Source: an uncultured Spirochaetales bacterium
Lineage (GTDB): Bacteria > Spirochaetota > Spirochaetia > Sphaerochaetales > Sphaerochaetaceae
Reading direction: 5' to 3'
Length of the DNA stretch: 64,000 bases
Assembly: GCA_949297785.1 (NCBI GenBank)
Contig: CASFTW010000004.1
Span: forward strand, 1 to 64,000
Of the stretch, positions 1-64,000 are shown piece by piece (position 1 is the stretch's first letter; the number at the start of each line of letters is the position of its first letter). Position numbers and translations under genes: made by a program. The notes below the pieces were generated by a model, which was not told the DNA's origin, did not search any database, and worked only from the letters and a program-made list of their open reading frames with translations.

Positions 1-172
1 TGGCCCTTCCATCCACGATTATTTAGGTACCCTCAATGTACCTGTTTTAAGCTTATTGGTTCAAGATTTTATATCCACGGTGCAAAACAGGATTTTTTAA
101 TAAAAAAACACCTTAGGATCAGAACTTCTATAGATCATAATCAACAGAAAAACAGCTGCTGATCATCAGATC

Positions 173-835
173 TCATCTGCATTCCTTCCGCATTGCCTTG
201 TATCCGATGACTACAGCCCATACATATGCACAAGTCTTGGGAATCATCAGCATGCCGGTTACAGGAACAGCATCAGAGAACAGGACAACAGGGATATAGC
301 AGGCAAAACTGAGGGTTATTGCAAGCCACATCCAGCGGAAGGTCGTATCGGAGTTAGCTTTTGCTTCCCTGTAGAAAAGAATGATCATCATGATACCGAG
401 GATGGTGAACGGAATGTTCCTGTAAATTCCCCATGAAAGAGGAGAAGCGGCACTCAGCCACTCGTTCTGAGGCATCAGACAGAGTATGATTCTAATAGCC
501 GCAAGAGCATAGACAGATACAGTGAGAAGCCTTTCCTTCTTTCCATAGCGCAACATCCACACATTGTACAGAATGACATAGAAAACAGTCATTGTTATGG
601 AAGTCACAAGCTTGCCGAATCCGAGCGCAGCAGTGTATGACTCCAGCCCGGTCGTGCACAGCGCCACAGCCCGTGGAACAAGATGGAAAGCATCTCCTGC
701 GCCCAGCACTATCGCCATGATACCGAACAGAGCGAACTGCCTGCTGCCACGGCTGTCCTTTACGATAATGATGCCGAGAGTTATGACACTCACAAGATAT
801 ACAATGTCAAAAGCAGTTTCGAATATTGCCTGCAT
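173..835 (-). CDS. Polytopic membrane protein, function unknown
   Basis: The 220-residue product is almost entirely hydrophobic and has about seven predicted membrane segments, starting with one at residues 10-27 and ending near 210 in a short basic tail (RKECR). It has no catalytic motif I recognise. Similar seven-helix proteins of unknown role occur in Firmicutes and spirochaetes, but I cannot name a family. The gene follows the GNAT gene on the same strand with a gap of about 25 bases, so the two are probably co-transcribed. Bases 1-172 beyond its stop hold no supportable gene. Confidence 0.7.
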   Translation of the reverse strand: MQAIFETAFDIVYLVSVITLGIIIVKDSRGSRQFALFGIMAIVLGAGDAFHLVPRAVALCTTGLESYTAALGFGKLVTSITMTVFYVILYNVWMLRYGKKERLLTVSVYALAAIRIILCLMPQNEWLSAASPLSWGIYRNIPFTILGIMMIILFYREAKANSDTTFRWMWLAITLSFACYIPVVLFSDAVPVTGMLMIPKTCAYVWAVVIGYKAMRKECR

Positions 836-860
836 CAGTTTTTCTCCTCAATTACCATAT

Positions 861-1700
861 TCAAATCCTCAGTTCCATCTCATACTGTTCAGCAAAAGGG
901 ACAAAGTCAAGATGTGTGAGAAAGGATATGGTTGCATCATCCCCAACGTTCACCACACGCAATGCGGATGCTGCAGTATTGTCCCTTATGTCCGCCAGGA
1001 GGCTTTTCCCCATACCCCTTCCTCTGCATTCATGGGAGACTGCAAACTGCGAAATGTCGCCTGTTGCGGGATCAGAAACAGCATAAGCACACACCCTGCC
1101 ACAGGCAGAGATTACTGAGAATACATACCGGTCTTTGTCTGAAAGAATGCTTTCATCTGAATTCTGCCAGGACGGTGATGCATCCTGAAAATCCTTCACA
1201 AGATTAAAATCGAGCGATGGAACATGTTCAACATGAAAGGATGAAACACCTTTCAGACGGCTCTTGTCAATCTGGAAACAGGTGAATTCACGTCTGATCT
1301 CAAAGCCTTTGCGCCTGTAAAGGTTCAATGCCCTTTCATTGTCCCTGATGACCTCAAGAACATACCGTGATACCCCCTCCTGATCCAGAAGACATTTCAG
1401 ATGATCTATCATATTTCCGGCTATCCCACGGCTTCTGTACTTTGGAATCACACCCGTACCCATGTCATATGCAGACAGAATGCCATCATGGACTCTTCTT
1501 CCGCTCATGATGAAACCGACAAGCTTCCCGTCTGAGAACGCCCCGGCAGATACCCTGCCGTCATATCCGTTTCTCCTCATGTTCCCGGCAAACCGTTCAA
1601 AGGACATATTGACCGGAATCATGTAATCGGAGAAAGCCTCTATAAAAACTGAGAAAAGCTCATTTACATCTGTGTTTTCAAGACTTGAATACCTGATCAT
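861..1700 (-). CDS. GNAT family N-acetyltransferase with two GNAT domains
   Basis: The 279-residue protein contains two acetyl-CoA-binding GNAT motifs. One is in the first half (YRSRGIAGNM near residue 92, followed by a typical N-acetyltransferase helix and an NERALNLYRRKGF block). The other is near the C terminus (ECRGRGMGKSLL, about residue 225). The two-domain layout is that of the mycothiol-synthase-like GNAT group; the substrate cannot be read from sequence. The protein is soluble and has no signal peptide. It probably heads a two-gene unit with the membrane protein downstream. Confidence 0.85.
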   Translation of the reverse strand: MIRYSSLENTDVNELFSVFIEAFSDYMIPVNMSFERFAGNMRRNGYDGRVSAGAFSDGKLVGFIMSGRRVHDGILSAYDMGTGVIPKYRSRGIAGNMIDHLKCLLDQEGVSRYVLEVIRDNERALNLYRRKGFEIRREFTCFQIDKSRLKGVSSFHVEHVPSLDFNLVKDFQDASPSWQNSDESILSDKDRYVFSVISACGRVCAYAVSDPATGDISQFAVSHECRGRGMGKSLLADIRDNTAASALRVVNVGDDATISFLTHLDFVPFAEQYEMELRI

Positions 1701-1882
1701 AACAGTTAATATGCTATCAGAACCGAGTGATGTGTGAATACCTCAGCTTATGAATGTGCCTGAGGACGAAGACCATCTGATGTTTCTGAAGATCTTCTGA
1801 AGTAATACGTATATACTTTTTATGTTTCATCAAGATATTCCGTCTATATATAAGAGACAAATCAATGACCTACGATACAAGT

Positions 1883-2944
1883 CTAAGATTTGCCCTGTCC
1901 CTGAAAAATATATCCTGTCGACGGTCCTGCACCGACCTTTGCTATGCATCCACTTTTAACAAGAGCCGTCAGAGTACGCTCAACTGTGATCCTGCTTATA
2001 TCAGGACAAATATCCATAATTTCCTTTTTTGTGATCCTGCCGGCATTCTGTTCTATTACAGATCTGATCCGCTGTGCTTTTGAAAGCCCCTTATATCTTA
2101 AACATTCAACACGTGATTCAAATTCATTGTATGCCTTGATAAAAACTCCAAGATAATACTTCACAAACGGTTCATAATTATTTTCACCCTCATGCCAGAG
2201 ATAAGAACTTGCCTGCAACGTTTCATAATATGTTTCCTCACTTTTCTCAATAAGCATTTCAATACTGATATACTTTTCCACTATGTACCCTGCTTTATAG
2301 CAAAGTAACAATGTCAACAGGCGGCTCATGCGGCCATTGCCATCATTGAAAGGATGAATGCACAGAAAATCAAGTATGAACATTGGAATCAGAAGCAGTT
2401 TGTCTATCTTATCTTCGCTCCATGCCTGCCGGAAACTGAAGCACATCTCATTCATCACATCAGGAGTCATCCACGCAGAAACAGGTATGAATCTTGCCCT
2501 CTGATTACCTTCTCCATCAATTTCAGCAATGACATTATCAGAATTCTTATAGACACCGCCCATAACACTGCTGGAATAGGAATACAGACTCTTATGAAGC
2601 TGCAATATGACATTCACAGAAGGATTCATGTATTCGTAATTCTCATGGATTGTTGCCAGTACTTCACGATAGCCGGCAATCTCCTGCTCATTTCTGTTAC
2701 GAGGTTCAGCTTTCTCTTTTACAAGCTCCTCAAGGCGCTTATCAGTAGAGAAGATTCCTTCTATCCTGTTTGATGCTCCCGTACTCTGGATCATAGCCAC
2801 ATCCAAAAGCATCTTCAATTCATCCATATGTGCTTCAAGAAACAAATCCTGCCGGCCTTTATGTTCATGAATAGTGCTCAGCATCTGGACTATTTCCGCT
2901 GTAAGCAGTTTTTCAGCTTTTTTTGTGTAATTAAATTTTCTCAT
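1883..2944 (-). CDS. Class II Fic family protein (AMPylase) with C-terminal winged helix
   Basis: Fic proteins transfer AMP (or a related group) from a nucleotide to a target hydroxyl. The canonical core HPFNDGNGRMSR is at residues 197-208 and includes the catalytic His. An inhibitory motif of the S-x-x-x-E-G type is at residues 58-63 (SNRIEG), on the N-terminal side, which places the protein in class II, where the inhibitory helix is in the same chain. The last roughly 70 residues look like a winged helix-turn-helix, as in Fic/HTH proteins that bind DNA. Length (353) is normal and no key residue is missing. A direct repeat just upstream (2990-3023) is a plausible autoregulatory operator. Confidence 0.92.
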   Translation of the reverse strand: MRKFNYTKKAEKLLTAEIVQMLSTIHEHKGRQDLFLEAHMDELKMLLDVAMIQSTGASNRIEGIFSTDKRLEELVKEKAEPRNRNEQEIAGYREVLATIHENYEYMNPSVNVILQLHKSLYSYSSSVMGGVYKNSDNVIAEIDGEGNQRARFIPVSAWMTPDVMNEMCFSFRQAWSEDKIDKLLLIPMFILDFLCIHPFNDGNGRMSRLLTLLLCYKAGYIVEKYISIEMLIEKSEETYYETLQASSYLWHEGENNYEPFVKYYLGVFIKAYNEFESRVECLRYKGLSKAQRIRSVIEQNAGRITKKEIMDICPDISRITVERTLTALVKSGCIAKVGAGPSTGYIFQGQGKS

Positions 2945-2989
2945 AGATATCGCCTTTGCTTCACTTATATCTCACTCATTTAACCATAA

Positions 2990-3023
2990 AATGATGGAGA
3001 TAACAACAATAATGATGGAGATA
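2990..3023 (-). repeat. Two 13-bp direct repeats upstream of the Fic gene
   Basis: AATGATGGAGATA occurs at 2990-3002 and again, identically, at 3011-3023, a step of 21 bp or about two helical turns. It lies 46-79 bp upstream of the Fic start codon. The repeat spacing suggests that two protein monomers bind the same DNA face. The Fic protein's own C-terminal winged helix is the obvious candidate binder, but that is inference. Confidence 0.6.
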
Positions 3024-3044
3024 TTGACTGATTGGCAAAGAGAA

Positions 3045-3851
3045 TCAGATCACAATGGTTTTCCCGCCCGGAACAATGACAGGCATGCCGTCAACAGATA
3101 GCCATACGTCCATTGCAGATGGATTTGAGACCAGAGAGTGATCTGCTGAGAAAAAGATGCGCCTTGCGGCATCCATATAGTCCGCGATTTCAATGTTGGT
3201 CGCATACCATATGTCATCACGTCCTCCAGCAAGAGAGGCAAAACGCTCAATGACATCCCAGTTGTCATTATTTGTGAACTCGTAGCTATGTCCCCACACA
3301 TACATCAGGTTAAGCCTGAAATCATTATTGATTGAAAGGAATGCCTCGGCATTCTCAAGAAGCCTGTGGTTATGGTGACAGGTTGCCTTCCATTTATAGA
3401 AATCTTCAGGAATAGCAAAACCATCAGAATCACCTACAATCCGGCCGTAGCGTATGCCGAGTGAAGGAAGAAGAGAAATTATTTCAGGTGTAAAGCTGCC
3501 GAAAGGATATGCGAAACCCCGCACGGGATACCCTGTGACCGCCTCTATCGCTTTCCTGTCTTCCATGATCTCCTGTGCAACCAGAGACAGCGGACAGCGG
3601 TCAATGGGAGGATGGTTCACAGTATGTGAAGCAAGCTCAAAACCATCATACAGATCCTTCCATTCATTCACGGGGATCCGGCGTTCATCTGTATCCGCCT
3701 CACCGGAGTTGAGATTGAAAGTGGCCTTGAGTCCGTGCTTTCTGAAAATGGAGACAAGCCTTCTGTCTTCCTGCCTACCATCATCATAACTGAAAGTGAG
3801 AGCCTTGTTTCTTCCCTGCGGGAACAATATATGAATCCGTCTTAACTGCAT
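3045..3851 (-). CDS. Polysaccharide deacetylase (NodB-fold, CE4) family protein
   Basis: The start at 3851 gives 268 residues and has a good AGGAGA ribosome site; the reading frame stays open to 3908 but that longer start has none. NodB-type metal-dependent deacetylases remove acetyl groups from amino sugars in cell-wall or exopolysaccharide. The family motifs are present: an SYDDG variant of TFDDG with Asp23-Asp24, and the metal-binding His76 and His80 in SHTVNH. No signal peptide or membrane anchor is seen, so the substrate may be cytoplasmic or the protein may be a divergent, non-exported member. It follows the DUF4143 ATPase closely. Confidence 0.85.
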   Translation of the reverse strand: MQLRRIHILFPQGRNKALTFSYDDGRQEDRRLVSIFRKHGLKATFNLNSGEADTDERRIPVNEWKDLYDGFELASHTVNHPPIDRCPLSLVAQEIMEDRKAIEAVTGYPVRGFAYPFGSFTPEIISLLPSLGIRYGRIVGDSDGFAIPEDFYKWKATCHHNHRLLENAEAFLSINNDFRLNLMYVWGHSYEFTNNDNWDVIERFASLAGGRDDIWYATNIEIADYMDAARRIFFSADHSLVSNPSAMDVWLSVDGMPVIVPGGKTIVI

Positions 3852-3904
3852 GAATGTTTCTCCTGCCTCAATATTATATTTACACATCATGTCTTTATAA
3901 AGAA

Positions 3905-5206
3905 TCAAAGCAGCTCATTCATCTTACCCGCAAGATATAGAGGTATGTTGGTAATATTTCCGTCCTTTCTGTATCCACGCTTTGAAAAACGTACTGCATG
4001 TTCAGGATGATGTTCTGAAATATACCGTTTGAATGAGGGGGCAGACTTGTCTTCACCGCCTTTCACCTCAACAGGAACAATCTCAGTCCCATACTGAAGC
4101 ACGAAATCAATTTCCCCGCTTTTATCCGAAAAATAGCGTGGCTCCACATCCAATCTGCCGTGAAGCTGCTGCAGGACATAGTTCTCAGTCAGCGGACCTT
4201 TGAACTGATAGCTTGATTTCAGCAGAATTGCACTATTATCTATACCAGCCATATGCTTCAAGAGTCCGATGTCAAAAAGAAACAGTTTGAACTGATCAAG
4301 CTTGTCGAATGCAGCAAGGGGATGTTCAATTTTTGAGACATTGTAAATACGATTGATCATACCAGCAGAGACAAGCCACTCGATTGCTTCTTCAAAGTCT
4401 CTGGCTCTGCCTCCTTGACGAACCGAACCATAAATGAATTTCTCGTTGGATTTGGCAAGCTGGGAGACAATGCTGCGGAACACCATCAGGATACGGCCGC
4501 TGTTCACTTTTCCATTGTGCTTGGAAAAATCGTTTTCATATATCTCGATGAGTTCCCTCTGTATCTGTGATACTGCAGCCGGATCTTTGCGATTGACCCA
4601 TGAGACAACACATTCAGGCATTCCTCCTATAATCAGATAGTTACTGTAGGCTTCAAGCAGGCGGTTATGGAAAACTTCCTCAATCACCTGATCTTTTCTG
4701 ATGCTTTCATAGTAAGCAAAAAGAGACACGTCAGTAGCTTCCAGAAATTCATCAAAATACAGGGGATAGAGATCAATTATGTTGACCATACCAACGGGGT
4801 ATGACTTGGGCTGTGAAAGCAGCGTTCCAAGCAGACTGCCAGCGGCAATAACATGATAGTCATTTGCCTTCTCTTTGAAATATTTAAGTGTATTCAAAGC
4901 TTCAGGGCATTCCTGCACCTCATCGAAAATGATAAGAGTCTCTCCCGGCAAAATTCTTTCACCTGCAATCAGGGTAAGCAGTTCAATGATCCGCTGAGGA
5001 TTCTTGTTTGTCTCGAAGATGGATTTAAGTTCCTCCATTTCATCAAAGTTGAAATAGACAAAGCTTTCATAGCAGGATTTACCGAATTCCTTCATGAGCC
5101 ATGTCTTACCTACCTGGCGGGCACCCCGGATGATCAGCGGTTTCCGATCAGGATTGTTCTTCCATTTCACCAGTTCTGAAAATGCATTCCGTTTCATATT
5201 CACCAT
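3905..5206 (-). CDS. AAA ATPase with DUF4143 domain
   Basis: The protein has an AAA_14-type P-loop (GARQVGKT, about residues 28-35), a Walker B strand followed by DEVQE (TLIIFDEVQE, near residue 95), and a C-terminal DUF4143 region with a restriction-endonuclease-like stretch (GEIDFVLQ...PVEVKGG). Proteins of this build are common, often multicopy, and mobile among gut anaerobes. Their function is unproven, and a role in DNA-related stress or mobile-element biology is often assumed. The start is uncertain: GTG 5209, ATG 5206 and ATG 5197 are all possible and none has a strong ribosome site. The promoter region contains a striking triple repeat. Confidence 0.88.
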   Translation of the reverse strand: MVNMKRNAFSELVKWKNNPDRKPLIIRGARQVGKTWLMKEFGKSCYESFVYFNFDEMEELKSIFETNKNPQRIIELLTLIAGERILPGETLIIFDEVQECPEALNTLKYFKEKANDYHVIAAGSLLGTLLSQPKSYPVGMVNIIDLYPLYFDEFLEATDVSLFAYYESIRKDQVIEEVFHNRLLEAYSNYLIIGGMPECVVSWVNRKDPAAVSQIQRELIEIYENDFSKHNGKVNSGRILMVFRSIVSQLAKSNEKFIYGSVRQGGRARDFEEAIEWLVSAGMINRIYNVSKIEHPLAAFDKLDQFKLFLFDIGLLKHMAGIDNSAILLKSSYQFKGPLTENYVLQQLHGRLDVEPRYFSDKSGEIDFVLQYGTEIVPVEVKGGEDKSAPSFKRYISEHHPEHAVRFSKRGYRKDGNITNIPLYLAGKMNELL

Positions 5207-5228
5207 CACAATTATGTTAACCGAAACC

Positions 5229-5312
5229 AGTATAACACATTTTTCCAGGTTTTAAGACAACAATTTTACACATTTTTCCGGAAAAACGAGGCACATCGAA
5301 ACACATTTTTCC
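5229..5312 (-). promoter_or_regulatory. Three exact 12-bp repeats at 33-bp steps over the ATPase promoter
   Basis: ACACATTTTTCC occurs at 5235-5246, 5268-5279 and 5301-5312, each exactly 33 bp from the next; the second and third copies also share a following G. On the gene's strand the unit reads GGAAAAATGTGT. The copy nearest the gene runs directly into a good -10 hexamer (TATACT, 5229-5234), so a bound repressor would block the promoter. The binder is unknown; autoregulation by the ATPase or a partner is inference. Confidence 0.65.
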
Positions 5313-5652
5313 GAAAATCAGAAGAGGAATGTACTTGTCAACAGAAGTAGACAAAAAAAATATTTTTTTTCACTTTTCTTTTTCAAAAGTTTATATAAAT
5401 GATGTTTTTCATTCAGTAGTTTTTCCAAAAGTGGACAGAGGTTCTTCCACTGAAGGGGGAATATTCTCCTTTATCCATGTCCATTCTGTCTTGACGCAGT
5501 TCAGATCTTCCGTACTTCTTGAAGATTATGACAGGATCGATATCGCTTATCTGCTTTGCCACATCTCTATCATCAATGAATGAATTCCGGAGATCCAAAA
5601 ACTTATTCTAGGACCGGTTTATTAACAGACTGCTTTCACAGAACAAAAAAGA
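5313..5652. other. Gene-poor interval, possibly decayed
   Basis: Apart from the triple repeat at its left end this stretch carries no gene I can support. A 61-codon minus-strand frame at 5413-5598 and an 84-codon plus-strand frame at 5329-5583 overlap each other. Neither has a ribosome site or a recognisable motif. The base composition is AT-rich, as often seen in decaying remnants. Confidence 0.5.
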
Positions 5653-6447
5653 TCACCAATACTCAGGACCGTGTCCCGGATACAACTCCGATGAAAGATC
5701 AGACTGCCAATAATCAAACGTGTCTATATCCATTATAGTCAGACAACCATAGGAACCTGACATTGTGTCCAGATTAACGAAACGATGTTTTCCTGAGACA
5801 AAAGGTTCCGTTTTTCCATATTCCGTATGTCCTGTAAAAAGCCACTTTGATTCAGACCACAGGCCTATTGGGTTCTTTTTCCCTAACCTTTCATCATACT
5901 GACAGCATCTGAAATAATCCCTGTCCCAGAGTACGGTGTCAGCTTTTCTTGCCGGTATATGATATCCATCAGGCGCAGGCTCAATGAGCTCACGCTTCTC
6001 TTCAGAAAGCTTTTCCATATCAATATCAGAAAGGAATAACCCCGGGCCTCCATGCATAATGACGGCATTATCAAGTATGCGCACATACGGCCATGTACTC
6101 ATCCATCTGGCAAGTTCTTTTTTCTCTGCATCTGATATGCCGTTCCGCTCAAAGGATGCAATACTCTTGCGCCCGCCCTGTTTTGTCCAGATTTCAGGTG
6201 CAATACCTGAAGAAAGCCAGTTCTGGAGCCACACATCATGATTTCCGATGGCAGGGTGAAACGACGGCAGACCTTTCAGAAAAGAAAGGCATTCATATAC
6301 ATCGGGATAGCCGTCGGCAATATCTCCGACAGAGTACAGAACATCTTTCTCCACACAGAAATCAGCCTTTTCAAGGCATTGCATCAGTGCTTTATATGAC
6401 CCATGAAGATCACCGAATATCAATCGTCTTCCCATCATTTCTTTCAT
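5653..6447 (-). CDS. Calcineurin-like metallophosphoesterase
   Basis: The protein shows the ordered metal-binding blocks of phosphoprotein-phosphatase-type metallophosphoesterases: GDLHG near the N terminus, GDIADG about 35 residues later, GNHD, an isolated His in MHGG, and FTGHTEYG near the end. It would hydrolyse a phosphate ester with two metal ions; protein phosphatase or Ap4A-hydrolase-like activity are both possible. About 264 residues is normal. GTG 6456, ATG 6447 and ATG 6438 are alternative starts; 6447 is chosen because GGAA precedes it at close spacing. The gene stands alone. Confidence 0.87.
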   Translation of the reverse strand: MKEMMGRRLIFGDLHGSYKALMQCLEKADFCVEKDVLYSVGDIADGYPDVYECLSFLKGLPSFHPAIGNHDVWLQNWLSSGIAPEIWTKQGGRKSIASFERNGISDAEKKELARWMSTWPYVRILDNAVIMHGGPGLFLSDIDMEKLSEEKRELIEPAPDGYHIPARKADTVLWDRDYFRCCQYDERLGKKNPIGLWSESKWLFTGHTEYGKTEPFVSGKHRFVNLDTMSGSYGCLTIMDIDTFDYWQSDLSSELYPGHGPEYW

Positions 6448-6456
6448 TTTTTCCAC

Positions 6457-6757
6457 GGTTGCTGAAGTTGTAACAACTGACTTTCAGCATTATATCAGAA
6501 ACTGTCCCTGTCGACACGGAAAAATCTGCTTCAAGACATGAGACGCTTCATTTTCAACGAGTGATTGACAAGCGGAGTATCTGGCAGAATCTGTTTCATA
6601 GAAAGTAAAAAACAAGACCACAGGCTCAGCTGGTAGATTTCTTACTCCTGTTAAAACATTTAATGATATAAATAGTAGGATTACCAAATTATTCATTCAT
6701 TTCCAAACTAATCGTGCGTTTTTCCTTTATTTTCTCTACAAAATGGCTAATACTTGA
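6457..6757. other. Intergenic stretch without a supportable gene
   Basis: This interval separates the divergent phosphoesterase and antitoxin genes. Its left part has near-genomic composition and its right part is AT-rich. A 68-codon minus-strand frame (6490-6696) has no ribosome site or recognisable motif. It may be gene debris, consistent with the deletion scar seen just downstream. Confidence 0.4.
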
Positions 6758-6769
6758 ATGAAGGATAAT

Positions 6770-7000
6770 ATGATTATATCGGCAACTGAATTCAAATCGA
6801 ATTTCGGATATTATCTGAAGCTTGTAGAAAAAGAGGATGTTTTCATCACGAAAAATGGAAAGACTGTGGCACGAATAAGCAATCCCCGGACAAGTGCAGT
6901 AGACAAACTAAGCGGAATCCTTAAAGGTAAAATCCCGGAGAATGCAGACAGGCACTGGATAAAGGAGGCACGACTTGCAGAAACCAGCCGTTCTGATTGA
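6770..7000 (+). CDS. Phd/YefM-type antitoxin
   Basis: This 76-residue antitoxin has the classic Phd N terminus (ISATEFKSNFGYYL), a KNGKTVARI strand block, and a C-terminal tail (GILKGKIPEN...IKEARL) of the kind that wraps a PIN-domain toxin. The ATG at 6770 is preferred to the one at 6758 because AAGGAT lies five bases upstream. Such proteins bind DNA as dimers, repress their own operon and neutralise a partner ribonuclease. Here the expected toxin gene follows with overlap but is reduced to its first dozen or so codons, so this antitoxin is an orphan. Confidence 0.9.
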   Translation: MIISATEFKSNFGYYLKLVEKEDVFITKNGKTVARISNPRTSAVDKLSGILKGKIPENADRHWIKEARLAETSRSD

Positions 7001-7298
7001 CACGAATATCTTCCTTGCAAAGCACTTCATCGAAATCCAGAAGGAACACGGATCCTTCTCCAATTTTCTCTGGAGCTATGTAGACTTCAAGCCTGTAGAG
7101 TATCCCGGATATGCTGATGGAACAATAGTGGTCAGCCGGAATGAGCTGTCTGATCAGATCAGCAAGGATTTGAAGAAGAGAGGCTTTTCCTATCTGGGCT
7201 CAATCACAATCTATTCCCATCTGCAGGCAGCAGGACTGATTAATGATCATTGGGATTACTGCTTCAGATATTTACAAGTGAAAGGTGATTATGAATAG
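6975..7298 (+). pseudogene. Chimera: PIN-toxin N terminus joined to the C-terminal half of DNA-3-methyladenine glycosylase I
   Basis: Residues 1 to about 14 (VLIDTNIFL, with the first PIN acidic residue at Asp9) are the start of a PIN ribonuclease toxin, as expected after a Phd antitoxin. From about residue 16 to 100 the sequence is instead the end of Tag, with FSNFLWSYVD, LKKRGFSYLGS and AAGLINDH...C. His92 and Cys96 correspond to the two C-terminal zinc ligands of Tag. Missing are the N-terminal zinc ligands and catalytic Glu of Tag and the remaining acidic residues of PIN, so neither activity should survive. The simplest history is a deletion that fused a vapC-like gene to a tag gene in frame. 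The frame is open and may be translated by coupling to the antitoxin. Its stop overlaps the next gene. Confidence 0.8.
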
Positions 7299-8079
7299 AT
7301 ATTTGAAAATCCTGAAATCATTTTTCGTAGGATCTGTTATGAATCAGCTTGAATACAAGGCCAATTTTTTCATAGGGGGCATGTTTGAGCTTGCATGGAT
7401 GCTGATGTATGTAGTGTTCATCAATATAATCTACTTACATACAGAAACTATTAATGGATTTGACAAGAATCAAATGCTTTTGCTGATTTTCCAAGGTGGA
7501 TTGATGGACGCTTTATTCACAATGATTTTCGTACCAGGATTATCAAGGCTTCCTGAACTGGTTGGTTCAGGTGGATTGGATTTCTTCTTACTGAAACCAA
7601 TAAATCAGCGCTTTATTATTTCTTTCAATGATTTCAACATTTCCCAAATAAAAAACATATTGGTTATCTTGTGTGGAATCATTTATGTAATTTCTGATAT
7701 GTCAATTACAATTAGCTTCCCTACATTATTGATATATTTATTACTTTCTTTAAACGGATTTATCATAATATACTCATTACTTTACGTTCTTATGTCATTG
7801 TCATTTTGGGTGATTCGAATGGATGTTGTAATGCGGATTGGCTCTGAACTCATTTCAATTGGAAATAAACCAATGAGCATATATCCTAAGCTTGTCCAAA
7901 AAATATTGATTTACGTAATACCAATCCTTGTATGCTTTAATTTTCCTGTGATGTATTTGATTGGTAATCTTTCTTATGGCTTTGTTGTTTTTTCATTTAT
8001 TGTATCTACTGTTATGTGGTGGTTATCCAACCGAGTATACCGTTTTGGAGTAAGAAGATATGCAAGTGCAAGTAGCTGA
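7291..8079 (+). CDS. ABC-2 type permease (ABC2_membrane_6-like), first of a pair
   Basis: This 262-residue protein has about six membrane segments and the N-terminal pattern of the ABC-2 permeases that resemble DUF990/YadH-type exporters (NQLEYKANFFIGG followed by a helix). The ATG at 7291 has an AAAGGTG site and is preferred over a GTG at 7285. It overlaps the end of the PIN/Tag chimera. With the next two genes it forms an exporter of one ATPase and two permeases. The whole block is far richer in A and T than the flanking housekeeping genes, which points to recent acquisition. The substrate is unknown. Confidence 0.88.
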   Translation: MNRYLKILKSFFVGSVMNQLEYKANFFIGGMFELAWMLMYVVFINIIYLHTETINGFDKNQMLLLIFQGGLMDALFTMIFVPGLSRLPELVGSGGLDFFLLKPINQRFIISFNDFNISQIKNILVILCGIIYVISDMSITISFPTLLIYLLLSLNGFIIIYSLLYVLMSLSFWVIRMDVVMRIGSELISIGNKPMSIYPKLVQKILIYVIPILVCFNFPVMYLIGNLSYGFVVFSFIVSTVMWWLSNRVYRFGVRRYASASS

Positions 8080-9082
8080 TAATATCATACAAGTCAAGAA
8101 TTTATCAAAATCATTTTCTTATTATCTTAAAGAGAAAGGCTTACGTGGCAGCATAAGAAATGTTTTCCATAAAACGAAACTGGAAAAGCAAGCTGTTAAG
8201 AGTATTTCGTTTGATATTGCCCGAGGCTCTATAACTGGTTTTGTCGGTATGAATGGAGCGGGGAAAACAACTACATTGAAAATGCTTTCAGGATTATTGA
8301 AGGAGACAACAGGCGAGATTGAAGTACTAGGTTATTATCCATTTGACAGAAATCCTGACTTCCTAAAGCAAATTTCGCTTGTCCTTGGAAATAAAAGTCA
8401 GTTGTGGTGGGACTTGCCAGCAATCGATTCTTTCTATTTAAACAAAGAAATATATTCTGTCCCAGACAATGTATTTGAAGAGCATTTAAACGAAATGGTA
8501 GATTTGTTCGGAGTGGAAGAACTTCTGAAAATACAAGTCAGGCGTCTTTCTTTAGGAGAAAGAATGAAAATGGAACTGATTGCAGCTCTGATTCATAAGC
8601 CTAAGGTCATTTTCCTAGATGAGCCAACAATTGGTCTTGATATAATTACGCAATATAATATACGCAATTTTTTAAAAGAATATGTGAACAGACATGGTGC
8701 TACCTTATTTCTAACAAGTCACAATTTTGATGATATAACAACACTTTGTGATTCCTTGATTTTGATGGATAGTGGAGAAATTATATACGCTGATTCTTTC
8801 ACAGAATTCAAAAAAAGATTCTTCATTACAAAAGATATTTTGGTAAAAGTGAAAAACTTGATGGGATCCGCCTTAATGTCAAACATTATTTCCGTTTTCG
8901 GCTCACAGATATTAAAATATGAAGAAAATGCAAAGACGCTTCGCATTACATGTGCTCAGGAAAACAGCATTAATATTCTGGCTTTTTTAATCGAAAATCA
9001 TTTGAATGAGATTCAAGAACTATCCATTGAAGATCCATGCATGGATGATGTAGTCAGGGCAATATATCAGGGGAATAAATGA
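8060..9082 (+). CDS. ABC transporter ATP-binding protein of the NatA-like exporter type
   Basis: The 340-residue ATPase has Walker A GMNGAGKTT at residues 63-71, a signature reading LSLGERMKMEL, Walker B followed by a D-loop (VIFLDEPTIGLD) and a roughly 100-residue C-terminal extension. It overlaps the upstream permease by 20 bases and the downstream one by 4, so all three are translationally coupled. It energises export through the two ABC-2 permeases. The insertion between residues 20 and 50 relative to minimal ATPases is typical of this exporter group. Confidence 0.93.
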   Translation: MQVQVADNIIQVKNLSKSFSYYLKEKGLRGSIRNVFHKTKLEKQAVKSISFDIARGSITGFVGMNGAGKTTTLKMLSGLLKETTGEIEVLGYYPFDRNPDFLKQISLVLGNKSQLWWDLPAIDSFYLNKEIYSVPDNVFEEHLNEMVDLFGVEELLKIQVRRLSLGERMKMELIAALIHKPKVIFLDEPTIGLDIITQYNIRNFLKEYVNRHGATLFLTSHNFDDITTLCDSLILMDSGEIIYADSFTEFKKRFFITKDILVKVKNLMGSALMSNIISVFGSQILKYEENAKTLRITCAQENSINILAFLIENHLNEIQELSIEDPCMDDVVRAIYQGNK

Positions 9083-9870
9083 GAAAATACTATTGGATTT
9101 TAAAAAATGAAATGCAGAATATCCTGGAATATCGATTCAATTTCATTTCTTCGTTTTTATTCTCATTGATACCCATTGGGGTGAATGTGTTACTATGGAT
9201 TGCAGTTACGCGAAACAATGCTTCATTTGAAATGAGTATTAATGAGATAGTATCTTACTATACCATTATTTTAATTTCATCAAACCTTACAGATTCAAAT
9301 ATTGCATCATTTGTATCAAAAGATATCCGTTTGGGAGATTTGAATAAATACTTGATTAAGCCATGTAATTATTCCTTGTATTACATGGCAAAAGATATTC
9401 CTTCAAAGTTATTGTTCCTGATAATGAACGCAATTCCGCTCATTTGTCTCTTTACAATGCTTAGCACTTATTTGTCTTTTCGCTTATCTATTTCAAGATT
9501 CATAATGTATTGTGTACTCATTGGACTGGGGTACATGATTAATTTTTTGATTGATCTTTTGATAGGTTTTTATAGCTTTTACTTTTCAAAGATTAATTAT
9601 TTTTATTCCACTATAAGAGTTTTCCGAAATATCATGGCTGGTTCAATTTTTCCATTGAATCTATTACCACAGCAATGGTTTTCGTTTTTTTCCATACTTC
9701 CTTTCTCATACGTTGTTTTTTTTCCCAGTTCAACAATTCTGACCAATAGATATGATGGTGAGATATTGAATATTTTATTAGGCTCAGTTTCATGGTGCAT
9801 CATATTATTAGTATTATGTGTTGGAGTTTGGAAAAAAGGATTAAATCATTATTCTGCATTTGGGGGATAG
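9079..9870 (+). CDS. ABC-2 type permease (ABC2_membrane_6-like), second of the pair
   Basis: This 263-residue protein has about six membrane helices and the same overall plan as the 7291-8079 product (short cytoplasmic start, NILEYRFNFISS, then hydrophobic segments). Its start overlaps the ATPase stop in an ATGA arrangement. The two permeases probably make a heterodimeric channel. Composition is strongly AT-rich like its neighbours. Drug, lipid or peptide export are all possible. Confidence 0.88.
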   Translation: MRKYYWILKNEMQNILEYRFNFISSFLFSLIPIGVNVLLWIAVTRNNASFEMSINEIVSYYTIILISSNLTDSNIASFVSKDIRLGDLNKYLIKPCNYSLYYMAKDIPSKLLFLIMNAIPLICLFTMLSTYLSFRLSISRFIMYCVLIGLGYMINFLIDLLIGFYSFYFSKINYFYSTIRVFRNIMAGSIFPLNLLPQQWFSFFSILPFSYVVFFPSSTILTNRYDGEILNILLGSVSWCIILLVLCVGVWKKGLNHYSAFGG

Positions 9871-9871
9871 T

Positions 9872-10045
9872 ATGAATCCTATATTAAGTGATAGATTTGA
9901 ACTCGTACCCACCAGATTTTCATGTGGATTTGGCGCAATTTATAATGCAACAAAGCATTTAGACTATAATTATTATGGACATAAGCCATATTATCTAGGT
10001 CCAAGAATGGATTTTGATTACATCCCCCCAATTAAGAATTTATGA
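9872..10045 (+). CDS. Short protein at the end of the ABC exporter operon, possibly a truncated BtrH-like N terminus
   Basis: The ATG at 9872 follows GGGGGAT at good spacing, partly on top of the permease stop codon, so translation is likely. The 57-residue product is soluble and rich in aromatic residues, with FSCGFGAIYNATKHLDY, YYGHK and LGPRMDFDY. The order Cys, Asn, Tyr-x-Gly and a Gly-rich aromatic stretch vaguely recalls the N terminus of BtrH-type cysteine acyltransferases, which would make this a broken gene. It could equally be a small precursor exported by the transporter. No frame continues it downstream. Confidence 0.5.
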   Translation: MNPILSDRFELVPTRFSCGFGAIYNATKHLDYNYYGHKPYYLGPRMDFDYIPPIKNL

Positions 10046-10254
10046 TATAAAAATAGTAGTAACTGGCATAAAATAGAAAATCGTCATAATACAAATCATT
10101 ATATTATCAAAATTTTCCTATTAGAAATAGAATGTCATCATTCCAACTCAATGGGAACATATGTACGTGCACTATATAGTAGCTTTAATTCTCAGAACCC
10201 CCATATATTTCTTACGGGGATTTTCTTCATCAAAAAGCTAAGAAACACTCACAG
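10046..10254. other. AT-rich tail of the exporter island
   Basis: This stretch lies between convergent genes and is very AT-rich with stops in every frame. I see no strong hairpin with a T-run and no gene. Confidence 0.4.
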
Positions 10255-10554
10255 TCAAATTTCTGTCTTCTTTGCAATACGTGTAGGAACAAGGGTATAA
10301 CCTATTGCGTTCAGTATCTTACATACTGTTGCAAAAGAGGGATTGCCATTTGGTGAAAGTGCTTTATAAAGTCCTTCTCTGGAAATCCCTGCCTCTTTTG
10401 CAGTTTTTGTCATTCCTCTGGCTCTTGCTACTGTATCTATAGCTTTGATAAGTGCAGAAGGATCATTCTCCTTTGCCACCTCATCAAGATAAAGAGTCTG
10501 AAGCTCATCAGTATCAAGATATTCAGCTACATCAAATTTAGTCAGTTTCTCCAT
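10255..10554 (-). CDS. HigA-like antitoxin (addiction module antidote, HTH type)
   Basis: The 99-residue protein carries a helix-turn-helix of the antidote family (TKTAKEAGISREGLYKAL, then GNPSFATVCKILNAIGY). The ATG at 10554 is chosen because AGGAG lies eight bases upstream; an in-frame TTG at 10572 has no such site. It overlaps the toxin gene by 17 bases and follows it, the toxin-first order typical of HigBA modules. It would neutralise the toxin and repress the operon. Confidence 0.9.
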   Translation of the reverse strand: MEKLTKFDVAEYLDTDELQTLYLDEVAKENDPSALIKAIDTVARARGMTKTAKEAGISREGLYKALSPNGNPSFATVCKILNAIGYTLVPTRIAKKTEI

Positions 10555-10846
10555 CTTCATACTCCTTAGCAAGTCTCTGCGCAGTCTTTATATCATTACT
10601 CTGTGTTTTCTTATCTCCACCGACCAGAAGAATGATGATCTCTGAACTGCGGTCCATGAAATACACACGGTACCCCTTCCCTATATCAATCCGGAGTTCA
10701 AAAACCTTATCACCAACGGATTTCGAATCTCCGAAATTTCCCTGTTCAAGTCTTTCAATCCTGCGTACTATGGCGACCTTCGCCAGATTATCCTTAAGCT
10801 TTCTCAGCAATTTTGCAGACCGTTCTGTTTGGAAGACCTCTTCCAT
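10538..10846 (-). CDS. RelE/ParE superfamily toxin (HigB-like, phage Gp49-related group)
   Basis: The 102-residue protein has the fold markers of this toxin group: KLKDNLAKVAIVRRIERLEQGNFGD in two pieces, then ELRIDIGKGYRVYF and IIILLVGGDKKTQ. It is probably a ribosome-associated mRNA nuclease. It is paired with the downstream antidote gene. The pair is complete, in contrast to the broken Phd/PIN module 3 kb away. Confidence 0.9.
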   Translation of the reverse strand: MEEVFQTERSAKLLRKLKDNLAKVAIVRRIERLEQGNFGDSKSVGDKVFELRIDIGKGYRVYFMDRSSEIIILLVGGDKKTQSNDIKTAQRLAKEYEDGETD

Positions 10847-11045
10847 ATACAGTGTAATCTATAGTCCATAACTACTCAATCTATCGTATATTACGCCCCA
10901 TATAGCCGAACAAATAATCACAAGCCTTATTTTTAGGTTCTTATACATATTTTGAGATTTAAACATATTATTTGGTAATACGTATATCAGTTTAAAAAAG
11001 TACTTCTCATACCTTCATTTCAAAACATGATTCACAATGTCTGTG

Positions 11046-11088
11046 GAAAGAAAAATTGCTGTACAACATAGCTTGCCATACAGCAATT
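11046..11088 (-). terminator. Intrinsic terminator after guaA
   Basis: On the minus strand AATTGCTGTA and TACAGCAATT (11079-11088 and 11054-11063) form a 10-bp stem with a 15-base loop, followed by TTTTTCTTT. It lies about 40 bases past the guaA stop. Confidence 0.8.
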
Positions 11089-11127
11089 AAATTTAAATAA
11101 ATAATTATAGAATAATAAGTTAAATCC

Positions 11128-12684
11128 TCACTCCCATTCTATCGTCGCCGGCGGTTTTGAAGTAATGTCATAGAGGACTCTGTTCACCGCACTGACTTCG
11201 TTGCAGATACGGCTTGCACACTTCTGCATCACATCATACGGCAGACGGTACCAGTCGGCAGTCATGGCATCCTGGCTTGTGACGGCACGAAGAGTGCACA
11301 CTTCCCTGTATGTTCTCTCATCACCCTGCACACCGACACTCTTCACAGGAAGAAGATCAGCAAGTGCCTGCCATATCTCGCCGTAAAGACCTGCCTTTCT
11401 TATCTCGTCAATGAAGATCGCGTCGATTTCCCTCAATGCATCGAGGCGTTCCTTCGTAACCTCTCCGATACATCGCACTCCGAGACCGGGACCGGGGAAC
11501 GGGTGGCGGTTCACAAGCTCGTCAGGAAGACCAAGTTCCTTGCCAAGAGCCCTTACCTCATCCTTGAAAAGCTCTTTGAGAGGCTCAAGCAGCTTCCACT
11601 TGAGATCAGAGGGGAGCCCTCCCACATTGTGATGTGACTTTATCGTTGCAGTAGGACCTCCAAACGGGCTCCTGCTTTCCACAATATCAGGATAGAGAGT
11701 ACCCTGTGCAAGATAGGAAATATCACCGCACTTGCGGGCTTCATTATAGAAAGTGTCCACAAACAGCTTTCCTATCGTCTTCCTCTTGTCTTCAGGATCG
11801 GTTTTTCCCTTGAGGGCGGCAAGGAAGGCGTCCTCAGCATCAGCATACTGGAGCCTTATGTTGAAATGCTGTCCGAAAAGAGAAAGGACGTTTTCAGCCT
11901 CGCCTTTTCTCAACATGCCGTTGTTGACGAAGACACATACAAGCTGATCCCCGATTGCCTTGTGGATGAGAAGGGCGGCAACGGAAGAATCGACACCGCC
12001 GGACAGGCCGCACAGGACATTCTTATCCCCCACTTCCTCTCTTATCGCATCAACCGCCTCATTTATGAAGCTGCCCATGTTCCAGTCCGCATTGGCATGG
12101 CAGATGTTGATCACGAAGTTGCGCAGCATCTTCTGTCCTTCAAGCGAATGAACGACCTCCGGATGGAACTGGACACCGTAGAAATTCCTCTTCCTGTCCT
12201 CAACTGCCGTATATGGACAGCTGTCTGTCCTTGCAATCTGGGTGAAGCCTTCGGGAATGGAAGCAACCCTGTCTCCATGGCTCATCCATACCTGTGAGTT
12301 TCTGCTCACACCCTCGAAAAGAGGAGATGCTGCGATTATGTCAATATTGGCTATTCCGTATTCCTTGTGCTCCGGACACTCCACCTCTCCTCCGAGCATC
12401 TTGCTCATCACCTGAAGACCGTAGCAGATACCGAATATCGGGAGGCCCATCCTGAACACTTCGCTATCAGGTCTGGGGCTTCCTTCCTGAGTGACGGAAG
12501 CAGGACCACCTGAGAAGATTATGCCCTTCACATTGCCAAGTGCCCTTATCTCATCGGCAGTGGCATTAAAGGGAAGAATCTGTGAATAGACACCAAGTTC
12601 CCTGACACGGCGTGCGATCAGCTGGCTGTACTGCGCACCGAAATCAAGAACAACAACACAATCATGAATCACTTTACTCATCAA
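11128..12684 (-). CDS. guaA: GMP synthase (glutamine-hydrolysing)
   Basis: GuaA converts XMP to GMP using ATP and glutamine. The full 518-residue two-domain enzyme is present. The class I glutamine amidotransferase has its nucleophile in GICYGLQ and partner His/Glu in FHPEV. The ATP-pyrophosphatase domain has the P-loop GLSGGVDSSVAA, and the C-terminal dimerisation domain ends PPATIEWE. It is the last gene of a minus-strand operon, directly behind the ECF transporter S component, and is closed by an intrinsic terminator. The linkage to an ECF importer hints at purine or nucleoside salvage, but this is only context. Confidence 0.98.
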   Translation of the reverse strand: MMSKVIHDCVVVLDFGAQYSQLIARRVRELGVYSQILPFNATADEIRALGNVKGIIFSGGPASVTQEGSPRPDSEVFRMGLPIFGICYGLQVMSKMLGGEVECPEHKEYGIANIDIIAASPLFEGVSRNSQVWMSHGDRVASIPEGFTQIARTDSCPYTAVEDRKRNFYGVQFHPEVVHSLEGQKMLRNFVINICHANADWNMGSFINEAVDAIREEVGDKNVLCGLSGGVDSSVAALLIHKAIGDQLVCVFVNNGMLRKGEAENVLSLFGQHFNIRLQYADAEDAFLAALKGKTDPEDKRKTIGKLFVDTFYNEARKCGDISYLAQGTLYPDIVESRSPFGGPTATIKSHHNVGGLPSDLKWKLLEPLKELFKDEVRALGKELGLPDELVNRHPFPGPGLGVRCIGEVTKERLDALREIDAIFIDEIRKAGLYGEIWQALADLLPVKSVGVQGDERTYREVCTLRAVTSQDAMTADWYRLPYDVMQKCASRICNEVSAVNRVLYDITSKPPATIEWE

Positions 12685-12695
12685 TCATTCCTCAA

Positions 12696-13214
12696 TTACC
12701 AGGCAAAAGATGCTACTGGCGGATAAGCTTTTCTGACAGCTTTGCTGAGAGGCAAGCCGAATACAGAACCGACAACACTTTGTACCAGATTACCCGGCAC
12801 ATCCGCAATAGCCGCCTCGAAACCTACAAGGAAAATGGCAGAAAGCAGATAATAGCCGCCGGTCACTATGATGACACCGCAGACACCTGCAAGAATGTTG
12901 AATGCCATTCTGTCCTTTCCGCCTTTCACGATAAGTGCCATCACAAGGCCTTCAATGCCATGAACGAGGAAACTCACCACCGCCCACTGGGCATAGCCTC
13001 CGGCAAGGTCCGCAAAAGCGGGACCGAGTGCTCCAGCAACGGCTGCAGTCACCGGTCCGAGAGTGAAAGCACAGAATACGATCGCTACATCGCAAAGATT
13101 AAGATAACCGCTTCCAAGCGGAATACGTATGACCATTGTGAAAACAGCTACAAGCGCAATTGCGATTGCAAGTGTTGCAATCCTTAGTGTTGTTTTCTTA
13201 TCGCCGCTCATCAA
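12696..13214 (-). CDS. ECF transporter S component (substrate-binding membrane subunit)
   Basis: The 172-residue protein has about five or six hydrophobic helices and the pattern of ECF S components (LRIATLAIAIALVAVFT at the start, then GYLNLCDVAIVFCAFTLGP and GALGPAFADLAGGY). S components capture a vitamin or other trace nutrient and dock on the EcfA-EcfT module. It overlaps the EcfT gene by 4 bases, so the transporter is a dedicated one. It resembles HmpT-like members; the substrate cannot be fixed from sequence, and position next to guaA makes a purine-related ligand conceivable. Confidence 0.88.
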   Translation of the reverse strand: MMSGDKKTTLRIATLAIAIALVAVFTMVIRIPLGSGYLNLCDVAIVFCAFTLGPVTAAVAGALGPAFADLAGGYAQWAVVSFLVHGIEGLVMALIVKGGKDRMAFNILAGVCGVIIVTGGYYLLSAIFLVGFEAAIADVPGNLVQSVVGSVFGLPLSKAVRKAYPPVASFAW

Positions 13215-13984
13215 AGAAGCCTCCCGAGTATAAAAATAATCAGGGCAATACTAAGACTTACGGCAAAGTGTGTAAATAAGTTTTTTCCTCTGTTTGCCAG
13301 TATTTTGTAATGGGTGCGTTTTTCCTTCCTTCCATACCCCCTGAGATCTATGGCCCCGGCCGTAAGAGGTATTGACCTGAGCGCAGAGACCACTGCGGAG
13401 ATCAGACTCGGCAGGATGGAGGCAAACGGCCTTCTTCTCTGCCCTTCCTCATCCGGAGAAGGAAGTCTCAGGCTCTGGGACTCCCTGATCTGATGGAATG
13501 TAGCGGCAAGTTCGGGAATGAATCTTGAGGCGAGGGTCAGGACCATCGCTGCGGATGACGGAAGACGGAACCATTCAAGTGCCAGGAGAATCTCCTCGCT
13601 GCGTGAGGTCTGCACAAGCAGAGAGAAAAGAAGTGAGATGTTTACAAAACGCCCTGCGATGAGGAGAAAATTTTCCAGAGCTTCTTTCGTAAGAACGGTA
13701 AAGGAACCTGCCACAAGCAGAGCTGTACCGTTTCTGTATCCAAGAGGCATGAAGATGAACATTATGATGATCATTGGCAGAATGAGAAGTATGCTGCCCG
13801 TGCTTTTCCTCCAGCCGTTCTCCATGACGGAAAAAAGGAAAAGAGAGGCTGCCAGCAGATACAGGAACCATAAATGTGCAATGAAGAACACTGCCGCAGT
13901 CATGGCGATGGTGAATACGAGTTTTGCACGCACATCAAATCTGTGATAGATGCCGTCTTTCCTCACATAGCTGTCAGATCTCAT
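13211..13984 (-). CDS. ecfT: ECF transporter T component (transmembrane scaffold)
   Basis: EcfT couples ATP hydrolysis to movement of the S component. The 257-residue protein has membrane segments in the first 130 residues, a cytoplasmic helical region, and the coupling motif near DLRGYGR (around residue 215), followed by a final membrane helix. It overlaps ecfA by 11 bases and the S gene by 4. The family is CbiQ/EcfT. Confidence 0.9.
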   Translation of the reverse strand: MRSDSYVRKDGIYHRFDVRAKLVFTIAMTAAVFFIAHLWFLYLLAASLFLFSVMENGWRKSTGSILLILPMIIIMFIFMPLGYRNGTALLVAGSFTVLTKEALENFLLIAGRFVNISLLFSLLVQTSRSEEILLALEWFRLPSSAAMVLTLASRFIPELAATFHQIRESQSLRLPSPDEEGQRRRPFASILPSLISAVVSALRSIPLTAGAIDLRGYGRKEKRTHYKILANRGKNLFTHFAVSLSIALIIFILGRLL

Positions 13985-15341
13985 GCATCACCCCGCTTTC
14001 AATCACATAATTCCTCTGTGCCACAGAGCGGACAAAATCCTCATCATGACTTATGAGAAGGATTCCGGCCCCCCTGGAGGAAAGCAGCTCAACCATCCGT
14101 GCACTTTCACTGTAAGGAAGAGAAGCTTCAATCTCATCCAGAATGTAGAATGAACGGCCGAGACTGTAATAGATGGCGCATTGAAGTCTCTTTCTCTCTC
14201 CGTATGACATGAGCGCTGCACTGGCATCCAGATCAAGAGAGAACAGCAGGGAGAGTTCCTCCAGTCTTCTCTCCTTTTCCGTTTTTGACACAGAAAGAAA
14301 GGAGAAAGAGTATGAAAGCTCATCCCTCACGGTGGGAAGGAAGATCTGGTAATCGGGATTCTGAAAGACATAGCCGACCTGACGCTGCAGGATTTTCCTT
14401 TCAGCTGTTTCTCCGTTTATGAGAACGCTGCCCTCAGAAGGGCTCTCAAGCGCACACAGCATTCTCGAGAATGTTGATTTCCCGCTGCCGTTATCACCGC
14501 ACAGCGATACGATCTCTCCCCTCTTCAGGCGGAAAGAGGGAACAGAAAGGGTGAAAAGTGAGTTTTCCCTCTCTTTTTCAATCTTTATGTTCACGGCTTC
14601 AAGGGTGCCGGTTTCTTTCACATCACGGGAAGGAAGGGAAAAGGAGAAGTTTTCAAAGGCATCATCCTCATTTATTCTGACAAGTTTCCTCTCTTCTATC
14701 CTGTATACTGCGTCAAAAAGTCCGCGGAAGGAGGGAATGAAACGTGCAGATGTTACAATACTTGTGAAATCACCCTCCCTGATGACATTTCCAAGCCTTT
14801 CCTTCCAGTAGGCATCAAGGTCGTCGAAAGACTCGTCGAAGATGACAAGCTCCGGGTCAGTAATGAGCGCACAGGCTATGGCAAGCCTTTTCTTCTCACC
14901 TCCGGAAAGGCCTGCAGGCATGAGTGTGCGGTAACGCTCCAGCCCCCATGATGAGAGTGAGAGATCAATCCGCCTCTTCATCTCCTCCCGGCTTACGGCC
15001 AGCGATTCAAGCGGATATGCAAGCTCATCCTCACAGCTTGTCGTGATGATATATGCACCCGGATCCTGCGGGACCAGGGAAAGAAACGACATCATTTCAT
15101 GCGCGCTTTCAATACCTTTCCCGTCATATGATATCTCTCCTTCAAGCTTTCCCTGGTTATACGCAGGCGTCAGGGATGCAAGTATCGAAGAGAGCGTTGA
15201 CTTCCCGCTTCCGCACTGACCGAGGATGAGAATCTTCTCTTTGTCCTGCACATAAAGATTCACACCATCAAAGATCTTCTCTCTGATGGTGTTACCGTAG
15301 TTTTCATATGCAAAGCCAAGATTCTCAAGCTTCAGCTTCAT
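13974..15341 (-). CDS. ecfA: ECF transporter ATPase, two nucleotide-binding domains fused in one chain
   Basis: The 455-residue protein contains two ABC ATPase domains. The first has GQCGSGKST at residues 41-49, LSGGEKKRLAIA, and LVIFDESFDDLD. The second has GDNGSGKST, MSYGERKRLQCA and FYILDEIEASL. The second half is degenerate in its signature (MSYGE instead of LSGGQ) and D-loop, which suggests an asymmetric heterodimer-like pair in which one composite site is weak. A fused EcfA-EcfA' is a known variant. It overlaps plsC upstream by 17 bases. Confidence 0.92.
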   Translation of the reverse strand: MKLKLENLGFAYENYGNTIREKIFDGVNLYVQDKEKILILGQCGSGKSTLSSILASLTPAYNQGKLEGEISYDGKGIESAHEMMSFLSLVPQDPGAYIITTSCEDELAYPLESLAVSREEMKRRIDLSLSSWGLERYRTLMPAGLSGGEKKRLAIACALITDPELVIFDESFDDLDAYWKERLGNVIREGDFTSIVTSARFIPSFRGLFDAVYRIEERKLVRINEDDAFENFSFSLPSRDVKETGTLEAVNIKIEKERENSLFTLSVPSFRLKRGEIVSLCGDNGSGKSTFSRMLCALESPSEGSVLINGETAERKILQRQVGYVFQNPDYQIFLPTVRDELSYSFSFLSVSKTEKERRLEELSLLFSLDLDASAALMSYGERKRLQCAIYYSLGRSFYILDEIEASLPYSESARMVELLSSRGAGILLISHDEDFVRSVAQRNYVIESGVMHEI

Positions 15342-16101
15342 GCGCTTTCACTCTAAGCCCTTTTACCGGAGGAAGCCTGTCATAAGCTTCCTGAATCATG
15401 TTCTGTACTCTTTCTGGCAGATCATGAAGCTCCTCCTCGCTCATGCCTTCCGTGTTGATATGAGGAAGGAACTGGATATAGACCGGACGGCGCAGCAGTG
15501 AGTATCCGTCCTCAAAAAGCGTTCTGGTGCCTTTGAAGACAACAGGAACGATTATTCCTCCCACTCTGCTTGCCATCTTGAAGGAGCCGGCCTTGAATTC
15601 ATGTATGCGGCCGTCCTTGCTTCTGGTTCCCTCAGGGAAAATCGACATCGGAACACCACGCTCTATCATGCGGGAACCGTCTATGATCGCCTTGAGGGAC
15701 TGACGCGGGTTCTTTCTGTCAATGTAAACGGCATCAAGGGCACGGAACCAGGAATTTATTATCGGCAGCTTCTTCACCTCGATCTTTCCGACAAATGAGC
15801 ATCTCATCCTTAGTGGCAGCACCAGCGCCACGACATCGAACATCGATGTATGGTTGCCGATGATGCAGTATTTGCCGGGAGCTGAGGGAATGTTCTCCTT
15901 GTTGACGAAATGAACATTGCCGCCGAAGAAGAACATTATCCACCATGCGATGAAATAAAGCGAACCGTAGAGCAGGCTTGATGCCGCACTCTCCTTTCCC
16001 CACTTTCTGAAAAGGAACACAAGACCGCACAGCGGATAGGTTATTATCAGGATCGGAATGACGAAAACGGCACCGATAAATATTCTAAGAAACTTCAGCA
16101 T
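15325..16101 (-). CDS. plsC: 1-acyl-glycerol-3-phosphate acyltransferase
   Basis: PlsC makes phosphatidic acid from lysophosphatidic acid at the membrane. The 258-residue protein has an N-terminal membrane anchor (residues 8-32), the catalytic NHTSMFD block with His84 and Asp89, and the phosphate-binding FPEGTRS at 154-160. Its start abuts the stop of the ABC exporter gene. The neighbouring MsbA-like exporter makes a shared role in lipid synthesis and flipping plausible. Confidence 0.92.
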   Translation of the reverse strand: MLKFLRIFIGAVFVIPILIITYPLCGLVFLFRKWGKESAASSLLYGSLYFIAWWIMFFFGGNVHFVNKENIPSAPGKYCIIGNHTSMFDVVALVLPLRMRCSFVGKIEVKKLPIINSWFRALDAVYIDRKNPRQSLKAIIDGSRMIERGVPMSIFPEGTRSKDGRIHEFKAGSFKMASRVGGIIVPVVFKGTRTLFEDGYSLLRRPVYIQFLPHINTEGMSEEELHDLPERVQNMIQEAYDRLPPVKGLRVKAHEAEA

Positions 16102-17834
16102 CAGATCATATCCTTCTTAATTGAATACAGTTTGTTGTATAACCCATTTTCCTTCATTAAGGAAGAGTGGGTACCCTTTTCCGCGATGCTTCCGCCTTCA
16201 AGGACGAATATCTCGTCACTGTCGACAATTGTCGAGAGTCTGTGGGCTATGACGATTGCCGTGCGTCCCTTCGAGACACGGCGGAAGGCCTGCTGGATCA
16301 GCTCCTCGCTTTCGCTGTCAAGGCTACTTGTGGCCTCGTCAAAGACTATGATGCGGGGATTCTTTAAAAACACTCTGGCAATTGACAGCCTCTGGCGCTG
16401 TCCGCCGGACAGGCGTGTTCCCCTTTCACCGACTTCGGTATCGAGCCCGGCAGGAAGGGAGCGGACGAAATCCTTCAGGCTGGCAGCCTCAAGAGCCGCC
16501 CAGAGTTCATCGTCACTCGCATCGATCTTGCCGTAACGCAGGTTCTCCCTGATCGAGGCGTCGAAAAGGAAGACATTCTGCTGCACAAAACCGATGGCTT
16601 TGTGCAGGGAAGCCTGTGTCACCTTAGTAATATCCTGACCGTCAATGAGGATCTGACCTTCATCAGGTTCATAGAAACGTGAAAGCAGGGAGACTATTGT
16701 GGTCTTTCCCGCTCCGGATTCACCGACAAGGGCGGCGTTCTCACCGCCGGTGATGTTCATGTCGAGATGACGGAGCACATAGCCGTCTTCACTTGCATAG
16801 GAAAAGCTCACGTCCCTGAATTCCACTTTGCCTTCTTTTATCTCTATGTCCCGGGCATCAGGTGCATCCTTTATCTCAGGCTCGATGTCCATGACTTCAG
16901 TGAAACGTTCGAATGAGGCAATACCCTGCTGAAGCTGCTCCGTGAAATTGATCAGACGGTCAATCGGAGAGACAACTACGGATACGTAGAGCGTGAATGT
17001 GACAAGCGTTGTCAGATCGGCATAGCCGAGTGCTATGAGCGCAGCGCCTCCGGCAACGGTTATGAGGTAGTATATCTCCCTCATGAAGCCTATGCCCGAC
17101 TGGTAACTTGCCATCTGCTTGTACATTTCCTCTCTTGAATTCTTCAGCTTCGTATTGGACTGGCTGAACTTGGTCTGCTGGAAATCTTCCTGGGCGAATG
17201 ACTTGACTTCCCTTATTCCCTGAATGGAATTCTCCGCATCCACATTCACATCTGCGATGGTCCGTCTCACCGCCCTGTTCTTTTCCTTCATCCTGTGGCC
17301 GAATACTATGCCGTAGAACAGCATCACCGGCAACGGTATGAGGGAAATCAGCGCAAGCGGTACGGAAACGGTGAACATGAAGACATAGGCAAGCACAATG
17401 GTAAGCAGGCTTATGAGGAAATCCTCTGGGCCATGGTGCGCTATTTCCGCAATCTGGAAAAGATCGTTTGTTATGCGGCTCATTATCGTGCCGGTCTTAG
17501 TCCTGTCGAAATAGGAGAAGGAAAGCAGCTGCAGATGGTTGAACAGATCCTGCCGCATCTCATTTTCTATTCTCACTCCCAGAATGTGTCCCCAGCGGAT
17601 ACGTATGTATGTGCTGACTGCCTGAAAGACATACACTGTAAGCATCACGGAAAAGACAATGATCATCAGCCTCACATTCCCATCGGCAACAGGACCGTCA
17701 AGCAGGTAGTTTGTCAGCAGAGGGAAAATGACAGACAGGAATGACGAGATCACAGCAACGCTCATGTCCAGGACAAACAGCCCCATATGCGGCTTATAGT
17801 AAGAGAAGAACCGTCTGTAAAGACCCATTTTCAC
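16101..17834 (-). CDS. ABC exporter half-transporter, MsbA-like (membrane domain fused to ATPase)
   Basis: The 577-residue chain has six membrane helices in about the first 320 residues and a C-terminal ATPase with GESGAGKTT, the full signature LSGGQRQRLSIARVF, and IIVFDEATSSLD. It works as a homodimer, unless a partner is encoded elsewhere, and would flip lipids, drugs or peptides across the inner membrane. It overlaps deaD upstream by 4 bases and touches plsC downstream. Confidence 0.93.
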   Translation of the reverse strand: MKMGLYRRFFSYYKPHMGLFVLDMSVAVISSFLSVIFPLLTNYLLDGPVADGNVRLMIIVFSVMLTVYVFQAVSTYIRIRWGHILGVRIENEMRQDLFNHLQLLSFSYFDRTKTGTIMSRITNDLFQIAEIAHHGPEDFLISLLTIVLAYVFMFTVSVPLALISLIPLPVMLFYGIVFGHRMKEKNRAVRRTIADVNVDAENSIQGIREVKSFAQEDFQQTKFSQSNTKLKNSREEMYKQMASYQSGIGFMREIYYLITVAGGAALIALGYADLTTLVTFTLYVSVVVSPIDRLINFTEQLQQGIASFERFTEVMDIEPEIKDAPDARDIEIKEGKVEFRDVSFSYASEDGYVLRHLDMNITGGENAALVGESGAGKTTIVSLLSRFYEPDEGQILIDGQDITKVTQASLHKAIGFVQQNVFLFDASIRENLRYGKIDASDDELWAALEAASLKDFVRSLPAGLDTEVGERGTRLSGGQRQRLSIARVFLKNPRIIVFDEATSSLDSESEELIQQAFRRVSKGRTAIVIAHRLSTIVDSDEIFVLEGGSIAEKGTHSSLMKENGLYNKLYSIKKDMI

Positions 17835-19453
17835 TCCCCTTTGAAAATACTTACGACCTTGGCCCAGAAACTCTTCTTCTCCGGCTTCGTACTGATGTGC
17901 TGCGGTGCGCTTGTGATTGATGCGACGGGAGCCTTCACTCTGGCGCTGCCGCTCTTCGCATTCTGCGCTTTCGCACCTGGCTGTGTGTTCTTCTGGACTT
18001 TTTTCACTGCAGTCTTTCCCGCCGGTTTCCGAGTCTTCTTTCCATCTGATGGAGAAGGCTTTGAAGAGAATTCATTCTTGTAGAATGCAAGGCGCTCCTC
18101 AAACGACATCTTTGAAAGATTCTCATAATCACTGTCGGAGAGTTTCTTCTCCTTCTGCCTTGCAGGCTTGCGTCCTGAATCGGTTCTGGAACGGGATGCC
18201 GCCTTTCCGCCTCTCTCTCCCCTTCTGTTCCTTGCCTCATCCTTCCTGCCGTTTCTCTCCTTTGCACGGCGGCGGATGGATTTCACATAATCAAAACTCT
18301 TGTCCTCGACTTCCTCAAGACCGTATTCATCGCTCCAGCATACAGGTATCTTCATCTGGATGTAATTCTCAATGGCCTCGAGGGAGTAGATGTATTCCTC
18401 ACTGGCAAGCGAGATCGCCCTTCCTTCCTTTCCTGCACGTGCAGTACGTCCGATACGGTGCACGTAGTTCTCATAATCCTCGGGAAGATCATAGTTGACG
18501 ACAAGCTCCAGATCATCAATCTGGAGACCGCGTGCCGCGATATCGGTGGCGACGAGAATCTCGAGTTTTCCTTCCTTGAGCTTATCGAGTGCCTTGAGCC
18601 GCTCACTCTGCTTCATGTCTCCCATCAGATATGCAGATTTGTATCCGTTCAGCTTCAGGCGCTGGGAGACTTCGACCGCCCTGTCCTTCGTGTTGGTGAA
18701 TATGAGCGTGCTCTTCGGCTGAAGCTTGTGAAGCAGCTGGAGAAGAAGGGAGAACTCCTCATCCTTAGTCACGTGGAACAGCTCCTGCTTGATCTTGTCG
18801 ACGGTGATCTCTTCCGGCTGGCTTTCGAGCTCAAGCGGCTCATTCATATACGACCAGGCAATGTTCCTGACCTTGACAGTCAGTGTCGCAGAGAGGATCA
18901 TCGTCTGCCTTTCCTGAGGAGGAAGCATCATGGAGAACATTCTGTCCACATCATGATAGAACCCCATGTCGAACATCCTGTCAGCCTCATCAAGAACGAC
19001 AGTCGTGAACATTCTGAAGTCAATCTTGTTGCTGGATGCGAAATCTATGAGACGCCCAGGCGTGCCGACATAAAGGCTGAGGCCTTCCTTCAGCTCCTCA
19101 TTCTGTGCCCCGTAGCCTACCCCGCCGTAGAAACAGCCTGTCCTGAAACCTGGGACATACTTGCTGAGCAGCTCGGCATCCTCCTCAATCTGGAGCGCGA
19201 GTTCCCTTGTTGGGGCAACAACAAGCGCAGCGGGAAGCGCTGTCTTGGAAAGATATGCCCTCATGTATTTCTCAAGGATCGTTATGATGTACACGGCAGT
19301 TTTGCCGGAACCTGTCTTTGACTGCACCATCACATCTTTGTTTGCAAGCGAATAAGGGAGTACGAGCTCCTGAACGGGCGTGCAGTCTGTAAAGCGGGCT
19401 TCACTGATGCCCTTCATTACGGCTTCACTCAAGCCGAGCGCAGAGAATTTCAT
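17831..19453 (-). CDS. DEAD-box RNA helicase
   Basis: All core motifs are seen: the Q-motif region (FTDCTPVQ, residues 21-28), KTGSGKT at 46-52, VVLDEADRMFD, ILSATL, and HRIGRTARAG. The C-terminal 150 residues form a basic tail rich in Lys, Arg and Ser, probably RNA-binding. It likely assists ribosome assembly or mRNA turnover (RhlE/CshA-like). It opens the seven-gene operon that runs to guaA. Confidence 0.95.
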   Translation of the reverse strand: MKFSALGLSEAVMKGISEARFTDCTPVQELVLPYSLANKDVMVQSKTGSGKTAVYIITILEKYMRAYLSKTALPAALVVAPTRELALQIEEDAELLSKYVPGFRTGCFYGGVGYGAQNEELKEGLSLYVGTPGRLIDFASSNKIDFRMFTTVVLDEADRMFDMGFYHDVDRMFSMMLPPQERQTMILSATLTVKVRNIAWSYMNEPLELESQPEEITVDKIKQELFHVTKDEEFSLLLQLLHKLQPKSTLIFTNTKDRAVEVSQRLKLNGYKSAYLMGDMKQSERLKALDKLKEGKLEILVATDIAARGLQIDDLELVVNYDLPEDYENYVHRIGRTARAGKEGRAISLASEEYIYSLEAIENYIQMKIPVCWSDEYGLEEVEDKSFDYVKSIRRRAKERNGRKDEARNRRGERGGKAASRSRTDSGRKPARQKEKKLSDSDYENLSKMSFEERLAFYKNEFSSKPSPSDGKKTRKPAGKTAVKKVQKNTQPGAKAQNAKSGSARVKAPVASITSAPQHISTKPEKKSFWAKVVSIFKGE

Positions 19454-19494
19454 GCAATTTCTCCTTCTATATGAATTCTACCATATGTTTTCTT

Positions 19495-20289
19495 TCATTC
19501 CACTTCCCATTTTCTGACAAGATCGCAGATCTTCAGGATGGTCGGGAAGTCGCAGGGAACAGCCTTGCCGTCAAGGCGGGAGACCGGCATCGCGGCCATG
19601 CTGGTCGAGCTGATGAAGAGGCTTGTCGCATTGCACAGCTCATCAAGCTTCACGGCGCGCATGACTACATCAATGCCGAGTACCTTCGCCGCCCTCAGCA
19701 CCGATATCCTGGTGACACCGGAGAGAACTTCATCATCCGGGGCGGTGAACATCGTGCCGCCCATCAGGGCGTAGAAATTGCTGCGTGTCCCCTCCAGAAC
19801 CTGATTGTGTCTGTCGACGAGCAGGGCTTCAAATGCGCCTTTGCTTTTTGCGTCATTGAGAGCAAGATAACTGAGCAGCAGATTGCTGGTCTTGCAGGTT
19901 GGAAGATACCGCTCGCCGTAATAAGTGGTGACGGCGACTCCTTCGCTGTAATACGAATCCGGGTATGTTATGAGAGGCTGCCATGTGATGAAGACCATGC
20001 ATTCACTGCCGCCATATACGAGGATCCTCATCGTCGCATTCTCAAGTCTTTCTTTCTCAATCAGCCTGTCAATCCATTCCTGCCATGGCACCGACGGCAG
20101 TACAAGTCCGATCTGGGATGCGGAGGATTCAAGCCTTTTTATATGATCATCCAGATGAACCACATGACGGTTCACCACCCTCAACGCCTCATAGACGGAG
20201 AAATTCGACTGGACTTCCCTCACCGTAACCGGAACAAGGGCATCCTCTTCCCTTATTATATTTCCATTCTTGATCGCACTTTTCTGCAT
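19495..20289 (-). CDS. Class IV aminotransferase (branched-chain aminotransferase or aminodeoxychorismate lyase-like)
   Basis: The 264-residue protein has the PLP-enzyme pattern of fold-type IV. The probable Schiff-base Lys133 is in CKTSNLLLSYLA, followed by FEALLVDRHNQVLEGTRSNF in which the conserved Glu and SN contact the cofactor. Length fits either D-amino-acid/branched-chain aminotransferases or PabC; the sequence alone does not decide. It stands between the deaD operon and ftsK on the same strand. Confidence 0.88.
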   Translation of the reverse strand: MQKSAIKNGNIIREEDALVPVTVREVQSNFSVYEALRVVNRHVVHLDDHIKRLESSASQIGLVLPSVPWQEWIDRLIEKERLENATMRILVYGGSECMVFITWQPLITYPDSYYSEGVAVTTYYGERYLPTCKTSNLLLSYLALNDAKSKGAFEALLVDRHNQVLEGTRSNFYALMGGTMFTAPDDEVLSGVTRISVLRAAKVLGIDVVMRAVKLDELCNATSLFISSTSMAAMPVSRLDGKAVPCDFPTILKICDLVRKWEVE

Positions 20290-20319
20290 AGCAAAGAATA
20301 TATTAACGAGATTGCAGTT

Positions 20320-20354
20320 TAAAGAAAACCCATGAGAGGCAGACTCTCACGGGT
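20320..20354 (-). terminator. Intrinsic terminator after ftsK
   Basis: On the minus strand CCCGTGAGAG (20344-20353) pairs with CTCTCATGGG (20329-20338), with one imperfect pair and a five-base loop, followed by TTTTCTTT. It lies seven bases past the ftsK stop. Confidence 0.8.
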
Positions 20355-20360
20355 CTTTCA

Positions 20361-23300
20361 TCATTCGTAACGGAGAATCTCGCGCGGTTTGGATCCGTTG
20401 GCGGGTCCGACGATGCCTTCGTCCTCCATCTGCTCGACAAGACGTGCAGCCCTGTTGTAGCCGATTGAGAGTCTGCGCTGCAGATAGGAGGCTGAGGCGC
20501 CCTTCCTTTCGAAGCATATCTGCTTTGCCCTCTCATAGAGGTCGGCATCGCTGCCTTCAAGGCTTTCCTCGCTGATCGGGGAATCATCCGGCTCCGGCTC
20601 ATCCTCGAAGATCGCCTCGTCAAGGTAATCAGGTTCACCCTGCTTCTTGACATGACGCACGATCTGGTCGACTTCGTCCTCGGAAAGGAAAGCTCCCTGT
20701 ATTCTCACCAGTCCGGGACTTGACTGCGTGGACAGAAGCATGTCGCCTTTGCCCAGCAGGTTCTCGGCACCCATCTCGTCAAGAACGATACGGCTGTTCA
20801 TGCCGGAGGATGCGGCGAATGCAATACGGGTCGGAATGTTGTTCTTGATCGTGCCCGTGACAACCTCGCTGCTGGGTCTCTGGGTCGCCATGACGACGTG
20901 TATGCCTGCAGCACGGGCCTTTGCCATGATACGCCTTATGTAATCCTCGATGTCCTTTCCGATAACAGTCATCAGATCCGCAAACTCATCCATGATGAGC
21001 ACGATGTAGGGCATCTTCTCGGTGGCATACCCGAATTCATGTATTCTGGAGTTGAAGTTCTCGATATTCCTCACCCCCGCCTGGCTGAACACATTGTATC
21101 TTCTGTCCATTTCCTCAACGAGCCAGTTGAGCATCTTGAGAACTCTCTTGGGCTCTGTTATGACCGGAGTCAGCAGATGGGGAATGCCGTTGTACACATT
21201 GAGTTCGACAACCTTCGGGTCAACCATTATGAGGCGTACATCTTTTGGACTCTTCGTATAGAGGATCGATGCGATGAGACCGTTTATACATACGGATTTA
21301 CCGCTTCCCGTGGTACCTGCGATGAGAAGATGCGGACACTTGGAGACATCAAGCACCTTCGGTTCCCCCTGGATATCGCGTCCGAGTATCATGGGGACAT
21401 TGAGATTTGCCTTCTTCAGGGGAGACAGGAGTTCCTTGAAGCCGACGGTCGCCCTCTTGGCGTTCGGCACCTCAATGCCGACGGCGCTCTTTCCGGGAAC
21501 AGGCGCAAGGATACGTATCTTCTGTCCTCCGATCCTGAGACCTATGTTCTTTTCAAGACTGAGGACTTTCGAGACAAGCACGCCCGGAGCCAGAGTATAC
21601 TCATAAAGCGTGATGGTCGGCCCCTTCACGATATCGGCAAGCTGGACGTCAACCTTGAAGTCATGCATAACCGATTCGATCATGCGACCGGTGTATTCCT
21701 CATTCTCCCCCACTTCATATGTGGTCTGAGGAAAGTCCTTGAGCAGGTCGGGAGAAGGGGGAGTATAGCTTCTCCTCTGTCTCTGTATGATGGCCTTCTC
21801 GCCTGCATTGTTGCTGGCAAGTCCGCTTATTCCGACCTTGAATTCTATCTGGCTGTCAGAACCCTCCTTTCCACTGCCGCCGTCATCTTCATCCATTATG
21901 CTCTCTTCCTCACCGACAAAGACTTCCTTCACGGCAGGCTTTGAAGTATGGACGGGAGCAGGATCATGCGGCTCAGCTGCACTCTTCACGGCAGGAGATG
22001 ACTTCACTGCAGCCGAAGCGGAATGAAGAGGCGCTGCCTTTACCTCTTCGGCAGCAGATGGAACTTGATTCTCATCTCTCACCGGTTCTGCGTCTTTCTG
22101 AGGCTCTGATGCTTCCCTGACGGGAGGTGCGGAAGATGCAGCATCCTCTTTCAGCGATATTTCCGCCTCACCCGTTCTGCTGTGTATGGGTGTTGTGCTC
22201 TCTGCATGGTATGTCCGTGAAGGGAAATGGCTCACATCCGGGCTCTGCACATCGGAAACAGAAGGGGAAGGCGTGCCCTCCGGGGTGTTTTTCTTCTTCA
22301 GCGACTCGAACAGCTTATAGCGGGGATGATCAGGCGAGAGGTTGGATGGAGCGAAAGATGAATCATTCTTCCTCTCTTCCTTCTTTTCCCTCCGGTCATC
22401 ATAGCCGATGATTGGATTGGGATTCGGGCCCGGTGTTATATGCCGGGCCTGGGAAGCCTCAAGAGCGCTTTCAAGCATTCCGCCTTTTTTGAAAAGACCC
22501 TTCTTCGGGGGATCATTCTTTTCCTTTTCCTGTGCGATCATTTTCTCAACATTGCGTGCACTGTTCTCAAGCACGGACATGCTGACCACATTGCCATGGG
22601 GAATCGAGAAATCCCTTTCGACCTTCTTCTCCTGAACGGATACATTTTCATCTCTTGTGCCGGAAGAGGTCAGATCCACGATCTCGCCTTTCGGTATCGT
22701 GCTGAAATCAGGGATACGGGTGGTAGAGGGGAAGGAAAGCGGACTGTCAGGATCGAGCGCGACCTCGGCCCGGCTTACGGCATTCACCTTGACAGTGACC
22801 TCGTTATCGTCACTGCCGGCAGAAGGAGATGGACCGTCAGCACTGTCACTGTCCTTTCCGTTTTTTTTGTTTTTCCTTGCCCCAGCCTTTGCAGTTGCAG
22901 CCTCTGCCTTTGCCCTTTTCTCTTCTTCCTTCTTTCTCTTTTTCTCTTCCTTCGGCGAAAGTTTCACTTCAAGGCTTTCATCACTGACTGTTTCCTCAGC
23001 CTGTGCCTTTGCGGCAAGAAGCCTTTCCTTTTTCTCCCTGCGCCTGCGGTAAACGGAATTCAGGGATGAATTTATTATCGCGATGACAAGACAGATGAGA
23101 ACCTCCATGATGAGAAGGACGACTACAAGGGAATTCTTCTCCCGGCTTATGCGGGACATAATGAACTCAGGCTCCGTGTTTCCCGTGAAGACGTGCACTG
23201 CGGCAAGAAGGGTATAGTAAATGACAACTGCAAGAGGCAGGAATATATAGTTGAAAGGTCGCTTCTTCCTTGATGTCAGCATTATGAGAGAAAGAACGAG

Positions 23301-23513
23301 GCAGAGAAGCGCAGGAGAGAAAGTCTCATTGAAAAATCCTGTATATGTGATTATGACTTCCTTCACGCTTTCAAGCTGAGGGACGGGATAAAAGTTCCAT
23401 GCCGCAAGAGATGCTGCCGCAAGAAGCAACAGAACGGAGGCAACAAGAGATACAGCTCCTCCCTTTTTCCTTTTCCCCTCTTTCTTTATTTTATTCTCAC
23501 GAGCCAAAGTCAT
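20361..23513 (-). CDS. ftsK: DNA translocase FtsK/SpoIIIE
   Basis: FtsK pumps chromosomal DNA through the closing septum. The 1050-residue protein has four membrane segments in the first 160 residues, a long charged linker (about 165-560) rich in Lys, Glu, Ser and Pro with Lys/Glu clusters near 190-210, and then the motor. The motor has Walker A GTTGSGKS, Walker B YIVLIMDEFADLM, and MATQRPSSEVVTG. The C-terminal winged gamma domain (YLQRRLSIGYNRAARL) reads polarity sequences. It overlaps rsmG by 4 bases. Confidence 0.96.
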   Translation of the reverse strand: MTLARENKIKKEGKRKKGGAVSLVASVLLLLAAASLAAWNFYPVPQLESVKEVIITYTGFFNETFSPALLCLVLSLIMLTSRKKRPFNYIFLPLAVVIYYTLLAAVHVFTGNTEPEFIMSRISREKNSLVVVLLIMEVLICLVIAIINSSLNSVYRRRREKKERLLAAKAQAEETVSDESLEVKLSPKEEKKRKKEEEKRAKAEAATAKAGARKNKKNGKDSDSADGPSPSAGSDDNEVTVKVNAVSRAEVALDPDSPLSFPSTTRIPDFSTIPKGEIVDLTSSGTRDENVSVQEKKVERDFSIPHGNVVSMSVLENSARNVEKMIAQEKEKNDPPKKGLFKKGGMLESALEASQARHITPGPNPNPIIGYDDRREKKEERKNDSSFAPSNLSPDHPRYKLFESLKKKNTPEGTPSPSVSDVQSPDVSHFPSRTYHAESTTPIHSRTGEAEISLKEDAASSAPPVREASEPQKDAEPVRDENQVPSAAEEVKAAPLHSASAAVKSSPAVKSAAEPHDPAPVHTSKPAVKEVFVGEEESIMDEDDGGSGKEGSDSQIEFKVGISGLASNNAGEKAIIQRQRRSYTPPSPDLLKDFPQTTYEVGENEEYTGRMIESVMHDFKVDVQLADIVKGPTITLYEYTLAPGVLVSKVLSLEKNIGLRIGGQKIRILAPVPGKSAVGIEVPNAKRATVGFKELLSPLKKANLNVPMILGRDIQGEPKVLDVSKCPHLLIAGTTGSGKSVCINGLIASILYTKSPKDVRLIMVDPKVVELNVYNGIPHLLTPVITEPKRVLKMLNWLVEEMDRRYNVFSQAGVRNIENFNSRIHEFGYATEKMPYIVLIMDEFADLMTVIGKDIEDYIRRIMAKARAAGIHVVMATQRPSSEVVTGTIKNNIPTRIAFAASSGMNSRIVLDEMGAENLLGKGDMLLSTQSSPGLVRIQGAFLSEDEVDQIVRHVKKQGEPDYLDEAIFEDEPEPDDSPISEESLEGSDADLYERAKQICFERKGASASYLQRRLSIGYNRAARLVEQMEDEGIVGPANGSKPREILRYE

Positions 23514-24142
23514 TCTCCTTTTTTTCTCAAAATAAGCATGTGTCGCACTTCATCAAGAAAAGGAACACGCATTCTTACAAGCTCGCTGTCAAAGCCTTCA
23601 AGGCCTTCCGTCTCAGCCTCAACATAGCTCTGCCGGGCTTTGTATGCGTACAGCGCACCGCCTTTTGCAAGTAGCCTGTGTGCATCGCCTATTATGTCAT
23701 AAAGCGGATGAAAAGCACGGAAAGTGACACAGTCAAATTCCCTCCTCACATCCTTCACATCATATGATATCACCTCAACATTACCTAAGTTACATCTTAA
23801 GACAACATTTTTCAAAAAGTCCACACGCCTTTTCATTCTTTCTATGAGGAAAAAGCGGTATTCCGGCATGAGAATGGAAAGAACTATGCCCGGAAAGCCG
23901 GCACCGGATCCAAGGTCGGCAACAGAGCAGCCTTCCTTCTCCCTCTGCCTTATCACGGGGCAGCCGGCGGCGCAGTCCAGTATGTGCCGTATTACAAGCT
24001 CATCCCTGTCTTCATAGGAAACAAGATGATAAACAGGATTGAAAAGTTCTATCTCGCTGATGTAGGTTTCCAGCTTCCCTATCATGTCAGCATCAGCCGC
24101 GATTGAAAGCCTTTCAAGTCCGTCTTTCAGAAGATCGTTCAT
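23510..24142 (-). CDS. rsmG: 16S rRNA (guanine-N7) methyltransferase RsmG
   Basis: RsmG methylates G527 of 16S rRNA using S-adenosylmethionine. The SAM-binding glycine loop VADLGSGAGFPG is present, followed by LIERMKRRVDFL and a YDVKDV strand. The ATG at 24142 has GAGGGA upstream and gives 210 residues; an in-frame GTG at 24157 overlaps the mnmG stop and is an alternative. The gene sits in the conserved mnmE-mnmG-rsmG order. Confidence 0.94.
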   Translation of the reverse strand: MNDLLKDGLERLSIAADADMIGKLETYISEIELFNPVYHLVSYEDRDELVIRHILDCAAGCPVIRQREKEGCSVADLGSGAGFPGIVLSILMPEYRFFLIERMKRRVDFLKNVVLRCNLGNVEVISYDVKDVRREFDCVTFRAFHPLYDIIGDAHRLLAKGGALYAYKARQSYVEAETEGLEGFDSELVRMRVPFLDEVRHMLILRKKGE

Positions 24143-24153
24143 AACAGCATCCC

Positions 24154-25953
24154 TCACTTTTTTGCCCTGAGTCCCATCATCAGCAGCGCGATGTCAGACA
24201 CGCGCAGGCCTGAGATACGCTGGGCCTGGCCCACACTGGCAGGACGTATCTGCTTGAGTTTCTCCCTCGATTCGGCGGAAAGACCTTTGAGGGCGTCATA
24301 GTCGAAATCGGGAGGTATCATCATATTCTCCTTGCGGCTGAACATCTGGGCCTCTGCCTCCTGCCGCCTGAGATATCCTTCGTATTTGACATCAAGCTCG
24401 ACTTCGCTGCGTATTGAAGGGGCATATGAAAGCACAGAAGGGAGTCTGGCGGAAAGGGAAGAAATCGTGACCTCAGGCTCCCTGAGAAGCTCAAGCCCGT
24501 TCTTTCCCCTCTCCCTGTATTCCCTGAGCGTGCTGCGCAGGCTGCTCATGTCGTCCATCTTCTTCTCGAGCCTTGCAAGCTTCTCCTCCGATGCGCTGTG
24601 CTTCTCATACCCGATTCTGGTAAGACGGAGATCGGCGTTGTCATGGCGCAGAGAAAGGCGGTACTCGGCACGGCTTGTGAACATTCTGTAGGGTTCCTTC
24701 GTGCCTTTTGTGACCAGATCGTCGATCAGCACACCTATGTAGGCTTCAGTCCGCTTGAGGATGAGAGGTTCCTCTCCTCTCAGCTTGAGGGAAGCGTTTA
24801 TGCCCGCAACAAGGCCCTGACAGGCCGCTTCCTCATATCCTGATGTGCCGTTTGTCTGCCCTGCCACGAAGAGGGATGAAAGGATCTTGGACTCAAGGGA
24901 AGGATAAAGATCCATCGGATTGAGATAATCATACTCAACGGCATATGCCGGACGCATGATCTCGCAATGCCTGAGACCCGGCAGGGTGCGTATGAAAGCA
25001 TGCTGCACGTCTTCAGGCAGAGAAGATGAAAGTCCGTTGAGATACATCTCCTCACTGTTCACGCCTTCCGGCTCGACGAATATCTGATGGCGGTCCCTGT
25101 CAGGAAAGCGCATGACCTTGTCCTCGATGGAGGGACAGTAGCGCGGACCTTTGCCGACAATCTTGCCGCCGTAGAGAGGGGAACGGTGCATGTTTTCCCT
25201 TATTATCCTGTGGGTCTCCCCGTTGGTCCATGTGACATAGCAGTCAAGACGGGGCCTGTCAACTGTATCGTAATCGAAGCTGAAAGGAAGGACCTCCTCA
25301 TCGCCCGGCTGCACCTCAAGTTCATCGAAATCAAGCGATGAGCGGCGCACACGTGCGGGAGTGCCGGTCTTCAGGCGTCCGACATCGAACCCGAGACGCC
25401 TGAGCGAGCTTCCCAGCCCGATGGCGGCACTCTCTCCCAGTCTGCCGCATGCCTCCTCATACTCTCCTATGAATATCTTGCCGTCCATGAATGTTCCGGT
25501 GGTAAGCACGACAGCACGCGCGGAAATCTTCCAGCCGCGCTGGGTTACAACCCCGGCGACAGCTCCGTTCTCCACAATCAGATCGGTGACCGTGTCCATG
25601 AAAAGCGAAAGGTTCTGTGTATGCTCAAGCAGTTCCTTCGCATTCCTTGAATACGTGAACTTGTCAGCCTGTGCGCGCGGTGCCTGCACCGCAGGCCCCC
25701 TCCTCCTGTTGAGTATCCTGTACTGTATCATCGATGAGTCAATAAGATGCCCCATAACCCCGCCGAGCGCATCGATCTCCCGCACGAGATTCCCTTTGGC
25801 AAGGCCTCCCACCGCAGGATTGCAGCTCAGGCGTCCTATCGCATCAAGGCTCTGTGTCACAAGCAGGGTGGAAAACCCCTCACGGGCAGCTGCGCTGGAT
25901 GCCTCTATGCCGGCATGTCCCCCACCGATAACTATTATGTCATAATCTCTCAT
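24154..25953 (-). CDS. mnmG: tRNA uridine-5-carboxymethylaminomethyl synthase, FAD subunit
   Basis: MnmG with MnmE makes the cmnm5 modification at wobble uridine 34. The protein starts at MRDYDIIVIGGGHAG (25953), where the FAD-binding motif comes immediately; the frame stays open upstream but inside mnmE. The length of 599 residues is somewhat shorter than the usual 620-630. The central ATTGTF-like block reads VVLTTGTFMDG, and the C-terminal helical domain that binds MnmE is present (LKQIRPASVGQAQRISG). It starts one base after the mnmE stop. Confidence 0.96.
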   Translation of the reverse strand: MRDYDIIVIGGGHAGIEASSAAAREGFSTLLVTQSLDAIGRLSCNPAVGGLAKGNLVREIDALGGVMGHLIDSSMIQYRILNRRRGPAVQAPRAQADKFTYSRNAKELLEHTQNLSLFMDTVTDLIVENGAVAGVVTQRGWKISARAVVLTTGTFMDGKIFIGEYEEACGRLGESAAIGLGSSLRRLGFDVGRLKTGTPARVRRSSLDFDELEVQPGDEEVLPFSFDYDTVDRPRLDCYVTWTNGETHRIIRENMHRSPLYGGKIVGKGPRYCPSIEDKVMRFPDRDRHQIFVEPEGVNSEEMYLNGLSSSLPEDVQHAFIRTLPGLRHCEIMRPAYAVEYDYLNPMDLYPSLESKILSSLFVAGQTNGTSGYEEAACQGLVAGINASLKLRGEEPLILKRTEAYIGVLIDDLVTKGTKEPYRMFTSRAEYRLSLRHDNADLRLTRIGYEKHSASEEKLARLEKKMDDMSSLRSTLREYRERGKNGLELLREPEVTISSLSARLPSVLSYAPSIRSEVELDVKYEGYLRRQEAEAQMFSRKENMMIPPDFDYDALKGLSAESREKLKQIRPASVGQAQRISGLRVSDIALLMMGLRAKK

Positions 25954-25954
25954 A

Positions 25955-27277
25955 TCATTTTCCCAGACAGAATTTCGAGAACAGTGTGTCCAGCAGGTCT
26001 TCTGTCGTGACCTCTCCCGTAATATAGCCAAGACTCTCAAGCGCGCTCTGGAAGAACATGGCCATTATGTCCACGGGAGCATCCTTGCATCTTTCAGCAC
26101 TCTCCAGGGCATCTATGCAGGAGAGAAGGTATGAATACTGTCTCTCGCTGTCTATCGACAGACCTCCCTCTTCCTGAGGAGAAAGTCCCATGAGGCGTTC
26201 TTTAACCTCATCTATCAGCTCGCTGACACCTTCCCCGGTCACGGATGAAATTGACAGATCATCCTCCATCCGCCTCTTGTCTCTCTTGGAATAGACGACA
26301 AGAGTCCTGTCACTGTCAATGTCCTCAGGCAGCAGCGCATCGTCAGGATCGACCAGATAGATTATAAGATCGGCATCATCCATCAGGGCTTCGCTTCTTC
26401 TTATACCCTCGCTTTCAACCACGTCATCGGATGACCTCAGTCCGGCCGTGTCGAAAAGACGTACGGGAATCCCGTCAAGGTCAATCCAGGTCTCAATGAA
26501 ATCACGGGTCGTTCCCGGAACCGGAGACACGATGGCACGGTCTTCCTTCACAAGGAGGTTGAAAAGCGAGCTTTTACCCGCGTTTGCGGCTCCGGCCAGG
26601 ACGACCTTCGCCCCCTCCCTGTAAATGCGGCTTGCGCCGTATGTGGAGGACAGGGCCTTCAGGGATGATATTATCGATGAAACATCCGCTTCAGGAAACA
26701 CCCACTCGTCAATGATCTCGTCTTCCGCATAGTCAAGCTGAACTTCAAGGGATGCAAGGATGTCAACAAGCCGTGTCTTTATGGCAGTGAGGCTGTCCCT
26801 CAGCTTTCCGGAAAGTCTGTCCAGAGCTTTTTCCTGACTTATCTCGGACTTGCTGCGGATGATCTCTTCGACAGCCTCGGCCTGTGTGAGATCCATTCGG
26901 CCGTGCATGAAGGCGCGGAAGGTGAATTCACCCTTCTCCGCTCTTTTGAAACCGAGCTGTTCGAGCCTTGAAAAAAGGCGTCTGAGCACCACAAGCGAGC
27001 CGTGGCATGAAATCTCGACTGCCTCTTCTCCCGTATATCCGCTTCCCTCTCTGTAGACGGCAAGCACAACTTCATCTATGCGCACGTTCTCCTCATCCAG
27101 GATATAGCCGTGGACAAGGGTCTTGCTGGCGGCCTTTTTCAGTCTGGACGGAGATGAAAAGGCATGGGAAAGCATTTCTATTGTATTCCTGCCCGAAAGT
27201 CTTATGACGGCGAGAGCGCTCGGAGCGTATGCTGTCGCCAGAGCATAGATCGGTTCATCAACATTGTAACTGGTCAT
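25955..27277 (-). CDS. mnmE: tRNA modification GTPase MnmE
   Basis: The 440-residue protein has the N-terminal folate-binding domain (YALATAYAPSALAVIRLSG) and an inserted G domain with GAANAGKS at residues 229-236, DTAGLR, and YSKRDKRR in the place of the NKxD motif. It ends in FCLGK, whose Cys is the essential C-terminal cysteine. The G4 motif is unusual (SKRD rather than NKxD), which is the only departure from the family. It heads the mnmE-mnmG-rsmG-ftsK operon. Confidence 0.96.
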   Translation of the reverse strand: MTSYNVDEPIYALATAYAPSALAVIRLSGRNTIEMLSHAFSSPSRLKKAASKTLVHGYILDEENVRIDEVVLAVYREGSGYTGEEAVEISCHGSLVVLRRLFSRLEQLGFKRAEKGEFTFRAFMHGRMDLTQAEAVEEIIRSKSEISQEKALDRLSGKLRDSLTAIKTRLVDILASLEVQLDYAEDEIIDEWVFPEADVSSIISSLKALSSTYGASRIYREGAKVVLAGAANAGKSSLFNLLVKEDRAIVSPVPGTTRDFIETWIDLDGIPVRLFDTAGLRSSDDVVESEGIRRSEALMDDADLIIYLVDPDDALLPEDIDSDRTLVVYSKRDKRRMEDDLSISSVTGEGVSELIDEVKERLMGLSPQEEGGLSIDSERQYSYLLSCIDALESAERCKDAPVDIMAMFFQSALESLGYITGEVTTEDLLDTLFSKFCLGK

Positions 27278-27370
27278 TTCAAACTGGAGTATATATTAAC
27301 AGCCCGTCAGAGACAAGAAAGGTATTGCACGCAATATGAATACGGATAGAATTACATGAAAGGAAAGAAA

Positions 27371-28711
27371 ATGAGAAAGCACAGTGAATACTATCTTACA
27401 CAAGAGAGTCCCTTCAGGGCACTTCTCATCTTCTCATTCCCGATGATGATGGGAAATCTCTTCCAGCAGTTCTACACGATGACTGACTCAATCATCGTCG
27501 GACGTTTCATAGGAGAAGCGGCACTTGCGGCAGTTGGTGCCAGCGCAGCCCTCACCGCAGTATTCATCGCAATTGCCGTGGGAGGAGGTGCCGGAGCGCT
27601 CGTAATAACCAGCAATGCTTTCGGCAGAAAGGATTTCACTCTTGTAAAGGAAAGCATTTCGACAAGCCTGATAAGCTTCTTCATCCTCTCCGTCGTCCTG
27701 GCAGCTACCGGATATGCATTCTCGGAGTGGATAATGAGCCTGCTGAACACTCCTGAAAACATAAAAGACGATGCAGTGCTCTACCTGAGGATATATTTCC
27801 TCGGTCTGCCGTTCCTCTTCATGTACAACATCCTCTCCTCTGTCTTCAATTCGCTGGGCAAATCCAGGATACCGCTTTTCCTCCTCATATTCTCATCTCT
27901 GCTGAACATAGTCTTTGACATCGCTGCAGTCACTGCACTAGGCATGGGAATAGCAGGAGCCGCATGGGCGACTCTCCTCTCGCAGGCGCTCTCCGCTGTG
28001 CTTTCATTCATCATTCTCCTAAAGACACTGAAAGTCATGGACGGAAGAATGAAAAGGCTTTTCTCTTCATCAATATTCTCATCGATGACGAAGATAGCCC
28101 TGCCTTCAATCATCCAGCAGACAACGATAAACTTCGGCATGATGCTTGTGCAGAGCGTTGTCAACACATTCGGCAGCGAGGTTCTTGCAGGTTACTCGGC
28201 CTCAATAAGAATCGACAACATCGTCACCGTCCCTCTTTCCGCTGTTGGAAATGCGATGAGCCCCTACACTGCCCAGAACATCGGGGCGGGGAAGAAGGAA
28301 AGGATAAACACAGGATGGAAGAGTGCACTTGCCATCATACTGTCATTCTCCATTTTGATCTGCATCATTCTCCAGACTTTCAATACTGAAATAATCTCCA
28401 TGTTTCTGGGAGCAGATGGAAGCGCTGCAGCATACAGGACAGGGGAAGAGTACCTTTCCTATCTGGGCTGGTTCTACGGAATTCTCGGTTTTGCCTTTGT
28501 CACCGGAGGTGTGCTGCGCGGTATGGGAAAGATGGCCTCATTCACCGCTGCAAGCATCGCAAACCTGTCACTGCGTGTGATCGGCGCCATGGTTTTCGCT
28601 CCTCTTTACGGTGTCGGGATTGTCTGGTATGTTGTCCCCCTCGGCTGGATTCTCTATTTCTCGATCTGTTATGTGTCTTACAGAAGACTCTCCAGCCCGT
28701 TCAGAAGCTGA
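27371..28711 (+). CDS. MATE family efflux transporter
   Basis: The 446-residue protein has twelve membrane helices in two similar halves and typical MATE sequence (FSFPMMMGNLFQQFYTM, then VGRFIGEAALAAVG; and SAVGNAMSPYTAQNIGAG in the second half). MATE pumps expel drugs or metabolites with a sodium or proton gradient. The ATG at 27371 with AGGA at six bases is preferred over 27356. It is divergent from mnmE, and its 3' end overlaps the convergent CxxC-protein gene by 34 bases. Confidence 0.93.
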   Translation: MRKHSEYYLTQESPFRALLIFSFPMMMGNLFQQFYTMTDSIIVGRFIGEAALAAVGASAALTAVFIAIAVGGGAGALVITSNAFGRKDFTLVKESISTSLISFFILSVVLAATGYAFSEWIMSLLNTPENIKDDAVLYLRIYFLGLPFLFMYNILSSVFNSLGKSRIPLFLLIFSSLLNIVFDIAAVTALGMGIAGAAWATLLSQALSAVLSFIILLKTLKVMDGRMKRLFSSSIFSSMTKIALPSIIQQTTINFGMMLVQSVVNTFGSEVLAGYSASIRIDNIVTVPLSAVGNAMSPYTAQNIGAGKKERINTGWKSALAIILSFSILICIILQTFNTEIISMFLGADGSAAAYRTGEEYLSYLGWFYGILGFAFVTGGVLRGMGKMASFTAASIANLSLRVIGAMVFAPLYGVGIVWYVVPLGWILYFSICYVSYRRLSSPFRS

Positions 28712-29112
28712 CAGGCATCTGTGCGTGAAAGACCGTCATATCCGATCAGATACAGAGCCTTGTAAACAGATGGATTAATCTTCTTTTCACAGGAAAGGCT
28801 GATCAGAGTCTCAACCAGCCTTTCCTTGAGATCCCTCACCTCAGGCGAATCTGATAATACTGACAGATCAGGATCGTCTGTTCTTCCGCATGGGGAAGAA
28901 CAGGAAAAGCAGTCTGGAGCTATCCTTTTCTTCTCTTTTCTCAATGCAGAGAGAATATAATCGACCGCATCACTGCTGATTTTCTCCTCTCCGATGGCTG
29001 AAAGAGCTGTGCATACGAGCCTGTCAGTCTCTCCGTCAAGCTTTCCTTCATTGCCCTCTGCAGCACGTGCAAGCCCAATAAGACTGCTTAAGATCTTTTG
29101 CCTGTCATCCAT
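28678..29112 (-). CDS. Small protein with a CxxC..C motif, ferredoxin partner, function unknown
   Basis: The 144-residue protein is mostly helical. It has a central cysteine cluster (CFSCSSPCGRTDD, near residues 68-80). That cluster and its surroundings recall, from memory only, a segment of hybrid-cluster protein (Hcp)-associated sequences; I cannot assign a family. The gene starts one base inside the stop of the ferredoxin gene, so the two are coupled. The three-gene set with the divergent Crp/Fnr regulator suggests a redox or nitrosative stress role. Confidence 0.7.
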   Translation of the reverse strand: MDDRQKILSSLIGLARAAEGNEGKLDGETDRLVCTALSAIGEEKISSDAVDYILSALRKEKKRIAPDCFSCSSPCGRTDDPDLSVLSDSPEVRDLKERLVETLISLSCEKKINPSVYKALYLIGYDGLSRTDACQLLNGLESLL

Positions 29113-29795
29113 CAGAGTATTTCCCCCTGTACGGAGATTGTAACGACTTTGAGCGGGATGTCTCTGCCGCAGGCTTTCAGTGCATTCCGGAGGGCAGCCT
29201 CAAGACCTCCGCAGCAGGGCACTTCCATGCGTACAAGTGTCACTGAACGGATATCATTATTTTTCAAAATGAGAAAAAGTTTGTCTTTGTAATCAACAGC
29301 ATCCAGCTTCGGACAGCCTACAAGCGTCACACGGCCGCGGATGAAATCTTCATGGAATGCCCCGTATGCATAGGCACTGCAGTCGGCGGCGATCAGAAGA
29401 TCCGAACTGTCAAAATAAGGAGCCTCAACAGGTGCAAGTCTGATCTGCACAGGCCAGTTTGCAAGATGGCTGGCAGAAGAAGAATGACACGGACAGGCCT
29501 CTTCCTTTCTCTCAATGCTTCTTGAAAGACTGCCGGGACAGCCGCATGCAAGAGGCTTTTGTGCCTTTGCCTCATTCACGGCTTCTTCATTGTACGGCAC
29601 AGCTTCCCTTTCCTCTATTGTTATGGCTCCGGCAGGACAGGAAGGAAGGCAATCACCGAGCCCGTCGCAGTAATCGTCCCTTATGAGCTTTGCCTTGCCC
29701 CCGATCATGGCAATCGCACCTTCATGGCATGCCATCGCACACTCTCCGCAGCCTGTGCATTTCATCTCATCAATACATACTATCTTCCTGATCAT
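29112..29795 (-). CDS. Two-cluster ferredoxin-domain iron-sulfur protein
   Basis: The N terminus carries two 4Fe-4S motifs, CTGCGECAMACHEG near residue 15 and a second with CDGLGDCLPSCPAG near 45. The second lacks the usual CxxCxxC spacing because its second Cys is replaced (CxxxxxCxxxC), so the number of clusters it can hold is uncertain. The C-terminal half (about 105-227) has its own cysteines in CSAYAYGAF, VGCPKLD and VPCCGG, and matches iron-sulfur proteins seen in anaerobes. It probably passes electrons to an unknown reductase. An AGGAG site precedes the start. Confidence 0.85.
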   Translation of the reverse strand: MIRKIVCIDEMKCTGCGECAMACHEGAIAMIGGKAKLIRDDYCDGLGDCLPSCPAGAITIEEREAVPYNEEAVNEAKAQKPLACGCPGSLSRSIERKEEACPCHSSSASHLANWPVQIRLAPVEAPYFDSSDLLIAADCSAYAYGAFHEDFIRGRVTLVGCPKLDAVDYKDKLFLILKNNDIRSVTLVRMEVPCCGGLEAALRNALKACGRDIPLKVVTISVQGEIL

Positions 29796-29853
29796 TTCAG
29801 TTTCTCCTGTCTGCTTTTTTCCTCTACTATATCTGAAGTTTTCATGATATTAT

Positions 29854-29867
29854 GTTGCAAAAACAAC
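29854..29867 (+). promoter_or_regulatory. Possible operator in the ferredoxin/Crp divergent region
   Basis: GTTGCAAAAACAAC has inverted GTTG/CAAC ends and lies between the divergent ferredoxin and Crp/Fnr genes, three bases upstream of the regulator's start. A Crp/Fnr-type site of TTG-N6-CAA form would fit autoregulation. The match is short and the assignment is a guess. Confidence 0.35.
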
Positions 29868-29870
29868 GAA

Positions 29871-30551
29871 ATGGAAAAATATATTGACATTCTCAGCAAA
29901 ACAGATCTGTTTTCAAACATAGAAAATGATGAAATACTCTCAATACTTGAATGCTTCAATGCCTCACTGAGAGTCTTCGGCAAAGGGGAATACGTTTTCC
30001 ATCAGGGCGATACCACTTCTTCAATTCCCCTGCTCCTTGAAGGCAGGCTCATCATACAGAAGACTGACTGGTGGGGAAGATGCAGCATCCTGAACGTGAT
30101 CGGACATGGTGAAATATTTGCCGAAGTCTATGCCCTCACAGGCAGGGCAATGCTTAATGACTGCGTTGCGGAAGACAAATGCACAGTGATGTTTCTGGAT
30201 GCCGTGAAAGTGACGGGAACATGTGAAGCATCCTGTCCATGCCACAGCAGGCTGATCGGCAATCTTTTCAGGATTCTTTCGGAGAAAAACATGACACTTG
30301 CCGGAAAAATAAACTGCCTGTCAGGACGCAGCACGAAGGAAAAGGTGACATCTTATCTGTCTGAAGCGGCGGAAAGACAGCACAGCAATACAGTCACCAT
30401 CCCCTTCGACCGTCAGCAGCTTGCGTCCTTTCTCGCCGTTGACAGAAGTGCCCTGTCTTCAGTTCTGTCAAAGATGAAGACGGAGGGACTTATAGATTAC
30501 AGGAAAAACAAATTCACACTGCATGAGAATAAATGGAAAAAAGATCAGTGA
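29871..30551 (+). CDS. Crp/Fnr family transcriptional regulator
   Basis: From ATG 29871 the protein has 226 residues, the family's usual length; an in-frame ATG at 29844 is possible, and neither start has a clear ribosome site. It has an effector domain (FGKGEYVFHQGD, then LLLEGRLIIQK and GHGEIFAEVYAL), a Cys-rich hinge (TCEASCPCHSRLIGNLF) and a winged helix (QQLASFLAVDRSALSSVLSKM). Hinge sequences of this kind are typical of Clostridium and spirochaete members near Hcp genes. The Cys residues could respond to redox state or nitric oxide. It is divergent from the ferredoxin operon. Confidence 0.9.
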   Translation: MEKYIDILSKTDLFSNIENDEILSILECFNASLRVFGKGEYVFHQGDTTSSIPLLLEGRLIIQKTDWWGRCSILNVIGHGEIFAEVYALTGRAMLNDCVAEDKCTVMFLDAVKVTGTCEASCPCHSRLIGNLFRILSEKNMTLAGKINCLSGRSTKEKVTSYLSEAAERQHSNTVTIPFDRQQLASFLAVDRSALSSVLSKMKTEGLIDYRKNKFTLHENKWKKDQ

Positions 30552-30557
30552 ATTCTA

Positions 30558-30593
30558 TTGACATTATGTTTCTATTTATAGTAATGTTTCTAT
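30558..30593 (+). promoter_or_regulatory. Promoter of trpB with two 10-bp direct repeats
   Basis: A consensus -35 TTGACA (30558-30563) is followed after 18 bases by a -10 TAATGT (30582-30587). ATGTTTCTAT occurs at 30566-30575 (in the spacer) and at 30584-30593 (over the -10), 18 bp apart. The overlap with the promoter suggests a repressor site. Its regulator is unknown. Confidence 0.55.
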
Positions 30594-30618
30594 AAACAAA
30601 AACAACAAGGAGACAAAA

Positions 30619-31917
30619 ATGACAAACCTGCTCAATAAAGACATAGACACGGTCAACCTTCCCGATAACAAAGGTTATTTCGGCGAATACGGCGGATCAT
30701 TCGTACCCGAGGCACTGCAGAAAGTGATGGATGAGGTTGCGGCAAAGTATGAAGAGATCTCACAGGATCCTTCTTTCGTACAGGAACTGGCAGAGCTGAA
30801 CGCACATTACACAGGACGCCCTTCTCCCGTGACATTCGCAAAGAACCTCACAGAAGCCGTGGGAGGAGCAAAGATATATCTCAAGAGAGAAGACCTGAAT
30901 CACACAGGCGCCCACAAGATCAACCACTGTCTCGGCGAGGTTCTGCTTGCCAGGAGAATGGGCAAGAAAAAAGTCATTGCTGAAACCGGTGCAGGCCAGC
31001 ACGGCGTTGCCCTTGCAACCGCAGCAGCGCTCATGGGCCTTGAATGCGACATCTACATGGGAGAGATCGACGTCATGAAGGAAGCTCCGAATGTATCGAG
31101 GATGAAAATACTCGGTGCGAAGGTCATTCCTGTCAAAACAGGTACGAGAACGCTCAAAGATGCCGTCGATGAAGCCTTCAAGGCATATTTGAAAGATCCT
31201 GTGACACAGATCTACTGCATCGGATCTGTCGTCGGCCCGCATCCCTTCCCGATGATGGTCCGCGATTTCCAGGCCGTGATAGGAATCGAGGCACGCCGCC
31301 AGATGCTTGAGATGACCGGACGTCTTCCGGACAACATAGTTGCCTGTGTGGGAGGCGGCAGCAATGCCATGGGAATGTTCTCGGCCTTCCTCGATGACAA
31401 TGATGTGAAACTGTACGGAGTCGAACCTGCAGGAATGGGCCTTGAAACCGGAGCACATGCGGCATCCCTGACGATGGGAACGAAAGGCATTCTGCACGGT
31501 TTCAAGACAATAATGATTCAGGATGAAAAGGGAGAACCCCTTCCGGTATATTCAATCGCATCCGGTCTGGACTATCCCGGAAGCGGCCCGCAGCACTGCT
31601 ACCTTCACGACATAAAACGTGTCACATACACTACAATCACGGACAGGGAGGCTGTTGAAGCGTTCTATGCATTAAGCCGCATGGAAGGCATCATTCCCGC
31701 ACTTGAGTCCAGCCATGCTGTCGCCTATGCCGTAAAGCTTGCCGAACAGCTTGACAAGGATCAGACGATTCTTGTAAACCTCTCCGGACGAGGTGACAAG
31801 GACATAGATTTCGTCATGCAGAACTATCCTCTGGTGGAATATGAGCCGGATGAAGATGCCGTGAATGAAAACAAGTACAAGGAATTCCTGTCCCACATCC
31901 AGCAGGTTAAAAAGTAA
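30619..31917 (+). CDS. trpB: Tryptophan synthase beta chain, standing alone
   Basis: TrpB condenses indole with L-serine to give tryptophan. The 432-residue protein has the PLP Lys100 in HTGAHKIN, the phosphate-binding GGGSNAMG, and a typical [10 protein letters not shown] terminus; it is a TrpB1-type chain with a longer C-terminal tail (EYEPDEDAV...). No trpA or other trp gene is nearby, so it may salvage indole, which is abundant in the gut. AAGGAG lies at good distance before the ATG. It has its own promoter and terminator. Confidence 0.94.
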
Positions 31918-31950
31918 GGATGTATTACAAAAAAGATCACTGACCTCTTT

Positions 31951-31990
31951 CTGCTTCTCCGTCACAAGATGGGGAAGCAGATTAATTTTT
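31951..31990 (+). terminator. Intrinsic terminator after trpB
   Basis: CTGCTTCTCC (31951-31960) pairs with GGGGAAGCAG (31971-31980) over 10 bp including one G-T pair, with a ten-base loop, followed by ATTAATTTTT. Confidence 0.8.
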
Positions 31991-31996
31991 GTCATT

Positions 31997-32017
31997 AAAT
32001 GTTAAAATATAACATTT
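31997..32017 (+). promoter_or_regulatory. 8-5-8 inverted repeat upstream of rhaM
   Basis: AAATGTTA and TAACATTT are perfect reverse complements separated by five bases, placed about 14 bp before the first possible rhaM start. The octamer GTTAAAAT within it recurs at 33333-33340, between the AraC gene and rhaB. A rhamnose-responsive operator is possible. It is too AT-rich and short-tailed for a terminator. Confidence 0.4.
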
Positions 32018-32030
32018 TGCTTATTTAGTA

Positions 32031-32369
32031 ATGAAGGGTTACCATTATCTCATGGAAAAACGTGAAGCATTTAAAATGTACCTGAAACCGGGCTGCAGGG
32101 AAGAGTACAGGAAACGTCACAGCGAGCTGTGGCCAGAAGTTGAGAAAGTCCTCAAAAATGCCGGTGTATATGATTATTCAATCTATCTCGATGAGGAGAC
32201 CGGCACGCTTTTCGCCTTCCAGAAAGTGAAGGGAGAGGCAGGAAGCCAGGATCTTGGAAGCGAGAAAGCGATAAGGGACTGGTGGCACTTCATGGCTCCG
32301 CTGATGATCGTCAATGAAGATGAAAGCCCCCTCTCGGTTCCGCTTGAAGAAATGTTCCACCTAGACTAA
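32031..32369 (+). CDS. rhaM: L-rhamnose mutarotase
   Basis: RhaM interconverts the alpha and beta anomers of L-rhamnose before isomerisation. The family pattern is clear: FKMYLKPGCREEYRKRH with the conserved Tyr and His, LWPEVEKVLKNAG, YSIYLDEETGTLFA, and the WW pair in IRDWWHFM. From the second ATG at 32052 (MEKREAF) the length is 105, closer to the family norm; from 32031 it is 112. Neither start has a strong ribosome site. It is separated from rhaBAD by the convergent AraC regulator gene. Confidence 0.92.
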   Translation: MKGYHYLMEKREAFKMYLKPGCREEYRKRHSELWPEVEKVLKNAGVYDYSIYLDEETGTLFAFQKVKGEAGSQDLGSEKAIRDWWHFMAPLMIVNEDESPLSVPLEEMFHLD

Positions 32370-33308
32370 GCCTGTGCTTTTTCTGTATGCGCCCGGGCTC
32401 ATGAGATAATAATCCCTGAATGTCCGGCTGAACTGTTCAGCAGAACTGTAGCCGACTTTATACGCGATCTCCTTTACTGTCAGCCTGTCATTGTGCAGCA
32501 GCTGGCAGGCTGTTTCCATTCTGAGCCGTTTTACGATTGCAGAGAAAAGCTGTCCCGTCTTCTCCTTGATCATGCGCGACGCATACTGTTCACACAAATT
32601 GAAATGAGCTGCGAAAGATGAAAGCGTCACGTCTTTGAGATTCTCTTCGATGTATGACATTATCTGATAGACTTCATTGCGTTTGTCCACTTCCCTCTTC
32701 ATCTTCAGCACTCCGTTTCTTTTTGCATTTAAAAGCAGAAAAGCCGTTATCACTTCTTTCCTCATTGCCGTCACATCATCGTCAATCTGTTCTTCCTGAA
32801 GAAGTGCCTCAATCTCCTTTTCAAGCTCAAGACTCTCATACACAGCGAATGACGAGGAAGCAAGGTCCATGGCAAAACGCTCATCCAGAAAAGCAAAGAG
32901 CTCACGGCTTACAAGAATATTGACAGCTATGGTCTCATCATCGAAAACACCTATGCTGTGATAGAAACCGGGAAGAAGGATGAGAAGACTGCCTTTTCCA
33001 AGCGTGAAAACCTGTCCTTCAATATTCTCCTCAACACTTCCCCTGAGCACATAATTCATTTCGACAAAACGGTGAGAGTGAAGATAAAGCGGCATGTAGC
33101 TGGGATGTTTCAGGACGATTACCGATGCATCACCGCTTTTCGAGTAATAACTTGAAGAGAGAACTATCTTCTCCTCAAGTCTTGCGGCCTCCTCCACTTC
33201 TTCTGGCAGATTCACAAATTCCGCCCTGCTCTTTCCTTCCAGATATAGCGTTCTGTAATACTTTTCCTCATCGCTTAAAGTATAAAATTCATCAAGAATT
33301 TTTCCCAT
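32361..33308 (-). CDS. AraC family transcriptional regulator of the rhamnose locus
   Basis: From ATG 33308 the 315-residue protein has an N-terminal cupin-like sensor region (LHSHRFVEMNYVLRGSV, LLILLPGFYHSIG) and a C-terminal AraC DNA-binding domain with two helix-turn-helices (LSSFAAHFNLCEQYASRMIKE and VKEIAYKVGYSSAEQFSRTF). It lies between rhaM and rhaBAD, the latter divergent, so it likely activates the operon with rhamnose. The reading frame stays open upstream but the N-terminal extension looks random. The promoter hexamers end seven bases before this ATG. It overlaps the rhaM stop by 9 bases. Confidence 0.9.
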   Translation of the reverse strand: MGKILDEFYTLSDEEKYYRTLYLEGKSRAEFVNLPEEVEEAARLEEKIVLSSSYYSKSGDASVIVLKHPSYMPLYLHSHRFVEMNYVLRGSVEENIEGQVFTLGKGSLLILLPGFYHSIGVFDDETIAVNILVSRELFAFLDERFAMDLASSSFAVYESLELEKEIEALLQEEQIDDDVTAMRKEVITAFLLLNAKRNGVLKMKREVDKRNEVYQIMSYIEENLKDVTLSSFAAHFNLCEQYASRMIKEKTGQLFSAIVKRLRMETACQLLHNDRLTVKEIAYKVGYSSAEQFSRTFRDYYLMSPGAYRKSTGLV

Positions 33309-33315
33309 AATTCCA

Positions 33316-33343
33316 ATTATAATGGATGAAAAGTTAAAATCAA
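33316..33343 (-). promoter_or_regulatory. Promoter of the AraC regulator gene, possibly leaderless
   Basis: On the minus strand TTGATT (33338-33343) is followed after 16 bases by a perfect TATAAT (33316-33321), and the ATG is only seven bases further. Transcription would start at or within one or two bases of the ATG. Confidence 0.5.
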
Positions 33344-33402
33344 TCATGAAGTGATGATAATTATCAATTGCACAGTCCGCACTGCGGGATGATGATGTAG
33401 AT

Positions 33403-34770
33403 ATGAAATATCTGGCAATAGACATCGGTGCCTCCAGCGGCAAGATGCTGGAAGCCCGGCTCGAAAAAGGGAAAATCATCACAAAGATCGTTCACCGTTT
33501 TGAAAACAGACTCATAAAGCAGAACGGACACCTCTGCTGGGATATCCGTTACCTTGAAGATGAAATACTCGAAGGACTGAAAAAGGCAAAGGATGCGGAC
33601 TATATCTCAATAGACACATGGGCTGTCGACTATGTTCTTCTCGACAGGGATGACAGACTTCTCTCTCCGGCGGTTTCATACCGTGACAGCCGTACTGAGA
33701 ATATTTCCCTTCCGATCTCGCGGGAAGAGCTTTACAAAAGGACCGGCATTCAGTTCCAGCGTTTCAACACCATATATCAGCTTGCGGCCCAGAAAGAAGA
33801 AGACCCTTCTGTTCTTGATAAAGCTTCAAGCCTGCTGTTCATACCGGACTATCTTGCATTCCGCCTTACAGGAGAGAAGGTGCAGGAATACACGAATGCA
33901 ACAACGACTGACATGGTCAAGGCCGGCACAAAGGAATGGGATTCAGATCTGATAGGAAAACTTGGCTTTCCCTCAGATCTGTTTGGAAAGATATCGATGC
34001 CGGGAACAATACTGGGTCCTCTCAGAAAAGAAGTCAGAGAGATGACAGGCTGCAATGCCACCTTCATTCTTGCCCCCACTCACGACACGGCATGTGCGGT
34101 TCTTGCAAGCCCGCTCAGAGAAGACAGCCTCTTCCTTTCATCCGGCACATGGTCCCTGCTCGGCTGCATAAATGAAAATGCAATCACTTCAAATGCTGCG
34201 ATGAAAAGTAATTTTACAAATGAAGGTGCCGATAACGGCATGATTAGATTTCTTAAGAATATCATGGGAACGTGGATGCTGCAGAATATCAGAAAAGAAA
34301 GCGGTGAAAACCTTTCTTTTGATGAAATTGTCACGAAAGCATCAAATAGCAGGCTCATCGGCCTTGTCGATGCGCTCTCTCCGCGTTTCCTGTCGCCTTC
34401 AAGCATGAGCGGGGAAATAGACAGAGCACTTGAGGAGCAAGGTCTGAGGAAACCCTCCGGCATAGGAGAGAGGGCTCTTGTCGTCTACCACAGTCTGGCA
34501 AATGCATATAAGAATGCAATTGAGGAAATCAGCAACATAACAGGACGTAAGTTCAGTCACCTTGCGATAGTCGGCGGCGGCTCCAGGGATGATTTCCTCA
34601 ACCGGCTGACAAGAAAATACACGGGCCTGGCTGTCACGGCCGGTCCGGATGAAGGCAGCGCTGCAGGATGCCTGCTTTCGGCAATGATCCACACAGGTGA
34701 GATCAGAAGAGAAGATATTCCCTCTCTTCTCTCCTCTTCTTTCGACATAAAAACCATTCAGGAGGACTGA
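33403..34770 (+). CDS. rhaB: Rhamnulokinase
   Basis: RhaB phosphorylates L-rhamnulose. The 455-residue ASKHA-fold kinase starts with the phosphate-1 loop (LAIDIGASSGKML), has the sugar-binding TWAVDYVLLD, the FLSSGTWSLLG block and the C-terminal adenosine loop (LAIVGGGSRDDFLNRL). It is the first gene of rhaB-rhaA-rhaD. The stop lies one base before the rhaA start. Confidence 0.95.
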   Translation: MKYLAIDIGASSGKMLEARLEKGKIITKIVHRFENRLIKQNGHLCWDIRYLEDEILEGLKKAKDADYISIDTWAVDYVLLDRDDRLLSPAVSYRDSRTENISLPISREELYKRTGIQFQRFNTIYQLAAQKEEDPSVLDKASSLLFIPDYLAFRLTGEKVQEYTNATTTDMVKAGTKEWDSDLIGKLGFPSDLFGKISMPGTILGPLRKEVREMTGCNATFILAPTHDTACAVLASPLREDSLFLSSGTWSLLGCINENAITSNAAMKSNFTNEGADNGMIRFLKNIMGTWMLQNIRKESGENLSFDEIVTKASNSRLIGLVDALSPRFLSPSSMSGEIDRALEEQGLRKPSGIGERALVVYHSLANAYKNAIEEISNITGRKFSHLAIVGGGSRDDFLNRLTRKYTGLAVTAGPDEGSAAGCLLSAMIHTGEIRREDIPSLLSSSFDIKTIQED

Positions 34771-34771
34771 G

Positions 34772-36007
34772 ATGTATCAGGATGCAACGGAAAGATACAG
34801 CAGATACAATATCGACACGGAAGCTGTACTTGAGAAAATGAAACACATTCCAGTCAGCATCAACTGCTGGCAGGGGGATGACGTGATCGGTTTTGAAAAA
34901 GGTGCGGGAACCCTTTCAGGCGGCATACAGACCACGGGCAACTATCCCGGACGCGCACGCAATGCACAGGAACTGATGCAGGACTTCGAATTCGCATCAT
35001 CACTCATTCCGGGAACAAAGAGACTTAACCTTCATGCAAGCTACCTCATAAGCGACAAGGACAAGGACAGAAACGAGATAGAACCGGAAGATTACAAGGC
35101 ATGGGTGGACTTTGCCAAAAAGAACAGCCTCGGACTCGACTTCAACCCTACATGCTTCTCCCATCCCATGGTCGTCAACAATCTCACTCTCTCATCCCCG
35201 CACAAAAACGTAAGGGACTTCTGGATAGAGCACTGCAGAAGAAGCCGCCGCGTTGCCGCTTACTTTGCAAAGGAACTGAATACACATTGTGTGTGCAACC
35301 TTTGGATTCCTGACGGTTTCAAGGACACTCCTGCCGACCGGCTCACACCGAGACTGAGACTGAAGGATGCTCTTGATGAAATATTTGAAGAAAAGCTTGA
35401 CGGCGTGATTGACAGTGTGGAAAGCAAGGTCTTCGGAATAGGCGTGGAATCATTCACAGTGGGTTCAAGTGAATTCTACCTTGCATACGCATCACATCAT
35501 AAGGGTGTTTACCAGCTTCTGGATTCAGGACACTACCATCCGACAGAAGTCATTTCAGAAAAGCTTCCGGCACTTCTGTGTTTCTTCGACAGGATTCCGC
35601 TTCATGTGACACGAGCCGTGCGCTGGGACAGCGATCATGTGGTACGCCTTGATGATGAACTGAAGGAAATCGCAAAGGAAATCGTGAGAAACGATGCCGA
35701 GGAGAAGGTTCTCATCGGACTTGACTTTTTTGATGCATCAATCAACAGAATCGCGGCATGGGTGATCGGGACCAGAAACATGCAGAAAGCGATGATGATG
35801 GCACTTCTTGAAGACAATGCAAGAATGAAGACGGATCAGGAAAACGAGGACTATACACATCTTCTTGCATACTCCGAAGAGATGAAGACACTGCCGTGGC
35901 AGGAAGTGTGGAATGAATTCCTCATCAGGGAAGGTCTGGCAGATGATTTCAGCTGGTATGATGATATAAAGAAATACGAGAAAGATGTTCTTTCAAAGAG
36001 AGGTTGA
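34772..36007 (+). CDS. rhaA: L-rhamnose isomerase
   Basis: RhaA converts L-rhamnose to L-rhamnulose with two metal ions. The 411-residue TIM-barrel enzyme shows family blocks SINCWQGDDVIGFE near the N terminus, LDFNPTCFSHPM, CNLWIPDGFKDTP and LLDSGHYHPTE, with the metal-binding Glu, Asp and His within them. AGGAGGAC precedes the ATG. Length is normal. It is the second gene of the rhaBAD operon and overlaps the frame leading into rhaD. Confidence 0.96.
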   Translation: MYQDATERYSRYNIDTEAVLEKMKHIPVSINCWQGDDVIGFEKGAGTLSGGIQTTGNYPGRARNAQELMQDFEFASSLIPGTKRLNLHASYLISDKDKDRNEIEPEDYKAWVDFAKKNSLGLDFNPTCFSHPMVVNNLTLSSPHKNVRDFWIEHCRRSRRVAAYFAKELNTHCVCNLWIPDGFKDTPADRLTPRLRLKDALDEIFEEKLDGVIDSVESKVFGIGVESFTVGSSEFYLAYASHHKGVYQLLDSGHYHPTEVISEKLPALLCFFDRIPLHVTRAVRWDSDHVVRLDDELKEIAKEIVRNDAEEKVLIGLDFFDASINRIAAWVIGTRNMQKAMMMALLEDNARMKTDQENEDYTHLLAYSEEMKTLPWQEVWNEFLIREGLADDFSWYDDIKKYEKDVLSKRG

Positions 36008-36009
36008 AT

Positions 36010-36813
36010 ATGCAGAAAGTACTGGAAGACTACATAAGAATGTGCTATGACGGCTTTCTTCAGGGCTGGCATGAGAGAAACGGGGGAAATCTTACATACA
36101 GGATGAAGGCAGAAGAGGCAGAAGAGTGCAGATGTCTTTTCACATCAGAACCGCGTCATATTGATCTGAGTGTGGATGTAAAGAAACTGGCGGGTGAATA
36201 CTTCATCACGACAGGCAGCGGACGCTACATGAGAAACGTGCCGCTTGCACCGGAAAAGAATATCGGAATCATAAAAATCGATGATGAGGGCAGAGGCTAC
36301 GATATTCTGTGGGGTCTTGAGGATGGTGCGAAACCGACAAGCGAGCTTCCCAGCCATCTGCTGAACCATGTCAGCCGTATGAGCGTGACCGGAGGCAGAT
36401 GCCGTGTCATCTATCACGCGCATCCTGCAAACATAACGGCTCTCAGCTATACGATCGAACCGGATGCGAAAACACTTTCACGCATTCTCTGGCGGAGCGA
36501 GACCGAATGTGCGGTTGTCTTCCCTCAGGGTGTGGGCATCCTTGACTGGATGATCCCCGGCGGTACGGATATAGCAAAAGAGACTTCAAAACTCATCAGG
36601 AAATATCCGGCAGTCGTATGGGCATTCCACGGCATCTTCGGCTCAGGGGAGACTTTCGATGAGACTTTCGGCCTTATCCACACAATTGAGAAAGCAGCAG
36701 AGATTTATCTCAAAGCGAAGGGAGCCGGAATAATCAGGACAATAAGCGATGATCAGCTGAGAATTCTTTCAGATGCCTTCGGAGTTGAAATCAATGAGGA
36801 TTTCCTTGATTAA
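36010..36813 (+). CDS. rhaD: Rhamnulose-1-phosphate aldolase
   Basis: RhaD splits L-rhamnulose 1-phosphate into dihydroxyacetone phosphate and lactaldehyde. The 267-residue class II aldolase has the zinc His pair in YHAHPAN, a third His in WAFHGIFGSG, and the catalytic Glu in the SELPSHLLNH region. The start at 36010 has AGAGG upstream, and an in-frame TTG at 36004 is unlikely. It ends the operon before a strong terminator. Confidence 0.95.
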   Translation: MQKVLEDYIRMCYDGFLQGWHERNGGNLTYRMKAEEAEECRCLFTSEPRHIDLSVDVKKLAGEYFITTGSGRYMRNVPLAPEKNIGIIKIDDEGRGYDILWGLEDGAKPTSELPSHLLNHVSRMSVTGGRCRVIYHAHPANITALSYTIEPDAKTLSRILWRSETECAVVFPQGVGILDWMIPGGTDIAKETSKLIRKYPAVVWAFHGIFGSGETFDETFGLIHTIEKAAEIYLKAKGAGIIRTISDDQLRILSDAFGVEINEDFLD

Positions 36814-36832
36814 GGCAGAGCAGTAAAAAAGT

Positions 36833-36878
36833 AAGGAGCACGTACCAATAACGGTTACATGCTCCTTTATTTTTATTT
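36833..36878. terminator. Bidirectional terminator between rhaD and the MFS gene
   Basis: AAGGAGCA (36833-36840) pairs with TGCTCCTT (36860-36867), and the stem continues inward with one mismatch and an ACC/GGT pair. A T-rich run (TATTTTTATTT) follows on the plus strand and an A-run precedes it, so both convergent genes may stop here. Confidence 0.85.
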
Positions 36879-36903
36879 ATCACGTTTTATATAAATGAAA
36901 TAT

Positions 36904-38082
36904 TCAGGAAAGGTCACGGCCTTTCAGAGTAAGAACCAGCTTAACTGTCATAAGGACAAGCATGCAGACAAGTGCAAGTGCGATCAGCGTGATTCCGCTT
37001 GCGATTCCCGCACTTTCCGCAACAGTTCCGATCACAAGCGGCATGAGTATGGCACCTACGGTTGCAACCGCTATGCAGGTACCTGTCGCAACTGTCGATG
37101 AATTGTAATCAGCCGGCATTGTGGAAAGCGTTGTCGGATAAATTCCGCTCATTGAAACGCCGACACCGAACACACCTATGACTGCCAGAACAGGAGCGGA
37201 AGCATTGACCATTACGCTGAAGAACGCTGTCATTATTATGCCGAGTATGAGGATGAGCACAGCTTTGTTCATTCTGTTTGAAACGCTTGCACAGATAAGG
37301 CGGCCGATGAGTATCATGACCCAGAGAATCGACTGCATTGATGTGGCAATCGACTGGGGAAATATTCCGCTGTCAATGAAATATGTGACCAGCCATCCGG
37401 TCAGAGAAGCCTCGGCACACAGATAGAAGAACATTATCATGGTGTTGAGCCAGAAACCTATGCTTGTGAGGAATCTCGTCTCTCCGCCTTTTGCCTTCCT
37501 GCTTCTCTCACTGCTGAGTTTTGATGTGCCAAGCAGGATGAGCGCAATGAGCATCAGCACAGAAATGATCCAGCCCGGAACCCTCCACATGTCATCTCCG
37601 GCAGCGATCGCGATAAGAGGAGAGACAAAGGCACCGACTGCAAAGCACGCATGAAGCAGATTGAGTCCTCCCGCCTTGTTTCCGGCGCACTGTCCGACAA
37701 CGACATTTGTCATGTTTGACATAGTGCCGCGTCCGATTCCTGTCAGAAGGAAGGAAAAGATGAGGAAAAACGGGTTACCGTAAAGTGTCATGAATACAAG
37801 GCCGAGGATTATTCCGGAAGCTCCCAGAAGTGTGCTCATCTTCCGTCCTATCGCATAAGGAAGGAATCCTGCAATATAAACAGCAATCAGGTTTCCGATC
37901 TGGTGAAATGACAGCAGGGAGCCTTGCAGCGTATAGGACAGGCCGTATTCTTCTGAAAGGCTGGGAAGTATGGCACCCAGCACTGTGGTCATCATTCCCG
38001 AACACAGGAATGCGTAATACGTGAAATAAAGAAGGCTCTGGTCTTCTTTCTTCACATCAAGGAATCTATTGAGGGAAAACAT
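36904..38082 (-). CDS. Major facilitator superfamily transporter
   Basis: From ATG 38082 the protein has 392 residues and twelve membrane helices; AAGGAG lies about ten bases upstream, and the longer frame to 38109 has no support. Its N-terminal half (MTTVLGAILPSLSEEYGLS, LLSFHQIGNL, GIGRGTMSNM) resembles the FucP/bypass-type sugar transporters. Being convergent with rhaBAD, it may import rhamnose or another deoxy sugar. The substrate is inference. Confidence 0.88.
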   Translation of the reverse strand: MFSLNRFLDVKKEDQSLLYFTYYAFLCSGMMTTVLGAILPSLSEEYGLSYTLQGSLLSFHQIGNLIAVYIAGFLPYAIGRKMSTLLGASGIILGLVFMTLYGNPFFLIFSFLLTGIGRGTMSNMTNVVVGQCAGNKAGGLNLLHACFAVGAFVSPLIAIAAGDDMWRVPGWIISVLMLIALILLGTSKLSSERSRKAKGGETRFLTSIGFWLNTMIMFFYLCAEASLTGWLVTYFIDSGIFPQSIATSMQSILWVMILIGRLICASVSNRMNKAVLILILGIIMTAFFSVMVNASAPVLAVIGVFGVGVSMSGIYPTTLSTMPADYNSSTVATGTCIAVATVGAILMPLVIGTVAESAGIASGITLIALALVCMLVLMTVKLVLTLKGRDLS

Positions 38083-38144
38083 CGCAGCTTGGCTCCTTAT
38101 CGATGGCACTATAGTACTTTTCAGGACAGAACTTCAACATGCCT

Positions 38145-39062
38145 TCAGCTTTTCAGGCTCTTGTTCAGCGGAGTGAAGCCGTTACCGAGAACCTGGAAAG
38201 TTTCCGTTATGAACATGAAAGCCTTCGAATCGGCATCCCTTACTATCTCCTCAAGCAGCGTGAGCTGCTGGTTCGGAACAACAACCATAAGCATATTCCT
38301 TTCTTTTGAAGTGTAAATGCCGACTCCCTTGAAAAGAGTTCCGCCATGATGAAGTTCTTTTATGACGCGCCTTGATATTTCAGGAATGCGGTCATTTGAG
38401 AAAATGTATGCGGTTTTTGCAAGGCTCGTGCCCCATTTGACGACCACATGGTTTATCATCTGTCCCGAGATGTACATCGCGACAAAAGCGAATATCGTAT
38501 TGCGTATGCCGAAAAAGAGTCCGCCGACACATACTACGCAGGCATTCATGCAGAACTCGATCGAACCGACATTGAACGGTGTGTATTTTGCCGCTATCTG
38601 TGCCAGGATATCCGTTCCACCAGTATTGGAACCGGCCCTCATCACGATGCCGATCCCGCTTCCCACAAGCACACCGTAGCATACCGCGGATATAAGCACA
38701 TTCGTGCTGTCAGTATAATCCAGCACACCTCGGTAGCCGGTCAGGTTTCCTATCACGGAAGTCCATACGGAAAGCATGACCGCCCCTACGAAAACCTTCA
38801 GTCCGTACATGGAGCCGAAGAAATGCATGCCGAGAAAGAAAAGCGGAATATTGATGCACAGCATTGTGACGCCGGGATCAATGCCGAACGTGTAGTAAAT
38901 GATCGTGCCGACACCCGTGGTTCCGCCTCCGGTGAGCTTTGCGGGGTTTGAGAAAACCGCTATTCCGCATCCGGCTATGAATGTGCCGAGGATTATTCTC
39001 GCGTAATCTTTGAAAACCTTCTTGCAGTCAATCTGTCTCATACCATCAAAGCTTATTAGCAT
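38145..39062 (-). CDS. YitT family membrane protein (DUF161 plus DUF2179)
   Basis: The 305-residue protein has five or six membrane helices in the first 200 residues with family patterns (NPAKLTGGGTTGVGTI, RAGSNTGGTDILAQI) and a soluble C-terminal DUF2179 domain (KGVGIYTSKERNMLMVVV). The role of YitT proteins is unknown. The start may be 39062 or ATG 39041; neither has a good ribosome site. It is divergent from the oad operon. Confidence 0.9.
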   Translation of the reverse strand: MLISFDGMRQIDCKKVFKDYARIILGTFIAGCGIAVFSNPAKLTGGGTTGVGTIIYYTFGIDPGVTMLCINIPLFFLGMHFFGSMYGLKVFVGAVMLSVWTSVIGNLTGYRGVLDYTDSTNVLISAVCYGVLVGSGIGIVMRAGSNTGGTDILAQIAAKYTPFNVGSIEFCMNACVVCVGGLFFGIRNTIFAFVAMYISGQMINHVVVKWGTSLAKTAYIFSNDRIPEISRRVIKELHHGGTLFKGVGIYTSKERNMLMVVVPNQQLTLLEEIVRDADSKAFMFITETFQVLGNGFTPLNKSLKS

Positions 39063-39222
39063 TCATCCGGTTTTTGCAACTGAAAACACCCTGTAAAAGG
39101 GAGGAAAATCATCATGACATGAAAAAAATTTATCACCCGTTCTTGTTGCAATTCTTTCCTCTCTTAATATATAGTAGTTCTGAATATAATTCTTAATCAG
39201 AAACTTTAGGAGAAATAAACAA

Positions 39223-39516
39223 ATGTTGACACTCTTAACCAATCTTCCAAGAGATGTTTTGATCCGTCAGCTGCAGGATGGTCTGGTACTTCTCGTCCTC
39301 GGCATGGGATTTGTTTTCATCTTCCTCGCCATTCTGGTCTTCACGACAAAATGGATCAGCAAATTGTGCATGAAGGTGGCACCGGCAAAACAGCCTGAGG
39401 TGAAAAAGGCACCGGCACAGGCAGCAACAGCTGCAGGCGTAAAAGCTGCAGGCGGTGCGAAGGATGCGGAAATTGCAGCCGCGATTGCCGCAGCATATGC
39501 TAAGTCAAAGAACTAA
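39223..39516 (+). CDS. oadG: Oxaloacetate decarboxylase gamma subunit
   Basis: The 97-residue protein has one N-terminal membrane helix (LVLLVLGMGFVFIFLAILVF) and an Ala/Pro/Lys-rich cytoplasmic tail. OadG anchors the alpha subunit to the membrane beta subunit in the sodium pump. AGGAG precedes the ATG. A promoter with TTGCAA and TATAGT separated by 18 bases lies upstream in the 39063-39222 gap. It opens the oadG-oadA-oadB operon. Confidence 0.92.
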   Translation: MLTLLTNLPRDVLIRQLQDGLVLLVLGMGFVFIFLAILVFTTKWISKLCMKVAPAKQPEVKKAPAQAATAAGVKAAGGAKDAEIAAAIAAAYAKSKN

Positions 39517-39528
39517 AAGGATAAAAAT

Positions 39529-41703
39529 ATGGCAAAGAAAAAGATCAACTTTATGTGTACAGCATTCCGTGACGGTTTCCAGTCCGTATACGGCGCACGT
39601 GTTTTCACAAAAGACTTCATGCCGGCTGTCGAAGCGGCAAGAGAAGCCGGTATCAAGCACTTTGAGGCAGGCGGCGGTGCACGCTTCCAGTCACTTTACT
39701 TCTATACAAACGAAGACGCTTTCGAGATGATGGATGAGTTCAGAAGAGTCGCAGGACCCGATGCAAACCTCCAGACACTCTCAAGAGGTGTCAATGTCGT
39801 AGGTCTCGACTCCCAGCCGAGAGACATCATCAAGCTTCATGCACAGATGTTCAAGAAGCATGGCATGACAACAATCAGAAACTTCGATGCCCTCAACGAT
39901 GTGAACAACCTCATCGATTCCGGACAGGCAATTCACGATGCAGGCCTCAAGCACGAAGTCACAATCACGATGATGAGCCTTCCAGACAGCTACAAGGCCG
40001 CAGCTCACAACCCCGATTTCTATGAAAAGATTCTCCGCCAGATCCTCGATGCAGGAATCCCGTTCGATTCTCTCTGCTTCAAGGATGCTTCCGGCACATC
40101 AACACCTCACAACGTATACGAGACCATCAAGAGAGCAAGAAAGCTCCTCGGCCCCAACATGAACATCGTATTCCACTCACACGAGACAGCAGGTGTTTCA
40201 ATCCAGCAGTACATGTCAGCCATCGAAGCAGGTGCAACACAGGTTGACCTTTCAATGGTTCCGTGTTCAGGCGGTACATGCCAGCCGGACATTCTCACAA
40301 TGTGGCACGCTCTGCGCGGTACAGATTACGATCTCGACATTGACGTTGCAAAGATCCAGGAAGCTGAAAGAGTATTCCAGGACTGCATGAAGGACTACTT
40401 CCTCCCGCCGGAAGCAACAGCAGTCAACCCCGAGATCCCGTTCTTCCCGCTCCCGGGCGGCGCTCTGACAGCAAACACACAGATGCTGCGCGACAACGGC
40501 CTCATGGACAAGTATCCTCTTATCGTCGAAGCAATGGGCGATGTTGTGAAGAAAGGCGGTTTCGGCACATCCGTAACTCCTGTCTCACAGTTCTATTTCC
40601 AGCAGGCATTCAACAACGTGATGTTCGGACCGTGGAAGAAGTTCGCTGAAGGCTACGGCAAGATGGTTCTCGGTTATTTCGGAAAGACTCCTGTCGAACC
40701 GGATCCGGAAGTCGTGAAGGCGGCAAGCGAGCAGCTCAAGCTTGAACCGACAACAGAAAAGGTTGTCGATCTCAATGACAAGAACCCGAACAAGGGCCGC
40801 AAGGCAGCTGAGAAGATGCTTGAGGAAGCAGGTCTTGAGAAGACAGAAGAGAACATCTTCATCGCAGCAAGCTGCAAGGAAAAGGGTATCCTCTACCTTA
40901 CAGGAAAGGCAAAAGTCAACGGTGTGAGAAAGGTCGAGAAGACTGAAGCAAAGAAAGATGCAAAGAAGAATGCATCCGGTGAATACACAGTCACGGTCAA
41001 CGGCAATGCATACGGCGTGAAGCTCAGCGACAATGCCGCTGTTGTCAACGGCGTAAGCTATCCTCTCTCAATTGCCGACGGTATCAAGGCAGCACCTGCA
41101 CCGGCAGCACCTGCACCGGCAGCAGCTCCCGCAGCCCAGACAGTCGTGACAGGAAGCGAGGAAGTCAAGGCTCCGATGCCGGGTCTCATCCTCCGCCTCA
41201 ACGTAAAGGTCGGCGACACAGTAAAGAAGAATGACGAGATCGTCATCATGGAAGCAATGAAGATGGAGAACCCGATCTATGCTCCATGCGACGGCACAAT
41301 CTCTTCAATCGCAGTCAACCAGGGTGACCAGATCCAGGCTGACGACCTCATTCTCACAATCGGAGGCGTGGCAGTTGCAGTTCAGGCAGCACCCGCACCG
41401 GCAGCAGATCCCGCACCTCAGGCAGAAGCGGCACCTGTACAGGAAGCTCCGGCTCAGGCAGCACCCGCACCGGCAGCAGCTCCCGCAGGCGGCACATCAG
41501 TCAACGCACCGATGCCGGGCCTCATTCTCCGCCTCAACGTGAAGGTCGGCGACAAGGTCAAGCTGAATGACGAGATCGTCATCATGGAAGCAATGAAGAT
41601 GGAGAACCCGATTTACGCTCCATGTGAAGGTACAATCGCAGCCATTCATGTAAGTCAGGGCGATCAGCTCCAGGCAGATGACCCGATTCTCACAATTTGT
41701 TAA
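39529..41703 (+). CDS. oadA: Oxaloacetate decarboxylase alpha subunit with two biotinyl domains
   Basis: OadA moves the carboxyl group from oxaloacetate to biotin. The 724-residue chain has a carboxyltransferase TIM barrel from residue 1 to about 290 (TAFRDGFQSV with metal ligand Asp, metal-binding His pair in FHSHETAG), a conserved carboxylase-association domain to about 510, and then two biotin carriers. The biotinyl lysines are Lys578 and Lys690, both in EAMKMEN, exactly 112 residues apart and separated by an Ala/Pro linker; the second carrier is followed only by its stop. Usual OadA chains have one carrier and about 600 residues. The DNA of the two carriers is highly similar, which points to recent duplication. 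Confidence 0.96.
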   Translation: MAKKKINFMCTAFRDGFQSVYGARVFTKDFMPAVEAAREAGIKHFEAGGGARFQSLYFYTNEDAFEMMDEFRRVAGPDANLQTLSRGVNVVGLDSQPRDIIKLHAQMFKKHGMTTIRNFDALNDVNNLIDSGQAIHDAGLKHEVTITMMSLPDSYKAAAHNPDFYEKILRQILDAGIPFDSLCFKDASGTSTPHNVYETIKRARKLLGPNMNIVFHSHETAGVSIQQYMSAIEAGATQVDLSMVPCSGGTCQPDILTMWHALRGTDYDLDIDVAKIQEAERVFQDCMKDYFLPPEATAVNPEIPFFPLPGGALTANTQMLRDNGLMDKYPLIVEAMGDVVKKGGFGTSVTPVSQFYFQQAFNNVMFGPWKKFAEGYGKMVLGYFGKTPVEPDPEVVKAASEQLKLEPTTEKVVDLNDKNPNKGRKAAEKMLEEAGLEKTEENIFIAASCKEKGILYLTGKAKVNGVRKVEKTEAKKDAKKNASGEYTVTVNGNAYGVKLSDNAAVVNGVSYPLSIADGIKAAPAPAAPAPAAAPAAQTVVTGSEEVKAPMPGLILRLNVKVGDTVKKNDEIVIMEAMKMENPIYAPCDGTISSIAVNQGDQIQADDLILTIGGVAVAVQAAPAPAADPAPQAEAAPVQEAPAQAAPAPAAAPAGGTSVNAPMPGLILRLNVKVGDKVKLNDEIVIMEAMKMENPIYAPCEGTIAAIHVSQGDQLQADDPILTIC
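41164..41700 (+). repeat. Tandem duplication of the biotinyl domain coding sequence
   Basis: The two carrier domains begin at 41164 and 41500, a period of 336 bp. They match closely at the DNA level over most of their length, including the bases around the biotin lysine codons, and diverge in the region after the carrier core. Alanine/proline-rich linkers precede each copy. Confidence 0.9.
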
Positions 41704-41715
41704 GGAGCACAGAAT

Positions 41716-42921
41716 ATGGGTGAAGGAATTTTGACAGGACTTCAATTACTGGCTCAGAGCACAGGTATCTACGGCTTCCTTCAGGACGGAGGCTGGGGAA
41801 ACCTGCTGATGATCCTCGTAGGTTTCGTTCTTCTCTATCTTGCCATCAAGAAGGGCTTTGAACCACTCTTACTTATTCCTATCGCAATGGGATGCATACT
41901 TTCAAACATTCCCTTTGCATATATCGCAGGAGCACCAGATCCTGTAAGCGGACAGGCCGGCTTCATTCAGGTACTCTACGACGCAGGTATTGAATCGGGA
42001 CTCTTCCCTGTTCTTATCTTCATGGGCGTAGGTGCAATGACAGACTTCGGTCCGCTCATAGCAAATCCGAAGACACTCTTCCTGGGCGCTGCCGCCCAGC
42101 TGGGTATCTTCACGGCACTTATCGGCGCTCTTCTTCTCTCTTTCATACCGGGAATCAACTTCGACCTCAACGTCGCAGCTTCCATCGGCATCATCGGCGG
42201 TGCGGACGGTCCGACAGCCATCTACGTAACACGTTACCTGGCTCCTGACTATCTCGGTTCCATCGCCGTGGCAGCTTACTCATACATGGCTCTGGTACCT
42301 ATCATCCAGCCTCCTATAATGAGACTGCTCACAACGGAAAAAGAGAGAAAGATCAGAATGCAGCAGCTCAGACCTGTATCAAAGCTCGAGAAGATCATCT
42401 TCCCGATTTCCGTACTTACAGTCTGTGCAATCCTGCTTCCAAGTGCATGTTCACTTATCGGCGCGCTCATGTTCGGCAACCTTGCAAAGGAATGCGGAGT
42501 CATCAACAGACTCAGCGACACAATGCAGAATGCTCTCATGAACACGGTCACAATCTTCCTCGGCCTCTCTGTAGGTTCGAAGATGGCTGCTGACAAGTTC
42601 CTCAACCTCGAGACACTCGGCATTCTTCTTCTCGGTATGATCGCATTCGGCGTTGGTACTGCAGGCGGTGTCCTCCTCGGCAAGCTTATGAACAAGCTCG
42701 ATCCGAAGCATCCTGTAAACCCTCTTATCGGATCTGCGGGTGTTTCAGCAGTTCCTATGGCCGCACGTGTGTCAAGCAAGGTCGGTCAGGAAGCGGATCC
42801 CCAGAACTTCCTCCTCATGCATGCAATGGGCCCGAACGTATCAGGCGTTATCGGCTCTGCAGTTGCAGCAGGCGTTCTGATGAGCGTTGTTCCGGTATTC
42901 GTCGCAGCATCAATGGTATAA
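41716..42921 (+). CDS. oadB: Oxaloacetate decarboxylase beta subunit, sodium pump
   Basis: OadB takes CO2 from carboxybiotin and exports sodium ions. The 401-residue protein has about nine to eleven membrane helices, with the family's conserved patterns [30 protein letters not shown] (with the ion-binding Asp) and [19 protein letters not shown]. Short first-helix sequences and TTAAGGAG upstream support the start. With OadA and OadG it makes a membrane-bound sodium pump fed by oxaloacetate. Confidence 0.96.
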
Positions 42922-42944
42922 GCGCAATACCGTTTCAAAACAGG

Positions 42945-42977
42945 ACAGCAGTGAGAAATCACTGCTGTTTTTATTTG
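42945..42977 (+). terminator. Intrinsic terminator after oadB
   Basis: ACAGCAGTGA (42945-42954) pairs perfectly with TCACTGCTGT (42959-42968) around a GAAA loop and runs into TTTTTATTTG. Confidence 0.92.
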
Positions 42978-43004
42978 TCTTTCCGGGTTATCATTATTTC
43001 ATCT

Positions 43005-43931
43005 ATGACAGCCGCAATAATCATAACCGTCATCATAATATTCATCTGGTGGAATACCTGCCTTCCTTTTTACAAAGACCGCAATAAGGAAAAGCTTGCA
43101 AGTGACGAGTCAAAATGCTTTTCACCTGAATGCCGGAGCATTATCTATGAAAACGGAAACAAGCAAGCTGTGCTGATGATCCACGGCTATCCCACCACGC
43201 CTCATATGTACGCATACAGTGCTTCAAGACTGTCCGATGCAGGCTATGATGTCTTTGTACCGCTTATCCCGACATTCGGAGCGGATCCCGCGGAATTCAT
43301 GAATACAGACTTCACCCAGTGGTTCAGTTTCATTGATGATTATTATACCGGCCTGAGAAAAAGATATGACAAGGTATATGTGATCGGCACCTCGATGGGA
43401 GGAGCGATGACACTGAAACTGGCAGAGAAATATTCGTCCACTTCCCTTGCAATGGACAAGATTGTTTCAATCTCGGCTCCGGTCTGCTACAATGCCCTGC
43501 TGCGATATGGCATTGTGACAAACCCCGCAGCATATATAGCCAGAACCATAGGACTCTTCAGAAAGACAATAGGTCTCAGCATCGCCAACGGACGGTCTGA
43601 CGGCGAAGACGGAAACGAGGAATGGCTCGGCTACAGCGGAACAGTCATAAACCATGGGCTGTCTTTGTGGAAAGCTTTCAACAGAATCGGAAAGGATCTT
43701 TCAGCCATAAAGGTTCCGATGTTTGTCATGCATGACAGAGGCGACAGAACCGTACCTTTCAGAAATATCAGGATAATAGAAAAGCATTGCCGTGATCATA
43801 TTGTATGCGCAAGGGAAGTTGAAATGGACAGACACTATAAACATTCCCATCATGCTCTTCTGATGTACCATTCAGTACAGAAAGGCTATACTGATGAAAT
43901 AACAGAATTTCTCAAAGGAGGAGATGAATAA
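43005..43931 (+). CDS. Membrane-anchored alpha/beta hydrolase (esterase or lipase-like)
   Basis: The start at 43005 is chosen because the open frame upstream runs through the oadB terminator. The 308-residue protein has an N-terminal membrane helix (residues 2-18), the oxyanion block MIHGYPTTP, the nucleophile Ser in GTSMGG, Asp in [11 protein letters not shown] and His in [11 protein letters not shown]. It resembles carboxylesterase/monoglyceride lipase proteins. It is followed by the dCMP deaminase gene with one base shared between stop and start. Confidence 0.88.
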
Positions 43932-44413
43932 TGACCAAACGTTCTGATTACATAAGCTGGGATGAATATTTCATGGGAGTCGCCATGCTTTCATCCATGC
44001 GCAGCAAGGATCCCAACACACAGGTCGGAGCCTGCATAGTGAATGAGGACAGGAAAATCGTCGGTGTCGGCTACAACGGTTTTCCCACAGGCTGCTGCGA
44101 TGATGATCTTCCATGGGAGAGAGAGGGAGAATGGATTGATACAAAATACCCTTATGTATGTCATGCAGAGCTGAATGCAATCCTCAACTCCATCGGAGGC
44201 AACCTTAAAGGATGCACGCTCTATGTTGCCCTTTTCCCGTGCAACGAATGTGCGAAAGCCATAATACAGTCCGGCATCAAGAAGATAATCTACCTTTCGG
44301 ACAAGTATGCGGAAACAGACGGTACAAAGGCAAGCAAAAGGATGCTTTCAGAGGCCGGAGTTGAATTCATCCAGCTCAGGCCCCAGAAAAAAGAATTAGT
44401 CATAAAGTTCTGA
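43931..44413 (+). CDS. Deoxycytidylate (dCMP) deaminase
   Basis: The 160-residue enzyme has zinc ligands His78 and Glu80 in HAE, and Cys104 and Cys107 in PCNEC, the cytidine deaminase signature, plus [15 protein letters not shown]-like N-terminal sequence of ComEB/dCMP deaminases. It provides dUMP for thymidylate synthesis. GGAGG lies before the start. Its 3' end overlaps the convergent metal-binding-protein gene by 18 bases. Confidence 0.94.
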
Positions 44414-45148
44414 CAGTGCTCTGATATTCTCCCTCACCATGTTCTCAAGCGCATTACGGCCGGAAGCCGGGGGAAAGTTCCTCCAGATGACAAGCTTTGC
44501 ACCGCTGACTTCCGCAAGCGGGGCGGCAACCGGGTTATGGTAATTGTCGATGATGAGATCATAATCACTTTCAGCCGCCTCCTGTATCTGGCCGGCTGAA
44601 AGTTCATTGCCGCCGAATGTTGCGACAATGTTGAGGCCAAGATCCTCAGCCAGAGGCACCTGCATCGTATGACAGCAGACCTCAAGCTCATCAAGAGAGA
44701 GCTCCTCAACCATCCTCCGTCCTTCATTGACAGTTTCCACATAACCCTCATAACGCGGAGTGGTGCCGGTATATGATGCTATGAGTTCGGCCATCTCAAT
44801 CACGGTCTGTCTGTCGTTTTCCGTCGTTATCGCAATGTCCACACGGTCCCCGGAAGGAATTCCTGCCTGAATCGTTGTCATCATTCTTTCATATCCTGCA
44901 TAAATGAAGAACGTGGCATTCTGGATCTCGATGATATCGGAAGGAGTCAGCTCATACTCAGGGGGATGCCTGAGTTCAGCCGGTGCGATCACCGCAATGT
45001 CATCAACACCTGCAAGGTCCGCAAAAGCCGCTGTCCATGAGGTGGATGCAACAGCTGTATGGGCCGTGCTTTCCATTGAGGCCTGTGCTGAAAGCCATGA
45101 CAGTGATGAAGCAAGGACAGCTGTCATAAGTAAAAAGAATTTCTTCAT
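44396..45148 (-). CDS. Metal ABC transporter substrate-binding protein (ZnuA/TroA-like, minimal)
   Basis: The 250-residue precursor starts with a signal peptide (residues 1-23, ending SAQA). The binding protein fold is recognised from [14 protein letters not shown] (first metal His) and [14 protein letters not shown], and ends in [13 protein letters not shown]. It is shorter than most family members and lacks the His-rich loop of ZnuA, so metal preference (zinc or manganese) is open. It is the third gene of the uptake operon and overlaps the permease start by 4 bases. Confidence 0.87.
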
Positions 45149-45948
45149 AATGATTTTTCCTTTCTGTGCGGAATCAGAATATATATGAGCGCGCTTGATG
45201 CGGCGATCATGCTGGAAGGAGGCATGTCCAGAACCAGTGAGAGCATGAAGCCGGTCACTGCAGTAAGGAGTCCCATGAGAGACGCCGTGATGAAAAGCTT
45301 CCTTATGCTGCCGGCAATCTTCAGTGCAATGACAGCCGGGAGTATGAGAAGAGCATCGATGAGGAGCGAGCCTACAAAACGCATGGACAGTGCGACGGCG
45401 AATGCGATGAGGAAGACCATCACAGTTTCGTGAAGAGAGATGTTTTTTCCGCTGGAAAGCGCCACATCCCTGTCGAAGAATACAAGAAGTATTGTCCTGA
45501 AATTGAATACCGTATAAAGAATGATCAGAAGTGACAGAACGGCGAAAGCGGCAAGTTCACCCGTCTGCACGGTGAACGGGGATCCCCACAGCAGTTCAAG
45601 AGTATCTTTTGACGGGACATCCGCCGCCTGGGTTATGATCGCGGCAAGGGCAACAGAGAGAACCATGAGAAAGGCAGATGAAATTCCCATGTTGAGTTTT
45701 CCCTTTCTTGAAAGGAGCAGGATGAGAATCACGGTAAGGGTGCACATGAGCACATACACAGGAATGGAGGGAAGATCAAGGGCCAGAGCAAGCGCACCGC
45801 CAAGCAGCAGGCCGTGCATGAGGGTGTATCTCAGCTGCAGGAGATTCATGCGAAGCACCATGACACCGGCAAGAGGAAATGCGGCTCCTGCGAACAGAAG
45901 ACTTATGAATGCCCTGAAGATGGGAGGAAGAAGGAGAAGACTAAACAA
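45145..45948 (-). CDS. Metal ABC transporter permease (ZnuB-like)
   Basis: The start is a TTG at 45948, which has a perfect AAGGAGG at five bases and gives 267 residues; the frame runs open further upstream, where it overlaps the ATPase gene. The protein has about eight membrane helices and family patterns (LAGVMVLRMNLLQLRYTLMHG, LLSRKGKLN, SMRFVGSLLIDALLILPA). It follows the ATPase by a small overlap and precedes the binding protein. Confidence 0.88.
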   Translation of the reverse strand: MFSLLLLPPIFRAFISLLFAGAAFPLAGVMVLRMNLLQLRYTLMHGLLLGGALALALDLPSIPVYVLMCTLTVILILLLSRKGKLNMGISSAFLMVLSVALAAIITQAADVPSKDTLELLWGSPFTVQTGELAAFAVLSLLIILYTVFNFRTILLVFFDRDVALSSGKNISLHETVMVFLIAFAVALSMRFVGSLLIDALLILPAVIALKIAGSIRKLFITASLMGLLTAVTGFMLSLVLDMPPSSMIAASSALIYILIPHRKEKSL

Positions 45949-46954
45949 GAACACCTCCTTCCAGACGCCGGCGGGGCCATGACAGCAGGTCGGAGAGCGC
46001 CTTGTCATGGTTTACTATCAGCATTGTAGGCATTTCAGTGACTGACAGAGAGGTCATTATTGCAGCAAAGTTCTCCCTAGCCTCCCTGTCAAGGCTTGCA
46101 GAAGGCTCGTCAAAAAGCAGAAGCTTCGCCCTGCTTGCAAGCACGCGGGCCAGATTCACCTTTGCCATCTCCCCTCCCGAAAGGGAAAAGAACTGCCTGT
46201 CTATAAGATGATACGCACCGCATCGCCTCAGTGCGACTTCAATCTCACCTTCCCTGTCCTGCGTATCATCCGGGAGCGACAGTGCTACAACTTCCCTGCT
46301 GGTGAACGGGAAATCCTGTTTGTCGGAAAACTGCTTTATGTAACCCACAGGAGGTCTTTCTTCCTTTCCGTCATAAAGTATCCTGCCCGCTGCAGGTTTT
46401 TCGAGACCGAGAATGAGACGCAGCAGAGTGGTCTTTCCGCATCCGTTGTCACCTTCGAGAATCATGGCATCCCCCTTTTCAAGATAAAGGGAGAAACCGT
46501 CAAGTATCTTCTTTGAGCCGTATGAGAAGTTCAGATTCTCTATTTTCAGCGATATGCCGCTCGTCAGATCGGCTTTCTTTCTCAGAAGCCTGTATGCCTC
46601 ATCAAGCGTCATTGAAGGACTGATCATGGTTTCCGTTATGCATTTGATCCTGTCCACAAGCTTTGTGTAATGCACCTCCACATCGTAATTTCTGTACAAT
46701 TCAAGTGCAAGGGATGAGATCATGTCGACATTAACAGCCCTGACGGAAAGCCTTATGGTGAGAAATGCCGCCGCAAGACCGGAAATGCTGTCATGAAGTG
46801 TCAGATTGTCATACTGCCGTCCGCTTTTTCTTATGAAATCCTCAGCTTCGAAAAGCGGATGAAGCCACTTGCCTCTGCTCTGGAATATAAGGTCACCGTC
46901 GTTGAAAAGTTCAAGGGAACAGCCTTGTGACAAAGAGGAAAGATATGTATGCAT
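45941..46954 (-). CDS. Metal ABC transporter ATPase with an N-terminal DUF1893-like domain
   Basis: The ATG at 46954 gives 337 residues. Residues 1 to about 115 (LELFNDGDLIFQSRGKWLHP, LHDSISGLAAAFLTIR, LALELYRNYDVE) match what I know of DUF1893, a small domain of deaminase-like fold found alone in Thermotoga TM1506. From about 135 an ABC ATPase follows: Walker A GDNGCGKTT at 168-176, signature SLSGGEMAKVNLA, and LLLFDEPSASLD. The longer frame to 47071 includes the promoter and an inverted repeat, so it is not used. The domain may sense a ligand or regulate the ATPase; that is speculation. Confidence 0.85.
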   Translation of the reverse strand: MHTYLSSLSQGCSLELFNDGDLIFQSRGKWLHPLFEAEDFIRKSGRQYDNLTLHDSISGLAAAFLTIRLSVRAVNVDMISSLALELYRNYDVEVHYTKLVDRIKCITETMISPSMTLDEAYRLLRKKADLTSGISLKIENLNFSYGSKKILDGFSLYLEKGDAMILEGDNGCGKTTLLRLILGLEKPAAGRILYDGKEERPPVGYIKQFSDKQDFPFTSREVVALSLPDDTQDREGEIEVALRRCGAYHLIDRQFFSLSGGEMAKVNLARVLASRAKLLLFDEPSASLDREARENFAAIMTSLSVTEMPTMLIVNHDKALSDLLSWPRRRLEGGVLV

Positions 46955-46964
46955 AACAGGAAAA

Positions 46965-47016
46965 ATCCTAAGACAGAGATGTGATGCTGTCAATACAAAA
47001 ACTGACACATTGTCAG
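46965..47016 (-). promoter_or_regulatory. Promoter of the metal-uptake operon with a palindrome upstream
   Basis: On the minus strand a perfect TTGACA (46988-46993) is followed after 17 bases by TAGGAT (46965-46970); the ATG at 46954 is 10 bases further, so the leader would be only a few bases. Upstream of the -35, CTGACA-CAT-TGTCAG (47002-47016) is a perfect 6-3-6 inverted repeat that could be a metal-responsive operator shared with the divergent gene. Confidence 0.65.
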
Positions 47017-47043
47017 AATAAAGACGGTAAAATTCTTTTTCCT

Positions 47044-47071
47044 TTGAAAAAGAGTGAAACTGGTGTATCAT
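47044..47071 (+). promoter_or_regulatory. Candidate promoter of the xanthine dehydrogenase gene
   Basis: TTGAAA (47044-47049) and TATCAT (47066-47071) are separated by 16 bases. If used, transcription starts near 47078 and leaves a leader of about 290 nt before the TTG start at 47372. Confidence 0.45.
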
Positions 47072-47136
47072 TTACAAGAGATTCAGCAGGATAGCTCCCA
47101 TCTTTCAGGATGTGAGATGGAATGCTGGAATGAAAG

Positions 47137-47318
47137 GTGTGAAAACACTGCTGCTTGCAGGCCGGCATATGATGTCCTGCACCCATGAGGAACACATGGG
47201 TACTCCGGGAAAGCAGTTGCCGGACTTCGATACCTTGCAAGAGATGTTCAGGCATTCTGCTGTGAGACCGGAAGCTTCCATCCTCCAGGATGGCGGCAGT
47301 TCACTAGACTTTGGTATC
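47137..47318 (+). promoter_or_regulatory. Structured 5' leader of the xanthine dehydrogenase gene, candidate riboswitch
   Basis: Bases 47154-47241 can fold into four nested helices. P1 is 47154-47161 with 47234-47241 (8 pairs, one G-U), P2 is 47162-47167 with 47218-47223 (6 pairs), P3 is 47177-47180 with 47213-47216, and P4 is 47181-47186 with 47196-47201 (ACCCAT/ATGGGT, 9-base loop). A separate hairpin with a GAAA tetraloop (GTGT-GAAA-ACAC, 47137-47148) precedes it. A CCATCC/GGATGG hairpin (47278-47293) follows. GATACC at 47229-47234 is complementary to GGTATC at 47313-47318, which offers a competing fold that would disrupt P1. The interval has no supported gene. The ligand, if any, is unknown; molybdenum cofactor or a purine would fit the gene downstream. 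Confidence 0.55.
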
Positions 47319-47371
47319 ACAGAAAAGCTCAGCGGCCAAAGCTTTCAAAACAGAAAAAGAGGTGATTAATC

Positions 47372-49927
47372 TTGTCTTTCACAGTAAACGTAAACGGAAG
47401 GGATTATTCATCTTCCTCGGACATGAAACTCCTCACCTTCCTGCGTGACATACTGCACCTGACAGGAACGAAAAACGGCTGCAGCGAAGGGGCCTGCGGT
47501 TCCTGCACCGTACTTGTTGACGGTAAAAAGACAAAGGCCTGCGTACCGGTGCTCTCCAGGCTTGAAGGAAAGAAGATAGTTACAATCGAAGGACTGAGTG
47601 AAAGGGAAAAACAGGTATATTCATATGCTTTCGGCAAAGCAGGAGCTGTTCAGTGCGGTTTCTGCACTCCGGGTATGGTGATGTGCGCGAAAAGCCTGCT
47701 GGATGTGAATCTTAATCCTTCACGGGAAGACATAAGGAAAGCGATAAAGGGGAATATCTGCCGCTGTACGGGATATGTGAAGATTGAGGATGCGATAAAG
47801 CTTGCAGCCGCAATCATGAGGGGAGAAGAAAAGACAGAGGAAGACAGCGATACAGGTTTCTCCTCCAGGATGATCAGGGTTGATGCCAAGGAAAAGACAC
47901 TGGGAACAGGTATTTACACTGATGACATCCATATTGACGGCATGCTTTACGGAAAATGTCTGAGAAGCGCCTATCCGCGCTCCCGGGTGCTCAGTATAGA
48001 CACAGCAGCAGCAGAAGCCCATCCGTCCTGCATCGCAGTGTTCAGGGCTGAAGATGTTCCATGCAATGAACACGGACACATAATAAAGGACTGGCCTGTT
48101 TTCATAAAGGAAGGAGAAATCACACATTATACGGGTGATGCGATCTGCATGGCAGTCACAGACAGAGAAGACGCACTTGAAGAGATTCTACAGCTCATCA
48201 AAGTCGACTATGAGGTGCTTGAAGGCGTCTTTGATGCCCATAGCGCGCTTGAAGACAGAATCCTTGTCCACGAAGGACGCAGCAATCTTCTTACAAAAGA
48301 ACATATTGAAAGGGGAAATGTGGATGAAACACTGAAGAAATGCGCATACACAGTCTCTCTTTCATTCAGAACCGGGCATACTGAACATGCGTTCATGGAA
48401 CCGGAATGTGCAGTCGGGACCTATGATGCGGAAAATGACGGAGTCATAGTATATACCTCTGGTCAGAGCGTGTACGATGAACAGAGAGAGATCTCCCATA
48501 TGCTCCATCTTGATAAAAGCAGGGTGCGCTGCATAAGCATGCTTGTCGGCGGCGGCTTCGGAGGTAAGGAAGACATGTCAGTCCAGCATCATGCAGCTCT
48601 TGCCGCATACATCCTCAGACGCCCGGTAAAAGTAAAGCTCACCAGACAGGAAAGTCTCATCGTTCATCCCAAACGGCATCCCATGGACATCGATCTGACG
48701 CTGGGATGCGATGAAAAAGGATTTCTCAAGGCTCTGGACTGCCGGATTACCGCTGACAGCGGAGCATATGCATCCCTCGGTGGTCCTGTCCTCCAGAGAG
48801 CCTGCACCCATGCGGCAGGTCCGTACAATTACCAGAATATAAGGATTGAGGGGTACGGGCTTTACACGAACAATGTCCCATCCGGTGCCTACCGGGGTTT
48901 CGGCGTCACGCAGTCATGCTATGCAATCGAGGAAGCTGTGGATGTCCTTGCCAAAAAGGCCGGTCTTGATCCTTTTGTCTTCCGTCTTCAGAATGCGCTC
49001 AAACCCGGAGATGTGATGCCGAACGGGCAGATTGCCTCCCCTGACACAGGTATCAGGGAGTGCCTTGAAGCTGTCAGGGCTGCCTATTACGGCAGCAGCC
49101 GCACAGGTATCGCCTGCGGTCTCAAGAACAGCGGACTGGGAGTCGGTGTCGTTGATACCGGACGCTGTATCATATCCGTGGAAAAAGGATATGTTCATGT
49201 GCGGACCTCGGCAGCATGCATGGGACAGGGACTTGCCACAGTCGCCACCCAGATAACGGCAGAGACTGCCGGTATATCACCTGACATGATCATTGTTGAG
49301 AGCCCCGATACATCACGCACTCCTGACAGCGGAACATCGACAGCCTCACGCCAGACCGCATTCACGGGAGAAGCTGTCAGAAGAGCCGCAGAAAAGCTTA
49401 AAAAAGCAATTGAGGAAAGCGGCATGCAGGCACTTGAAGGAAAAGAATTCAGCGGTGAATTCACATACGAGACAGATCCCATAAACAGCGATAAACCAAA
49501 TCCCATCTCACATCTTGCCTACAGCTACTCCGCCCAGGTTGTCGAACTTGATGAGAACAATGACATAAAGAAGGTTTATGCTGCCTGCGATGCAGGAACC
49601 GTCATAAACATGACTGCCATCGAAGGACAGATCGAGGGCGGTGTCGTAATGGGTATCGGCTATGCGCTGAGCGAGAAATTCATAACCGATCAAGGCTATG
49701 TTAAATCAAAATACGGGACGCTCGGTCTTCTGCGCTCGACTGACGTGCCCGCGATAGAGACGATCCTCGTACACGGCCCCGGCAAAGGCAGTGCTGCATA
49801 CGGAGCAAAAGGAATCGGAGAACTGTGCACCATACCCACAGCTCCTGCAATCGGCAATGCTTTCTACAGACAGGACGGTATCGTCAGGACAAGTCTTCCT
49901 ATGAAGAAGCCTGAGAAGAATGAATGA
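47372..49927 (+). CDS. Selenium-dependent-type xanthine dehydrogenase (2Fe-2S and molybdenum domains in one chain, no FAD domain)
   Basis: The start is a TTG at 47372 with AGAGGTGA upstream. The 851-residue protein has two 2Fe-2S clusters in the first 160 residues (CSEGACGSC and CGFCTPGM...CRCTGY) and then the large molybdopterin domain, with GGGFGGKED, GAYRGFGVTQ and the catalytic Glu817 in GAKGIGE. There is no FAD domain between them, the organisation of the family annotated as selenium-dependent xanthine dehydrogenase (TIGR03311). It would oxidise purines or other N-heterocycles. No maturation genes (xdhC, moco genes) are in the window. The 3' end overlaps the convergent RNase D gene by 29 bases. 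Confidence 0.9.
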   Translation: MSFTVNVNGRDYSSSSDMKLLTFLRDILHLTGTKNGCSEGACGSCTVLVDGKKTKACVPVLSRLEGKKIVTIEGLSEREKQVYSYAFGKAGAVQCGFCTPGMVMCAKSLLDVNLNPSREDIRKAIKGNICRCTGYVKIEDAIKLAAAIMRGEEKTEEDSDTGFSSRMIRVDAKEKTLGTGIYTDDIHIDGMLYGKCLRSAYPRSRVLSIDTAAAEAHPSCIAVFRAEDVPCNEHGHIIKDWPVFIKEGEITHYTGDAICMAVTDREDALEEILQLIKVDYEVLEGVFDAHSALEDRILVHEGRSNLLTKEHIERGNVDETLKKCAYTVSLSFRTGHTEHAFMEPECAVGTYDAENDGVIVYTSGQSVYDEQREISHMLHLDKSRVRCISMLVGGGFGGKEDMSVQHHAALAAYILRRPVKVKLTRQESLIVHPKRHPMDIDLTLGCDEKGFLKALDCRITADSGAYASLGGPVLQRACTHAAGPYNYQNIRIEGYGLYTNNVPSGAYRGFGVTQSCYAIEEAVDVLAKKAGLDPFVFRLQNALKPGDVMPNGQIASPDTGIRECLEAVRAAYYGSSRTGIACGLKNSGLGVGVVDTGRCIISVEKGYVHVRTSAACMGQGLATVATQITAETAGISPDMIIVESPDTSRTPDSGTSTASRQTAFTGEAVRRAAEKLKKAIEESGMQALEGKEFSGEFTYETDPINSDKPNPISHLAYSYSAQVVELDENNDIKKVYAACDAGTVINMTAIEGQIEGGVVMGIGYALSEKFITDQGYVKSKYGTLGLLRSTDVPAIETILVHGPGKGSAAYGAKGIGELCTIPTAPAIGNAFYRQDGIVRTSLPMKKPEKNE

Positions 49928-50783
49928 TTCTGAAAGCTTTAAGCATGTTTTCCTTAAGCTGACTTTGAAAACGCGGGTTTGCCTTTGAGGCTATCATCGC
50001 CATGACATCCCCTTCACTTTTCGGACAGCTCATGGCGAAATCCCTGAGGACATGCTTGTCAAGAACATAATATGAAGGCACATTGAAGCGTTTTGCGACA
50101 TTATCGCGGGCAATGTAATACTGTTTCACATTCAGCCGCTGTTCTTTCGTCATTATCCGCCACGGCCCGAGATTCACCCATCCGGGCTTGCCGGTCTTTG
50201 CCCTGACGGCTTTCTTCATCTCTCTTGTGCACTCTTCCGTCAGACCGGCTTCAGCCACTCTCTTCTCAAGCACATCTTCAAGTGCGAAAAGATGGGTGAC
50301 ATCGGAAAGAGCATAAGAAATCTGTTCTTCAGACAGCGGCCGTTTGACCCAGTTTGTCTGCTGAAGACGTTTCTTTGATGCAGGCTCAAGGTTCTGCTCC
50401 TCAATGGAAAGGAACTCCTTCTTCAGAGAAGCCAGATTTGATCTGAAACCGAGAGTGAGTGCATACACCCTTATATCGACAATATTGCTGATACTGACAC
50501 CATATTTCTTATAAACAAGCGCATTGTCGCTCTGGCAGTCGAACCAGACCTTTCTGACAGGAGAAGTGAAAAAAGCACAGAGAGTATCACTGCCCAGTCT
50601 GCCGGATCTCGGATCAATGATATAATAATCTGTTCCGTCAAAAATCTGAACGAGGCATAAATGCTCACCATAGATATGAAGATTGAACTCGCATTCAAAA
50701 TCCACGGCAATACGGTCAAGCACGTTCCATGCGGCAATACATTTTTCAAGATCTGCGGAATTGTCTATCAGGGTATAATTCAT
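49899..50783 (-). CDS. Ribonuclease D-like 3'-5' exonuclease
   Basis: The 294-residue protein has the DEDD-type exonuclease core (Asp28 and Glu30 in VDFECEF, then YALSDVTHLFALED with the last two acidic residues and Tyr) and a C-terminal HRDC-like domain (TKEQRLNVKQYYIARDNVAKR). RNase D trims the 3' ends of tRNA and other stable RNA. It is convergent with the xanthine dehydrogenase gene. Confidence 0.9.
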   Translation of the reverse strand: MNYTLIDNSADLEKCIAAWNVLDRIAVDFECEFNLHIYGEHLCLVQIFDGTDYYIIDPRSGRLGSDTLCAFFTSPVRKVWFDCQSDNALVYKKYGVSISNIVDIRVYALTLGFRSNLASLKKEFLSIEEQNLEPASKKRLQQTNWVKRPLSEEQISYALSDVTHLFALEDVLEKRVAEAGLTEECTREMKKAVRAKTGKPGWVNLGPWRIMTKEQRLNVKQYYIARDNVAKRFNVPSYYVLDKHVLRDFAMSCPKSEGDVMAMIASKANPRFQSQLKENMLKAFRIIHSSQASS

Positions 50784-50850
50784 GACAGCTTCATGATAGC
50801 TGAAAAAGAGGCTTGTTCATAGCCTGAAGCAAAGCTATATTTTGAGACGA

Positions 50851-51489
50851 TATGACAAAACTGAAAAAGATGCAGCTTATTATTTCAATACTGCTTATAA
50901 TCGCTTTAATAATCGATATATCGCTTGGAAAAGGATTGATATGGCATTCTATGCCGTTGTTTCAATATTGATCGTCAACATATTCCATCCGTTTTTCAGG
51001 AAGATCTTCAAAACAGACCTTCCCTTTTCCATAACACTTGCCGATATAACATTCGCAGTATTCGGCACATATGTCGGAAACCGCTTTGATCTGTATCATA
51101 CATTCTTCGCCTACGATATAATGCTCCATTTCATTTCGGGAATTCTCATATCCCTGACACTGTATGAAGTGTTCTTCCCCTCCTCTTACAGGAACAGCAT
51201 TCCCCTTGTTGCCCGTGTTTCACTCAGCATGATCATAGGACTGGCAGGTGCGGGGTTCTGGGAGCTTTGCGAATACTTCCTCGATATCTTCACAGGCCTT
51301 GATGTCCAGCGCAACCTTGTTGAGGACTTTGAGCTTATCGGCAGACACTGGCAGAACTCCGGAGTCAAGGACAGCATGAACGACATGTTCAACGGTACAC
51401 TCGGCAGTATAATGGCAGGTGTGGTAATTTTCTTCAGGGAAAGAAGAAAAATGAAAATGTCGGAAGATCACTTACCCGCAGGAAAATAA
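50851..51489 (+). CDS. Multi-helix membrane protein, possibly frameshifted near its start
   Basis: From about 50941 the frame encodes a membrane protein with patterns typical of the DUF2238/YjdF-like group (HFISGILISL, GFWELCEYFLDIFTGLDVQRNLVEDF, SMNDMFNG). The in-frame start at 50842 is a TTG without a ribosome site and adds a charged, non-membrane N terminus. In another frame, ATG 50851 gives MTKLKKMQLIISILLIIALI, a natural first membrane helix, which then stops after about 39 codons. So either translation starts at ATG 50941 (AAGGAT at good spacing) or a one-base indel near 50941-50985 has split the gene. Function is unknown. Confidence 0.65.
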   Translation, partial: YDKTEKDAAYYFNTAYNRFNNRYIAWKRIDMAFYAVVSILIVNIFHPFFRKIFKTDLPFSITLADITFAVFGTYVGNRFDLYHTFFAYDIMLHFISGILISLTLYEVFFPSSYRNSIPLVARVSLSMIIGLAGAGFWELCEYFLDIFTGLDVQRNLVEDFELIGRHWQNSGVKDSMNDMFNGTLGSIMAGVVIFFRERRKMKMSEDHLPAGK

Positions 51490-51534
51490 TGCATTATATT
51501 TATCACAGATTAATTCAAAAGGGAGAAAAGTATT

Positions 51535-51843
51535 ATGGCAATCATTCATGCAGATAACAGTAACTTCAAAAGTGAAGTCTTAGATTCAAAAGGTACAGTC
51601 CTCGTCGATTTCTTCGCAACATGGTGCGGTCCGTGCAAGATGCTTGCACCGGTGCTTGAGAAAGTCGCTGACAAGCATCCTGATGTGAAGGTCGTGAAGG
51701 TAGATGTTGATCAGGCCAATGCCCTTGCTTCAAGCTACGGCGTCATGGGCGTTCCGACAATACTCGTTTTCAAGAACGGAGAGATTGTCAACAAAGCTGT
51801 GGGCTACAGAAACGAAGCTGGCCTTGAAGCGATGATCAACTGA
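51535..51843 (+). CDS. trxA: Thioredoxin
   Basis: The 102-residue protein is a standard thioredoxin. The redox pair Cys31 and Cys34 lies in WCGPCK, the buried Asp in VLVDFFA, and the cis-Pro in GVPTILVF. It reduces protein disulfides in the cytoplasm. GGGAGAAAAG precedes the ATG. It is a single-gene unit closed by a terminator. Confidence 0.97.
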   Translation: MAIIHADNSNFKSEVLDSKGTVLVDFFATWCGPCKMLAPVLEKVADKHPDVKVVKVDVDQANALASSYGVMGVPTILVFKNGEIVNKAVGYRNEAGLEAMIN

Positions 51844-51869
51844 TCATAGAGAATCCTCCTTATATGTTC

Positions 51870-51900
51870 AGGGATGGTCAAAAGCCATCCCTGTTGTTTT
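51870..51900 (+). terminator. Intrinsic terminator after trxA
   Basis: AGGGATGG (51870-51877) pairs perfectly with CCATCCCT (51885-51892) around a seven-base loop, then GTTGTTTT. Confidence 0.88.
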
Positions 51901-51936
51901 AAAGTAAGCAATTTCCAAAGACTTTCTTTTTCAAAA

Positions 51937-52080
51937 TTACAGATTAATCATCACAATAAATACAATAAAACTCAGGCTCACACAGATCATGCTGATGACC
52001 AGATTCTTCAGCTTGCTCTCCTTAAGATCCTCTTCATAGGCGATTGCCATTTCCTCGGCTGTGATAATTTCATTCATCAT
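51937..52080 (-). CDS. 47-residue single-helix membrane peptide
   Basis: This minus-strand gene is shorter than most prediction cut-offs. It starts with ATG at 52080, has an excellent ribosome site (AAGGAG, five bases upstream) and ends in TAA. The product has an acidic, polar N-terminal half (EIITAEEMAIAYEEDLKE) and a C-terminal hydrophobic helix (LVISMICVSLSFIVFIVMIN, about residues 27-46). It looks like a bitopic small membrane protein, of unknown role. It is convergent with trxA. Confidence 0.65.
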   Translation of the reverse strand: MMNEIITAEEMAIAYEEDLKESKLKNLVISMICVSLSFIVFIVMINL

Positions 52081-52148
52081 TGGACTCCTTTCTCTTTCTG
52101 ATACTCAGAGTCTATTACACTCACAAGGACATATGATGTCCTTGTAAT

Positions 52149-53072
52149 TTATTTTCCGAGATTTTTTTCAGCCATTCTTGAAAGTCTTTTTCTGTACTCA
52201 TCAACAAAAGATGGCGGAGACAGAGGTTCAGCCTCATCTGCAAATCCCAGAACTGCGGGAACAAGTTCCTCAACTGATGATGATTTGATTGTCATCACAA
52301 GAGAACCGTCATCCTGTGTCTCAAGCCTCTGCGACGGACTCCATACCTGTGTTGATACGATTCTGGCTGCATTGCCTGTGAATTTTATTCTGTATTCAGT
52401 GAGCTTGTCAGAAATATAAATACCATACCCGTCTTCTGAAAGCTTTATATCATGAGAGGCTTTTTCACGTGCAAGCACGGCTTTCTTTATCCTCGAGAGA
52501 TGGAATGTCCTTGCATCATCTCTTTTATAATCGTATGCAGCCACATACCATGAGTTGTTGTAGTTGATAAGCCGCTTGGGCTCTATCATGCGGCAGCTCG
52601 TCTCGCTCTTGAGCGAAGTGTATTCAATGTCCACACAAAGGTTGCCGGCAAAGGCGTCAATCAGCGTTGAGACAATATTCCAGTCCGGAACATCAATGGA
52701 TGTTCCTCTGTATTCCACTCTGTCAAGGACACGCCTGACAGAATCCGGAATACCGCTGTAAATAGATTCATATATTTCGTCTTCAAAATATTTTCCGAGA
52801 TGTATCTTTGCAAACAGGGACTTGAGATAGGCGCCCGTGATGATTATCCGCTCATCGGTGTTTGAGTAACTTTCCCATATGCTTGCAAGCTTATACTTCT
52901 TTTCCTTTCTGTCATATATTACCGGCGCACCCATCTGAAGGCGTAGATATTCTATATCGCGTCCGGCCTGACGCTTTGAAATCTCAAATTCATCCGCAAT
53001 TTCAGCAAGGTCTATGCCTCCCTTGTGATACAAACACCTGATAATATACTGCAGTCTGACACTCTGACTCAT
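52149..53072 (-). CDS. WYL-domain transcriptional regulator
   Basis: From ATG 53072 the protein has 307 residues: an N-terminal winged helix (VRLQYIIRCLYHKGGIDLAEIADEFEISKRQAGRDIEYL) and a C-terminal WYL ligand-sensing domain (SWYVAAYDYKRDDARTFHLSRIKKA). The ribosome site GGGG lies inside the 3' arm of the terminator of the upstream ABC operon, so expression may depend on readthrough or on hairpin opening. It is a plausible regulator of that operon. Confidence 0.9.
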   Translation of the reverse strand: MSQSVRLQYIIRCLYHKGGIDLAEIADEFEISKRQAGRDIEYLRLQMGAPVIYDRKEKKYKLASIWESYSNTDERIIITGAYLKSLFAKIHLGKYFEDEIYESIYSGIPDSVRRVLDRVEYRGTSIDVPDWNIVSTLIDAFAGNLCVDIEYTSLKSETSCRMIEPKRLINYNNSWYVAAYDYKRDDARTFHLSRIKKAVLAREKASHDIKLSEDGYGIYISDKLTEYRIKFTGNAARIVSTQVWSPSQRLETQDDGSLVMTIKSSSVEELVPAVLGFADEAEPLSPPSFVDEYRKRLSRMAEKNLGK

Positions 53073-53111
53073 AAAAGAAACCCCTGCCATGCATTTTAGC
53101 ACGGCAGGGCT
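53070..53111 (-). terminator. Terminator of the DUF3798 ABC operon, overlapping the WYL start
   Basis: On the minus strand CCCTGCCgTGC and GCAtGGCAGGG form an interrupted 10-bp stem with a short loop, followed by TTTCTTTTATG, in which the last ATG is the WYL start. The hairpin contains the WYL ribosome site. Confidence 0.8.
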
Positions 53112-53135
53112 TCAAACTGAAGATCAGATTTATGA

Positions 53136-53600
53136 TCAGAAGCTTGAGAAAGATGCTGTATCGTCTGTAACGACAGCGTTGTCTTCAGCAGAGGAAGAGA
53201 CAACAACCTGAGGTTCAAACGGTGTCAGCCACACACTCTGGGGCTGATTCATGTCAGCCATGAATGTCGGAACTGAAAGCAGCACCATATCCTGCATAAG
53301 GGGAACGGTGATCTTGAATGTGACTGCCAGCATCTGTCCGCTTGCCTCATCTTCCCACTGAATAAGGACTGTATGCTTCTGTCCTGTCACAGTGAACTGC
53401 TCTCTCATCATGCGTGACATATCAAGGATAGGAGAGCCGTCAACGGATACTTCAAAATAATCAAGAGCCTTATAGTCTCCCTGCGAGAAGTTGTCTATGA
53501 GGATTGTATGCTCCTTGCCGATGAAGAACATAACGACGCCGATGATTATGATGATAAGAACAGCCGCGATGCGGATAAAGAATTTTCTTCCCAGTTTCAT
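53136..53600 (-). CDS. Small membrane-anchored protein of a DUF6672-like type
   Basis: The 154-residue protein has one N-terminal membrane helix (residues 7-28) and a beta-rich extracytoplasmic domain with KEHTILIDN and TGQKHTVLIQ. It resembles proteins I recall as DUF6672 in spirochaetes and related bacteria, next to ABC importers; I am only moderately sure. The start is within the stop region of the permease gene (overlap of 4 bases), so it is part of the importer operon. A role as accessory subunit is inferred. Confidence 0.72.
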   Translation of the reverse strand: MKLGRKFFIRIAAVLIIIIIGVVMFFIGKEHTILIDNFSQGDYKALDYFEVSVDGSPILDMSRMMREQFTVTGQKHTVLIQWEDEASGQMLAVTFKITVPLMQDMVLLSVPTFMADMNQPQSVWLTPFEPQVVVSSSAEDNAVVTDDTASFSSF

Positions 53601-54718
53601 GCGACCACCTCCTCGCCTTTCTCAAGTGCGATACGCTCGGCCCTTCTCTTTCTCATCTCATAGAGAACAAGAGCCAGTGTGATTACGCCGTAGCTGACGA
53701 ATACGCGGAAGTACTCGCCGAGCTGAGCCTCGCCGATGAGGTTTCTGCCGACAGTAGGAGCGATTGTGAACATAAGGTGGAACAGGATGATACCGATGAA
53801 TACGTTCCTGATATTAGCCTTGTCAACACTCGCGCCGCCGACCAGAAGAGCAGCGATCGAGAACATACCGATCTGAGAGTGGCTGTTGTATGTGTTCAGC
53901 GTACCGATATTCTGCAGGTAGATGATCATGCCATAGCCTGCGAATACAGTTGAGAGGATGATTGAAAGGACACGTGTTCTCTCAACCTTGATACCGGCCT
54001 GACGCGCGACTTCCATATCCTGTCCTACAGCTCTCATGTCCTGACCGAGCTTTGTTCTTCTGAACCAGATTATGAAGAGACAGAAAAGAACAACGAGAAT
54101 GAATGTGGCAACAGGAACACTTGCGCCGAAAATATTGAACGGGATGAGGTTGTCAAGGCTCTTTCTCATACTCTCAAGGTTGACAGTGTTTCTGATGCCA
54201 TACCCTCTTGGAAGGATGAGCTCAGGCGATGAGATTGGAATCACAAGGCCCATGAGGTAAAGGACAAAGAGCTGGTACACACCGTTCATGAAGAAGCCGA
54301 TTATGTAGCTTGTAACCATCTCGCGTCCCTTTGCTCTGTTGAGGATTGATCCGCACAGATAGCCGAGAAGGACCGAAATCGGAGTCGAGATGATTGCTGC
54401 AAGCACCATGCCGGGGATACCGACAACCGACCAGTCAGATACGAAGATAAGACCGATCTGACCTGCCATGGCACCGAGTGTCATACCGAAGTTGAGTCCC
54501 ATGCCGGCCATGACAGGAATGAGCAGGGAAAGAACGAGGAATGCATTTCTTCCAAGTCTTGAAAGAATCTCGTTGAGCAGGTATGAACCGGAGTAGCCTG
54601 ACAGAGGGATACCCACGCAGCAGATTATGATGAAAAGAATAGGAACAAGATTGTTTATCAGAAGTTCCTTGGGTGAGACTTTCATGTTTTTAATATCCAG
54701 CTTGAACTTGTTTGTCAT
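53597..54718 (-). CDS. ABC transporter permease, second of the DUF3798 importer
   Basis: The 373-residue protein has about ten membrane helices of the branched-chain/BMP-type permease family (MGLNFGMTLGAMAGQIGLIF, AVGQDMEVARQAGIKVERTR, ALLVGGASVDKA). It overlaps its neighbour permease by 4 bases on the 5' side and the small anchored protein on the 3' side. Two such permeases plus one ATPase are the usual set of RfuBCD/NupPQ importers. Confidence 0.93.
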   Translation of the reverse strand: MTNKFKLDIKNMKVSPKELLINNLVPILFIIICCVGIPLSGYSGSYLLNEILSRLGRNAFLVLSLLIPVMAGMGLNFGMTLGAMAGQIGLIFVSDWSVVGIPGMVLAAIISTPISVLLGYLCGSILNRAKGREMVTSYIIGFFMNGVYQLFVLYLMGLVIPISSPELILPRGYGIRNTVNLESMRKSLDNLIPFNIFGASVPVATFILVVLFCLFIIWFRRTKLGQDMRAVGQDMEVARQAGIKVERTRVLSIILSTVFAGYGMIIYLQNIGTLNTYNSHSQIGMFSIAALLVGGASVDKANIRNVFIGIILFHLMFTIAPTVGRNLIGEAQLGEYFRVFVSYGVITLALVLYEMRKRRAERIALEKGEEVVA

Positions 54719-55779
54719 CTTGTCACCTCCTGCTTTCTGGTCAGAGCATAGAGAATCATACCGTTGGAAACGATGATTCTGATGACTTCTGAAACATCAG
54801 TCTGGATAAGTCCGTTCATGACGCTCGGCGTCATTGTCAGAATACCCTGGAAAAGAAGAGTTCCGATGACTACGTTTGCGATGGAAGCCTTGTTGACGCT
54901 TGCACCGCCCAGAAGAACGGCACTCACGGCAGGCATTGCCATATTGAACGGTCCCATATAAAGCTGTATGAAACCGAAGGACTGTTCATACACGATGATA
55001 CCGACCGCACCGAGCCAGGTTGAGAGAATAACCGAAAGCATTCTCATCCTGTCAACATTGACACCGCTTGCCCTTGCGAAAACCGGGTTTGAACCGACAG
55101 CAGTCATTGCTGTTCCAGTCTTGGTCCTCAGGAAGAGCCATATGAGCAGTGCAAGGAAAGCGAAGAAGAGAATCGCTCCTGTCGGAATCGCGAAGTGTCC
55201 TATCTGAATGCGCAGGAAATTGTCCAGCACACCGCCGTAATAATCTGCAACGGAAATCGTCGTCCTCAGACCTGTTCCCGCATAGCCCCATACCATGGCC
55301 GGGGAATCATAAGGCAGAAGCAGCCACATGATGCACATGAACGCAACGGATGAGAAACCGACATATGTCGCAATCATCATCTCCCCGCCCTTAACCCTGT
55401 TGAGCAGGACGCCGTATCCTGCTCCCAGGATGATGGCGAACGGGCTTGCAAGCACGATTGCCATAAGGAAACCTGCAAAGCCTGTGAATGCGAACTCAAC
55501 AGACATTGTCGCACCCAGAAGACCGGAGATGATTCCAAGGGGAAGACCGAAGTTGAGACCGCATCCGGAGTGAACCATCGGAACCATTGCAAGTACGAGC
55601 ACGGCATTCATGCCGAAACGTGTGAATACATTTGTCAGGCCGGCGGCTATGTTCACATCCGCAAATGGAGCGATGACGAACATGAGCAGCAGGAAGCCTG
55701 TTATTATAAGTCTGGGAAGTCCGAAAGACTTGATTGCAGAAAGTGCTTTTTCTTTTATTGCCACAGCATCCATTGTCAA
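54715..55779 (-). CDS. ABC transporter permease, first of the DUF3798 importer
   Basis: The 354-residue protein has the same family pattern as its neighbour (HSGCGLNFGLPLGIISGLLG, AVGSNPVFARASGVNVDRMR, AVLLGGASVNKA). The two differ enough to form a heterodimer. It overlaps the ATPase gene by 4 bases. Confidence 0.93.
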   Translation of the reverse strand: MTMDAVAIKEKALSAIKSFGLPRLIITGFLLLMFVIAPFADVNIAAGLTNVFTRFGMNAVLVLAMVPMVHSGCGLNFGLPLGIISGLLGATMSVEFAFTGFAGFLMAIVLASPFAIILGAGYGVLLNRVKGGEMMIATYVGFSSVAFMCIMWLLLPYDSPAMVWGYAGTGLRTTISVADYYGGVLDNFLRIQIGHFAIPTGAILFFAFLALLIWLFLRTKTGTAMTAVGSNPVFARASGVNVDRMRMLSVILSTWLGAVGIIVYEQSFGFIQLYMGPFNMAMPAVSAVLLGGASVNKASIANVVIGTLLFQGILTMTPSVMNGLIQTDVSEVIRIIVSNGMILYALTRKQEVTR

Positions 55780-57392
55780 GCCTCCTTCATCTCGCCGAGC
55801 ATGAAGATACCGAATTCCTCACTTGAAGCTGTCGCATCAAGTGTTCCTGCAATTGTACCATCATGAACGATTGCGATGCGGTCGCAGATGCTTCTGAGCT
55901 CTTCAAGCTCACTTGAGATCATTATGATTGTTGTTCCGTTCTCTTCGTTGTACTTTCTAAGCGCCTCGAGAACGAGAGCCTTCGCACCGACATCGATACC
56001 TCTTGTCGGTTCGGATACGAAAAGAAGTTTAGGTTCGAGCGCGAATGCCTTTGCAAGACAGATCTTCTGCTGGTTACCGCCTGAAAGCTGACGCGCCCTC
56101 TGCTTTGTGGAAGTGCATTTGATCTTGAGAAGATCCACATACTCCTCCGTAACTTTCCTTATTGCCTCGTTGTCGCGGAACTGCACAGGGCCGATCTTTT
56201 TGAGGAACTTGTCCTTCACCTGCATTGCACCGAAAGCGACATTCCATTCAAGAGACTCGTCAAGAAGAAGTCCGACACCTCTTCTGTCCTCAGAAACGAA
56301 GGCACAGCCGGCCTTAAGCGCCTGAGAAGGAGAATTGAGAGGGATTTCCTTGCCTTCAAACTCAACTTTTCCGCTTGCAAGATAGAGTCCCATGATTCCG
56401 TTGGGGATGCCGATCTTTCCCTGTCCCGCAAGACCGCCGAGGCCGAAGATCTCTCCTTTCCTTACAGAGAAGGAGACATTCTTGACCATTTCACCAGGCA
56501 TTTCGACACGGAGATCCGAGACGCTGAATATTATCTCGTCACTTACATGAGAGGTTGATCTTTCGATTCTCTCCTGCTTGACGGTACGCCCGACCATCCA
56601 TGATGCGATTTTCTGTGTATCGGCCTCGCTCTTGTCAACATGCTTAATGATCAGACCGTCTCTCATGACCATGATTGAATCACAGACATCGATGATTTCC
56701 TGCAGACGGTGTGAAATGAAGATGATGGCAATGCCTGCCTGTGAAAGGTTCTTCATTGCCTTCAGAAGTGCAATTGCCTCATGTTCGGAGAGAACTGCGG
56801 TGGGTTCATCGAGAACCAGCAGCCTGATGCCGTTGGCACCGTCATCTCTCTTGTCATCTTCCTTGCTGAGTTCGCGGGCAATTTCCGTGAACTGCTTGTA
56901 ACCGACAGGAAGTGTTGAAATCTTTTTATCTGCTTCGAGTTCAACTCCAAGGCGTTCGATGGCCTTGAGAGCTCTTCTCTGCATTTCTTTTCTGTCTAAT
57001 GTATTCAGTCTTTTTCCGAACAGTTCGCTCATCACACTGTATTTCTCAGGTTCTCTGTTCAGAACGATATTCTCGCCGACTGTGAAATCCGGAATGAGGG
57101 AGAATTCCTGATGAACCATGCCGATGCCAGCCTTGATTGCATCCTCGGATGAATTGAAGCTGACCTTCTTCCCGTCGATGAGAACATCACCGCCGTAACC
57201 GCCTGTTTCCCTTATTTCATCCATTCCGAAAAGAATTTTCATGAGAGTGCTCTTACCTGCACCGTTCTCACCGACAAGGCCCAGGATCTCGCCCGGATAA
57301 AGCTTGAAATTGATGTCGTTGAGAACTTTGTTTCCTGAAAATTCCTTGCTGATTCCCTTCATCTCAAGAAGGGGAGTAGAAGAATAATCCAT
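55776..57392 (-). CDS. ABC importer ATPase with two fused ATP-binding domains
   Basis: The 538-residue chain has two ABC domains. The first has GENGAGKST and, after an insert rich in acidic residues (KEDDKRDDGANG), LLVLDEPTAVLSE. The second starts near 290 with the shortened loop GLAGQGKIG and ends with LSGGNQQK and FVSEPTRGIDVG. The degenerate second Walker A (GLAGQGKIG) is standard for this sugar/nucleoside-type importer ATPase. Its start follows the binding-protein gene after a 75-base gap with a strong hairpin. Confidence 0.95.
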   Translation of the reverse strand: MDYSSTPLLEMKGISKEFSGNKVLNDINFKLYPGEILGLVGENGAGKSTLMKILFGMDEIRETGGYGGDVLIDGKKVSFNSSEDAIKAGIGMVHQEFSLIPDFTVGENIVLNREPEKYSVMSELFGKRLNTLDRKEMQRRALKAIERLGVELEADKKISTLPVGYKQFTEIARELSKEDDKRDDGANGIRLLVLDEPTAVLSEHEAIALLKAMKNLSQAGIAIIFISHRLQEIIDVCDSIMVMRDGLIIKHVDKSEADTQKIASWMVGRTVKQERIERSTSHVSDEIIFSVSDLRVEMPGEMVKNVSFSVRKGEIFGLGGLAGQGKIGIPNGIMGLYLASGKVEFEGKEIPLNSPSQALKAGCAFVSEDRRGVGLLLDESLEWNVAFGAMQVKDKFLKKIGPVQFRDNEAIRKVTEEYVDLLKIKCTSTKQRARQLSGGNQQKICLAKAFALEPKLLFVSEPTRGIDVGAKALVLEALRKYNEENGTTIIMISSELEELRSICDRIAIVHDGTIAGTLDATASSEEFGIFMLGEMKEA

Positions 57393-57419
57393 TATAAATA
57401 CCTTATTTCAAACAAAGTT

Positions 57420-57446
57420 CAAGGGGAGGAATGTGCCTCCCCTTGT
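57420..57446 (-). terminator. Hairpin between the binding-protein gene and the ATPase gene
   Basis: On the minus strand CAAGGGGAGG and CCTCCCCTTG are perfect complements around a six-base loop. No proper T-run follows. Such a hairpin after the binding protein gene normally protects the upstream mRNA and lowers transport-gene expression. Confidence 0.7.
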
Positions 57447-57467
57447 AAAGAACAGCGTATTACAGAA

Positions 57468-58748
57468 TTAACCGCTGATTGTGTAGCACCAGTCAGGAAC
57501 TTCAACGTCTGTGACGTGCATGTAACCCTTACCCATGACATATGTATCCTGGTATGTAAGGAAGAAGTTTCTCAGACCTGTACCTGTGTTGACGTTGACG
57601 TAGTTTGCACCGCCCCATTCTGCACCCGGTGAATACTTGCCGTATGCAGCCATGATGTCGTCTCTGTCAAGGAGTTCGCTTTCGCCGCGGATTACGTTGA
57701 TAGCATGAGTTCCGAGACCTGCGGATACTGTGTAGCCGTAGCTGTATGCCCATGTACCGAATCTGCCGGCACCGCCGCGGTCAACAACTGCCTGCTCAAC
57801 ACGTGCGAGGATTGCAGGGAAGTCGCCGGAAACGTCGCCGAGCTCAACGCCGAGAGCACCAGGATAGCCCATGAGAGGTGACGGAAGGTCTGCTTCGATG
57901 AAGTAGCCGCCGTACTCAAGAAGCTGGCTGAGAAGAGGCTCTGTATGAGCATCGTTTGTACAGAAGAATGCTGTGTTCTCACCATACTGCTCGATCCAGT
58001 TCTTTGTGTTCTCGAGGATGTACTGCTGAGCACCTGCGATACCTACGTCGCTTGTCGGATCAGGAGCTGAGATGTCGACAAATGTCATGCCGAGCTGGTT
58101 ACATGTCTCAATCATGATTGCTCTTCTGCGGGCCATTGTCTCCATTGCGAGGTGGCGCGGGAATGAGATATGGACAAATGTGTCGCATCCGAGTTCGTGA
58201 GCTGTGTGAACCATAAGGTAACCGCGTGATACGAAGTCGTTGTTACATACGAGATCGGCAGCAGATGCGATTACGCCCGGATCCTCATGAGCCTCACCTG
58301 CGATACAGATGATGTCAGGTCTTCTTTCCTTGATTCTTCTGAAAGCTTCTGTTGTGCCGGGAACTGCCTGGTTGACAATGACAGCCTTCATGAGAGGATC
58401 GTCTGCAAGACCTGCGATGACACTGATTGTTGTCTCCTGCTCTTCCATGAAGTTGTCAGGATATGTAAGGTGCTGGATCATGCCGCCTTCGTCGACAGAA
58501 CCGTACTCTGCGATAAGAGCTTCGGCACCTCTGAGGTCATCCTCAGACTGGGAAACAGTACCTGTTACGATACCGATGTGGAATTCTTCAGGAACTTCTA
58601 CAGCAGGAGCAGCAGTTGTTGTCTCTTCAGCTGCAGCAACCGGAGCGGCTGCCTGAACTGTAACTGCTGTTGATTCGCTGGAACCGCCTGCATATACAAA
58701 TGAACATGCGACGAGAAGTGAAAGAAGAATCAAACCAAGTTTTTTCAT
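57468..58748 (-). CDS. DUF3798 periplasmic substrate-binding protein of the ABC importer
   Basis: The 426-residue precursor has a signal sequence. LLVAC (residues 11-15) fits a lipobox with Cys15, while AYAG-like sequence at 20-22 offers an alternative cleavage; the AGGSSES that follows is typical of spirochaete lipoproteins. The remainder (FHIGIVTGTVSQSEDDLRGAE, TDVGIAGAQQYI, CTNDAHTEPLLSQLL) is of the DUF3798 type of periplasmic binding protein. The ligand is unknown. It heads the operon, with GGAGG before the start. Confidence 0.9.
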   Translation of the reverse strand: MKKLGLILLSLLVACSFVYAGGSSESTAVTVQAAAPVAAAEETTTAAPAVEVPEEFHIGIVTGTVSQSEDDLRGAEALIAEYGSVDEGGMIQHLTYPDNFMEEQETTISVIAGLADDPLMKAVIVNQAVPGTTEAFRRIKERRPDIICIAGEAHEDPGVIASAADLVCNNDFVSRGYLMVHTAHELGCDTFVHISFPRHLAMETMARRRAIMIETCNQLGMTFVDISAPDPTSDVGIAGAQQYILENTKNWIEQYGENTAFFCTNDAHTEPLLSQLLEYGGYFIEADLPSPLMGYPGALGVELGDVSGDFPAILARVEQAVVDRGGAGRFGTWAYSYGYTVSAGLGTHAINVIRGESELLDRDDIMAAYGKYSPGAEWGGANYVNVNTGTGLRNFFLTYQDTYVMGKGYMHVTDVEVPDWCYTISG

Positions 58749-58783
58749 TCATTAACCTCCGTTTGGTGTTTTATGAATGGTAC

Positions 58784-58844
58784 ATTATACTTATTGAAAA
58801 AAAAATTCTACTACCATTTATGCAAAAAAACTGAAATTTATGCA
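58784..58844 (-). promoter_or_regulatory. Promoter region of the DUF3798 operon with two direct repeats
   Basis: A perfect -10 TATAAT lies at 58784-58789 on the minus strand; the -35 is weak. Upstream, TGCATAAAT (minus strand) occurs at 58816-58824 and 58836-58844, 20 bp apart or close to two helical turns. This is where an activator would bind. The WYL protein at the operon's end is a candidate. Confidence 0.5.
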
Positions 58845-58944
58845 TTCGGAATGAATTATCAGATGCATTTTCTGCTGTAAGCAGACACCTTCCATCCCAT
58901 TTTCTTCTGAAAAGCGAATCCGGCCCAGGGTCAATTTACAGAAA

Positions 58945-58986
58945 AGCAAAAAAAGAACGGCTCAGCCGGAAAGCCTTGCCGTTCTT
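58945..58986 (-). terminator. Intrinsic terminator after pckG
   Basis: On the minus strand AAGAACGGC (58978-58986) pairs with GCCGTTCTT (58953-58961), with further inner pairing possible, followed by TTTTTGC. It lies 24 bases past the stop. Confidence 0.85.
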
Positions 58987-59009
58987 CATATGAAATGCTG
59001 TGCGAACTA

Positions 59010-60830
59010 TCAGTTCTTTGCAGCCTTGAGGTTGGCCTCAAGTGTGTCAAGCATATCTGCAAGTTCCTTCGGGAGGTGCTTGCCGAACTTCGGATAGTGA
59101 TTTGTCCTGATATCCTCGACTTCTCTGAGCCATCCGTCAACATCAACTGTGAGAAGCTCCTTCATGTCTGCTTCGCTTACGCCTTCAGGGCGGTCGATCG
59201 CATCAACAGTCGGCATGATACCGATCGGTGTGTCAACTGTCTTTGCAGTGCCTTCGCAGCACTCGAAGATCCACTTGAGAACACGGCTGTTGTCACCGTA
59301 GCCCGGCCAGAGCCACTTGCCGTCAGCTGTCTTTCTGAACCAGTTGACGTAGAAGATCTTCGGAAGCTTGTCTGCATCCCCTGCAGCACCGACTTCAATC
59401 CAGTGCTTGAAGTAGTCGCCCATGTTGTAACCGCAGAACGGAAGCATTGCAAACGGGTCGCGGCGGATTGTGCCTGCCTTGACGTCGAGAGTTGCAGCTG
59501 TGACCTCAGAACCAACGATTGAGCCGAGGAACACACCATGATTCCAGTTCCTTGCCATGTGTACAAGAGGAATTGTTGAAGGTCTTCTGCCGCCGAAGAG
59601 AATTGCCGATACAGGAACACCGTTCGGATCTTCCCATTCAGGAGCGATGCACGGACACTGTGCAGCAGGAGCTGTGAAACGTGAATTCGGGTGTGCGGCC
59701 GGCTTTTCGCTCTTGCCCTGCTCCCATTCGTTTCCGGTCCAGTCGATGAGCTTGCCCGGTGCGTCGTAACCGATGCCTTCCCACCATACGTCCTTGTCTT
59801 GTGTAAGTGCGACGTTTGTGAAGATTGTGTTCTTGCTTGCTGCGACAAGAGCATTGTAGTTGGACTTTGCGGATGTGCCCGGTGCAACACCGAAGAAACC
59901 TGCTTCAGGGTTGATTGCATACAGTCTGCCGTCCTTGCCGTACTTCATCCATGCGATATCGTCACCTACTGTGTGGACTTCCCAGCCCGGGATTGTAGGA
60001 ATGAGCATTGCGAGGTTTGTTTTTCCGCATGCTGAGGGGAATGCAGCTGTGATGAAGCGGCTCTTTCCTTCAGGATTTGTTATCTTGAGGATGAGCATGT
60101 GCTCAGCAAGCCAGCCTTCGTCGCGTGCGAGAACTGATGCGATGCGCAGTGCGAGACATTTCTTTCCCAGAAGGGCGTTTCCGCCGTAACCGGAACCGTA
60201 TGACCAGATTTCCCTTGTCTCGGGGAACTGTGCGATGTACTTGTGCTCCATCGGTGCGCATGGCCACTTGCCGCCGTCGCTCTCGCCTTCAGCAAGAGGC
60301 TTGCCTACTGAATGCAGACAAGGTACGAAGTAACCGTCTTCTCCAAGGAGGTCGAGAACTTTAACACCGACACGTGTCATGATCATCATGTTGATCACAA
60401 CATACGGGGAATCCGTGATTTCAACACCGATCTTTGAAATCGGAGAACCGAGAGGACCCATTGAGAAAGGAATGACGTACATTGTACGACCCTTCATACA
60501 GCCTGTGTAAAGCTCTGTGAGTGTCTTCTTGAGTTCAACAGGATCAATCCAGTTGTTTGTAGGACCTGCATCCTCTTCCTTCACAGAAGAAATGAAAGTT
60601 CTCTTCTCAACACGTGCAACGTCTGATGGGTCAGAATTGAAAAGTACGCTGTGAGGCTTCTTTTCTTCGTTCAGGCGGACACAGAGGCCGTTGTCCACAC
60701 ATTCCTGAACAAGCTTGTCATACTGCTCTGATGAACCGTCAGCAAGCACAACTGCATCAGGTGTTGTAAGAGCAGCAATTTCATTAACCCACTTAGTGAG
60801 TTTAGCATGTTTAATGTCGTTGATAGTCAT
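59010..60830 (-). CDS. pckG: Phosphoenolpyruvate carboxykinase (GTP)
   Basis: PEPCK interconverts oxaloacetate and PEP using GTP/GDP. The 606-residue protein has the kinase-1a loop FPSACGKTN, the kinase-2 motif VGDDIAWM, the substrate-binding [12 protein letters not shown] and the GTP-specific [15 protein letters not shown]. The ATG at 60830 has AAGGAG at good distance; the frame extends upstream but without a site. In a fermentative anaerobe it may run in the PEP-carboxylating, ATP-equivalent-yielding direction, feeding oxaloacetate to the sodium pump or to succinate. Confidence 0.97.
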
Positions 60831-60857
60831 TGCTATTCTCCTTATCAATAATTAAAT

Positions 60858-60928
60858 CTTTTGCAAGATAAAATTTCTTTTTGTCATTCAGCTAAAACGA
60901 TAATAAAAAAACATGGCTTTTGCAAGCA
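60858..60928. repeat. Two copies of CTTTTGCAAG between pckG and the cNMP-binding gene
   Basis: The decamer is at 60858-60867 and 60919-60928, 61 bp apart, upstream of pckG. The second copy also makes a weak 4-bp hairpin followed by a T-run for the upstream gene, so it may be part of a terminator instead. A shared operator is possible. Confidence 0.35.
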
Positions 60929-60931
60929 GAA

Positions 60932-61465
60932 TCAATGCATGTGGCTGTGGTTTCGCGACCAGACGTTCACATACAGATCCGGCGGCACATCATCCGGTAT
61001 ATCCAGGAAGAAATCGGCAAGCTTTTTAAGTCTTTCCTTCAATGAAGGCTTCACGCTTTCCTGACTCGTCTGGACATCCCTGATTATCTCGGCGACAAGC
61101 GTCTGGGTATTCTTAAGCTCTTCAGTAACCGTCTTGAAGCGGTGTGCAAGATCACTTACGATTTTCACCCCTTCATCCGGATAGCGGGAAAGGAACTGTG
61201 CGAAATTCTCCCGGCTGATCTCGATGAGCACCGAATCCTCATCGGCAACGGCGGTTCCGTTGCGGGTCTCGCCCTCAAGAAGCCCCATCTCACCCAGCGA
61301 GGAGCCCGGTTCACTAACGCTCACCAGCGCAAACTGGTTTTCCTTGCCGTAATTCAGATAAAGAGTGACCCTTCCGCTTCTGAGAACGAACATGGTGTCG
61401 CATTCCTCTCCCTTATGATAAAGCACATGCCCCTTTGCAAGATGGATGACTTTGGCTGTGTCCAT
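60932..61465 (-). CDS. Cyclic nucleotide-binding domain protein
   Basis: The 177-residue protein consists of one cyclic nucleotide-binding fold (AKGHVLYHKGEECDTMFVLRSG split by loops, LGEMGLLEGETRNGTAVA) from residue 5 to about 110, then a helical segment and a short His-rich end (RNHSHMH). There is no DNA-binding domain, so it is not a Crp-type regulator. AAAGGAGG precedes the ATG. It probably senses cAMP or cGMP or serves as a docking domain. It lies upstream of pckG on the same strand. Confidence 0.88.
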   Translation of the reverse strand: MDTAKVIHLAKGHVLYHKGEECDTMFVLRSGRVTLYLNYGKENQFALVSVSEPGSSLGEMGLLEGETRNGTAVADEDSVLIEISRENFAQFLSRYPDEGVKIVSDLAHRFKTVTEELKNTQTLVAEIIRDVQTSQESVKPSLKERLKKLADFFLDIPDDVPPDLYVNVWSRNHSHMH

Positions 61466-61536
61466 TCATATCCTCCTTTATAATAAGTATAAGGCCTATC
61501 TTCCTTGACTACAACCTGATGCGCTACAATGCAGTC

Positions 61537-63564
61537 ATGATTGAACTTGCCCTTCCTGCAGGCAGTCTTGAAACTGCCATCTCAGCTTTCAATGCGGATG
61601 CGGATGCCGTATATTTCGGAATGAAGGAATTCTCGGCGCGCAAAGGCGCTGCGAATTTCAGCATCGAAGATCTGTCAAAAATAAAACGCTATGCCACAGA
61701 ACATTCAAAGAAGATATATGTCACGGTGAACACTCTCGTGGATGACAGCGAGAGTACGACTGCAAACAGAATCCTTGCCGCTCTTGATTTCTATGAACCT
61801 GACGGGGTCATCATTCAGGATCTGGGACTTATCCGGATCATAATGGAATATTATCCCGATCTTCCGCTTCACGGTTCGACGCAGCTGGCAGTGCATACTG
61901 TTGAAGGTGTCAGACAGATGCAGGATCTGGGTTTTGAGCGTGTGGTTCTATCAAGGGAGCTCACGCTGAAGGAAATTGAAGACATAAGGAAAAAGTGCCC
62001 GGACATAGAACTCAAAGTGTTCATACATGGCGCTCTCTGCTATGGTTTCTCCGGCCTTTGCATGGCAAGTGCAAACATAACAGGACGGAGTGCGAACAGA
62101 GGTGAGTGTGCGCAGATCTGCCGCACATGGTTCACGGAAGAGAAAACAGGTGAAAACGGGTATTTCTTCTCACTTGAGGATCTTAATGCAGGAAAGATCC
62201 TTGTCGCTCTCAATGATATGGGAATCGACAGTGCAAAGATCGAAGGCCGCCTGAAAGGCAATGAATACGTCTGTGCCCTGACAAGGTACTACAAGACCAT
62301 ACTGAAGGGCGGTGACACAAAGGAACTTGAGGATCTTGCAAAGACGACCTTCTCGAGAAAGTCGGGACAGGGATACTTTTATTACAAAAAAGAAAGGGAA
62401 AGTCTCCTTTCAGGCTACCCTTCCCACCTTGGGCTTGAATGCGGACTCGTAACAGGCCAGAGAGGAAACACAATAACGGTGAAAACAGACAAAACGCTGC
62501 ACAACAGGGACGGGCTTCAGTATTTCAGGACAAATTCCAGAGGCCTTGACGAACCCGTGAAATTCGCCTGCCGCATCACAGGAAAGCAGAATGGATGCAT
62601 CACGCTGTCACATGAGGAAAAAGATGATGTCATAGGGAAAAAGATCTACAAGATCACATCATCAGTACAACATGAGAAGAAACCCAACCTCAATATTCCC
62701 CCATTCAGAAAGCCGGTGGATATAAAGTTCACAATCGGACAGGACAAGATAACTGCAGAAGCCCTTGGCGTGGGCAGAAGTCTCGCCGTAACACTCAGCG
62801 AGGCAAAAAAGGTTTATGACATCAGTGCTCAGGTTTCATCGGTCTTCAGCCAGTCAGATACCTCTCTTTACACATTGAAGGAACTTCACATTGACAACAT
62901 TTCAGGACTGTCATGTCCATTCCTGCCGCTTTCCGCACTCAAAACGCTGCGGCGTGAATTCTATCTGACGCTTGATGCCATAGAGCGTCCTGTTCCTGAT
63001 ATTTCCATCAACATGGAATGCACAAAGCATTTCATCCTTCCTGACAGGAAGCGCCTTTCAGATGATCTTCCATGGTCTCTTGATATAAAGGAAATTGACG
63101 GGAGAAAGTACATCACCCTCCCGCCGGTGACATTCAATGAAGAGGAACTTTTCAGAAAGGCCGGAAAAATAATTGAGGAAAATCCTGATGTGATAGTAGG
63201 TCTCAACAATATTGCACACATCCGTCTTGCCAAAGCATATCCTCATGCCCGCTATTTTGCCGATATCTATCTCTATCTTTCCAACAAATGGGCAGCAAGA
63301 CTCATACAAAAGGAACTCGGTGATTCATTCATCGGCGGCTATCTCTGGCTTGAAAGGGCTTTCTATGATGCGCCATGGCCACTTGAGCCGACAGTGATGG
63401 ATTACACGGCTCCTTCTTTCATTTCCCGCACCTGCTTCCGCCATGATGCGATGGGCCTTCCATGCTCATCCTGCAAAGGAAAGGAAGATTTCCATATTTT
63501 CCAAAATGGCGTGAAGTATACAGTGAAAGTGAGAAACTGCCTCACTGTTGTCGAGAAAAATTAA
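61537..63564 (+). CDS. Peptidase U32 family protein (RlhA/YegQ-like)
   Basis: From ATG 61537 (MIELALPAG) the protein has 675 residues; an in-frame ATG at 61519 is possible, and neither has a ribosome site. It has the U32 domain pattern (DAVYFGMKEFSARKGAANF, HGALCYGFSGLCMASA, RGECAQICR, and SAKIEGRLKGNEYV). The Cys residues in the middle and the CSSCKG near the end could bind an iron-sulfur cluster. U32 proteins of this group introduce hydroxyl groups in rRNA/tRNA from prephenate or act in related pathways. Confidence 0.9.
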   Translation: MIELALPAGSLETAISAFNADADAVYFGMKEFSARKGAANFSIEDLSKIKRYATEHSKKIYVTVNTLVDDSESTTANRILAALDFYEPDGVIIQDLGLIRIIMEYYPDLPLHGSTQLAVHTVEGVRQMQDLGFERVVLSRELTLKEIEDIRKKCPDIELKVFIHGALCYGFSGLCMASANITGRSANRGECAQICRTWFTEEKTGENGYFFSLEDLNAGKILVALNDMGIDSAKIEGRLKGNEYVCALTRYYKTILKGGDTKELEDLAKTTFSRKSGQGYFYYKKERESLLSGYPSHLGLECGLVTGQRGNTITVKTDKTLHNRDGLQYFRTNSRGLDEPVKFACRITGKQNGCITLSHEEKDDVIGKKIYKITSSVQHEKKPNLNIPPFRKPVDIKFTIGQDKITAEALGVGRSLAVTLSEAKKVYDISAQVSSVFSQSDTSLYTLKELHIDNISGLSCPFLPLSALKTLRREFYLTLDAIERPVPDISINMECTKHFILPDRKRLSDDLPWSLDIKEIDGRKYITLPPVTFNEEELFRKAGKIIEENPDVIVGLNNIAHIRLAKAYPHARYFADIYLYLSNKWAARLIQKELGDSFIGGYLWLERAFYDAPWPLEPTVMDYTAPSFISRTCFRHDAMGLPCSSCKGKEDFHIFQNGVKYTVKVRNCLTVVEKN

Positions 63565-63598
63565 TGGAGGCTGAGAAAATACCACGCCTCCATTATTA
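63562..63598. terminator. Bidirectional terminator between the U32 gene and asd
   Basis: TAATGGAGGC (63562-63571) and GCCTCCATTA (63586-63595) are perfect complements with a 14-base loop. The U32 stop codon is the first TAA of the stem. A/T-rich runs flank it on both sides. Confidence 0.88.
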
Positions 63599-63614
63599 TA
63601 AAAGGAAATGAATA

Positions 63615-64000
63615 TTATTTATTGAGGAACCTTGAGACAAAAGCTTCTGCGTTCTGGATGGAACCGCCTGCGGCGCCTTTGACAATATTGTTGACAAGGA
63701 GGACAAAACCGATCTTGCCGTGCTGCCTCCTGATTCTTCCCGTATAGACAACCATTCCCTTGGGATTGCCCCAGAAAGCATACTTGGGTTGAGGAAAAGT
63801 CGGCTCCGGTGAATAGACAACCGGCTGATCTGGAGTTGAGGGAAGATCGGGAACTTCCTTGAAATCGGCCCAGGCACGAATAACATCATCAATTTCGACA
63901 TTCTGCTCAAAGTCAAGCCAGACAGTCTCGAGATGACCGAACATGACAGGAACTCGTACTGTATATGCATAGACTTCCGGATTGATGGAAAGGATTTTCT
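63615..64000 (-). CDS. asd: Aspartate-semialdehyde dehydrogenase, C-terminal part
   Basis: Only the 3' end of the gene is in the window; it runs off the right edge. The 128 or so visible residues include VRVPVMFGHLETVWLDF with the catalytic-domain His, PTFPQPKYAFWGNP, and GKIGFVLLVNNIVKGAAGGS, all typical of the C terminus of Asd of the archaeal/fungal-like type. Asd makes aspartate semialdehyde for lysine, threonine and diaminopimelate. It is convergent with the U32 gene. Confidence 0.9.
   Translation of the reverse strand, partial: KILSINPEVYAYTVRVPVMFGHLETVWLDFEQNVEIDDVIRAWADFKEVPDLPSTPDQPVVYSPEPTFPQPKYAFWGNPKGMVVYTGRIRRQHGKIGFVLLVNNIVKGAAGGSIQNAEAFVSRFLNK

Follow-up and report, generated by a model that had tools for sequence, protein, structure and literature searches.

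The question raised by this locus is what occupies the space between the predicted promoter and the start codon of a molybdenum hydroxylase gene, and whether it regulates that gene. The window analysed here, a stretch of 64,000 nucleotides from an uncultured Spirochaetales bacterium, had been given a sequence-only reading in which the interval 47078-47371 was a single structured leader RNA and a candidate riboswitch. Our comparison with related genomes instead indicates, with a probability of roughly 85%, that the interval holds two unrelated things, namely a miniature IS200/IS605-type element (47076-47304) and, a few bases downstream, a small conserved leader RNA (47309-47341). The gene and its control region are arranged as follows.

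47044-47071, + strand: predicted promoter of the dehydrogenase gene, with -35 TTGAAA (47044-47049), a 16-nt spacer and -10 TATCAT (47066-47071), from the sequence
47309-47341, + strand: conserved leader RNA of 33 nt, from the match to covariance model R1 (23.4 bits, the only match in its genome), the family alignment and covariation
47357-47366, + strand: region of the probable ribosome-binding site, AAGAGGTGAT, before the TTG start at 47372, from the sequence
47372-49927, + strand: selenium-dependent xanthine dehydrogenase of 851 aa (TIGR03311, equivalog Se_dep_XDH, 1225 bits, cut-off 830)

Both promoter-like hexamers are present at the left, where the earlier reading had put a promoter. Its description of the downstream gene as a purine- or heterocycle-oxidising molybdoenzyme was likewise right, and the TIGR03311 match sharpens it to selenium-dependent xanthine dehydrogenase. 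The SDMH maturation gene yqeB is found in the same genome (TIGR03309, 354 bits against a cut-off of 220). Gut anaerobes can feed on xanthine and uric acid by means of selenium-dependent molybdenum hydroxylases (PMC11448449); in the open-access literature we found nothing on RNA control of the genes for these enzymes. As for the gene neighborhood (window 43931-44413 and 44396-47071), the dehydrogenase has a ComEB-like dCMP deaminase gene upstream of it, with three zinc-type ABC transporter genes on the opposite strand between the two; in several relatives (e.g., L138, L140-L144, L148 and L149) the deaminase gene apparently stands directly before the motif or the dehydrogenase gene.

Comparison of the leaders of orthologous genes showed that part of the sequence from the promoter to the start codon is conserved, for example GGTATCACAGACCGCTGT...ACAGAAGCTAAGCGGCC. 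A covariance model, R1, was built from the leaders of ten relatives with the window left out, and it matched 69 of the 139 genomes of the family, among them that of the window at 47306-47344 (23.4 bits, E 0.028). A second model, R2, added 12 genomes, giving 81 of 139 in all; note that R2 and the alignment A4 include the window sequence, so that the 33.8 bits scored by the window are not independent. An independent search placed the dehydrogenase gene itself in 126 of the 139 genomes. Almost all R1 matches (68 of 70) lie 12-124 nt upstream of the dehydrogenase gene on the same strand, with a median of 34.5 nt, and the two exceptions are one match at a contig end and one weak match. Furthermore, the sequence TTGAC occurs 26-50 nt upstream of the motif, mostly at 31-39 nt, in 49 of 67 leaders as compared with 1.4 in shuffled sequences, a spacing by which transcripts are predicted to begin at the motif. 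In the window, the -10 box and the motif are separated by the insertion. The earlier claim of a leader RNA before a molybdenum hydroxylase gene thus holds for the last part of the interval, 47309-47341, which is conserved and covarying in at least 81 related genomes, and does not hold for the fold at 47154-47293 on which it had been based.

A scan of 393 genomes of the phylum found it in 17, all in one spirochaete family, using strict filters that missed the window's own weak copy and that divergent relatives elsewhere could escape. When 84,980 species were scanned for the exact pattern, all 14 matches fell in Spirochaetales or Spirochaetaceae; both scans favor close relatives of the model. 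All copies detected are from one spirochaete family.

The copy in the window consists of a helix P1, CUUUGGU (47309-47315) paired with GCCAAAG (47335-47341), an internal loop of AUCAC (47316-47320) and CAGCG (47330-47334), and a helix P2 of AG (47321-47322) and CU (47328-47329) closed by the loop AAAAG. The same plan is seen in the 69 aligned copies, which have P1, a 5x5 internal loop AUCAC/NAGCG, a P2a of 2-3 bp and a P2b of highly variable length. Nine core columns (A13, C15, A16, C17, G19, C146, A149, G150 and G152) do not vary in any of the 69 copies. The pairs were changed on both sides 139 times, against 52 ± 5 in shuffled and 20-36 in slid controls, counts which lean towards the model because the A4 alignment was fitted to the structure; an independent alignment of ten sequences also shows covariation (17 vs 7). 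Both-sided changes occur in some copy for 11 of the 15 pairs; the column pair 18-147 is A-U, G-U or U-A, and 12-153 is U-G, C-G or U-A. In L107, L108 and L110 (genomes G104, G108 and G097), U and A stand where nearly all others have A-U, a clean compensatory change adjoining the invariant loop.

P2 is not always extended. A short class in another genus has it reduced to GCC/GGC, and the window copy goes further, with P2 shrunk to 2 bp and none of the invariant core bases lost. This shrinkage is not due to the insertion, since the genome G001, in which the insertion is missing, has nearly the same short form. Taken alone, the window copy folds no better than its shuffles (z -0.62). An extended helix CCGCU/AGCGG within the leader RNA was considered and dropped, as it is not kept in distant copies.

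A search of the window and 30 related leaders with the covariance models of Rfam 15 gave no relevant match, either at the gathering threshold or at E values up to 5-10, and known RNA families including Moco RNA and the purine and xanthine-I riboswitches were ruled out for the leader on these grounds. The window as a whole matched neither Moco RNA (RF01055) nor the purine families, the candidates that the sequence-only reading had proposed for such a search. Open-access literature on riboswitches together with xanthine dehydrogenase, spirochaetes or Sphaerochaeta yielded no report of the element. Purine aptamers are built around a three-way junction; Moco RNA exceeds the 33-nt leader element in size. 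The purine riboswitches with their variants (PMC9295807) and Moco RNA resemble what might be expected here in that their ligands are plausible for a xanthine dehydrogenase gene, but neither matches the leader. The NMT1 (xanthine-I) riboswitch, which according to PMC7373994 is exclusive to Proteobacteria, shares with the leader RNA the form of a small two-helix rod with a highly conserved internal junction, and the link to purine oxidation (PMC7373994, PMC8266621). However, its junction strand, G7-A8-A9-G10-C11-G12 (PMC8266621), differs from the leader RNA loop, it accompanies different genes, and cmscan with Rfam 15 did not connect the two.

Since both strands of the loop are conserved, a single gene is the target and the position is 5', the leader RNA 47309-47341 probably acts in cis on xanthine dehydrogenase. 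A conserved structured leader, covariation and a consistent gene association are all present, as in riboswitches. Among the possible modes of action we tentatively put a ligand-binding riboswitch first, at somewhat less than even odds. The RNA, normally placed at the predicted start of the mRNA, is a short hairpin whose invariant 5x5 internal loop, as the candidate aptamer, would bind a purine or a related metabolite and thereby alter translation initiation. In the window's genome and in G010, the insertion shifts the leader RNA by about 229 nt from the predicted 5' end while leaving its core intact. With similar reserve, the element of 33-60 nt (longer where P2 is extended) could represent a new riboswitch class confined to this spirochaete family; its ligand would be a purine, the molybdenum cofactor or a selenium compound, and the dehydrogenase its target. 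Being compact, conserved and tied to a single gene, such an RNA lends itself to direct testing.

Pairing between the 3' strand of P1 and the ribosome-binding site did not exceed that in swapped controls (p 0.08), and no general expression platform emerged from this comparison; a general anti-Shine-Dalgarno switch through this strand, compared with swapped and shuffled partners, was not significant overall and was set aside. In L112, L115, L119, L069 and L068, the P1 3' strand (CUAAUCAUU) could base-pair with UGAUGAGG in the vicinity of the ribosome-binding site, and in the genera of these loci this pairing possibly forms a lineage-specific expression platform.

The main alternative, ranked second and rather unlikely in our judgment, is that the leader element is bound by a protein which represses the xanthine dehydrogenase mRNA or protects it. 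Such a binding site would fit the small hairpin with its invariant internal loop where the mRNA is predicted to begin, the highly variable second helix and the lack of a general expression platform, but invariant bases on both strands of a loop are equally usual in aptamers, and no candidate protein was identified. Third, and improbable, is a passive 5' hairpin that stabilizes or insulates the mRNA; the motif is indeed where transcripts of most relatives are predicted to start, and the window copy retains a 7-bp P1 with P2 nearly gone. However, stability alone would not require the nine core positions to be invariant while the stems are free to vary, and the element is restricted to one gene.

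The leader RNA at 47309-47341 is distinct from the stable fold upstream of it, which belongs to the following features.

47071-47075, + strand: TTTAC, left-flank target sequence of the insertion (TTTAC or TTTTAC precedes the left end in L050, L043 and L034; L047 has TTTA A)
47076-47304, + strand: 229-bp non-autonomous IS200/IS605-type element, missing from G001, at the same site in G010 (98%), with a second copy at G010:C18 (86%)
47076-47135, + strand: left end of the element, with an imperfect hairpin (positions 6-60 of the insert are 75-77% identical to the left ends of the full-length copies L047, L050 and L043)
47127-47279, + strand: what remains of a tnpB 3' end (its six-frame translation matches TnpB residues 384-434 at 53% identity, E 2.3e-11)
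47154-47241, + strand: four-helix fold of the earlier reading (z -4.23; outer helices paired in 48-71% of cells over 28 copies)
47181-47201, + strand: inner hairpin ACCCATG/CATGGGT, conserved among tnpB copies (96% of cells paired, 28 copies)
47278-47304, + strand: right end, with the hairpin CCATCC/GGATGG (47278-47293) and the terminal GTTCAC (47299-47304), which ends 26 of 28 aligned copies

On sequence comparison, 47076-47304 is a non-autonomous IS200/IS605-type element in which a left end is fused to a tnpB 3' end and a right end, as argued by a near-empty site, a second copy, the match of both ends to full copies, the TTTAC flank and the GTTCAC end. In G001, whose enzyme is 98% identical, both flanks are present and about 230 bp between them are missing; as an empty site it is imperfect, having TTTTAACAGAC vs TTTAC+TAGAC, with small differences at the junction. 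G010 carries the same insertion at the same place (98-99% identical), and its second copy of the whole unit, at another site, is 86% identical over 224 bp. Insert positions 55-229 align with the tnpB 3' end and right end of full-length copies. When the window's own genome was searched with the interval, three further places were found, all of them tnpB 3' ends of about 76% DNA identity. At G000:C16 this genome has an uninterrupted gene for a TnpB of the same family (444 aa), and the full relative L003 (444 aa) matches the profiles NF040570 (guided_TnpB), PF07282 and PF01385. Y1 transposase was found in 14 of the 16 genomes of the genus, with partial matches in G010; none was detected in the window's own genome (G000, a draft that is 95% complete).

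The element resembles IS200/IS605 elements with TnpB and their MITE/PATE-type derivatives in its subterminal hairpins at both ends, the TTTAC target on the left, the GTTCAC right end, the tnpB 3' sequence, the presence of more than one copy and the fact that no target duplication was seen at the insertion. It differs from IS200/IS605 elements in being just 229 bp long, without a transposase or a complete tnpB. An internal deletion probably joined an IS200/IS605-type left end to the tnpB 3' end and right end. The miniature element inserted behind TTTAC and so separates the -10 box of the dehydrogenase gene from its leader RNA. The stable fold is the 3' part of the element, the region that encodes the guide-RNA scaffold in TnpB elements, a role assigned here from the family. 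Among the 28 aligned tnpB copies, clear compensatory conservation is limited to the inner hairpin 47181-47201, in which 4 of 7 pairs are changed on both sides (CG/GU/GC, UA/GC/AU), and this hairpin is a candidate piece of the TnpB guide-RNA scaffold.

Were the miniature element still to yield a TnpB guide RNA, the start of the leader RNA at 47305-47320 (TAGACTTTGGTATCAC) would be the guide. It is very improbable that the element has been domesticated, so that a scaffold RNA made from the dehydrogenase promoter, with the leader as guide, directs a TnpB encoded elsewhere to the locus or controls the gene: the leader sequence does follow the right end directly (from 47305), a same-family TnpB gene is uninterrupted in the genome and the inner scaffold hairpin is conserved, but the insertion was found in just two close genomes and shows no sign of selection.

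The fold itself was reproduced. For the segment 47154-47241 the minimum free energy is -37.4 kcal/mol; 200 dinucleotide shuffles gave -24.1 ± 3.1, and none of them was equally stable. In addition, the CCATCC/GGATGG hairpin is there as described; the full interval 47078-47371 is less striking (z -2.0; 4 of 200 shuffles equally good). Several outer-helix pairs are formed in just 2 of the 28 related copies, both of which represent one insertion event, and the outer helices appear mostly specific to the insertion rather than conserved. The complementarity between 47229-47234 (GATACC) and 47313-47318 (GGTATC), proposed as a competing pairing, exists as such. It gives no evidence of a switch, since the two strands differ in origin: GGTATC is part of the conserved motif, GATACC of an insertion missing from a relative. 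The statement that no gene explains the interval also fails, the tnpB remnant being a reading frame within it, albeit a decayed one. Such a frame and the absence of the fold beside orthologues are two of the findings that the earlier reading had itself named as refuting it. A two-state riboswitch for the molybdenum cofactor, molybdate or a purine at 47154-47293 thus has practically no probability despite the stable fold and the suitable type of gene downstream, and was rejected, because the sequence lies inside an IS605-type miniature element with recognizable tnpB coding remnants, is missing beside the closest empty-site orthologue (the near-empty site in G001 already contradicts such a switch) and beside the other orthologues read outside G010, has outer helices that are not conserved and matches nothing in Rfam. 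The case may serve as a warning that a very stable leader fold can be a transposon remnant, here masking a conserved element a few bases downstream.

Fragments of tnpB of the same family were also seen at contig ends in the window's genome (G000:C30:21088-21543, C41:4-459, C46 and C23), so that the true copy number there is probably above our count. One tnpB 3' end, L004 1377-1573 on G000:C23, contains a 20-bp tandem duplication (GGAGGAGCGGATGTCAGACT).
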